Origin: Nitrosopumilaceae archaeon
GTDB lineage: Archaea > Thermoproteota > Nitrososphaeria > Nitrososphaerales > Nitrosopumilaceae
Assembly (NCBI GenBank): GCA_005798405.1
Contig: SYJQ01000046.1
Location: forward strand, 1 to 35,713
Length of the DNA: 35,713 nucleotides
Direction: 5' to 3'
Position 1 is the first letter of the stretch; the number at the start of each line of letters is the position of its first letter. Both the position numbers and the translations under genes were made by a program. The notes under the pieces are model-generated. The model had not been told where the DNA came from. It ran no database searches and saw only the letters and a list, made by a program, of their open reading frames with translations. Of this stretch, positions 1-35,713 are shown piece after piece.

Positions 1-1446
1 ATCAACTCCCAAAGTTGGCGGTGTGCAATCGGCACATCCACTACCTGAAATCTCAGTAGAGGTAGATGAGGAGGATAAATCTAGACTAGAAAACTTTGAG
101 ACAAAGACGTCATAACTACCATTATGGGACTCATCATATGCGCCACCAGTAACTGGAAGGTCAGTTGTGTCATCAGTAGTATGTCCTGCCACATAGATAT
201 TTCCAGACGAATCTATTGCAATGGCTTGTGCAACGTCAATACCAGAGCCACCAAGAAATGTGGATGCTGATAGAGTGGTAAGACCAGAGTTGAACTTTGA
301 GACAAAGACATCCTCACCACCATTGTGGGACTCATCATATGCGCCACCAGTAACTGGAAAGTTAGTCGAGGTGGCATATCCTGTCACATAGATATTTCCA
401 GACGAATCTATTGCAATGGCTTGTGCAACGTCACTACTAGAGCCACCAAGAAATGTGGATGCTGATAGAGTGGTAAGACCAGAGGTGAACTTTGAGACAA
501 AGACGTCATAACTACCATTATGGGACTCATCATATGCGCCAGCAGTAACTGGAAGGTCAGTCGAGGCGGTATATCCTGTCACATAGATATTTCCAGACGA
601 ATCTATTGCAGTGGCGTATGCCCTGTCAGTACTAGAGCCGCCAAGAAATGTGGATGCTATAAGTGGGTCAATAACCAAATCATATTCTTTATCATATTTC
701 CCAACAGAGAATCCATATGCTCTATCAAAGACAACATAAGATACATCCACATGGACTTTGACTCCATCAATTATTTGATATGCGACAGGAGCAGTAAAGC
801 TAGTCATTTTCTGACCAAAGTGCATTACAAGCTCATCATTTTCAGACAGAGTAAGTGTGTCAGGACCATCTACTGAAATTAAAATATCTAAAGGATTACC
901 ATACGGATGAACCGTGAAAATCTTTTCTGTATTGCTCATATGTGAGATAACTTTGGCATCAATATTGTACCATGGTGTCTGTACTAGTATATTCTGATAT
1001 GCAGGAACATGATTTCTCCAATTCTCTTTTGCGCCAACAAAATAATTAATGTCAGTTTCACTTTTCTCCATTCCTTGAGGGTATAGTAAATTTCCAAAAC
1101 TCTCCTTGATTACAAATTTTGTATCATCAGAGTTCAGGTCATAAACTATACTATCTGATGTGATTGCAACTCGGCCTGCAAATATTTGTGCATAGTACAG
1201 AATTTGGCTGTCTGCCTGACCCTCATTTTTGATAAATGGAATTTGTATTTGTGCAATCTTTTGCTCCATTATTGGAGTAAGCTTTGTATTTTCAGTAGGT
1301 AAAATTTTAGTTGATTCTGTATCAATTGGATTGATATCATATATTGTCCATACTATAATTGCAGACAAAGAAATTCCAATAACTGTGATAAATATACAAA
1401 GTAACAAAGACTTGTTAATTGCTAAAAGAGATGTACTGTTGATCAT
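1..1446 (-). CDS. SBBP-repeat beta-propeller surface protein (C-terminus cut by window edge)
   Basis: The frame is open from ATG at 1446 to the window edge (482 codons, no stop). Residues 10-32 form one hydrophobic segment, so the product is a signal-anchored or exported protein. Residues ~45-255 resemble the N-terminal domain usually found before SBBP repeats. From ~residue 262 there are three ~65-residue repeats, each with a block like IDSSGNIYVTGY followed by a DVFVSKF block, the hallmark of SBBP (seven-bladed beta-propeller) repeats. After a Ser-rich linker comes CADCTPPTLGVD at the edge. I recall this Cys-x2-Cys-Thr-Pro-Pro motif from thaumarchaeal surface proteins, where it precedes a further extracellular domain, so the missing part is probably large. 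A TATA-like element lies ~30 nt upstream (about 1472-1480). Function is inferred only: cell-envelope adhesion or binding. Confidence 0.85.
   Translation of the reverse strand, partial: MINSTSLLAINKSLLLCIFITVIGISLSAIIVWTIYDINPIDTESTKILPTENTKLTPIMEQKIAQIQIPFIKNEGQADSQILYYAQIFAGRVAITSDSIVYDLNSDDTKFVIKESFGNLLYPQGMEKSETDINYFVGAKENWRNHVPAYQNILVQTPWYNIDAKVISHMSNTEKIFTVHPYGNPLDILISVDGPDTLTLSENDELVMHFGQKMTSFTAPVAYQIIDGVKVHVDVSYVVFDRAYGFSVGKYDKEYDLVIDPLIASTFLGGSSTDRAYATAIDSSGNIYVTGYTASTDLPVTAGAYDESHNGSYDVFVSKFTSGLTTLSASTFLGGSSSDVAQAIAIDSSGNIYVTGYATSTNFPVTGGAYDESHNGGEDVFVSKFNSGLTTLSASTFLGGSGIDVAQAIAIDSSGNIYVAGHTTDDTTDLPVTGGAYDESHNGSYDVFVSKFSSLDLSSSSTSTEISGSGCADCTPPTLGVD
92..660 (-). repeat. Tandem 195-bp repeats coding SBBP propeller blades
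   Basis: Near-identical units recur at a 195-bp spacing: the block ccaagaaatgtggatgct occurs at about 251, 446 and 641, and aactttgagacaaagac at 92, 293 and 488. The unit nearest the edge carries a 6-bp insertion (201 bp). The repeats are in frame (65 codons), so they are protein repeats, not a non-coding array. Their high DNA identity suggests recent duplication or gene conversion. Confidence 0.9.
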
Positions 1447-1869
1447 TTAATTACACTCTAGGAAATTTGCAAGATAATAAGATGTTTTTGCATTTGTTAA
1501 ACTATTTTTCATGTTTTTTTATTGATATATATGATTATTCATATGATAATTACCGAATCTGGAAAACACCATCTTATTTTTTCCAGTTTAGGATAACATC
1601 GTGAAATAGTTTAGATAAAGATAACTTTCCAGTAATAAAACTAGTTTCATAATTTTATTTCATCATCTTGTCTTTGTAGCTGGTGAAGTGGTTTTGTATG
1701 ATAAACAATGGATAGATTATATTGGATCTATTACATGATAAAACCAAAATTCTAAATGAGTAACCCATATCAATGAATATTTTCAACCCATAAAATAATG
1801 AGTAATAAGAACGATATTGCCAATATCTCATTTTAAGCAAGGATTTATCGATATTTTTTACCAATCAGT
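1447..1869. other. Gene-free stretch between surface protein and ROK kinase
   Basis: This is 423 bp of AT-rich sequence. It holds the putative promoter of the surface-protein gene (minus-strand TATA-like element near 1472-1480). A 69-codon open frame on the minus strand (1655-1864) has low-complexity, Tyr/Ile-rich content and no recognisable motif, so I do not call it a gene. No tRNA or clear inverted repeat is visible. Confidence 0.5.
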
Positions 1870-2736
1870 TTATAGTAGTGCTGCACCAAAAACTCCAGCA
1901 GAATCACCTAGTTTATTTTTTAGAATTGGAGTATCAACTGAATCTGAAAAGACCTTTTGATGTACAGAGTCTTTTCCTTCTGTGTATAAAAAGTCAATAT
2001 TGGACAAGCCGCCTCCCAGAACTATTGCATCTGGATCTAAAATATCAATTACGTTTGCCAATCCAAATCCAAAATTTTCCAAAAATTCATCTTTCCATTG
2101 TTTTGTATTTTGATTATCAAGATGTTTAATGATTTCAGGCATGTTTTGTAATTTGCCAGTCAGTTCTCTCCATCGTTTTTCTAGTGCTGGACCACTAATG
2201 TATGTCTCAACACAGCCACGCTTTCCACAATAACAATTATTTCCATTTTGATGTAATGTATGATGTCCCCATTCTCCAGCAATATTGGTTCTACCTTGGT
2301 GAATTTTTTCATTAATCACTATACCACCACCTACACCAGTACCCATTATGACTCCAAAAACAACATTGAATTCTTTTGCAGCACCCATTGTAGATTCAGA
2401 TATTGCAAAACAATTTGCATCATTTTCCATAGAGACTTTTTTATCCAATATGTTTTCTAAATCATCTTTGAACGGTTTTCCAATAAGACATTGAGTGTTG
2501 CTGTTTTTTATCAAACCAGTCTTTTTTGATATTACGCCAGGAGTGCAAATTCCTACAGAATAATCTTCAACGTTTTCTAAAAGTTCCATAACCAATGAAT
2601 TAATCGTATTTAATATTTGATGATAATCACTTTGGGGGGTTGGAATTCTTTTTCTTTGAATTGTATCAAGATTTTCATCTAATAAAATAGCTTCTATTTT
2701 AGTTCCACCAAGATCTATTCCTAGTTTGTACAACAA
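1870..2736 (-). CDS. ROK-family sugar kinase (glucokinase-like)
   Basis: The 288-residue product starts at TTG 2736. The N-terminus carries the ATP-binding signature GIDLGGTK (residues ~6-13). The middle has the ROK signature: a GEWGHHTLH block followed by CYCGKRGCVE, whose cysteines bind the structural zinc, then SGPAL. The late GGGLSN and GAALL blocks close the ASKHA fold. The length is normal for the family (280-320). It should phosphorylate a hexose or N-acetylhexosamine with ATP in the cytosol; substrate cannot be read from sequence. It stands alone on the minus strand, 53 bp downstream of the thermosome gene. ROK repressors are excluded because there is no N-terminal helix-turn-helix. 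Confidence 0.9.
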   Translation of the reverse strand: MLYKLGIDLGGTKIEAILLDENLDTIQRKRIPTPQSDYHQILNTINSLVMELLENVEDYSVGICTPGVISKKTGLIKNSNTQCLIGKPFKDDLENILDKKVSMENDANCFAISESTMGAAKEFNVVFGVIMGTGVGGGIVINEKIHQGRTNIAGEWGHHTLHQNGNNCYCGKRGCVETYISGPALEKRWRELTGKLQNMPEIIKHLDNQNTKQWKDEFLENFGFGLANVIDILDPDAIVLGGGLSNIDFLYTEGKDSVHQKVFSDSVDTPILKNKLGDSAGVFGAALL

Positions 2737-2789
2737 TACTCTAGTGAAAATTGGATTGCTTAAGTTTTATCTGATTATATAGAAAAGAT

Positions 2790-4385
2790 TTATCGTGCGC
2801 CAGAAACTGAAATTACATCATCAATTCTAAGAATCATGCATGCAGCCTCGGTTGCAGATTTGATTATTTGTTCTTTTACTGCAAGTGGCTCTACAACGTC
2901 AATTGCTAACATGTCAGCAATTTGTGTATTTCGTGCATCAATTCCTGTCCATTTACGACCTTGATTTTGTTTTGCTCTAAGTGTAGCCATTGTATCAATA
3001 GGATCCATTCCAGCATTTTCTGCTATTGTAAGAGGAATAATCTCCAATGCTTCAGCATATTTTTTAATTGCAAGTTGTTCTCTACCATCAAAGCTATCTG
3101 CCCAGTCTTTTAGTTGTGATGCAGCATATGATTCTGGTGCTCCGCCTCCTGCAACAATTTCTGGTTTTTCAATTACATCTTTTACTACCATTAGAGAATC
3201 ATGAATTGAACGATCAACTTCATCAATAACTCGCTGTGAACCACCTCGAATAAGTAAAGTTACAGATTGTGGATGTTTACAACCTTCAATGAATACCCAT
3301 TTATCAGATTCAACTTTCTTTTGATGGGCAATATCAGCAATACCAAGATCTTTTTCTGTAAGATCATCAAGATTAGATATAACACGTCCACCAGTAGCTT
3401 TACCAAGTTTTATCATGTCACTTTCTTTAACACGTCTTACTGCCATAATACCATATTTTGCTAAATAATGTTGTGCGATATCGTCAATTCCTTTTTGACA
3501 AATTAATACATTAACGCCAATATGATGAAGTTTATCAACCATTGTTTTGAGCATTCTGTTTTCTTCTTCCAAAAACATTTGCATTTGTGTGGGATCAGTA
3601 ATTCTTATTTCAGAACTCATCTCAGTCTTTTCAATTTCTAGTGCAGAATTCAAAAGTGCAATCTTTGCTTTCTCAATTTTTGTAGGCATGCCACTATGAA
3701 CAACTTCTTTATCCAAAACAATGCCCTTGATAATTTGAGTATCGGTGATTGAACCACCTGCTTTCTTTTCAACTTTGATATTTTCAAGATCGATGGAATA
3801 TGTCTCTGCCTTCTTTGTTGCAACTCCTAATATTGCATCTACTACAACTTTGGAAAGTATATCACTGTCTTCAGAGATTAATTTTGATTGCATACTGGTT
3901 GTGGCAATCTTGAGAAGTGTTTCCCTATCATCAGGTTTGATCTTTTTTGCCATTTCAGAGTAAATTTCTAGTGTTTTTTCAGCTGCTGCTTGATAACCTT
4001 CAATAATTACTGATGGATGAACGTCTTTTTTGAGAAGATCTTCTGCTCTAGCTAAAAGAGCGCCTCCAAAAACTACTGATGATGTAGTGCCATCACCTAC
4101 CTCATTATCGACTGTTTTTGAAATTTCTACCATCATTTTTGCTGCTGGGTGTTGAACATCAATTTCTTTTAAGATAGTTGCACCATCATTTGTAATTGTA
4201 ACATCGCCTAAGGAATCAACTAACATTTTATCTAAACCTCTTGGACCTAGGCTGCTTTTAACTAGTTCAGCAACTAGTTTGGCAGCAGCAATGTTGTTGT
4301 GCTGAGCATCTTTACCTTTTTGTTGTAGTGCGCTCTCTTTTAGAACTAAAACCGGTCCATTCGGGGTTTGTTGAATTGATGCCAT
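2790..4385 (-). CDS. thsA: Thermosome subunit (group II chaperonin)
   Basis: The 531-residue product starts at ATG 4385. It shows group II chaperonin signatures: [12 protein letters not shown] near residue 47, NDGATIL near 66, and the ATPase motif VGDGTTS near 96 whose Asp is catalytic. The C-terminal half contains VAGGGAPE and [10 protein letters not shown]. It assembles into a double-ring ATP-dependent chaperonin that folds cytosolic proteins, with a built-in lid instead of a GroES partner. The C-terminus ends in VSGAR without a long Gly-Met tail, so this may be one of several paralogous subunits. The letter of the symbol (A or B) is a guess. Upstream spacing to adenine deaminase is 43 bp, so the two may be co-transcribed or separately promoted. 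Confidence 0.97.
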
Positions 4386-4428
4386 TGAGATAAGCTACAA
4401 TCCTTTGTATCCCCCTTTTTAACATTAC

Positions 4429-6213
4429 TTAGTTGATTGGGTTAATGTAAGATCGTCTCTTAACATCTACAATTCCTCCAGATAAGATACGAATTGATGG
4501 AAGAGCAAGAAAAGGCAAGAAAAGAGGGATCAGATGTGGTCTTGAAAACTTACAACCAGAATCGACAATCGAGTTATTGACTTGTTCAAAGTTAGATAAA
4601 ACTTTTTCAAATGAATCAGTGGAAATAATTCCTGCGAGTTGCAAGGGTAATGATGCAATAATTTTACCAGATTTTACCACAACTAGACCTCCCTGATTTT
4701 TTATAAGAGAATTTGCAGCAATTGACATATCAGAATCATTAGAACCAATTACAATCAGGTCATTTTCATGAAAACTCCAAGTTGATGCAAACGCACTAAT
4801 GTCTGCTCCAAAATTTTCAAGAAAACCTATAGCATGTTTGTTAGTTCCATGAATTCTATCAAAAGCTGCTACTTTCCACACATCCTTATCTAAAGAAGTC
4901 AAAATATTTCCTTCTTTAGTGAATAGCTCTGCTGAGCCAAGTTTAGTTATAATTTCAGTTTGCATAAAAATAGTATTTGCAATAATGCTTTGCTTTTTTG
5001 ATTTAATACCAAAGTCTTTGGGAGATAATTTGTTTAGTTTGACTGTTTTTTTAATCCATGTAGGAATAATTTTTTTCTTTATTGAGGTAACAATACTTCC
5101 ATTTGAAACAACTAGTTTTCCACCTACAAAGACTTTGTTGGGTTTAAGAGATTTCAAGTCATCAAAAATTAAAATATCTGCAAGTTTTCCTGGTGCAATA
5201 CCACCTAAATCTTTGCTCATGTTGTAATAATCAAAGCAGTTTTTTGAAGCCATTGAAATAGCATCTATTGGTTTTAGACCAAGTTTTATGGATTCTCTAA
5301 CACAGTGATCAATATGACCATATTTTGTAATATCTATAGGATCAAGTCCATCAGAACAAAACATCAGTCTATCAAGACTTGTTCCATGAATCAATACACC
5401 TGGAATGATTTCTTTCAAGTCACGCCTAATTGATCCTTCTCTTATCATAATTGACATTCCTAGGCGTAATCTTTCTAAGACTTGATCAAAATTCAGAGGT
5501 TCATGACATGACAAGATTCCAGATGCAACATACGCGTTGAGTTTTTTTTCACTGGCTCCAGCAGTATGTCCATTAATTATGCAATCATTTTCTAACATAG
5601 TAGATAGAGACTTCATTGTTTTTGGATCTCGAAGTGTCACTTTGGTCCATGAAAAAACTTCGCCCAGTCCTAGAACATGAGGATGCTTGATTGCTAATTT
5701 TTCTTGTGATAATGATAAAGTTTTACTGTGACTGAATTTTCCATCAACAGGAAGACCGCCTGGAACAACTTGGAAAATTCTAATAGGTAAGTCTTCTCCA
5801 AGTTTTAAAAATTCTTGAAATCCTTTGTAACCAGATACACTAACAATGTCTATAGGATCTGAGAAAAGAGATGTCACACCACAGAGAAGTGATTTTTTTG
5901 CGAGTTCGGAAGGCAGGACAAACTGATCAATGTGTAAATGAGGATCAGCAAAACCGGGTCCCACATATTTTTCCTTGACATCAATGATAGTTGTTTTTGG
6001 TCCAATCGCATGCCCTGCATCTGGACCAACATATGCAATTCTATCATTAACTATTGCAATCTGAATTTTTGGAATGATCTCTTTAGTGTAAACGGATAGT
6101 AAGGAGCAATTTTTTAGGACAAGATCTCCTTTTTTGTCACCCATTGCCACTGAATTTAATGAAGAAATCGAATTCGCTAGGCTCGAAGTCATAAATTTTC
6201 TTGTATTTTGCAC
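4429..6213 (-). CDS. ade: Adenine deaminase
   Basis: The 594-residue product starts at GTG 6213 and hydrolyses adenine to hypoxanthine and ammonia (purine salvage). Metal ligands are visible in DPHLHIDQFV (HxH, near residue 91) and in the later GHTAGASEKKL and SCHEPLN blocks. MFCSDGLDP holds the conserved Asp near residue 308. A C-terminal ~180-residue domain follows the barrel, as in COG1001 adenine deaminases; the total length matches that family (570-600). Catalytic products include ammonia, which an ammonia oxidiser could use, but that link is inference. It is divergent from the L44e gene with only 48 bp between start codons. The N-terminal ~30 residues look poorly conserved, so a start nearer MGDKKGDL is possible. 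Confidence 0.9.
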   Translation of the reverse strand: MQNTRKFMTSSLANSISSLNSVAMGDKKGDLVLKNCSLLSVYTKEIIPKIQIAIVNDRIAYVGPDAGHAIGPKTTIIDVKEKYVGPGFADPHLHIDQFVLPSELAKKSLLCGVTSLFSDPIDIVSVSGYKGFQEFLKLGEDLPIRIFQVVPGGLPVDGKFSHSKTLSLSQEKLAIKHPHVLGLGEVFSWTKVTLRDPKTMKSLSTMLENDCIINGHTAGASEKKLNAYVASGILSCHEPLNFDQVLERLRLGMSIMIREGSIRRDLKEIIPGVLIHGTSLDRLMFCSDGLDPIDITKYGHIDHCVRESIKLGLKPIDAISMASKNCFDYYNMSKDLGGIAPGKLADILIFDDLKSLKPNKVFVGGKLVVSNGSIVTSIKKKIIPTWIKKTVKLNKLSPKDFGIKSKKQSIIANTIFMQTEIITKLGSAELFTKEGNILTSLDKDVWKVAAFDRIHGTNKHAIGFLENFGADISAFASTWSFHENDLIVIGSNDSDMSIAANSLIKNQGGLVVVKSGKIIASLPLQLAGIISTDSFEKVLSNFEQVNNSIVDSGCKFSRPHLIPLFLPFLALPSIRILSGGIVDVKRRSYINPIN

Positions 6214-6230
6214 CTATTATAGATTCAATG

Positions 6231-6238
6231 CTTAAATT
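6231..6238 (+). promoter_or_regulatory. TATA box of the L44e-S27e operon
   Basis: cttaaatt is centred ~27 nt before the ATG at 6262. That is the spacing expected for an archaeal leaderless transcript. It lies in the 48-bp divergent gap with adenine deaminase. Confidence 0.55.
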
Positions 6239-6261
6239 ACCGTTGAAGCGGTTTTTTTCAT

Positions 6262-6543
6262 ATGAACATACCCAAGGTCATCCGCAAGTATTGTGCCAAA
6301 TGTAAAACACATACTGAGCAGAAGGTCTCAATATACAAGGCAGGGAAAAGAAGAGGCTCTGCAAGAGGAGAACGTAGACATGCTGAACGTAAACGAGGGT
6401 ATGGTGGACAAAAATTCCCAAAACTTGCAAAACCTGCAAAAGTTACAAAGAAAGTTACTCCAATTATGACATGTACTGTATGCAAAAAGAAATACAATAA
6501 ACCAGGCATTAGAATTAAGAAATTTGAGTTGGTGGCAGCATGA
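6262..6543 (+). CDS. rpl44e: 50S ribosomal protein L44e
   Basis: This is a 93-residue basic protein of the archaeal/eukaryotic L44e (L36a/eL42) family, a zinc-binding large-subunit protein near the E site. Two CxxC knuckles are visible: CAKC near residue 11 and CTVC near residue 72. Between them is the very basic KAGKRRGSARGERR stretch and GGQKFP, which are diagnostic. Length is standard. Its stop overlaps the S27e start (ATGA), giving translational coupling. The same two-gene order is common in archaea. Confidence 0.97.
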   Translation: MNIPKVIRKYCAKCKTHTEQKVSIYKAGKRRGSARGERRHAERKRGYGGQKFPKLAKPAKVTKKVTPIMTCTVCKKKYNKPGIRIKKFELVAA

Positions 6544-6737
6544 AAAAGGATCATATTGAAATTCCAAAGCCATCAAGTAAGTTCCAGAAAGTTAATTGTA
6601 ATGAATGTGGCGAGTTACAAGTAGTATATTCTCATGCATCACAAGCTGTGGTGTGTAATTCTTGTGGCAACAATATTGCTGAACCAACAGGTTCCAAAGC
6701 AAAGATTAATGGAAAAATCTCAGGTAGTGCTGAGTAA
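6540..6737 (+). CDS. rps27e: 30S ribosomal protein S27e
   Basis: This 65-residue zinc-ribbon protein of the small subunit has the S27e pattern: CNECG near residue 20 and CNSCGN near 39, separated by VVYSHASQAVV, followed by the EPTGSKAK block. Length is normal. The start overlaps the L44e stop by 4 nt. The 3' end overlaps the convergent cobY gene by 18 nt, so transcripts from the two strands are antisense to each other here. Confidence 0.97.
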   Translation: MKKDHIEIPKPSSKFQKVNCNECGELQVVYSHASQAVVCNSCGNNIAEPTGSKAKINGKISGSAE

Positions 6738-7304
6738 ATCATAATCTTGTTTTGTGTTTAGATTAAAAGCGATTCTTTTATCGTCAATTATTATAAATTT
6801 CTCAGGTATGTTTTCTAGCACTGAAATATTTTTTGCATTTACTAATGAAATTCCTGTATAACAGCATTGTTGATTTTCAAAATCAAGCCAATAGTTAGAG
6901 GAAAGCTGTAATGATTCCAAGAATTTTTTTGTAACAAGGATTGTGGTCCAAATATTTTCTGATTTACATTGACTAACAATGTTTTTGATAATATCTCCGT
7001 CTAAAAACGGCAAATCAGCAGATGTAATCAAAACAAAATCATTTAATGATTTTAGAACTAAATTAAGATCTTCGACATATCCATTGCCTGGAGTATTGAA
7101 GAGATCAATATTATTTTCCTCCAATAATTTCTTTGTTTGTGGTGAGTTGGAACTTGTAATTGCCAATATTTTTGAAAAGCATTTAGAATTTACTAATGCA
7201 TCAACTACATGAAGAACTATAGGTTTTTTGTATTTTAAAAGTAGTTTTTCTCCAACCAAGTTCATTCGGCTTCCTTTGCCACCAGCCATTACAATACCAA
7301 TCAT
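6720..7304 (-). CDS. cobY: GTP:adenosylcobinamide-phosphate guanylyltransferase CobY
   Basis: The 194-residue nucleotidyltransferase starts at ATG 7304. The N-terminal signature MAGGKGSRM is the NTP-transferase loop, followed by a Lys (GEKLLLKYKKP) as in archaeal CobY. An SADLPFL block near residue 95 supplies metal-binding Asp. CobY replaces bacterial CobU and transfers GMP from GTP to adenosylcobinamide phosphate, giving AdoCbi-GDP for CobS. It is the last gene of the cobalamin operon and its start overlaps the cobS stop by 4 nt. A MobA-like role is possible on sequence alone but the context decides for CobY. Confidence 0.9.
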   Translation of the reverse strand: MIGIVMAGGKGSRMNLVGEKLLLKYKKPIVLHVVDALVNSKCFSKILAITSSNSPQTKKLLEENNIDLFNTPGNGYVEDLNLVLKSLNDFVLITSADLPFLDGDIIKNIVSQCKSENIWTTILVTKKFLESLQLSSNYWLDFENQQCCYTGISLVNAKNISVLENIPEKFIIIDDKRIAFNLNTKQDYDLLSTT

Positions 7305-8026
7305 ATAGAAACAAAAATTAGAAGAGATGCTAATCGAGTCAATTCGTTTGTGGCACCCAATACATCTCCTGTAATTCCTCCAAAGCTACGAGTAGTCAAA
7401 ATGGTCAGAAATAGTGTAAATGTCACACCTATTCCAAATAAGAATAATCCAGTGGAACCGCCAAGAACAATCAATGGAATCAGAGTAATCACAGTTGCTA
7501 GCATCAATTTCTTTTTGTTTTTCATCAGTTCAACAAATGGTGAATTTGAGCCCAAAGAGGCAGATTTTCCTATACTTGCCATCAAAACCATTGAAAATTT
7601 TGCAAATATCTCGCTGAGTAAAATTGCCAAGAATAACTGATAACCGGTAGATAATGAGATTGCTATGATCAATCCCACAACATACAATACTATTGTGACT
7701 ATTCCAGCAGAACCGGTAGAAAGATCTTTCATTGCTGCAAGTTTTTTTTCTTTTGTTCCCTTTGCCATCAGGCCATCTGCAAAATCTGCCAGACCATCAG
7801 TGTGGTGTATACCAGTAAGTATTGCTAATGAAACAACAACTAACAGACTTACTATCAATGGATCTAAAAATAATGAAAGTCCAAATCCTATTGAACCAAC
7901 AATCAAGCCAATTGTAATTCCTACAATTGGAAATAGATACATGTATTTTGCAATTGTTTCAAGATTTGAATTGCTAGTTGGGATAATAGTCAGAAATGAA
8001 AAAACAGACCCAATTTCTTTAAGCAT
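7301..8026 (-). CDS. cobS: Adenosylcobinamide-GDP ribazoletransferase (cobalamin synthase)
   Basis: The 241-residue, strongly hydrophobic protein has about six membrane segments. The family signature is HHTDGLADFADGLMA near residue 78, an Asp-rich metal site used for transferring the alpha-ribazole nucleotide onto AdoCbi-GDP. FGGITGDVLGATNE near the C-terminus is a second conserved acidic motif. It acts in the cytoplasmic membrane at the end of the nucleotide-loop pathway. It overlaps cbiB upstream by 8 nt and cobY downstream by 4 nt, so the genes are translationally coupled. Confidence 0.95.
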   Translation of the reverse strand: MLKEIGSVFSFLTIIPTSNSNLETIAKYMYLFPIVGITIGLIVGSIGFGLSLFLDPLIVSLLVVVSLAILTGIHHTDGLADFADGLMAKGTKEKKLAAMKDLSTGSAGIVTIVLYVVGLIIAISLSTGYQLFLAILLSEIFAKFSMVLMASIGKSASLGSNSPFVELMKNKKKLMLATVITLIPLIVLGGSTGLFLFGIGVTFTLFLTILTTRSFGGITGDVLGATNELTRLASLLIFVSI

Positions 8027-8990
8027 GAATCATCCATCCTAAATAAGATAAAAGAAAAAGAATTGGAATAACTACAATTCCACAAAACAATATTGAGGTG
8101 ACTTTCATTATTGAAATAGCTGATTTTACATGATGTTTTGTAAATGAATTGTTTCCATCACCAAGTGAATAATGATCAATTTTTTCAAATTTTGCTCCTA
8201 GTGCACCTGCAATGGCTGCCATTGGATATCCAGCATTAGGACTTGTAGTTTTTCTTCCATCACGAATCATTATTTCATAAGATTTTCTCCAATCTTTTCC
8301 AAGAATCATAGCACCAAGTATCATGACAAATCCTGTTAGTCTTGATGGAATGTAATTCAAAATTTTGTCACAGTTTGCTCCAAACCATCCAATATTTTTG
8401 AAAATATCCGTCTTGTATCCAATCATAGAATCTGCAGTATTGATAACTCTGTAAACAAATGCTCCAGGTAAACCAAAAATTGCAAAGTAGAAAAGAGGTC
8501 CAGTTATACCATCTACAGTATTTTCACTGATGCTCTCCAATACGCCTGAAAATACATGGTTTTTGTCAAGATCCTTGGTATTTCGCTTTACAATCATGGA
8601 TAAATTGTCTCGTGCAGAAGAGAGGTTGTTTTGTTCCAGGGCATCTACTACAGCAAGGGCATGTCTTTCCATTCCTTTTATTGCGATAGTTGTCTTTAGT
8701 AATACGCCACCCACGATTATTGAGATTATAATGTATATGTAATCTATAGTGATTAATTTAATTCCAATATTTAAAAAAATGATCAAAGATGCAACAGTTC
8801 CACTAGAAATTAAAATGATAAAAATACCGCCAAGTTTTTCTAAATTTTCAGATGGATTTTTTGTGTATGGAGTTAATTTTGCAATTAAAGAACCTATCCA
8901 AGCTGTTGGATGAAACTTGTTTCTAGGATCACCCACTGCAAAATCCAATACAAGTGCAAAAAATACTACTAGTATTGACTCAACTATCAA
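8019..8990 (-). CDS. cbiB: Adenosylcobinamide-phosphate synthase CbiB/CobD
   Basis: The 323-residue membrane protein starts at ATG 8990 and has several hydrophobic helices. Conserved CbiB blocks are DFAVGDPRNKFHPTAWIG near residue 16, SENTVDGITGPLFYF near 152 and SPNAGYPMAAIAGAL near 248. It attaches (R)-1-amino-2-propanol phosphate, or aminopropanol, to cobyric acid to give cobinamide phosphate. The gene directly follows cobQ with a 4-nt overlap (ATGA type) and precedes cobS, in pathway order. Length is normal. Confidence 0.95.
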   Translation of the reverse strand: MIVESILVVFFALVLDFAVGDPRNKFHPTAWIGSLIAKLTPYTKNPSENLEKLGGIFIILISSGTVASLIIFLNIGIKLITIDYIYIIISIIVGGVLLKTTIAIKGMERHALAVVDALEQNNLSSARDNLSMIVKRNTKDLDKNHVFSGVLESISENTVDGITGPLFYFAIFGLPGAFVYRVINTADSMIGYKTDIFKNIGWFGANCDKILNYIPSRLTGFVMILGAMILGKDWRKSYEIMIRDGRKTTSPNAGYPMAAIAGALGAKFEKIDHYSLGDGNNSFTKHHVKSAISIMKVTSILFCGIVVIPILFLLSYLGWMIHA

Positions 8991-9826
8991 TTTATCATCC
9001 TCTCTATTTCCCTAATATTCAAATTTGAATTTACTAATTTACTGAGTTTGTTAATCTCATTTTCTATTTTATCAAAATTTTTCTTATTCCAAGTGATATT
9101 CTTTGCTTTACCACTCAATGAATCTTCTTCTGGTAGATCTAAATCAATCATTGGTATTGTACCCAATACTGAACATTTTGTTATTTCTTTAATTTTTTTA
9201 AAACCTGGTTTAAGAATATTTATGTCTCCTCGAAATTTATTTATGATAAATCCTTTGATTAATTTTTGATGCTTTTTCTCTAAAAGCGACATAGTACCCA
9301 CAATACTAGCAAATGAACCTCCTCTATCAATATCCGTAATTAATAATACTGAAGAATTAGATAACTCTGCCATTCTCATATTTGCTATATCAGATTTTTC
9401 TAAATTAATTTCAGTTGGGGATCCAGCTCCTTCTAAAATAATAAGATCATATTTTTTTTGAAGAAGTTTAAGTGATTTTGTAGCAATTTCCAGTCCTTGA
9501 GTTTTTACAAATTTTTGATAATATTCAGTAGCATGCATTTTCTTGAACATTTTTCCGTTGAGGTATACATTACTATAGTAATTACCAAGAGGTTTTAGTA
9601 GAATTGGATTTAGATCAGGTGTGATTTCACATCGTGCAGCTATTGCTTGTATGGCCTGGGCTCGAGATATTTCAAAATCTTTTGTCTTATAGGCGTAATT
9701 TGACATATTTTGAGATTTAAACGGTGCTACTGATAATCCTCTATCTGCAAAAATCCTACATAATGCTGCAACTAGTGTTGTTTTACCAGATCCTGATGAT
9801 GTGCCCTGAATCATTAATGATTTCAT
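8987..9826 (-). CDS. cobQ: Cobyric acid synthase, N-terminal synthetase domain only (lacks GATase)
   Basis: The 279-residue protein carries the ATP-binding synthetase domain of CobQ/CbiP: P-loop GTSSGSGKTT (residues 8-17), VAPFKSQNMSN, NPILLKPLG, EGAGSPTEINL, DIDRGGSFA and GFIINKFRGDI. Full-length CobQ is about 480-500 residues, with a C-terminal class I glutamine amidotransferase domain that supplies ammonia from glutamine. Here the reading stops soon after LPEEDSL, and the stop overlaps the cbiB start by 4 nt, so no room or remnant of the GATase domain exists. The intact overlap argues against a random frameshift. It would amidate side chains b, d, e and g of adenosylcobyrinic diamide, either with free ammonia or with a separate amidotransferase subunit (inference). 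Confidence 0.9.
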   Translation of the reverse strand: MKSLMIQGTSSGSGKTTLVAALCRIFADRGLSVAPFKSQNMSNYAYKTKDFEISRAQAIQAIAARCEITPDLNPILLKPLGNYYSNVYLNGKMFKKMHATEYYQKFVKTQGLEIATKSLKLLQKKYDLIILEGAGSPTEINLEKSDIANMRMAELSNSSVLLITDIDRGGSFASIVGTMSLLEKKHQKLIKGFIINKFRGDINILKPGFKKIKEITKCSVLGTIPMIDLDLPEEDSLSGKAKNITWNKKNFDKIENEINKLSKLVNSNLNIREIERMIN

Positions 9827-10896
9827 AATTTCTCCAAAGCTTTGATTAATTTTTCATTTTCTTTTCTTGTCTTTACAGCAATTCGAATATAATTATCATT
9901 CAAACCTCGAATTGTACTACAATCACGAATCAGAATTTTATTTTGAAGTAATTTTGTTTGCAATATTTTCGATTTTATCTTTGTTTTTATTAAAATAAAA
10001 TTTGTTGAAGAAGCATTACATTGAAAACTTTTTAGTTTAGAAATAGAATTGATTAAATAAAATGATTCTTTTTTAATTATTTCTTTTGCTTTTAGTAGAT
10101 AAAATGGATTGGAGAGAGCTGCAGATGCTGCCTGTTGGGCCAATCCTGATACATTCCAAGGAATTTTAATTTTGTTTAAAATAGAAATAATTTGTTTTGA
10201 TCCTATACCATAGCCAATTCGTAGACCAGCTAGAGCAAATGATTTAGTTAGAGAACGTAAAACAAACAAATTGTCATATTTTTTGACGAGTTTGATGACA
10301 GATTCATCATGATCTGGCACTAATTCAATAAAACATTCATCAATGAAAACTAAAGTTTTCTTTTTATTTGCAGATATGATTATCTTTTGCAAAGTTTTTT
10401 TTTTGATCAGAGAGCCTGTCGGATTATTTGGATTGCAAATAAAGATGCAACCATTGTTTGGAAGTTTTGAAATAAAATCATCAGAATCTTTTTCTAGATT
10501 CATTGTTTTAAAAAACGAGACTTTGGAGCCACTGAGTTTTGCTGCAGATTCATACTCACCAAAGGTTGGAATTGGAATCAAAACTGATGTTTTGTTTGAT
10601 AAAAAGGCTTGACAGAAATTATAGATTATTTCTGTAGCGCCGTTTCCTACCACAATTTGAGAGTGGGATATTTTGGTATAGTCCTGCAAATGCAATCTAA
10701 GTTGGGTAGATTCCGAATCAGGATAGATTTGAATTGCATCTAAATGATTTTTTATGGTTTTACGCACAAGTTGGGAAGTGCCAATAGGACTGATATTTGA
10801 GCTAAAATCCAATATATCAGAACTCGGGTGAGTTATTGAAAATGGCCCTCCATGATGAACTCGCTTATGTAGGGATATGTTGGGATTTATCCTCAT
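9823..10896 (-). CDS. cobD: L-threonine-phosphate decarboxylase-like PLP aminotransferase (CobD/HisC family)
   Basis: The 357-residue fold-type I PLP enzyme begins with VHHGGPF and DFSSNISPIG, the typical CobD opening. VVGNGATEIIY binds cofactor phosphate, CNPNNPTGS contacts the ring, and the Schiff-base Lys lies in LRSLTKSFALAGLRIGYG near residue 215. Sequence alone does not separate CobD (threonine-phosphate decarboxylase, making aminopropanol phosphate) from HisC (histidinol-phosphate aminotransferase). Placement as first gene of a cobalamin operon, immediately before cobQ and cbiB, favours CobD. It overlaps cobQ by 4 nt. It has its own TATA box upstream and heads the five-gene operon. Confidence 0.82.
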   Translation of the reverse strand: MRINPNISLHKRVHHGGPFSITHPSSDILDFSSNISPIGTSQLVRKTIKNHLDAIQIYPDSESTQLRLHLQDYTKISHSQIVVGNGATEIIYNFCQAFLSNKTSVLIPIPTFGEYESAAKLSGSKVSFFKTMNLEKDSDDFISKLPNNGCIFICNPNNPTGSLIKKKTLQKIIISANKKKTLVFIDECFIELVPDHDESVIKLVKKYDNLFVLRSLTKSFALAGLRIGYGIGSKQIISILNKIKIPWNVSGLAQQAASAALSNPFYLLKAKEIIKKESFYLINSISKLKSFQCNASSTNFILIKTKIKSKILQTKLLQNKILIRDCSTIRGLNDNYIRIAVKTRKENEKLIKALEKL

Positions 10897-10916
10897 AATT
10901 TGAAATAACCTGTGCT

Positions 10917-10924
10917 AATATAGT
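10917..10924 (-). promoter_or_regulatory. TATA box of the cobalamin operon
   Basis: On the minus strand actatatt is centred ~25 nt upstream of the ATG at 10896, consistent with a leaderless or near-leaderless transcript. The gap to the divergent asd gene is 83 bp. No cobalamin riboswitch-like structure is visible there; the gap is too short for one. Confidence 0.55.
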
Positions 10925-10979
10925 ATGTTTTGGTCAAATTCAGAAAACGATTATTAATTGAATGGAGAATTTTTAAATC

Positions 10980-12062
10980 GTGGATAAGAAACGAGTAGCA
11001 ATTGTAGGAGTTACAGGTTCTGTAGGACAAGAATTTGTGCAATCACTAAATAATCATCCTTGGTTTGAAGTTACACAGATTGCAGCATCTGAGCGCTCTG
11101 CTGGAAAAAAATATCTTGATGCCATTAGAGATCCCAACAGTGGAATAATATCTTGGGAAGTAGATGGTCAAATTCCTGAATACATTAAAGAGATGACTGT
11201 AAGAAATATTGATGAATTAGATTTATCACAATTAGATTTGGTATTCTCTGCAGTTGAATCAAATGCTGCTAGAGACATTGAAACTAAAATTGCAGCAGAG
11301 TTACCAGTAATTTCAACAAGTTCTGCTTATCGTTATGAAGAAGATGTACCTATTTTAATTCCTGGAATAAATGATGAGCAGTCAGAATTATTAGAAATAC
11401 AAAAGAAAAACAGAAATTGGAAAGGTTGGGTAGCACCACTTCCAAATTGCACCACTACAGGTTTAGCAATTACTTTAAAACCACTTTATGAAAAATACGG
11501 TGCAAAAAAGGTAATGATGACTTCAATGCAAGCTATATCTGGTGCTGGACGTGCTCCTGGTGTTTCTGCAATGAATATTACTGATAACATAATACCGTAT
11601 ATCGCAAAAGAGGAAGAAAAAGTAAGAATTGAAACTAGAAAGATTCTTGGTAAATTAAAGAACGGAAAAATTGAAGATGCAAACATCAGAGTAAGTTGTA
11701 CATGTACCAGAGTTCCTGTAATTGATGGTCATACAGAATCAGTCTTTGTAGAAACTGAAAAAGACATAGATCCACAAATTGCAAAACAGGTCTATGACGA
11801 TGCCAACAAGGAAAGTACGGTGGTAGGTCTTCCTTCATCTCCTGAGAAATATTATGCATTTCATGAAGATCCAACAAGACCTCAACCAAGAATGGAGCGT
11901 AGTGTTGGTGATGGTATGACAACAACAATTGGAAGAGTTGAGAAAGAACAATTGTTTGATCATGGTTTAAAGTATGTGTTGTTTTCACATAATAAAAAAA
12001 TGGGATCAGCAAAAGGTGCTGTTTTGTTGGCAGAGATGCTTTACAAAAAAGGTAAAATTTAG
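10980..12062 (+). CDS. asd: Aspartate-semialdehyde dehydrogenase (possibly malonyl-/succinyl-CoA reductase)
   Basis: The 360-residue product starts at GTG 10980, with ggag about 12 nt upstream. The N-terminal VAIVGVTGSVGQ loop binds NADP. The catalytic Cys157 lies in PLPNCTTTGL, and a conserved His in VIDGHTESVFVE. This is the archaeal/fungal-type Asd, which reduces aspartyl phosphate to the semialdehyde for Thr, Met and Lys synthesis. In Metallosphaera and Sulfolobus a close paralogue of this family is the malonyl-CoA/succinyl-CoA reductase of the 3-hydroxypropionate/4-hydroxybutyrate cycle. Thaumarchaea run a variant of that cycle, so this alternative role cannot be excluded. It is followed by the Lrp regulator and ctaB on the same strand. 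Confidence 0.88.
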   Translation: MDKKRVAIVGVTGSVGQEFVQSLNNHPWFEVTQIAASERSAGKKYLDAIRDPNSGIISWEVDGQIPEYIKEMTVRNIDELDLSQLDLVFSAVESNAARDIETKIAAELPVISTSSAYRYEEDVPILIPGINDEQSELLEIQKKNRNWKGWVAPLPNCTTTGLAITLKPLYEKYGAKKVMMTSMQAISGAGRAPGVSAMNITDNIIPYIAKEEEKVRIETRKILGKLKNGKIEDANIRVSCTCTRVPVIDGHTESVFVETEKDIDPQIAKQVYDDANKESTVVGLPSSPEKYYAFHEDPTRPQPRMERSVGDGMTTTIGRVEKEQLFDHGLKYVLFSHNKKMGSAKGAVLLAEMLYKKGKI

Positions 12063-12091
12063 ACTATTTTTTGTAATTTTTACAATAATAA

Positions 12092-12099
12092 CTTTATAA
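12092..12099 (+). promoter_or_regulatory. TATA box upstream of the Lrp/AsnC gene
   Basis: ctttataa is centred ~29 nt before a GTG at 12125 that is in frame with the Lrp coding region but is followed two codons later by TAA. The box predicts a transcript beginning near 12120-12125. Confidence 0.45.
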
Positions 12100-12133
12100 G
12101 ATCCAGAAATCTAGATCGTTTCGGGTGTTTTAA

Positions 12134-12601
12134 ACGGTAAAAGTTGATGAATTAGATTTACAAATTTTATCAGAATTATCTAATGATGCATCGATATCAG
12201 TTCCAAGATTATCAAAAAAAATTAATGTAAATTCATCAGTAGTGTATTCAAGAATTAAACGTCTGGTAAAACGAAAATTAATTGAACGTTTTACAATTGT
12301 TGTAAATGATGCAGAACTTGGTTACAATGTAAAGGCATTAACAGGAATAAACATGGATACAAAACAACGAGATCATATTATTGAAGAATTATTCAAAATA
12401 GACGGAGTAAGAGAAGTTGCCGAAGTTACAGGAAGATTTGATATTTTGGTAACCATGTATGCAAAATCATTAGATCAGATGCACAAAATGGTATCTGAAA
12501 AAATTGGACGCATTGAAGGAATACAATCATCAGAGTCATTTATTGAAATGAAGTCTCGCGCAAAAGCAATGCCATATAAGTCATTAAAGGATAGTGACTG
12601 A
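12134..12601 (+). CDS. Lrp/AsnC-family transcriptional regulator (no canonical start codon)
   Basis: The first ATG/GTG/TTG in the frame is GTG 12242, which would remove most of the DNA-binding domain. The frame is open from 12134 and codes VDELDLQILSEL then SVPRLSKKINV, the standard AsnC helix-turn-helix, followed by VVYSRIKRLVKR (recognition helix). Residues after ~65 form the RAM ligand-binding/dimerisation domain, with a GVREVAEVTGRFDILV block. Counted from 12134 the protein is 155 residues, the usual family length. The preceding codon is TAA (12131), with GTG TTT just before it, so the start is either a near-cognate codon (ACG 12134) or hidden by a base change. ctaB begins 2 nt after the stop. 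Confidence 0.85.
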   Translation, partial: TVKVDELDLQILSELSNDASISVPRLSKKINVNSSVVYSRIKRLVKRKLIERFTIVVNDAELGYNVKALTGINMDTKQRDHIIEELFKIDGVREVAEVTGRFDILVTMYAKSLDQMHKMVSEKIGRIEGIQSSESFIEMKSRAKAMPYKSLKDSD

Positions 12602-12603
12602 CA

Positions 12604-13533
12604 TTGCAAAAACAAAAATCTGAATCTCGTGTTGCAGTATATTATGAATTAACAAAACCAAAAATTTGGTATTTACTAGTTTTTACTGCATTTGGAGCAA
12701 CCTTAACTGCATCAAATATTTACAATATTGAAGTTTCTCCTGCAACGTGGATATTGATGTTATTCTCTGTTGCTGCTGGATCGGCTGCAGCTAATACTCT
12801 AACGAATTATCATGACAGAGACATAGATGCAATAATGGAGAGAACAAAAAACAGACCACTTCCATCAAAAAGAATCTATCCTGCTGAAAAAGCTAGAAAT
12901 TTTGGCCTTGCATTAGCTGGAATCTCTTTGGTTTTAGCATTTGGAATTTCATTTACAACTACTCTAGAACAAGGTCTTTGGGCAACTGCCTTTATCGCAT
13001 TTGGATTACTAAACAATATTCTTGTTTATTCATACATGTTAAAGCGGAGTTCTAGAACCAACATAATTTTAGGTGGTTTATGCGGTGGTTCTCCTCCAAT
13101 GATAGGATGGGTAGCTGTGACTATGACAGATTTATGGACGATGGGTTTAGCAATGGCAGGACTAGTGTTTATTTGGATTCCAATGCATATTTGGGCTTTA
13201 ACCTTACATTTCAAAGAAGATTATAACAAAGTCAATGTTCCAATGTTGACAGCTGTACAATCTGAAAAAACATCAGCAAGAGCAATTGCAGGTTCAACTT
13301 TTGTAATGGTTTTATTTTCAATTGCACCGTTCTTTTTAACAATTGAAAATGGTGAACCGATGGTTGGTTCAGTTTATTTGTGGACTGCAATAGCATCTGG
13401 TGCTTTAATGATCATATTATCAGCTTGGGTAATAACAAAACCTATAGAAAAAGCATCCTGGACATTGTTCAAGTTTTCCAGTCCATATTTGGCAGTTTTG
13501 TTCATAGCGCTAATGATTGATTCAGCATTATAA
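12604..13533 (+). CDS. ctaB: Protoheme IX farnesyltransferase (heme O synthase)
   Basis: The 309-residue UbiA-superfamily membrane protein starts at TTG 12604 and has about eight to nine hydrophobic helices. The prenyl-diphosphate Mg site is the NYHDRDIDAIMERTKNRPLP block near residue 67, which is diagnostic for CtaB. A second motif, HIWALTLHFKEDY near 196, is also family-typical. It adds a farnesyl group to protoheme to make heme O, which is needed for heme-copper terminal oxidases, and so fits an aerobic respirer. It lies 2 nt behind the Lrp regulator, suggesting co-transcription. The 3' end overlaps the convergent small gene by 6 nt. Confidence 0.95.
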   Translation: MQKQKSESRVAVYYELTKPKIWYLLVFTAFGATLTASNIYNIEVSPATWILMLFSVAAGSAAANTLTNYHDRDIDAIMERTKNRPLPSKRIYPAEKARNFGLALAGISLVLAFGISFTTTLEQGLWATAFIAFGLLNNILVYSYMLKRSSRTNIILGGLCGGSPPMIGWVAVTMTDLWTMGLAMAGLVFIWIPMHIWALTLHFKEDYNKVNVPMLTAVQSEKTSARAIAGSTFVMVLFSIAPFFLTIENGEPMVGSVYLWTAIASGALMIILSAWVITKPIEKASWTLFKFSSPYLAVLFIALMIDSAL

Positions 13534-13761
13534 TATACTGTTATTTTTATCCAAACTATTTAGCTCGGATGTAATTTTAGAATGTGTTTGCATAAGTGAT
13601 TCAATTTCATTTTGTAATTGAGAAGAATTCCATTTAGAATTAACTAGCAAAGTCAATTTCATAATAATACTCCATTGAATATTATTTTGTTCATCAATTA
13701 ATTCAAGAAATCGTTTCCCTTTTTCATCTTCTGACATAATTTTTAAATATTTCACAATCAT
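13528..13761 (-). CDS. Small hypothetical protein, 77 aa
   Basis: Unrecognised. The ORF begins at ATG 13761; a second ATG at 13737 (MSEDEKGKRF) would give a 69-residue product. The sequence is helical and polar, rich in Glu, Asn, Ser and Leu, with no cysteines, signal peptide or membrane segment. It is convergent with ctaB and overlaps it by 6 nt. Reasonable composition and compact placement suggest it is real, but no function can be given. Confidence 0.55.
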   Translation of the reverse strand: MIVKYLKIMSEDEKGKRFLELIDEQNNIQWSIIMKLTLLVNSKWNSSQLQNEIESLMQTHSKITSELNSLDKNNSIL

Positions 13762-13892
13762 AAAAAGTTAGCAGAAAGCATACATCAAGATTAACTTAAA
13801 TGAAATTCTCAATTATCAGTAAATTAAATTATTTTCCATTGTTGGTAATTATATAATTTCATAATTTTATTAGCAGATAAGATTTACAAATA

Positions 13893-14060
13893 TTGTTGAA
13901 ATGTAGCATATCAGAGTGTAAGATTAGAGCCGAGCACTTAGTAAAAATAGGATTTAAAGAAACTAGAAATTTATGCAAATATCATTATGATTTATTTAAG
14001 AACAAAGAAGAAAAACACATACCAGGTTTTAGTAAAGCATCAAAATTTAAAGAAAAATAG
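13893..14060 (+). CDS. Short Cys/His protein (possible zinc finger), 55 aa
   Basis: An open frame between a TAA at 13878 and the TAG at 14058 starts at TTG 13893 (or TTG 13896). It codes a basic 55-residue protein beginning LLKCSISECKIRAEH and containing LCKYHYDLF. The C-x5-C ... C-x2-H spacing looks like a small zinc-binding site of the kind common in thaumarchaeal mini-proteins. No SD is obvious. The high Lys content (about 20 percent) agrees with nucleic-acid binding, which is inference. It fills what is otherwise a 363-bp gap before the Lys-rich Trp-repeat protein. Confidence 0.5.
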   Translation: MLKCSISECKIRAEHLVKIGFKETRNLCKYHYDLFKNKEEKHIPGFSKASKFKEK

Positions 14061-14124
14061 GCACATAATTCTTACATTTTGAAATAATTGAAAACTTTAA
14101 CATCTACTATTTGGAATGTAGTTT

Positions 14125-14598
14125 ATGGCTATAAAGAAGAAAACTAGTCCAAAAAAGAAGCCGGTAAAAAAATTAGTTGCTAAACCAATAAAACAAACAA
14201 AGCCTTCAACAAATAAACCAGAATTTGAAAAGGCATGGAATGAATATAATTCCGCATTAAACGTATGGAAGGAATCACTAGCACAGTGGCAAAAAGCAAC
14301 AAACGATACATTGATGACATATCATGATGCATGTCAAAGAGCTTTAGAGTCAGATACAGAACTTTTGAAAAAAGTTAGCTCAAGTTGGGAAAATACATGG
14401 CATGAAATAGGTCCAGAATACATAAAGCAACAAACAAAGATGATTGAAAATATATTTAAAGAAACTAACATTGACTCAATTAAAAAATTTAATGAGCAGT
14501 GGGAAAAATTTTTAAAAACTTCGGGGGATGATTCAATTAAAGCATATCAAGAAGCCATTAAACAATTTAATCAAACTTGGCAATCAAGTCATGAATAA
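14125..14598 (+). CDS. Lys-rich Trp-repeat protein, phasin-like (paralogue of 16280-16693)
   Basis: The 157-residue product has a very basic tail (residues 1-30, Lys/Pro/Thr-rich) and a helical, Trp-rich body with repeated motifs of the form FxxxWxxxL. Residues 122-140 (FNEQWEKFLKTSG...) and the following YQEAIKQFNQTW align column by column with the last repeat and tail of the protein at 16280-16693, so the two are paralogues. Amphipathic helices with regularly spaced aromatic residues suggest a surface- or granule-binding role such as a phasin or PhaE-like partner of PHA synthase. The Lys tail could instead bind nucleic acid. I do not recognise a named family. Confidence 0.8.
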   Translation: MAIKKKTSPKKKPVKKLVAKPIKQTKPSTNKPEFEKAWNEYNSALNVWKESLAQWQKATNDTLMTYHDACQRALESDTELLKKVSSSWENTWHEIGPEYIKQQTKMIENIFKETNIDSIKKFNEQWEKFLKTSGDDSIKAYQEAIKQFNQTWQSSHE

Positions 14599-14650
14599 TA
14601 ATATTTTTTTAAATTAAAATAGATAAAAATTCAAAGATAAATTTTTAAGA

Positions 14651-15025
14651 TTATTCCATTATGCATATTTCATCTGAAAAAGAAATAGCTGATAAAACAT
14701 CATTAAAATTAATTGGTTTTGTAAGAAATGCAAGAACACCTAAACTAGTACATTCCTGAAAAATTTCAATACGGTCATTACCAGTTATCACTATAATTTT
14801 AGATGTTGGATCTTGAAATCTAATTTTTTTTAAAACACTTAATCCATCAAGTTTAGGTATTACCAAATCTAAGAATACAAGTTCAGGTTTTTGAGAATAA
14901 TATTTCTCAATTGCTTCAATTCCATCACTTGCCTCAGCTACAACATCATGATCATGTGCCAAAAGAAAATCCTTCAACAGAAAGCGTGATTCTTCAGAAT
15001 CATCAACAATCATCATTCTAGTCAT
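14651..15025 (-). CDS. Stand-alone response regulator receiver domain
   Basis: The 124-residue protein is a complete CheY-like receiver and nothing more. Acidic pocket residues are D8/D9 in MIVDDSEES, the phospho-acceptor is D53 in VFLDLVIPKLDG, the switch Thr is in IIVITGND and the conserved Lys is in FLTKPINF. With no output domain it must act through protein contact or as a phosphorelay carrier. No histidine kinase lies in the window. A second stand-alone receiver is at 33854-34204. Confidence 0.93.
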   Translation of the reverse strand: MTRMMIVDDSEESRFLLKDFLLAHDHDVVAEASDGIEAIEKYYSQKPELVFLDLVIPKLDGLSVLKKIRFQDPTSKIIVITGNDRIEIFQECTSLGVLAFLTKPINFNDVLSAISFSDEICIME

Positions 15026-15139
15026 ACATTATAGTTCACATTAATGAATTTAGAATAGTGAGTGTATGAAAGAATGACGTACACTTAATCTAGCCACAAA
15101 AAATAGGATTATAATTGGTTTTATCAAATTCATTTTAAA

Positions 15140-15517
15140 ATGGAAATATCAATTGAACCATGGAAGAAATTAGTAATTCATGAAGTCATAGAATACAAAT
15201 TTGATGACTGGGTAAAACAAATAGCATTCAGTACCAGATCATCAGGAGGTGCGATTCCAACTATGCAATGGACAAATGGAATTGTGTTTTCTCCTTCTAA
15301 TTTTCCAACAACAAACGTAACAGTTGAAGAACAATTGAAGGGAATACTTCATTGGTCATCCGTATCTTTTGCAATAAAAGAAAAATTCGAGAAGCAAATA
15401 GTAATTGAAAATGCTACAATAAATCTTGTAGATGTTAGCGTAAATGAAATTTTTAAAGAACTTGCACAAAATCTAAAGAAGCAATCAAAATTTGCAATCA
15501 ATTCTGGCAAAGAATAA
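15140..15517 (+). CDS. Conserved-looking hypothetical protein, 125 aa
   Basis: Unrecognised. A soluble alpha/beta protein of 125 residues starting at ATG 15140, with a central Gly/Thr-rich segment (RSSGGAIPTMQWTNG) that resembles a ligand loop and a basic C-terminal helix. There are no cysteines or membrane segments. Its stop codon shares a base with the ATG of the next gene (TAATG at 15515-15519), so the two are translationally coupled and probably work together. Confidence 0.75.
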   Translation: MEISIEPWKKLVIHEVIEYKFDDWVKQIAFSTRSSGGAIPTMQWTNGIVFSPSNFPTTNVTVEEQLKGILHWSSVSFAIKEKFEKQIVIENATINLVDVSVNEIFKELAQNLKKQSKFAINSGKE

Positions 15518-16203
15518 TGAATATTGAAGAAAAAATAGAAGAGTGTGAGTACATTCTAAAACGAATGAGGCAATTTGATCCTGATCCATATTATGTAAAT
15601 TATTTTTTTAATTCATATCTTTTTTTGGTGAATAAAGTATATGCCGGAATTTTTGAAGAAGCAAATAGGGATTTTGGGTTATTTGTATCAGAAAAATTTG
15701 ATAGAGATACACTTTTAGAAAAAGCAAAAATAAAAAATGATCAAAAGGCAATTGACTTTATCTCATGGTTTGATGAAAAATATGATGAGGAACATAAAAA
15801 TGTGTATCCAAATTTTATTAAAAAAAGTTGTAAATTCCAAAAAGAACATAAAAAATTTCCAAAGATCAAGATTATGATTAGTACAAAGGAGAGATATCCA
15901 GGAGATCCTAATCAAGAAATTACATCTGATTTAAAAAATGAAAAATTAAAATCAAAAGATGAATTACAAATTGAAATAAGAAGACAAATTCCGATATTTT
16001 TAGAGGTAATTAATTACAAAAGAAGTATCCATAATGAGCCAAAAATTAATGAAAAACAGGTTTTTGTTTCAACGTTTTTAGATATAGATAGTAATGATGA
16101 AAATATAGAAATTGTATACGCTTCCAAAATTTACATTTCCGTAATGAAGAGATTTTTAATTGAGGCAAGAGAGAAAATCAGAGAATTGACTACATGGACA
16201 TGA
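15517..16203 (+). CDS. Hypothetical protein, 228 aa, coupled to upstream gene
   Basis: Unrecognised. It is a highly charged, helical cytosolic protein with many Lys and Glu residues. The N-terminal ~60 residues contain an aromatic block (PDPYYVNYFFNSYLFL) and residues ~60-100 more helix, followed by a basic linker (KEHKKFPKIK) and a C-terminal helical part. The N-terminal half could be a small HEPN-like helical bundle, but the RxxxxH motif of HEPN nucleases is not evident, so I do not assign it. It starts at ATG 15517 with a 1-nt overlap with the preceding gene. Confidence 0.75.
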   Translation: MNIEEKIEECEYILKRMRQFDPDPYYVNYFFNSYLFLVNKVYAGIFEEANRDFGLFVSEKFDRDTLLEKAKIKNDQKAIDFISWFDEKYDEEHKNVYPNFIKKSCKFQKEHKKFPKIKIMISTKERYPGDPNQEITSDLKNEKLKSKDELQIEIRRQIPIFLEVINYKRSIHNEPKINEKQVFVSTFLDIDSNDENIEIVYASKIYISVMKRFLIEAREKIRELTTWT

Positions 16204-16279
16204 TTTTGGAAATGTTCATTAGTTTTTTCATTTGAGATGGATTACAAATAAAGAAAGAAAAGAGTTCTAACTTCTCAAT

Positions 16280-16693
16280 TTATTTGAGTTTAGGCCACAT
16301 GTTATTCCATGTTTCTGCAAATTTTTTCATCATTTCGCCATAAGCTTTCATGTGTTCCATACCAGATGAATTTAGAGTCTTTTGCCAATTTTCTGCAAAC
16401 TGTTTGAAAGTTGACGCATTAGTCTCATTGAGAGACTTTTGCCAAGCATCTCCAAATTCTTTAAATGATTTCATTCCAGCATCACTAAGTGATTTTTGCC
16501 AATTTTCACCAAATAGCTTCATAGTGTCTACACTAGATTCCTTGGTGGCTTTTTCCCATACCTCATTAAATTTAGTCTGCATATCATTAGATGCATTTTG
16601 GATTTGCTCAAATACGGTTTTCCAGTTTTCAAGTGATTTTGAATATTCTCCCCAAAGAGAATCCCATTCATTTGATTTTTCTTCTGAAGTCAT
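16280..16693 (-). CDS. Trp-repeat helical protein with 19-residue repeats, phasin-like
   Basis: The product is 137 residues from ATG 16693; a TTG three codons upstream (16702) is less likely. Residues 42-117 are four tandem 19-residue units of pattern F-x-E-x-W-x-K-x-L (for example FGENWQKSLSDAG, FGDAWQKSLNETN, FAENWQKTLNSSG), then a tail with YGEMMKKF. The spacing fits long amphipathic helices with a Phe/Trp face. The closest relative in the window is 14125-14598, which lacks three of the repeats but has a Lys-rich tail. A role on a hydrophobic surface, such as PHA granules, is plausible because thaumarchaea carry PHA synthase genes; this is inference. No cysteines, no signal peptide. Confidence 0.82.
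   Translation of the reverse strand: MTSEEKSNEWDSLWGEYSKSLENWKTVFEQIQNASNDMQTKFNEVWEKATKESSVDTMKLFGENWQKSLSDAGMKSFKEFGDAWQKSLNETNASTFKQFAENWQKTLNSSGMEHMKAYGEMMKKFAETWNNMWPKLK
16343..16570 (-). repeat. Four tandem 57-bp units coding 19-residue Trp repeats
   Basis: Four consecutive 57-bp units code residues 42-117 of the protein at 16280-16693. Each unit begins with a Phe codon and has Trp at position 5. The DNA copies have diverged while the aromatic and Lys positions are kept, which suggests old duplications under selection. Confidence 0.85.
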
Positions 16694-16736
16694 AATTAGC
16701 AATAGTTTTTGATACTCTTAAACTGATCCATTAAAA

Positions 16737-17243
16737 TCAAATACTATGTTTTTTGCGATGCTTTAATCTCTCTTCCATTCTGATCTTTCCCTCAGCAAAT
16801 TTTATTCTATCTTCATCAGTTTTAAGTAATAATTTTGGCGCATGTGCAGGTTTTCCATTTTTATCTAACGCAACAAAAGTTACAAATGCAGTTCCAGTAA
16901 TGGTTTTGATTCCAGTTACAATATCTTCTGCTTCAGCTCTTACTTCTATTTCCATTGAAGAATTATGAACGTAGTTTATTCTTGCATTTAGTTTTAAGAC
17001 ATTACCAACAAAAACAGGTTTTATGAAATTAACACTATCCATACTAACAGTTACAGCATTTGATTGAGAATGTCTTTGAGCTACAATTCCAGCAACCATA
17101 TCAATGTGTTTTAAAATTTCTCCTCCAAACACGTTTCCAGCAGGATTTGCATCGGAAGGAAACATTCTAACAATTACATCTGCGCTTGATTCTTCGGGAC
17201 TTTTTTCTCTAATCGTAGAATTCTCGGATTTATTTTGCAACAT
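16737..17243 (-). CDS. Acyl-CoA thioesterase (hotdog fold)
   Basis: The 168-residue product starts at ATG 17243. The core is a single hotdog domain of the YciA/BACH type: FPSDANPAGNVFGGEILKHI with the catalytic Asn/Asp region near residues 29-48, then VSMDSVNFIKPV and a long strand region to VTFVALDKNGKP. These enzymes hydrolyse fatty acyl-CoA or other acyl-CoA thioesters in the cytosol. The C-terminus is Lys/Arg-rich. It is 51 bp downstream of UbiD on the same strand. The substrate cannot be assigned. Confidence 0.92.
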   Translation of the reverse strand: MLQNKSENSTIREKSPEESSADVIVRMFPSDANPAGNVFGGEILKHIDMVAGIVAQRHSQSNAVTVSMDSVNFIKPVFVGNVLKLNARINYVHNSSMEIEVRAEAEDIVTGIKTITGTAFVTFVALDKNGKPAHAPKLLLKTDEDRIKFAEGKIRMEERLKHRKKHSI

Positions 17244-17293
17244 GGTATTTTAGATTTCATCCAATTTAATTTAAACAGTTTTAGTTAAGAAGA

Positions 17294-18625
17294 CTATTTA
17301 AAATAATTTTCAAGTTTAATTTTGCTTATTTTTGGAATTTTTGCCAATTCAAATCCTTCTGGGCGTTTTAAAAGAGATCTTGTTGCATCTATACCCATTT
17401 TTGTAGTCCTCAATTTCTTTTGATCACTAGAAGGATCGAGGCTAGAACCTCGTACATTTTTTATTATTATCAAATCTTTATCAGCTTGAAATCTTGTTGC
17501 CATTGCATATTCAACAGATTCTGCATTATTAGGATCAATATCTTCATCTACAATAGTTACTTGTTTTAGTGAACGGTGTGATTCAAATGTTTTTTCAATT
17601 ATTTTTTTTGGATCAGAATCAGTTTTCTTTTTTATTTGTACTACTGCATGTAACCAATTACATCCACCATTTGTCATTGATACCTGTTTGATTTGAGGAA
17701 ATGCTTTTTTTAATTCTCCATTTAATTTTGATTCAATTGGCATTCCCATCAATAATCGATGTTCTGAATAACCAGAAAGAACATCATGAAAAATAGGATT
17801 ATTTCGATAATATAATGAGTCTAACTCAAAAATTGGTTGTGATCTATGATGATCATATGTTTGAAGCATTTCCACCATCCATTCGGGATGAGTTTTATCT
17901 TGTAAAATTTTTCCTTCTATTACAATTTCAGTTCCAGAAGGAACATGTAAACCAGTGTAAGGAAGTTTGGTCAAAGTGAGTTTATATCCTAAAAGGGAAT
18001 TTGCAATATCGATTTCATCTTTACCCCATTCAGCTTGATAAGCACCTGCAATTGATATTGCTGGATGTACTCCTACAGTTACTGCAATTTTGAGATCTTC
18101 GCGGTGTTCTTTTGCATCAATAAAACATCGATGCAGGTGTCTTCCTTCAACCATTCTAATTGAAAAATGAGTTTTATCAATTGGCATCATCCTATGAAAT
18201 GACGAGTTTTGTTCTCCAGTTTCAGGATTTTTGACATATGCAATTGAAGAAGTTATGAAAGGTCCAGATTCTTTTTCAAAATGAGTGACAATAGGCATAA
18301 TTGATATATTTCTTGATTTATTTTCCATGAATTTCCCAGAGGAAACAATTTTGGGTTTTTTTGCTGTTTTAATGGCAGATGTGATATTTTCATGAATTTT
18401 TTCTTCGGTGCTTCCAATTGCTTGAGCAAATCTTTTCCTAGTGCCTACAAGATTAGAAACTAAACTAAAATCACTTTCTGCAATATTTTCAAATAAAACT
18501 GCGTTTGAACCATCGACTTTTGCAGTAATCCCTGCAATTTCATATTTTGTTGAAACCTTTCTTTTAATAGTTTTGAGTTCACCGCTCTTTTTTATCAGTG
18601 AAAGATAATTTCGTAAATCGGTCAA
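17294..18625 (-). CDS. UbiD-family decarboxylase
   Basis: The 443-residue product starts at TTG 18625, where TTGA overlaps the stop of the preceding gene. It belongs to the UbiD family of prenylated-FMN decarboxylases, with blocks such as VLFENI near 42, SSFHRMMPIDKTHFSIRM near 140, EIVIEGKI near 230 and TNGGCNWLHAVVQI near 319. In archaea UbiD relatives include the anhydromevalonate-phosphate decarboxylase of the archaeal mevalonate pathway, a likely role here, and aromatic-acid decarboxylases. The prFMN synthase UbiX is not in the window. Length is normal. It is translationally coupled to the PAC3-like small gene. Confidence 0.92.
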   Translation of the reverse strand: MTDLRNYLSLIKKSGELKTIKRKVSTKYEIAGITAKVDGSNAVLFENIAESDFSLVSNLVGTRKRFAQAIGSTEEKIHENITSAIKTAKKPKIVSSGKFMENKSRNISIMPIVTHFEKESGPFITSSIAYVKNPETGEQNSSFHRMMPIDKTHFSIRMVEGRHLHRCFIDAKEHREDLKIAVTVGVHPAISIAGAYQAEWGKDEIDIANSLLGYKLTLTKLPYTGLHVPSGTEIVIEGKILQDKTHPEWMVEMLQTYDHHRSQPIFELDSLYYRNNPIFHDVLSGYSEHRLLMGMPIESKLNGELKKAFPQIKQVSMTNGGCNWLHAVVQIKKKTDSDPKKIIEKTFESHRSLKQVTIVDEDIDPNNAESVEYAMATRFQADKDLIIIKNVRGSSLDPSSDQKKLRTTKMGIDATRSLLKRPEGFELAKIPKISKIKLENYFK

Positions 18626-18960
18626 TTCTGAATCATCTCCATAATTTCTGTCATTATAGCTTTTGCAGTATCAGGTTCTAATTCTTTTTTGATAAATGCC
18701 GAAACAACTGCAATACCTTTCATTCTAGTACTGATTCTTTCCGCAGTTAATTTTAGAAACAGTGATTCAGTTCGAGATGGAATTATAGTTGTAGTAATCG
18801 CGTTTGGGCCAGTAGCCAATGACACTACCATTGATCCTAATTTGTTAGATCCTTCGGTTACAGAAACAAAGTATCCATTCTCAAATTTAATAATCTGTAA
18901 AGAAAAACTTCGACTCTCCAAATTAACGGTTTTCTGTGAAAACCCATTTGGAGAGTTCAA
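18622..18960 (-). CDS. Small conserved protein resembling proteasome assembly chaperone PAC3
   Basis: The 112-residue soluble protein starts at TTG 18960. I see no annotated family with certainty, but the order of its motifs recalls eukaryotic PAC3/PSMG3: a hydrophobic strand ending FVSVTEGSNKLGSMVVSL, then a TTTIIPSRTES segment, then AERISTRMKGIAVVSAFIKKE. PAC3 is ~120 residues with the same YGKMGTLVSL and LLGQDEP pattern. If correct it would help proteasome alpha-ring assembly. The gene is coupled to ubiD by a 4-nt TTGA overlap, so operon membership may reflect only shared transcription. Alternative: unrelated alpha/beta protein. Confidence 0.7.
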   Translation of the reverse strand: MNSPNGFSQKTVNLESRSFSLQIIKFENGYFVSVTEGSNKLGSMVVSLATGPNAITTTIIPSRTESLFLKLTAERISTRMKGIAVVSAFIKKELEPDTAKAIMTEIMEMIQN

Positions 18961-18977
18961 TGAGCTATGAACAAATC

Positions 18978-19343
18978 TTATGCTTTTATTGCTATTGATT
19001 CAGTTTCTGGGATAGATTCTGCTTTAATTTTAGCAGCTTTTGGTGTTTTAGCAGCTTTGGCTTTAGATTTTGTTTTAACTACTATAACCTCTTCAATTTC
19101 TGGTTGATTTTCAGCAATTGCTTTTGCTTCAATAGAATCAGCTTCTACTCTTGCACGAAGTTTTGCTTTGTATTTCAGGTTACGTGGTTTTGTTCTTAAT
19201 CTATATCCACAACATGGACACCAGAGTCCTTCCCATTTGATGAATATTTCGCAAATTTGACATCGTCGTTGTCCAGAAGCATACCTTCCAGTTCCAACAG
19301 GCTTTTGAGCCTTGTATCTAACGCAAATTCCTTTACAAGTCAT
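18978..19343 (-). CDS. Zinc-ribbon protein with basic tail
   Basis: The 121-residue protein starts at ATG 19343. The first 50 residues hold six to seven cysteines: C3, C7, CQIC (28/31) and WCPCCGYRLRTKP (42-45), consistent with one or two zinc sites. The tail (~60-121) is low-complexity Ala/Lys/Glu, for example KTKSKAKAAKTPKAA. I recall this Cys-rich head as a multi-copy thaumarchaeal family of unknown role; nucleic-acid binding is plausible. A minus-strand TATA box is present at about 19370-19379. Confidence 0.85.
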   Translation of the reverse strand: MTCKGICVRYKAQKPVGTGRYASGQRRCQICEIFIKWEGLWCPCCGYRLRTKPRNLKYKAKLRARVEADSIEAKAIAENQPEIEEVIVVKTKSKAKAAKTPKAAKIKAESIPETESIAIKA

Positions 19344-19659
19344 CTTAGTAATTTATATAGAATTCATATGTATATAAGGATGGATCGATAAAATATCGTA
19401 AATATTGATGAAAATAATCAAATAATTACAAGTTATAACACGATCAATCTAATTTGTTTGGAAAAAAAATACAAAATCTTCAATAAATATGTATAGCTAA
19501 TTTGAGATGAAAATATTTTATAAAAAATATAGTAGTAATAGTCTAATTAAAATCATGATTTCATTAAAAATTTGTTGAAAATATAATTTCTATGTCATTA
19601 CAATATATCAGAAAAATTTGATTAATACAAATTATAATTAATTTTAAAATGATGAAAAC
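19344..19659. other. Gene-free AT-rich stretch with promoter of the zinc-ribbon gene
   Basis: This is 316 bp, very AT-rich. The left end has a minus-strand TATA-like element (cttatatac, about 19370-19379) centred ~31 nt before the ATG at 19343. Apart from the promoter I see no ORF, tRNA or inverted repeat of note. Its right end contains the T-rich 3' flank of the RuvC-like gene. Confidence 0.55.
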
Positions 19660-20331
19660 TTACCCGGTCATAGAAAGAGGTAAAACAAAATGTCGGTAAC
19701 CTTCTCTTTGTGAAATATATTTCGCTGAAAGCATATCACGTTTTCCTCTCTGATTAAAATTTTTAATTTTAAGACTGGTTTTGCTTTCGTCAACAAATTC
19801 CAACTCAAAAGAAGAACAAAATCTCAGATTAAGCATCGTTACTATTTCTTTTGCTATATTCATATTTCCATTTCCAATTTTGATTATCTTACGTTTGGCT
19901 CTCAAGCCACCTAAAACTCTGATAATATGCAATACTGAATCTTCAACTGATGAATTAAACGAGCTTTCAATCTCTCGTCCAAAATAAAATATAGAAAGAC
20001 CTATTCTTTGCCCAGGATCAACTCCAATTATTAGATCCTGCTCATAGCCCAAAGATAGTTTTTGAATTAGTCCTCGGATAACTGTTGGATGTTGTTCGAA
20101 TGTATCCTCATGTAGCATGGGTTTTTTACATTCTATAGGAGCTTCTCTTCTTGTTGTTAAAACCAAATGTCCATCATAGTTTGGAATGTCCTCAGGAAGT
20201 ATTGAGTCAAAAGATAATTTTAGAATCTTTAGTGAAGTTGAAAATCTATAATATGGTTTACCGTACGTAGTTGCAACTCCAATACGAGTATTAAGTAATG
20301 GATCGATGTTTTGGGTAAAATAATATGCGAT
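19660..20331 (-). CDS. RuvC/YqgF-like RNase H-fold protein (no canonical start codon)
   Basis: The frame is open from ATC 20331, directly after TAA, to 19660 (223 residues). The first canonical start is TTG 20166, but 55 codons upstream also read as ordinary protein (YYFTQNIDPLLNTRIG, then YYRFSTSLKILKL, then DGHLVLTTRREAP), so the gene begins near 20331. The C-terminal two thirds show an RNase H-fold acidic set: Asp in LIIGVDPGQRIGLSIF, Glu in LEFVDESKTS, Asp in RGKRDMLSAKYISQREG. RuvC resolvases and YqgF show the same order (D, E, D). Function in Holliday-junction or RNA processing is inference. It lies 6 nt after the stalk-subunit gene, so it probably belongs to that operon. Confidence 0.72.
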   Translation of the reverse strand: MAYYFTQNIDPLLNTRIGVATTYGKPYYRFSTSLKILKLSFDSILPEDIPNYDGHLVLTTRREAPIECKKPMLHEDTFEQHPTVIRGLIQKLSLGYEQDLIIGVDPGQRIGLSIFYFGREIESSFNSSVEDSVLHIIRVLGGLRAKRKIIKIGNGNMNIAKEIVTMLNLRFCSSFELEFVDESKTSLKIKNFNQRGKRDMLSAKYISQREGYRHFVLPLSMTG

Positions 20332-20337
20332 TTAGGT

Positions 20338-20673
20338 TTATGCCTTCAAAACAGTTGACACGACATGTTTCACTGCTTCGTCAAAGTGTGCGTCAATATT
20401 TGATTGAATTTCAGATAATTTCACTTGTCCTTCTTTAACGATCTTTGCAGATTCAGCAGTTGCTTTTGTTTTAGAGGCATTTATGATTAATTCAGCTTCT
20501 TTTGTGGCCATTTCTCGTGTTTTGTTTAAAAGGTTGTCAATTTCATTTAATGCCTTTACAGATAATTGTTTTTTCATGTCTGCAACTTTACTGTTAAGGG
20601 AATCCAGATTATCTTCCAATCCATTTAGTGATTGAATAATTCCAGTTACTTTTGATTCAGCCATATTGCTCAT
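20338..20673 (-). CDS. A-type ATP synthase peripheral stalk-like subunit (H/G type)
   Basis: The 111-residue all-helical protein starts at ATG 20673, preceded by a clear ribosome binding site (gaggt, 5 nt upstream); an in-frame TTG at 20697 is less likely. The sequence is a long coiled coil with Glu/Lys/Ala-rich heptads (KTREMATKEAELI, SAKIVKEGQVKL) and the block IDAHFDEAVKHVVSTVL. It resembles subunit H/G of archaeal A/V-ATPases, which binds subunit E in the outer stalk. The remaining ATPase genes are not in the window, so the assignment is moderate. It follows NAC on the same strand. Confidence 0.7.
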   Translation of the reverse strand: MSNMAESKVTGIIQSLNGLEDNLDSLNSKVADMKKQLSVKALNEIDNLLNKTREMATKEAELIINASKTKATAESAKIVKEGQVKLSEIQSNIDAHFDEAVKHVVSTVLKA

Positions 20674-20750
20674 GATACCTCGTTTTTTTAAATCCAATAC
20701 TTAAATCATTCAATTTTTATGTATTTTTAGGCACGTATAAGAGCAAAAAA

Positions 20751-21092
20751 TTATCCAGAAGTCAAAAGTAAAATTGCTCTTGCTAGATCGCCTTTGGCTT
20801 CTTCTAGTGCATTTTTAGCCTTGTCTTCATCTACGCCAGCTTGCTGACTAACTAACTGAATATCTTCATCAGAAAATATTGGAACATCTAGTTCTCGTTC
20901 CTCATAGCTATCTGCAGTAACTGTGAAAATAGAATTATCCTTTGCCTTCATCTCTGTAACAGATGGTTTTGATACAATGATCTCTTTTTTATCAGTCTTG
21001 ATGATTACTTCTTGTACATTTGGGATTTCCTTCATATCAAGTCCCATCTTATCCATCATTCTTCGCATTTCACGATTGCCACCTCGCATCAT
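20751..21092 (-). CDS. nac: Nascent polypeptide-associated complex protein (alpha-NAC)
   Basis: The 113-residue protein begins with a basic MRGGNREMRRMMDKMG stretch, then the NAC beta-barrel (VQEVIIKTDKKEIIVSKPSV), and ends with a UBA domain (DEDIQLVSQQAGVDEDKA near 75). It matches archaeal NAC in length and order. It binds ribosomes and shields nascent chains in the cytosol. Its ATG overlaps the stop of the PUA gene (ATGA). Confidence 0.95.
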   Translation of the reverse strand: MMRGGNREMRRMMDKMGLDMKEIPNVQEVIIKTDKKEIIVSKPSVTEMKAKDNSIFTVTADSYEERELDVPIFSDEDIQLVSQQAGVDEDKAKNALEEAKGDLARAILLLTSG

Positions 21093-21562
21093 GATGATAA
21101 TCCCCCATTGCGACTTTTTAAACTATCTCTGACTCTAATGGCCATTCCCCTATTAAAGTCAGAAATCATCTCAGAAGACAAAATTGCTTTTCCTACTGCA
21201 ATCACTTTATTGTTATACAATACTGGAGTATCTGATGCAATTCGTATGTTTTTACCACACCATACAACATGTTTACAGAATACAGATTTTCCTTCTTCAA
21301 CAAATGGTGCTGCATCTTGGTTAATTTCTAAACAGTTTTCCTTGAATTTTTTACTTTTCAATAAGATCTGAGCAAAATAAGGACTGATGGCAAGACCACC
21401 GTCAATTCTTAAGGTACACAATAATTTTCCTTGATGTGTTACAGTTCTAATTCTGCCAGTTTTTCTTGAGAAAGTAATTTCAATATCCTTAGGCAAATGT
21501 TTTGAGACACCGTCTCCAAATAATGCATCAATTGTGTACTTTAATTTTAGAACTTGATCCAT
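21089..21562 (-). CDS. PUA-domain protein (RNA-binding)
   Basis: From ATG 21562 the product is 157 residues. An in-frame TTG at 21622 would add 20 residues that look unlike the family and sit upstream of the likely transcription start, so I prefer ATG 21562. The N-terminal part has LKYTIDALFGDGVSKHLP; the C-terminal ~75 residues form a PUA domain (FCKHVVWCGKNIRIASDTPVL then VIAVGKAILSSEM). Archaeal PUA proteins of this kind bind rRNA or tRNA, often near translation genes. It precedes nac with a 4-nt overlap and is divergent from the AbrB-PhoU gene. Confidence 0.85.
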   Translation of the reverse strand: MDQVLKLKYTIDALFGDGVSKHLPKDIEITFSRKTGRIRTVTHQGKLLCTLRIDGGLAISPYFAQILLKSKKFKENCLEINQDAAPFVEEGKSVFCKHVVWCGKNIRIASDTPVLYNNKVIAVGKAILSSEMISDFNRGMAIRVRDSLKSRNGGLSS

Positions 21563-21622
21563 GTACCCATTACAATTTTTTCTAAATATTAGTTCAGTGA
21601 TAGCATATATTATTAGAACCAA

Positions 21623-21630
21623 ACTATATA
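21623..21630 (+). promoter_or_regulatory. TATA box of the AbrB-PhoU gene
   Basis: actatata is centred 27 nt before GTG 21654, so the transcript is predicted to start at, or within a base of, the start codon (leaderless). This supports the GTG start. Confidence 0.6.
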
Positions 21631-21653
21631 GATTAGATTTTTTAATGTAGTTT

Positions 21654-22697
21654 GTGGAAGAAAGAGAGGAAACAAGAAAAATTCAGTTCACAGGTAAGTC
21701 TTCATACATAGTTTCATTACCTAAACAATGGATAATGGATCTTGGGTTAAAACAAGGAGATCAAATTCGAATGATACGAAAAGATTCATCAACATTAGAG
21801 CTATATCCACCAAAATTTGAGACAAGATCTCAAAAAAAAGAAGACGCTACAATTGAGATAGACGAGGAGGAAACAGCAGCGATTGTAAGAAAATTGATTT
21901 CTTTGTATTTTTTAGGTTATAAAACAATCAATATCAAACCAAAAACTGGGAGACTAAGCCCAAATCAAAGAAATGCGGTGAAAGAAGCTGTAAAAAGAAT
22001 GTTGATGGGATCTGAAATCATTTCAGACTCTACAGGAGGAATCACTGTCCAAGTTCTTGTTAATCTACTGGAACTCTCTATCGATGGAGCATTCAAGCGA
22101 ATGATTCATCTGGCAAAATCAATGTCAAAGGATGCAATTTTAGCAATGAGGGAAAACAATTTGGAGCTTGCACAAGAAGTAATCAATACAGATGATGAGG
22201 TAGATAGATTTGGATTTTATATAATTAGACAATTAAAAATTGCAATTCAAAATGAACATATGTTAAAAGAAATGGGTTTTAGAAATGCCAGAGATTGTCT
22301 TGGGTATAGATTAGTTGTAAAAAATATTGAAAGAACTGGAGATCATGCAGCATTTGTTGCAAAGGACATATTAGAATTTAAAAAACCAGTAAAGAAAGAG
22401 ATAGTAGAAAAAATTGAAGAGATGAATGAATTTGCGTTATCTGTTTTAGATGATTCATGTTTAGCACTATTCAAAGAAGACTATGTACAAGCTGAAAAAA
22501 CAATTGAGAAGACAAATGAGATTACAAAATATGAGAAAAAAGTAAGAGACGCATCAAAGTCACTTAAAGATGATGAAGAAATTTACAGAATCAGAAGAAT
22601 GACTGAAAACATAAGGAGAATTTCAGAATATGCTAGCGACATAGCAGAAATTGTCCTTAATATGAATATAGAAAAATCATTAAAGAAAACAGTATGA
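21654..22697 (+). CDS. AbrB-PhoU domain phosphate-signalling regulator
   Basis: The 347-residue product starts at GTG 21654. Residues ~7-52 form a SpoVT/AbrB swapped-hairpin DNA-binding domain (IQFTGKSSYIVSLPKQWI). From ~115 there are two PhoU helical repeats, with the characteristic RIGFYII/ERTGDHAAF and RRISEYASDIAEI motifs that hold metal. The architecture is that of archaeal PhoU regulators of phosphate uptake. A methyltransferase gene follows 24 nt downstream. Confidence 0.93.
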   Translation: MEEREETRKIQFTGKSSYIVSLPKQWIMDLGLKQGDQIRMIRKDSSTLELYPPKFETRSQKKEDATIEIDEEETAAIVRKLISLYFLGYKTINIKPKTGRLSPNQRNAVKEAVKRMLMGSEIISDSTGGITVQVLVNLLELSIDGAFKRMIHLAKSMSKDAILAMRENNLELAQEVINTDDEVDRFGFYIIRQLKIAIQNEHMLKEMGFRNARDCLGYRLVVKNIERTGDHAAFVAKDILEFKKPVKKEIVEKIEEMNEFALSVLDDSCLALFKEDYVQAEKTIEKTNEITKYEKKVRDASKSLKDDEEIYRIRRMTENIRRISEYASDIAEIVLNMNIEKSLKKTV

Positions 22698-22721
22698 TTA
22701 TGCGTAAAAATAGGCATCAGA

Positions 22722-23339
22722 ATGAAATTTTCAGATAATAAAAAAGAATTTCCAGATTGGGACTTGTATTATAAGCAAAATAATGTGGAGTCAATGCCAT
22801 GGTATGAAAAGAATCTAGATTTAGACATGCTAGAAGAAGTTCAGTTTTTAGAAAAAGGGGAATTTTTAGATCTTGGGACAGGGCCTGGAACACAAGCTGT
22901 AGAGATATCTAAAAAGGGGTTTAAAGTAACTGGGTCTGATATATCGACGTCTGCTATTGAAATAGCCAAATCATCTACAAACAATGTAAATTTTGTAATA
23001 GACAACATACTTAGTTCAAAGTTTGAAAACGAATCTTTTGATTACATATTAGACAGAGGATGTTTTCATGTGTTATCAGTTGATGAGAGAATAACATATC
23101 TAAATCAAATAAAGCGAATTTTAAAGAAAAATGGAATAGTTTTTTTAAAATGCATGAGTAAAAATGAGAAAAACATACCAGATGATAAAGGACCTCATAA
23201 ATTTTACAAAGAAGAAATAACTAATTATTTTGAGAGTGATTTTTACATTGAGAAAAGTAAAGATACTGTGTATTATGGAACTCTTAAACCATTACCAAAA
23301 GCACTCTTTTTTGTAATGAAAAAATTAGTGAAGATTTAA
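22722..23339 (+). CDS. Class I SAM-dependent methyltransferase
   Basis: The 205-residue product starts at ATG 22722. The Rossmann SAM site is visible: FLDLGTGPGTQAVEIS (motif I, near residue 47), VTGSDIS (acidic loop) and FDYILDRGCFHVLS (motif IV region). The opening WDLYYKQNNVESMPWYEKN resembles the thiopurine/tellurite (TehB/TPMT)-like methyltransferases. The substrate cannot be assigned. The gene sits between AbrB-PhoU and hflX on the same strand. Confidence 0.9.
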   Translation: MKFSDNKKEFPDWDLYYKQNNVESMPWYEKNLDLDMLEEVQFLEKGEFLDLGTGPGTQAVEISKKGFKVTGSDISTSAIEIAKSSTNNVNFVIDNILSSKFENESFDYILDRGCFHVLSVDERITYLNQIKRILKKNGIVFLKCMSKNEKNIPDDKGPHKFYKEEITNYFESDFYIEKSKDTVYYGTLKPLPKALFFVMKKLVKI

Positions 23340-23371
23340 CTTGAGTAACATATGAGAATATTGTAAATAAA

Positions 23372-24493
23372 ATGAATTCCGCAATACTGATTACATATGA
23401 CAAAGAAGATGCGGTAACTGAAGCTATAGGATTATGTGATGCTGCAGGAATACAAGTTATACATACAATAAAACAGCATTTTCTAAAGAAACCAAAATAT
23501 GGGATTAGCGGAGGAGTTTTAGAGAAATTAGAAGAGCTTGTAGGAAAACTCAAACCAGATGTTATTGTTTTTGATGAAATATTAAAACCGAGTCAAAATT
23601 ATAATCTAGCCTCTGTACTACATAGAGAAGTTTTAGATAGAGAGGCATTAATTCTAGAAATTTTTGAAAGCAGAGCATCAAGTGCAGAATCTAAATTACA
23701 AGTAAAGTTAGCCCAACTTCGATATGAGTTAGTTAGAGCTAAAGAAAAAGTACGTCTTTCCAGTATGGGTGAGCAGCCAGGGTTTATGGGAATAGGAAAA
23801 TTTGAGATTGATGTTTATCATGATGATATCAAACATAGAATGCAATCTATAAAATCAAAACTTGAAAAAGCTGGAAAACAAAGAGAGCTTCATCGACAAG
23901 GAAGAAAAAGACTGGGATTCAAGACAATATCTCTGGCAGGATATACTTCATCAGGCAAAACAACATTGTTTAATAAAATTACAGGAGAATCCAAAGAACA
24001 AAGCAAAAGTCTATTCACAACTCTATCTACAACTACAAGAAGATTTTCTATTGATCATGAACCATTTTTAATTGCAGATACTGTTGGATTTATCAGTAAA
24101 TTACCTGCGTACATGATTGATGCATTCAAATCTACATTAGAGGAATTGATTCATACGGATATCATAATAGTTGTAGTTGATATCAGTGATTCATTATTTG
24201 AATTGAGAAAGAAATTTGCAAGCTGTATGCGAACTTTAAGTGAATTGGGAGTTGAAATGGATAGGATAATTTTTGCTTTAAATAAATCAGATTTATTGAC
24301 AACTAGTGAAATTGAAGAAAAAATAGAAATTCTTAATTTAAAAGATTATAAAAAACGTATTGCAGTGTCAGCTAAAACAGGTTATAATGTCAATGAGTTA
24401 AAGGATCTAATCAAAGAGATTATTCAAAGTCAAAAATCACCAGAATTTAGAAAAGAAACTCCAAAAGGGTTTGATAGTACATATGGTAATTGA
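23372..24493 (+). CDS. hflX: GTPase HflX
   Basis: The 373-residue product starts at ATG 23372. The N-terminal HflX domain spans ~1-130, with the Gly-rich [12 protein letters not shown] segment and [16 protein letters not shown] coiled linker. The GTPase motifs follow: P-loop [10 protein letters not shown] near 190, DTVGFI (G3) near 235 and NKSDLL (G4) near 306. HflX splits or rescues stalled ribosomes. Its 3' end overlaps trm56 by 11 nt. Confidence 0.95.
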
Positions 24494-25013
24494 GGTTGTA
24501 AGGATTGGACAACGTCTTGTTAGAGATGACAGAGTTACCACACATGTAGCTCTAGTTGCAAGAGCTTTTGGTTGCTCCAAAATATTTATGACTGAGGTAA
24601 ATCCTGAGATTAGAGAAACTTTAGAAAAAATCAACAAGACATGGGGTGGAAATTTTGCTGTGGAATTTATTGATAATTGGAAGTCAGTTGTAAAAAAGAA
24701 AAAAGGAGAATACAAAATAGTTCATCTCACTATGTATGGAGAAAGCATCAATGATGTAGATGATCAACTTAGAAAAGAAGATAATTTACTAATAGTAGTG
24801 GGTGCGGAAAAAGTACCTAGAGAAATATATGAACTTGCAGATTACAATGTAGGAATAGGAAATCAACCTCACTCAGAGATCAGTGCTTTAGCCATACTTC
24901 TTGATCGTATTCAAAAAGGAGAGCAGTTTAAGAATAGTTTTCCAGGTGCTAAAAGAAAGATCATACCTACAAAAAAAGGTAAAAATGTACTAGTAAGCGG
25001 AACAAGGGATTAA
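24483..25013 (+). CDS. trm56: tRNA (cytidine(56)-2'-O)-methyltransferase Trm56
   Basis: From ATG 24483 the product is 176 residues; an upstream TTG 24471 adds four residues and is less likely. The sequence has the archaeal Trm56 blocks: [52 protein letters not shown] and [16 protein letters not shown]. It belongs to the SPOUT/trefoil-knot methylases and modifies C56 in the T-loop. It overlaps hflX by 11 nt and is followed by tfe. Confidence 0.97.
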
Positions 25014-25039
25014 TAATAGAAAATCATGAGTGATTAGAG

Positions 25040-25555
25040 TTGGTAGACAAATACGAAGACCCATTTGTTAGAATTGCATCCATGATAGGAGGAGACGAGT
25101 ATCTCAAGGTTGCAAGATCACTTTTAAAGGCTGAAGACGCTACAGATGAGGAAATTGCAAGTTCTACAGGTTTAAGGATAAACATGGTCAGAAAAGTTTT
25201 GTATGATCTATTTGGAAAATCGCTTATCACTGGAATTAGAGTTAAAGATGAACGAAAGGGATGGTTTGTCTACAGATGGAGAACACGAAGAGAAGAAGTA
25301 GAGCATTTCATAGAGAGTCAAAAAAAGAAAATCACTGAAAGGTTGCAACAAAGATTTGATTATGAAAATTATTCAGATTTTTACCATTGTGGAAATGAAG
25401 ATTGTCACAGAGTTACATTTGAAAATGCGTTGGAGGGGATGTTCAAGTGTCCATCTTGTGGAAATGTATTGAATTTAAAAAAGAACGACAAATCAAAAAA
25501 GGCCTATTCGAAAAAAATCGATGAAATTAAAAAAGACATGCAACAGACATTCTAG
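25040..25555 (+). CDS. tfe: Transcription factor E, alpha subunit
   Basis: The 171-residue product starts at TTG 25040. The N-terminal winged helix (residues ~5-90) includes ATDEEIASSTGLRINMVRKV. A coiled linker with the RREEVEHFI and KKKITERLQQR blocks follows, then a C4 zinc ribbon (CGNEDC ... CPSCGN). This is the TFE-alpha architecture, a stimulator of archaeal pre-initiation complex formation and promoter opening. Length is normal. Confidence 0.96.
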   Translation: MVDKYEDPFVRIASMIGGDEYLKVARSLLKAEDATDEEIASSTGLRINMVRKVLYDLFGKSLITGIRVKDERKGWFVYRWRTRREEVEHFIESQKKKITERLQQRFDYENYSDFYHCGNEDCHRVTFENALEGMFKCPSCGNVLNLKKNDKSKKAYSKKIDEIKKDMQQTF

Positions 25556-25702
25556 TGTTTATATAATATTTAGAAAAATAAGAACTAGAATTAATGCAAG
25601 AACTTCTCATATGATGATCAAATTATATAGAAAAATACTTTCAGAGCGTCTAAAAATTTGATAAAGAAGTTACTGAATTAAATAGGAGAATTTAGTGGAT
25701 AA

Positions 25703-27097
25703 ATCCTGAATCAAATAACTACTACAAATCCAGCAACGGGTGAAGAGATTGGAAAATATTCATCAATGGACAAAGAGCAAGTATTCCAGTTAGTTGGAAA
25801 GGCAAAAAGAGCTTTTCCAGAATGGAAAAAAGATTATGAAAAGCGTAGGAGTTATGTATACAATTTAGTTGAATATTTAAAAAAGAACAAAATGGAATTG
25901 GCAAAAATTGCAACGTCTGAAATGGGAAAAGCAATCAAAGAGTCAATTGGTGAAGTTGAAAAATGTGCATGGGCCTTGGAGTTTTATGCAGATCATGGAG
26001 ACAGTTTTCTTTCTGATGAGGTATTAAACACAGATGCAAGAAAAAGTTTTCTTACTTTTGAACCACTTGGCGTAATCGGTTCAATCATGCCTTGGAATTT
26101 TCCTTATTGGCAAGCTCTAAGATTTGCTGCACCATGTTTAATGGCAGGAAATGTGATAGTAATGAAACCATCTAGAATTACCATGCAATCTGGAATAGAG
26201 ATTGAAAAGGCATTTACTGAATCAGGCATGCCAGATGGAATATTTCAGACGGTGGTTGGAAGTGTGGAATCTGCCAATCATCTCATAGATTCTGATGTTA
26301 ATGCAGTGACATTTACAGGCAGCACAGATGCAGGTGCTAAAGTAGGTGAAAGAGCTGCGAAGAATTTAAAGAAATGTGTTTTGGAGCTTGGAGGAAGTGA
26401 TCCATTTATTGTATTAGATGATGCAATTATTGAAAAAGCCGCAGAGGGAGCTGTTAAAGGCAGATTCATCAATTGCGGTCAAAGTTGTGTCGCATCAAAA
26501 AGATTCTTTGTTGGTAAAAATATTGCTAAAGATTTTATTGAATTATTTATCAAAAAAGCATCACAATTAAAAGTTGGAGATCCTACTTCGATTGAAACAG
26601 ATATTGGACCTTTATCAAGTAAAGGTGGTTTAGAAACCATTTCAGGAATTGTAGAAGATGCAAAAAAGAATGGTGCTGAAATTCTTTTAGGTGGTTCAGA
26701 GATGGATAGAAAGGGTTACTTTTATCAGCCCACGATTCTTACAAATGTTAAACCAAATATGAGAATTGCAAAAGAAGAGACATTTGGTCCAGTTGCTCCT
26801 ATAACAATAGTAGAAAACGAAAGTGAAGCTGTAAGACTAGCAAATGATACAGAATTTGGACTGGGGGCAAGTATTTGGACTAAAGATTTAGCAAAAGCTG
26901 AAAAAATATCCAGACGAATAGAATCTGGAATAGTTAGTGTCAATAATGTGGTAATTTCAGATCCAAGAATTCCATTTGGTGGAATAAAACACAGTGGGTT
27001 TGGAAGGGAATTATCAAGGTATGGAATTCTTGAATTTGTGAACATAAAATCAGTTAGATTCTATGACAATCTGAGTCATCATCACTACGTCGAATAA
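25703..27097 (+). CDS. Aldehyde dehydrogenase, succinate-semialdehyde-type (5' end probably frameshifted)
   Basis: The ALDH frame opens after TAA 25700 and reads NQITTTNPATGEEIGKYSSM before the first canonical start, ATG 25766. That NPATGE opening is conserved in the family, so ATG 25766 is too late. A GTG at 25695 with a well-spaced ggag (25685-25688) is in another frame (GTG GAT AAA TCC TGA). One extra A in the AAA run at 25701-25703 would join it to the ALDH frame as MDKILNQI. Diagnostic motifs: MPWNFPYWQ, FTGSTDAG, VLELGGSDPF (Glu general base) and FINCGQSC (catalytic Cys). It would oxidise a semialdehyde, probably succinate semialdehyde, with NAD(P). About 464 residues from 25703. Confidence 0.88.
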   Translation: MLNQITTTNPATGEEIGKYSSMDKEQVFQLVGKAKRAFPEWKKDYEKRRSYVYNLVEYLKKNKMELAKIATSEMGKAIKESIGEVEKCAWALEFYADHGDSFLSDEVLNTDARKSFLTFEPLGVIGSIMPWNFPYWQALRFAAPCLMAGNVIVMKPSRITMQSGIEIEKAFTESGMPDGIFQTVVGSVESANHLIDSDVNAVTFTGSTDAGAKVGERAAKNLKKCVLELGGSDPFIVLDDAIIEKAAEGAVKGRFINCGQSCVASKRFFVGKNIAKDFIELFIKKASQLKVGDPTSIETDIGPLSSKGGLETISGIVEDAKKNGAEILLGGSEMDRKGYFYQPTILTNVKPNMRIAKEETFGPVAPITIVENESEAVRLANDTEFGLGASIWTKDLAKAEKISRRIESGIVSVNNVVISDPRIPFGGIKHSGFGRELSRYGILEFVNIKSVRFYDNLSHHHYVE

Positions 27098-27127
27098 GTT
27101 TTCTCGATAATGAGAATCAGAGTTCAC

Positions 27128-27135
27128 CTTAAGTA
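27128..27135 (+). promoter_or_regulatory. TATA-like box of the candidate ncRNA
   Basis: cttaagta is centred ~27 nt upstream of 27158, exactly where the closing helix of the predicted RNA begins. Confidence 0.45.
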
Positions 27136-27157
27136 TGATTTTTACGTATAGGTCTAC

Positions 27158-27271
27158 GGCGAGGACACTCATTTACAATAGGTTTTTGGGTGAAGATCAA
27201 TATGATCTTGGGAACGCCTTGAGCTTTGAGGTATAATCAAAGTTCATGATTCCCGTTGAATAGTCCTCGTC
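27158..27271 (+). ncRNA. Candidate structured ncRNA, ~114 nt
   Basis: A 9-bp closing helix pairs 27158-27166 (ggcgaggac) with 27263-27271 (gtcctcgtc), one pair being G-U. Inside it: a short helix 27167-27170/27188-27191; a perfect 6-bp hairpin 27193-27198/27204-27209 (aagatc/gatctt); 27210-27214 with 27250-27254 (gggaa/ttccc), enclosing an 8-bp hairpin 27222-27229/27237-27244 with loop ggtataa. Three G-U wobbles are pairs only if the plus strand is the RNA. A TATA-like box lies 27 nt upstream and a tttt run (27274-27277) follows. It sits between convergent genes; its last two bases touch the stop of the minus-strand gene. It has no T-loop (not a tRNA) and lacks 5S rRNA landmarks. Function unknown. 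Confidence 0.55.
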
Positions 27272-27539
27272 AGTTTTCATCATCAGCGTCATAATCACAT
27301 TCTTCTAATTCAATATGAGTTGGACTTCCATTATCATTAAAGTAAATTTCAACACAGATGTCAGACGCTAAAGTTGAGGCTAAAGTTTCAGCTAATTCCT
27401 TAGGAAAGTTATCCGATATGTTGGAAGTTGAGGAATATTTGTATTCAGTAAGTTCATCCTCATGATAGAAATCTATCTCAATATCCCCATTTGTGTATTT
27501 TCTGACTCCAACCACTTGACCAAATATACTATATGACAA
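27270..27539 (-). CDS. Small acidic hypothetical protein, 89 aa
   Basis: Unrecognised. It starts at TTG 27539, 2 nt after the hemerythrin stop, so it is likely co-transcribed. The sequence is soluble and beta-rich at first (IFGQVVGVRKYTNGDIEIDF), with a helical middle (FPKELAETLASTLAS) and a very acidic end (ELEECDYDADDEN). No membrane segment. A role together with the hemerythrin protein is possible from position only. Confidence 0.7.
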   Translation of the reverse strand: MSYSIFGQVVGVRKYTNGDIEIDFYHEDELTEYKYSSTSNISDNFPKELAETLASTLASDICVEIYFNDNGSPTHIELEECDYDADDEN

Positions 27540-27541
27540 AT

Positions 27542-28099
27542 TTAATTTCCATGTTGGGAAACATCTCGAGTTAGAGTTTCAGCTAATTGTTCATAATGCT
27601 CTCTGGTTTTTCCAGTTTCTTTTAGTTTCAATTCCTCAATTTCATTTAATTCTTTATCTACCTTCTTTGAAACATATTGTAAACGTGCTTCGGCCATCAT
27701 AAACAATCTATTATTTTCTTTCCACAAATGTTCTGTTATATGTTCTACATATTGTTGCATATCACTAATCAATTTTTTAGAATTACCAGATGTGATGTAA
27801 TCTTTAGCAGAATTTTCCATTTCTTTTCCAATTTCTCGTGAACGTTCATGATCCATCAACATCATTGCAATTGGACCCATATTACGTGGCATTCCTGCTT
27901 GTTCTAATGCAGGAAATAATGAATTCTCTTCTTTGCTATGATGACAAACATCAGTGAAATTCTTTGTAAAATCAATTACAGGTAACAATATAGATTCAGG
28001 AATTTGTTTTCCATCATTTAGAAGTTGAATTGTAGATTCCATTGCTTTGATGACTTTTTCTATTAGATCATGATCTCGTCTTAAAGATGCAGTCGACAT
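27542..28099 (-). CDS. Hemerythrin HHE-domain protein
   Basis: The 185-residue product starts at ATG 28099. It is an all-helical HHE cation-binding domain with the usual iron ligands: H10 in RRDHDLIEK, H54 and E58 in CHHSKEEN, H84 in MDHERSRE, and H120/H124 in VEHITEHLWKEN. A helical tail (130-185) follows. Members bind a di-iron site and sense or store O2, NO or iron. A minus-strand TATA-like element (aagatatag, about 28122-28131) lies ~28 nt upstream. Confidence 0.93.
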   Translation of the reverse strand: MSTASLRRDHDLIEKVIKAMESTIQLLNDGKQIPESILLPVIDFTKNFTDVCHHSKEENSLFPALEQAGMPRNMGPIAMMLMDHERSREIGKEMENSAKDYITSGNSKKLISDMQQYVEHITEHLWKENNRLFMMAEARLQYVSKKVDKELNEIEELKLKETGKTREHYEQLAETLTRDVSQHGN

Positions 28100-28206
28100 A
28101 ATAATTACAAATGAAATCTGATATCTATATCTTATTCAGATTTCCAGATAAATAATTAAAAGATAGGAAATTTGTTAACGAATTACTCGTTAACAATTTT
28201 GTGTTT

Positions 28207-28455
28207 TTAACGATTAGAAAGGCTTTTTGCTTTAACAAATGCCCAAATCTTTTTTGTCATTTCACTTGGTGCAATAGGTTTGTTACCAAAAACTTGTTCC
28301 ACAGTTTCTTGACGACCTGCAAAACTAATTGCATAACCACCAAATGCTGGTTTTCCAGATTTTGATTTGCTTGGTGATTTTACCTTAGCTTTTGATTTTT
28401 TACTAGTGCTTTTAGTTGTAGTCTTTTTTGTTGTAGCTTTCTTTTTTGCTGCCAA
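28207..28455 (-). CDS. Lys-rich tail plus partial SWIB-like domain, 82 aa
   Basis: The 82-residue protein starts at ATG 28455. Residues 1-35 are an almost pure Lys/Thr/Ser tail (KKKATTKKTTTKSTSKK), and residues ~36-82 are GGYAISFAGRQE then VFGNKPIAPSEMTKKIWAFV. The segment KPIAPSEMTKKIWAFVKAKS follows the opening of a SWIB/MDM2 domain (GxxPxxRxEVxKxxWxYIK), but the second half of SWIB is missing. It is probably a nucleoid or chromatin-associated small protein (inference). The gene has its own upstream region and stands apart from its neighbours. Confidence 0.82.
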   Translation of the reverse strand: MAAKKKATTKKTTTKSTSKKSKAKVKSPSKSKSGKPAFGGYAISFAGRQETVEQVFGNKPIAPSEMTKKIWAFVKAKSLSNR

Positions 28456-28488
28456 TTTCTTATTATATTTTAAATTAAGTATAATAAC

Positions 28489-29145
28489 TTACACTTTTGT
28501 ATAATGTAAAACAAGATAATTTTTGAGTCTTTTTATTGTATTTAATCTGAGTCTGGGCGATTTTATGATTTTATCAAAACCTTTTCCTTGAACAAATGTT
28601 ATCGCATCAGTACCTCCAATAACAAATGGAGTAAGAGTTATCAAAAGTTCATCAAACAAATTATTTTGTATAAATTGCCAATTAACAGTTCCACCACCTT
28701 CAACCAGAACGGTATTAATTTTTCTTTTACTCAGGATATTCATTAATGATTTTATGTTAACTGAATTTTCACCTGTTATGATTATTTCAATGGGAAATTT
28801 TTTTAGTTTTTGTAAATTTGGTTTACTAATTTTTTTAGAAACTGCAATAATTGTAGGAACTTTATTACATGTTTGTAAAATTTTTGAGCCAGTAGATATT
28901 GTTCCTTGAGAATCCAAAATTATTCTTATAGGGTTTTTTCCTTTTGCATATCTTACAGTAAGTAATGGATCATCTCTATGTACTGTATTTTTTCCTACAA
29001 GTATAGCATCAACTCTTGCACGAAGTTTATGAAGTCTAATCCTATCTTTTTTAGAAGATAATTTTGAATCACCCAAACGTGTAGCGATTTTTCCATCAAT
29101 TGAAATTGCAGCACTCAAAATTACATGAGGTCTAGATTTTTCCAT
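28489..29145 (-). CDS. arfC: 2,5-diamino-6-ribosylamino-pyrimidinone 5'-phosphate reductase (RibD C-terminal type)
   Basis: The 218-residue product starts at ATG 29145. It is a stand-alone RibD reductase domain with the signature DGKIATRLGDSKLSS near residue 18, DAILVGKNTVHRDDPLLTVR near 50, and the late TVLVEGGGTVNWQF block. It reduces the ribose of the diaminopyrimidine to ribitol using NAD(P)H, the third archaeal riboflavin step. It has no N-terminal zinc deaminase domain, as expected for archaea. It overlaps the amidohydrolase gene by 14 nt. Confidence 0.93.
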   Translation of the reverse strand: MEKSRPHVILSAAISIDGKIATRLGDSKLSSKKDRIRLHKLRARVDAILVGKNTVHRDDPLLTVRYAKGKNPIRIILDSQGTISTGSKILQTCNKVPTIIAVSKKISKPNLQKLKKFPIEIIITGENSVNIKSLMNILSKRKINTVLVEGGGTVNWQFIQNNLFDELLITLTPFVIGGTDAITFVQGKGFDKIIKSPRLRLNTIKRLKNYLVLHYTKV

Positions 29146-30322
29146 GAACTATTTTACCTCCAATCATCACAGCTCGAATAGCAGACTCAGATGCTCTATG
29201 TACAATAGATGCATGTGGATTATGCATTGGCTCTAAATCTAATGCATGTTTATCTATGAAAATACAATCTGCAAATTTACCATTTTCAATCACTCCAATA
29301 TCTTTTCTCAAAATTTTTCCACCATTCACAGTTGCCATTTTTAGAATTTCTTTTGGACTAACTCTTTTCTTGTGGATACCCATGGTTACTTTCCACAAAT
29401 AATCCATTTCTCTAAACATGTCTGGCGAGTTTATCATAACATTATCAGTACCTAATGCTATTGTACAACCAGCTTTTTTCATCAATTCAATGTCAGGAAT
29501 TCCTTCAGCAAGTGCAGCGTTTGCTCTAGGACAAATCACAATTCCATGAGTTCTTTTTGTTGCTGCATATATGTCGCCTGATGAGGCATGAGTCATGTGT
29601 ATAAGAAAATGAGGTTTTAGATTCAATGCGCGTATTGTTTCAGATTTCCCAGTAATCTTTTTTGATGTAGAAACACTTTGTTTTGTCTCAGATGAATGAA
29701 TAGCCCGAATTTTAGGCGTACCAGAGTAATAATTTAGTACTGAGGTGCTATTTTCATTTGCACCACTTACTCCAATGCCATCACATTTTTTTAGTAATTC
29801 TGTGAGTTCATCCATTTTATGCCTTGGTAGAGGGATGTTTTTTTTAATTTCAATTGGTCCTTGATAGAATTCCAGCCTTCCAAGAATAATTGAACGAAGT
29901 GGCAATTCAGACAGAACTTGTTTTAGCAGTAAAACACCCTCAATTCCCCCCTCCCTAAAATCGACAAAAGTTGTAATTCCTTTATTTAACATAGAATAAC
30001 AAGAGTTTTTCATAAAACTTGCAAGATATTTTTTGTCTGTATTTTTTAGAATTATTGGTTTAGCTCCAGATACAGGATGAATTCGTTTGTCAACTGAACT
30101 GTTAAGCGTGACATCTTTTGCAATAGAATCGCCTATGTGTGTATGACAATTAACAAATCCTGGAATTAATAACAATCCTTCACAGTCTAATGACTCCTCT
30201 TTTGCGCTAGCTCCTATGTTAGGTTGAATTCGTTTGAATCTTTGATCTTGTATCTTTATGTTAGTATTTGAAATAAAGTCTAACTCTTTACCGAGTAGTA
30301 TACTTGCATTTTTAATTAGCAT
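29132..30322 (-). CDS. Amidohydrolase of the cytosine deaminase/ATZ-TRZ type, in the riboflavin cluster
   Basis: The 396-residue TIM-barrel metal-dependent hydrolase starts at ATG 30322. Metal ligands and catalytic residues follow the deaminase pattern: H60 and H62 in NCHTHIGDS, H209 and E212 in IHSSE, H242/H245 in LIHMTHASS, and D293 in LGTDNVM. CPRANAAL (264-271) is the CPxSN motif of the deaminases. This set is typical of aminohydrolases acting on a ring amino group (guanine, cytosine, SAH deaminases). It lies between arfA and arfC and overlaps both (7 and 14 nt). Archaeal riboflavin synthesis still lacks a known deaminase after ArfC, and ArfB (deformylase) is absent here. The gene is a strong candidate for one of these steps (inference). 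Confidence 0.88.
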   Translation of the reverse strand: MLIKNASILLGKELDFISNTNIKIQDQRFKRIQPNIGASAKEESLDCEGLLLIPGFVNCHTHIGDSIAKDVTLNSSVDKRIHPVSGAKPIILKNTDKKYLASFMKNSCYSMLNKGITTFVDFREGGIEGVLLLKQVLSELPLRSIILGRLEFYQGPIEIKKNIPLPRHKMDELTELLKKCDGIGVSGANENSTSVLNYYSGTPKIRAIHSSETKQSVSTSKKITGKSETIRALNLKPHFLIHMTHASSGDIYAATKRTHGIVICPRANAALAEGIPDIELMKKAGCTIALGTDNVMINSPDMFREMDYLWKVTMGIHKKRVSPKEILKMATVNGGKILRKDIGVIENGKFADCIFIDKHALDLEPMHNPHASIVHRASESAIRAVMIGGKIVHGKI

Positions 30323-31068
30323 GATAATTCATAAACATTAGGTTTTTCTTTTCCTGAATCTCTTATTTCTCTTATCGTATCAAGAGATTTAGTTGCAAGT
30401 TTTACAGCTTCTCTAGAAGTTTTTGCGTTACCTATTCCACAATTCAAAACAATATGATCTTCTTTTTCTATTAATTTAATGAAGTCTTTTACAGAGTTTT
30501 TAGCATCATCGTTTGCAACGACCATAAAATTATCTCCTCCCATAAAAAATGTAAGAGAATTTTTTTTTAGAAAAAATTTTGACATTTTTGCATATAATTC
30601 AAAAATTGTTGAAGTGATTTCATAAGGAGAATTAATCTTTCGCCTGGAAGTTAGATTATCTACATCAAAGTGCATGATTGAAACTTTTTGTTCAGATTTT
30701 CCATTAATGAAGCCAAAAATTGCATGTTCTTTGCTTAAAAAAATCTCATTTTTTTTCCCTTCATATGCTTTAAGATTTGCTTCAAACGGAGAGTCAGCAT
30801 AACCTATAGACATAGATAATCTGACATCAAAAGATTTTTCAAGATTTTTTTGAATTTCAATATGATCATCTGTGGTCAATCCATTAGAAACTACAAAAAA
30901 TTCATCTGCTCTGTTTAAGAAAACAAGGCAATTTTTATCTGAGAATAATTTTTGAACCTCTTTGTAAAGTGATGCCTGAAGCATTTGAAGTGCGTGTTCT
31001 CTATCGCTTCCTAGGGTTAAAGTCCAAGGCCCATATCCATTTATTTTCAATATGCTAAGTTGAATCAT
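30316..31068 (-). CDS. arfA: GTP cyclohydrolase III (GTP cyclohydrolase IIa)
   Basis: The 250-residue product starts at ATG 31068. It is the archaeal GCH III, built of two GGDEF-like halves: the first with SILKINGYGPWTLTLGSDRE, NRADEFFVV and MSIGYAD, the second with FDVDNLTSRR, FMGGDNFMVVAND and CGIGNAKTSREA. It converts GTP to the formylaminopyrimidine phosphate, the first step of archaeal riboflavin and F420 synthesis. It overlaps ribH by 4 nt and the amidohydrolase by 7 nt. Confidence 0.95.
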   Translation of the reverse strand: MIQLSILKINGYGPWTLTLGSDREHALQMLQASLYKEVQKLFSDKNCLVFLNRADEFFVVSNGLTTDDHIEIQKNLEKSFDVRLSMSIGYADSPFEANLKAYEGKKNEIFLSKEHAIFGFINGKSEQKVSIMHFDVDNLTSRRKINSPYEITSTIFELYAKMSKFFLKKNSLTFFMGGDNFMVVANDDAKNSVKDFIKLIEKEDHIVLNCGIGNAKTSREAVKLATKSLDTIREIRDSGKEKPNVYELSC

Positions 31069-31481
31069 TTTTGGATCCTTTGTAGCTCGTTGTATATTTT
31101 TACAATTGATTCAACTGCACGCTCTGCCACAGGTCGTATCCTAGCATATGCGTGTCTTTCCTGCATTCCAGGTCCAGTTATTCCTAAAGAGACTGGTTTT
31201 TGATATTTAATTGATAAAGCAGTTAATGCATGTGCTGTAGAATGTGCGATTACTTCATCATGTTTTGTTTGTCCTTTAATTATTGCACCTAGGGTAACTA
31301 CTCCGTCAACATCTTTTTTTTGTAATAAGGCATCAACTATAATTGGCATATCATATGCACCTGGAATCTTGCAGGTATAGTTTATTTTCAATTTCATCAT
31401 TTTTGCTTTTTCTTCAGCTACAGAAAGCATTCTAGATGTCACCTCTTCATTAAACTCCGAAACTACTATAGCAATATTCAG
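31065..31481 (-). CDS. ribH: 6,7-dimethyl-8-ribityllumazine synthase (no ATG/GTG/TTG start)
   Basis: The conserved lumazine synthase N-terminus (NIAIVVSEFNEEVTSRML) lies upstream of the first canonical start, GTG 31442. The most likely start is CTG 31481, with an aaggtg ribosome binding site 8 nt before it; the in-frame ATT at 31484 is less likely. From 31481 the length is 138 residues, normal for the family. Diagnostic blocks are IPGAYDMPI, VVTLGAIIKGQTKHDEVIAH with its catalytic His, and GPGMQERHAYAR. It joins 5-amino-6-ribitylaminouracil with 3,4-dihydroxy-2-butanone 4-phosphate. The start lies 2 nt past the ribB stop. Confidence 0.93.
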   Translation of the reverse strand: MNIAIVVSEFNEEVTSRMLSVAEEKAKMMKLKINYTCKIPGAYDMPIIVDALLQKKDVDGVVTLGAIIKGQTKHDEVIAHSTAHALTALSIKYQKPVSLGITGPGMQERHAYARIRPVAERAVESIVKIYNELQRIQK

Positions 31482-31483
31482 AA

Positions 31484-32149
31484 TTAATGCACCTTGGCGA
31501 ATTCTAATAATTCTTTTCCATCAATTAATGGAATTGCATTTTGTTTTGCATATTTTTCTGCTTTATCAACAGATAAAGCAGCATAAGTTTCAGCATCCAT
31601 CATTTCACAAATTGCAGTAACAGGAGTTAAACCTGCAATCTGAGTAAGATAAACAGACATTTCAGTATGACCTTGTCTTTTTGCCAATAATCCTTTTGAT
31701 GCAATTAACAAAGGAACATGGCCGGGAGTTTTGAAAGAGGAAACAAATTTTTTCTTTTTGTTCTCAACATTAAAAATATTTGCCATTTCTCTGATGGTCA
31801 ACGATCTGTCTTTATCAGTTATACCAGTATAAGTTTGATAGTGATTTACAGAGATTGAAAATGTTGGGTGATCACCATATGGAGCAAGTCCCATGATCAT
31901 TTCTTTATTTGAGATAGGTGATTCTGCTAAAATTTCATGCATATATCTTAATTCTAAAGAATTTGCAAAATTATGATCAATTGCAATGCACAAAAGACCT
32001 CCAGCATGTTGACGCATTCTTGCAACATGTTCAGGTGTTACAAATTCTGCGGCAACTACCATATCTATCTCATTTTCTCTTCCTGCAGAATCAAATAATA
32101 ATACAAATTCGCCTCGTTTTAATGATTCAAGTCCAGATTCAAGTGACAT
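31484..32149 (-). CDS. ribB: 3,4-dihydroxy-2-butanone-4-phosphate synthase
   Basis: The 221-residue product starts at ATG 32149. The DHBP synthase core reads FVLLFDSAGRENEIDMVVAAE near residue 16, RMRQHAGGLLCIAID, ITDKDRSLTIREMA, FKTPGHVPLLIA and RQGHTEMSVYL; acidic residues and the two His residues of the Mg/substrate site are present. It makes the four-carbon unit of lumazine from ribulose 5-phosphate. A minus-strand TATA box (ctttataa, 32174-32181) lies ~28 nt upstream, so the genes from ribB on may have their own promoter. There is no GTP cyclohydrolase II fusion. Confidence 0.96.
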   Translation of the reverse strand: MSLESGLESLKRGEFVLLFDSAGRENEIDMVVAAEFVTPEHVARMRQHAGGLLCIAIDHNFANSLELRYMHEILAESPISNKEMIMGLAPYGDHPTFSISVNHYQTYTGITDKDRSLTIREMANIFNVENKKKKFVSSFKTPGHVPLLIASKGLLAKRQGHTEMSVYLTQIAGLTPVTAICEMMDAETYAALSVDKAEKYAKQNAIPLIDGKELLEFAKVH

Positions 32150-32173
32150 ATATAAAAAATCATCTTAAACTAA

Positions 32174-32181
32174 TTATAAAG
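32174..32181 (-). promoter_or_regulatory. TATA box of ribB
   Basis: On the minus strand, ctttataa is centred 28 nt before ATG 32149. This suits a leaderless ribB transcript within the 79-bp gap after ribE. Confidence 0.5.
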
Positions 32182-32228
32182 TTTACTATAAAATTGGTAA
32201 TTACCATAAAAGTGGTAGGATATTGATT

Positions 32229-32813
32229 CTACTTTAAAATATATTTTCCAAGAATATCAGTTTCAATGTTAAGCTTATCACCAACATTTTTTGTTTTAAA
32301 GTTGGTTATTTCCATCGTATGAGGAATCAAACATACAGAAGCAAGATTATTTTTCACATCTACCACTGTTAAACTTATTCCATCAACTGCAATTGAGCCT
32401 TTTTTTACAACATATTTGGATAATTTTTTTGGAATTTCAAACCAAACTTGAACTTCTTTAGGTTTATTCTGAATTTTTTTGATGACTCCAACTCCATCTA
32501 CATGACCTAAAACAAAATGCCCCTCCAATCTGTCACCAGTTTTTAGACTTCTCTCAATGTTAACGATATCTCCAGGTTTTAGATTTCCCAAATCAGTTTT
32601 TTGAGTAGTTTCTTCTATCATTTCAAAAATACAATTAGATTTAGATAATTTTGTAGCAGTGAGACAAACTCCATTCAAAGCTACACTTTGTCCGATCTTC
32701 AAACCTTTTGCATATTTTCCTAAATTCACAGTCATTTGGATAGCACTTCTATTTTTGGTATTTTTTGAAATTGTTTCAATTTTACCAATTCCTTCAACTA
32801 TTCCAGTAAACAT
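32229..32813 (-). CDS. ribE: Riboflavin synthase, alpha-subunit (RibE) type
   Basis: The 194-residue product starts at ATG 32813. It has the duplicated lumazine-binding barrels of bacterial/eukaryotic riboflavin synthase: MFTGIVEGIG opening, VALNGVCLTATKL near 43, LEGHFVLGHVDGVG near 97, and IAVDGISLTVVDV near 140. Archaea such as Methanocaldococcus instead use RibC, related to lumazine synthase, so here the final step is of the bacterial type. It dismutates two lumazines to riboflavin. It heads the cluster and has a TATA box at 32837-32844. Confidence 0.95.
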   Translation of the reverse strand: MFTGIVEGIGKIETISKNTKNRSAIQMTVNLGKYAKGLKIGQSVALNGVCLTATKLSKSNCIFEMIEETTQKTDLGNLKPGDIVNIERSLKTGDRLEGHFVLGHVDGVGVIKKIQNKPKEVQVWFEIPKKLSKYVVKKGSIAVDGISLTVVDVKNNLASVCLIPHTMEITNFKTKNVGDKLNIETDILGKYILK

Positions 32814-32836
32814 CGTTTATTGAGTAAAATTTCTTT

Positions 32837-32844
32837 GTATAAAT
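32837..32844 (-). promoter_or_regulatory. TATA box of ribE
   Basis: On the minus strand atttatac is centred ~28 nt before ATG 32813, giving a leaderless-type start. No FMN-riboswitch-like structure is present in the 51-bp gap to the TPR gene. Confidence 0.5.
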
Positions 32845-32864
32845 TGATTTTCTTGTTACTAAAT

Positions 32865-33533
32865 TTATTTTTTATCCCTTAATTCTTCAAATTCATTCTG
32901 ACAGTATTGGTGAAAAACGGAACACTTGTTTTTTTTTGCGTCAGTTTTGATTTGTTCCATATCTTTAATCAAAACACCTTGTGCAGCCAAAAATGCCTCA
33001 TCTTTCATGTCTAATTTTTCAAATAATTGAGATTTGGCAATTGATGCTTCATGTAAGCTTGAATCTATTGTTTGTGCCTTATCATAATATTCTATAGAGT
33101 CTCTATAATTTTTTAAGTGATTAAGTGAGATAGCCTTGTTCATCAATGCAGTAATGTCTTTGCTATCAAGATTTAGTACCTTATCATAAAATTCTATAGC
33201 CTCCTTATGCCTATCTAATTCATTTAACGATAAACCCGTACTATTGAGTGTCCATGTATCATTACAATCAACATCAAGAATAATTGTACAGCATGCTAAA
33301 ACATCATTGTACCTATTTAACTTTTCAAGTGAATAAATTTTATTTTTTAAGGCATAAACATCAAAATTTTTTATTTTTAGTACTTTATCACAATAAGTGA
33401 TTGAATCTTCAAATTTTTCTAAATGCAATAAAGCCAGTGCAGAATTTTGTAATGCCACCATATCATCAGGGTTGGTTTCAAGTAACTTTGAACAATAATT
33501 TAACATGTCATCAAATTTTCCAGATTCAAACAT
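32865..33533 (-). CDS. TPR-repeat protein
   Basis: From ATG 33533 the product has 222 residues made mostly of TPR units of ~34 residues, for example KFEDSITYCDKVLKI, RHKEAIEFYDKVLNLDSKD and NYRDSIEYYDKAQTID; about six units can be counted. The frame is open for 15 further codons (after TGA 33581) and these read LINLLDPTIVITRMFESGKF, which would supply helix A of the first TPR; the only near-cognate start there is CTG 33572. TPR proteins are scaffolds for protein contacts. The C-terminal ~25 residues carry two Cys (KNKCSVFHQYCQ). Function unknown. Confidence 0.85.
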   Translation of the reverse strand: MFESGKFDDMLNYCSKLLETNPDDMVALQNSALALLHLEKFEDSITYCDKVLKIKNFDVYALKNKIYSLEKLNRYNDVLACCTIILDVDCNDTWTLNSTGLSLNELDRHKEAIEFYDKVLNLDSKDITALMNKAISLNHLKNYRDSIEYYDKAQTIDSSLHEASIAKSQLFEKLDMKDEAFLAAQGVLIKDMEQIKTDAKKNKCSVFHQYCQNEFEELRDKK

Positions 33534-33642
33534 TCTTGTGATTACAATAGTTGGATCAAGTAAGTTAATCAGTTTAGATCACTAGTATAATGATCAACAT
33601 ATCTTTATTCTATTCGAAGAATAGTGACAGAAAATAGAATAA

Positions 33643-33786
33643 TTATTTTAAAACTTTTCTAAGTGTTTCATTCAATACTTTAGAATAGCTATACGAAGTC
33701 TGTTCTTGTTGAATCATTTTTGCTTGACGAAGTCTTATTTTTTTATCCAGATCTTCATCAATCATTATTGTTACACGTTTGCTCAT
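33643..33786 (-). CDS. Ribbon-helix-helix (CopG/Arc-type) protein, 47 aa
   Basis: A complete short frame runs from ATG 33786 to TAA 33643. It begins MSKRVTIMIDEDLDKKIRLR, the typical RHH strand (VTIMID) and first helix, followed by a second helix with YSKVLNETLRK. RHH proteins of this size are dimeric DNA-binding regulators or antitoxins. No toxin gene is adjacent: the neighbours are a TPR protein and a receiver-domain protein, so a regulator is more likely than an antitoxin. Confidence 0.85.
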   Translation of the reverse strand: MSKRVTIMIDEDLDKKIRLRQAKMIQQEQTSYSYSKVLNETLRKVLK

Positions 33787-33853
33787 ACTACAGAATTATT
33801 GTATGAGGATTGCAATATAACATTATATGAAATGTTCCAAATGTGGGAAATAC

Positions 33854-34204
33854 TCAGGCATTGATGACAGAAAGAATTTGTTCCATATTAAACGGTTTTT
33901 GAATCAATGGAATAGATAATTTTTCTAGTTTTTCTTCAGTCGAGTAACTACTATCTCCACTAACAGCGATGATTTTTGCTTTGGAATTAATCTCTTGGAT
34001 TTTTTTAATTGCATAGAATCCACTCCCATTTGGCATCATCATGTCAATTAGTACAACGTCTGGTTTTTTTTCTTTGTATAGTTTGATTGCAGTTACACCA
34101 TCATAACCAGTTCCTACTACTTTGATCCCTTTTTCTTCTAAAAACTCGCTAAATAGACGAACAGTATCTTCATCATCATCTACTACAATAACAGAACGTT
34201 GCAT
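33854..34204 (-). CDS. Stand-alone response regulator receiver domain
   Basis: The 116-residue protein is a CheY-like receiver only. It has the acidic triad D9-D11 (VVDDDEDT), phospho-acceptor D54 in VLIDMMMPNGSG, switch Ser in IIAVSGDS and Lys in IQKPFN. It starts at ATG 34204 and is divergent from the winged-helix regulator, with 57 bp between start codons. The pairing suggests a linked regulatory function. The histidine kinase is not in the window. Confidence 0.94.
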   Translation of the reverse strand: MQRSVIVVDDDEDTVRLFSEFLEEKGIKVVGTGYDGVTAIKLYKEKKPDVVLIDMMMPNGSGFYAIKKIQEINSKAKIIAVSGDSSYSTEEKLEKLSIPLIQKPFNMEQILSVINA

Positions 34205-34230
34205 CTCTAGTCATGCTTAATGAAACATGC

Positions 34231-34238
34231 TTTAATAT
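34231..34238. promoter_or_regulatory. Shared divergent TATA element between receiver and winged-helix genes
   Basis: The AT box tttaatat at 34231-34238 is centred 27 nt before ATG 34262 on the plus strand. On the other strand (atattaaa) it is centred ~30 nt before ATG 34204. The near-palindromic core taatatt could serve both directions. Confidence 0.4.
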
Positions 34239-34261
34239 TTTGTATTATTTTCTAATGGATA

Positions 34262-34861
34262 ATGGCTGGAATTGACAGGTTAATCTCAACATCACTATCT
34301 CATATAATTAAGAAAAAATTGAGTTCTAGTGATCTAAAAAATCTAGAGAGAAAACTGTTCTTAGAGCATGGAATGTCAATAAAGCTTTCAATAGAACATT
34401 TTCATAAATTTGATGAAATGTTAAAGAATATTTCCAACTTAGATAGAAAAAAATTTGAAAATGATTGCATTAATGAAATTATTAAAATTAAAAAAACCGA
34501 TGAAAATTATTCTGTTAAAATAATTGATCAGAAATTAATTAATTTAATATTAGAATCATGTGGAGATTCTGAAACTAGAAAAATACTGACTTGTCTTTTT
34601 GAGAATGATTTGACTATACCTCAAATTCTCAATGATTCCAAAGTTCCAAAAACATCAGGGTATAGAAAAATTGAAAATTTAATAATAAATGGATTAATCT
34701 TGGAATCTGGAAGAATTCTTAGTGAAAGTAAAAGAATTTCAAAATACAAATGTATTTTTGATGAAATAAAAATAGTGATAAAAAAAAATGATGTCATAGT
34801 TCAAGGAATCATAAATAAAAAAACATTGGATAAAAGCACTAGCGTGAATTTCACAAATTAA
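34262..34861 (+). CDS. Winged-helix regulator-like protein, 199 aa
   Basis: The product starts at ATG 34262. The N-terminal half (residues 1-85) is helical (LSHIIKKKLSSSDLKNLERKL) and begins MAGIDRLISTS. Residues ~100-150 look like a winged helix-turn-helix (ETRKILTCLFENDLTIPQIL, PKTSGYRKIENLIINGLI), followed by a beta-rich C-terminus. Such proteins with a small N-terminal sensor are frequent in thaumarchaea, but I do not recognise the family. It is divergently paired with a receiver-domain gene, so it may be its target or partner. Confidence 0.8.
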   Translation: MAGIDRLISTSLSHIIKKKLSSSDLKNLERKLFLEHGMSIKLSIEHFHKFDEMLKNISNLDRKKFENDCINEIIKIKKTDENYSVKIIDQKLINLILESCGDSETRKILTCLFENDLTIPQILNDSKVPKTSGYRKIENLIINGLILESGRILSESKRISKYKCIFDEIKIVIKKNDVIVQGIINKKTLDKSTSVNFTN

Positions 34862-34894
34862 CTATGTCTATTTGTGAATAATTTCTTTAAAATA

Positions 34895-35713
34895 CTAAAT
34901 TATACTGTTCTTTGTAATAGCAAGTAATGTCTTTGCTTGCTTAAAATGAACCTCATCGATCATTTTTCCATCTACGGTAGTTGCACCTTTACCTTTTTTT
35001 GTTGATTCTAAATAGTATTTACAAACTTTTTCGGCCCATTGAATTTCTGTTTTGCTAGGGTAGAAAATTTTATGCGTTGTAGAAATCTGGTCAGGATGTA
35101 TGATACTTTTTCCAGCATAACCTAGATGTTTTCCAATCTCACAGTCTTTTTCAAGTCCTTTTATGTCATTAAGATCCTGCCAAATACCATCAATTGCAGA
35201 TATTCCTGCTGCTTTTGCATCCACAGGAATCTTTGCTCTGGAGTATTTTCCACCTTCAGCGTCTTTTGTATATTCAATTCCCAAGTCATTTAAAAGATCA
35301 AAAACTCCAAAAACAACTGCAGATATTCTATTACTACTAGATGCTATGGCATATGTATTGACTACACCTTCCGCTGATTCAATAGAAGGAATTATTTGAG
35401 TTGGTTTTAGTTTACGGCTTTTTTCCAATAACAAGAGATTTTTTTCAATTTTTTTTATTTCACTAATATTATTGATTTTTGGAATTACAATTCCATCAAT
35501 TCCTTTTTGAATTACTTCTTTAAGATCATCTGGAATTTTTCCAGATTTTGGAGAATTTATTCGAACAAAAACTGAAGTTAGATATGATGAACGTGATTTT
35601 AATGCAGTTTGAATTAGTTTCCTAGCATTTTTTTTTTCTTCATCAGGTACAGAGTCTTCCAGATCAAAACATACTATATCAGCTTGAAATTTTTTTGCCT
35701 TTTCTAAAAATCG
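34895..35713 (-). CDS. HpcH/HpaI-CitE family CoA-ester lyase (N-terminus cut by window edge)
   Basis: The frame is open to the window end (272 residues visible). The sequence has the CitE/malyl-CoA-lyase-like order: VCFDLEDSVPDEEK near the start with the Mg-binding Glu/Asp, FVRINSP, IVIPKINN, IIPSIESAEGVVN (a second metal Glu), and FGVFDLLNDLG. The C-terminal part contains GKSIIHPDQI. The N-terminal ~20-30 residues lie beyond the edge. The family cleaves or condenses CoA-esters such as citryl-, malyl- or methylmalyl-CoA; which one cannot be read from the sequence. No cit-operon partner is visible in the window. Confidence 0.9.
   Translation of the reverse strand, partial: RFLEKAKKFQADIVCFDLEDSVPDEEKKNARKLIQTALKSRSSYLTSVFVRINSPKSGKIPDDLKEVIQKGIDGIVIPKINNISEIKKIEKNLLLLEKSRKLKPTQIIPSIESAEGVVNTYAIASSSNRISAVVFGVFDLLNDLGIEYTKDAEGGKYSRAKIPVDAKAAGISAIDGIWQDLNDIKGLEKDCEIGKHLGYAGKSIIHPDQISTTHKIFYPSKTEIQWAEKVCKYYLESTKKGKGATTVDGKMIDEVHFKQAKTLLAITKNSII

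Follow-up and report, generated by a model that had tools for sequence, protein, structure and literature searches.

A conserved structured RNA gene with a putative promoter of its own in Nitrosopumilaceae

Here, we describe what is, judging from the comparison of related genomes, almost certainly a conserved, structured and independently promoted RNA gene in Nitrosopumilaceae. It was identified in contig SYJQ01000046.1 of a Nitrosopumilaceae archaeon, analyzed as one stretch of 35,713 nucleotides (the window), and lies between two convergent genes, as a preliminary description of the site had reported; these are an aldehyde dehydrogenase (ALDH) gene on the plus strand and an 89-aa open reading frame (ORF) on the minus strand. 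The central proposal of that description, an independent structured RNA gene, is supported by conservation, by covariation, by a promoter-type box at a fixed distance and by the joint decay of box and fold. Coordinates of all features are collected in Table 1.

Table 1. Positions of the RNA, its helices and the flanking features in the window
Feature	Position	Strand	Remark
Structured RNA	27158-27271	+	z = -5.5; covariance-model matches in 23 genomes; covariation
P1 closing helix, 5' strand	27158-27166	+	Partner 27263-27271; kept in 96% of cells
P1 closing helix, 3' strand	27263-27271	+	Last two bases within stop codon of the convergent ORF
P2 arm (variable)	27167-27191	+	Helix 27167-27171/27187-27191
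P3 hairpin (variable arm)	27193-27209	+	Fold and model-fitted alignment
P4/P5 arm	27210-27254	+	Most conserved module; 5x3 internal loop; proposed protein-binding site
Archaeal TATA-type box TTAAGTAT	27129-27136	+	First T 29 nt before first P1 base
T4 run 3' of RNA	27274-27277	+	Seen in sequence; possible termination site
ALDH gene upstream (Pfam Aldedh)	25766-27097	+	Ancestral neighbour
Convergent 89-aa ORF, TTG start	27270-27539	-	No Pfam match; occurs also where the RNA is absent

Predicted fold

The closing helix P1 consists of nine base pairs, one of them G-U (27159-27270), and P4 pairs 27210-27214 with 27250-27254, both exactly as first described. The other helices were likewise found at the proposed sites, two of them longer than claimed: P2 has one pair more, and the P5 hairpin comprises 10 bp (27220-27229/27237-27246) rather than 8 bp, with an isolated C27218-G27248 pair in addition. 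The P3 hairpin has 7 bp and a 3-nt loop in the minimum free energy (MFE) structure.

The RNA folds considerably better than shuffled sequence, as had been anticipated (MFE -43.1 kcal/mol, compared with an average of -25.1 after shuffling; z = -5.5; 0 of 200 shuffled sequences as good), and the minus strand folds worse than the plus strand (-34.2 versus -43.1). When the whole window was scanned coarsely for folding, the best frame overlapping the RNA ranked fifth among 1250; therefore, the RNA is not singled out by energy alone, and it is conservation that singles it out. Values of z between -3.2 and -5.7 were obtained for four Nitrosarchaeum relatives, and all five copies fold closely alike. 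Three further copies (L043, L047 and L050), taken alone, gave modest values only (-1.8 to -2.7).

Distribution in Nitrosopumilaceae

By the names of its close relatives, the present genome belongs to Nitrosarchaeum. The same intergenic RNA was recovered by nucleotide search in four other Nitrosarchaeum genomes (81-87% identity). A covariance model built from these five copies (R1) was run on 250 Nitrosopumilaceae genomes and matched 24, including 19 outside Nitrosarchaeum, where full-length matches had E-values down to ~1e-24. A second model (R2) also recovered G213 and the two copies of G055, and strengthened a weak match in G212. With R3, a core model covering the P4/P5 arm, the scores were sharply bimodal: true copies reached 53 bits or more, and everything else 25 bits or less. 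The intact copies number 24 in 23 Nitrosopumilaceae genomes: five among the 18 Nitrosarchaeum genomes, 15 in genus g12, those of G019 and G055 (two copies) in genus g3, and that of G030 in genus g14. One of the g12 genomes with a copy, G148, is presumably that of N. maritimus SCM1; its copy lies at about 1,468,829-1,468,950.

Outside Nitrosopumilaceae, order- and class-wide searches yielded only weak matches, and every member found lies within this one taxonomic family. The five weak matches that were read (L052 and L090-L093) have no such box as described below and seem to be chance matches. Judging by its ALDH and gene order, L012 belongs with Nitrosarchaeum, and its record title, Nitrososphaeraceae archaeon SCK_bin.6, is probably wrong.

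Covariation and conserved anatomy

Compensatory base changes in relatives were found in both model-fitted and structure-blind alignments, in agreement with the fold initially proposed. The model-fitted alignment, which leans towards structure, showed two-sided changes in 21 of 41 pairs (5 of 6 in P2), with 93.8% of cells paired. When full-length type A sequences were aligned with MAFFT, blind to structure, 97.1% of cells were paired and five pairs had two-sided changes, a number reached by 11 of 500 shuffles, whereas the covariation score was reached by none of 500; for the core arm (19 sequences, including divergent ones, likewise blind to structure) two-sided changes were present in 9 of 15 pairs, a number reached by 0 of 500 shuffles, and because such shuffle tests ignore kinship, we count them as support jointly with distant members such as L053, in which P1 is re-paired as TGCGAGG/CCTCGCA. 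Thus, the covariation evidence persists in structure-blind alignments, but it is smaller than in the model-fitted one. Sliding the partner columns by 1-3 positions lowered the paired cells to ~28-63%. Many pairs are invariant across the alignments.

Members have in common P1 and the P4/P5 arm with its UAY-containing terminal loop. The most conserved part is the asymmetric 5x3 internal loop of this arm, in which C[GU]CC[UG] lies opposite UG[AC]. On the other hand, P2 and P3 are swapped for a single hairpin in L045, L046, L050 and L053. In the g3 copies L046 (1501-1622) and L050 (1501-1622), the replacing hairpin carries a AAUCGCCUCCCC loop, which L053 lacks; this loop is similar to the anti-Shine-Dalgarno sequence in the 3' tail of 16S rRNA.

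Promoter and 3' end

The TATA-like box that had been noticed upstream of the RNA is present, and is best placed at 27129-27136, 29 nt before P1, instead of at 27128-27135 and ~27 nt. In all 24 intact copies, a TTAAGTAT box with at most one mismatch starts 28-29 nt before P1; matches of this grade in that position range occur in ~0.3% of random window frames. The fixed distance of the box in several genomic contexts, together with its loss along with the fold in dead copies, supports the suggestion that the RNA has its own promoter. An archaeal TATA box at such a distance directs initiation to the first paired base or its immediate neighbour. Therefore, transcription would be expected to start near 27158, and a ~115-nt transcript is predicted.

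The proposal of a terminator fared less well. The T4 run is present, but a role in termination is doubtful: no terminator was detected 3' of the RNA by a scan that covers archaeal termination poorly, and the T-run is not conserved outside Nitrosarchaeum, being absent from Nitrosopumilus-type copies.

Genomic context, loss and decay

Nineteen intact copies, including the one described here, and three decayed copies are located ~41-61 nt downstream of the ALDH gene. Five intact copies (L043, L045, L046, L050 and L053) have no ALDH gene upstream and nevertheless keep the box, its spacing, P1 and P4/P5. L043 has lost its ALDH neighbour; the remaining four occupy unrelated loci, three of them among genes for universal stress proteins or multicopper oxidases. 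The copies at unrelated loci and the presence of two copies in one genome argue for independence from the neighbouring genes. Three non-ALDH copies (L095, L096 and L097) have universal stress protein genes nearby; L097, and probably L095 as well, adjoins a multicopper oxidase gene.

Other Nitrosarchaeum genomes have clean empty sites, where the gene order is unchanged, the RNA is missing and the intergenic gap is short. In L048, L049 and L051, degenerate copies still occupy the ALDH locus, which shows the gene in the course of being lost. Their TTAAGTAT boxes are lost or altered, and in L049 and L051 box and fold have been lost jointly, the sequences folding no better than shuffled ones (z of -0.7 and -0.4; L048 was outside the folded set). 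Presence and absence of the RNA are interleaved on the ALDH tree. This pattern is consistent with an ancestral gene that was lost repeatedly, although branch support is too low for counting events. The RNA gene is old and accessory in Nitrosopumilaceae.

A second element was observed in the same region. A perfect inverted repeat, GTTAACGA-N5-TCGTTAAC, is present at 28173-28194, upstream of a hemerythrin ORF (27542-28099, minus strand), and most of it is conserved in other Nitrosarchaeum as well as in the SCM1-like genome. A stretch of 116 nt around it gave z = -4.8 on the plus strand, and the repeat could serve as an operator or terminate the 82-aa gene.

Comparison with known RNA classes

The RNA matched no known class, as the preliminary description had supposed: 0 of the Rfam 15 families scored above the gathering threshold in the window, and relaxing the search to E <= 10 produced three chance matches only (at most 17.1 bits). 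It had also been stated that landmarks of tRNA and 5S rRNA are absent, and there was indeed no ARAGORN call of a tRNA or tmRNA and no match of the 5S rRNA model at the locus. 5S rRNA (RF00001) resembles the RNA in its length (~115-120 nt), its ~9-bp helix closing the ends and its multi-branched form, but differs in that the RNA here has no model match and the 5S gene sits elsewhere in this genome (G000); a 5S gene was also located elsewhere in G148. Genes for SRP and RNase P RNA are likewise present elsewhere in G000, and neither model matched at the RNA locus. The SRP and archaeal RNase P models of Rfam found nothing in the complete genome G148, though they match in its relatives.

Several other classes were considered and rejected. 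Alignments read by eye argued against a kink-turn (L7Ae), as the nucleotides following the bulge, C and U/G, face A/C and G, and against box C/D or H/ACA guides, as no conserved ACA or box C/D pair was seen. A riboswitch or mRNA leader, which would lie upstream of a co-directional gene, was dismissed because the gene that follows the RNA runs towards it here and in the majority of copies. Y RNAs and other Ro60-binding RNAs are small, with paired ends and an asymmetric conserved loop as the likely protein site. The present RNA resembles them in its paired ends and conserved asymmetric loop, but no TROVE/Ro protein was found alongside it in 10 genomes tested, seven of which have the RNA. Small RNAs of Haloferax and Methanosarcina are intergenic with their own promoters and act mostly by base pairing, with little conserved structure; the present RNA is alike in being intergenic with its own promoter, but is compact and covarying.

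An orphan structured noncoding RNA of archaea has been reported from metatranscriptomics, namely Tan1 of Thalassoarchaea (PMC5069720). Like the present RNA, it is structured, belongs to a planktonic lineage and has no assigned function, but by its description it is set apart from the present RNA by its length of 229 nt and its origin in marine group II Euryarchaeota (PMC5069720). No matching description of small RNAs from Nitrosopumilus or other thaumarchaea was found in the literature searched, which covered few subscription papers, so an earlier mention is possible. The RNA family looks previously uncatalogued.

Proposed function and alternative explanations

Taken together, we consider it probable that the locus is an independent gene for a small noncoding RNA that acts in trans as a protein-bound ribonucleoprotein (RNP), although this mechanism is our best guess and much less certain than the RNA gene. 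TBP and TFB would bind the TTAAGTAT box and transcription would begin at 27158 or no more than one or two bases away; the resulting transcript of ~115 nt may fold as a four-way junction in which the 9-bp P1 helix holds the two ends together. The conserved P4/P5 internal loop might then serve as the recognition site for a protein partner, while the replaceable P2 and P3 arms might tune or target the RNA. The RNP would act in trans and not as part of a neighbouring mRNA, and its gene would be ancestral to several genera of Nitrosopumilaceae, non-essential and repeatedly lost. An invariant arm combined with exchangeable arms is what would be expected of a protein-binding RNA scaffold; the site of conservation is the one reason for proposing such a role. 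It should be noted that most copies are found in the ALDH neighbourhood, so that a cis role could be played there, which counts against the trans reading.

Four alternatives were weighed. It is unlikely that the RNA is a base-pairing regulator whose variable arms target mRNAs directly, with no dedicated protein. The P2/P3 loops do differ between lineages, and the AAUCGCCUCCCC loop of two g3 members is like the 16S 3' tail; however, conservation falls on an internal loop within a closed arm and not on an open seed, and the variable arms have no seed-like conservation. We also regard as improbable an antisense RNA controlling the convergent 89-aa ORF or the hemerythrin operon via overlapping transcript ends. 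The stop codon of this ORF overlaps P1 here, and in Nitrosopumilus-type copies the ORF overlaps the RNA by as much as 34 nt on the opposite strand, but no such partner accompanies the copies at other loci, the ORF is conserved in genomes without the RNA, and selection is seen on the internal pairing of the RNA.

The 19 intact copies lying ~41-61 nt past the ALDH stop could suggest a structured 3'-UTR or a termination/processing element of the ALDH mRNA. This appears very unlikely: the strongest argument against it, and for an independent gene, is the box at a fixed distance at unrelated loci, and the five copies without upstream ALDH keep P1 and the P4/P5 fold as well. Moreover, the ALDH genes of other Nitrosarchaeum manage without the RNA, termination needs no multi-branched covarying fold, and there would be no use for a conserved box 29 nt upstream of the RNA. 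Finally, a small mobile element with P1 as its inverted ends, or a remnant of one, would agree with the inverted-repeat ends, the clean presence or absence at one site and the two copies of G055, but is highly improbable given a single copy in nearly every genome, a site shared across genera, internal covariation and no match in the plasmids, phages and viral contigs searched. Pattern matches in viral contigs lacked the box and scored at most 20 bits, and a viral origin was rejected.

If the trans-acting RNP is the correct reading, it might represent an RNP specific to the lineage of ammonia-oxidizing archaea, with an invariant protein-binding arm and interchangeable effector arms, and thereby an undescribed regulatory or catalytic class in archaea; we regard this extension as speculative and rather doubtful. 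Ammonia-oxidizing archaea are among the most abundant microbes of ocean and soil. Our results provide a concrete RNA family in these organisms that is backed by covariation and spans several genera. One copy lies in a genome that appears to be that of the reference strain N. maritimus SCM1, so that existing RNA-seq data can be used at once to look for expression of the RNA, and a partner may be searched for biochemically.
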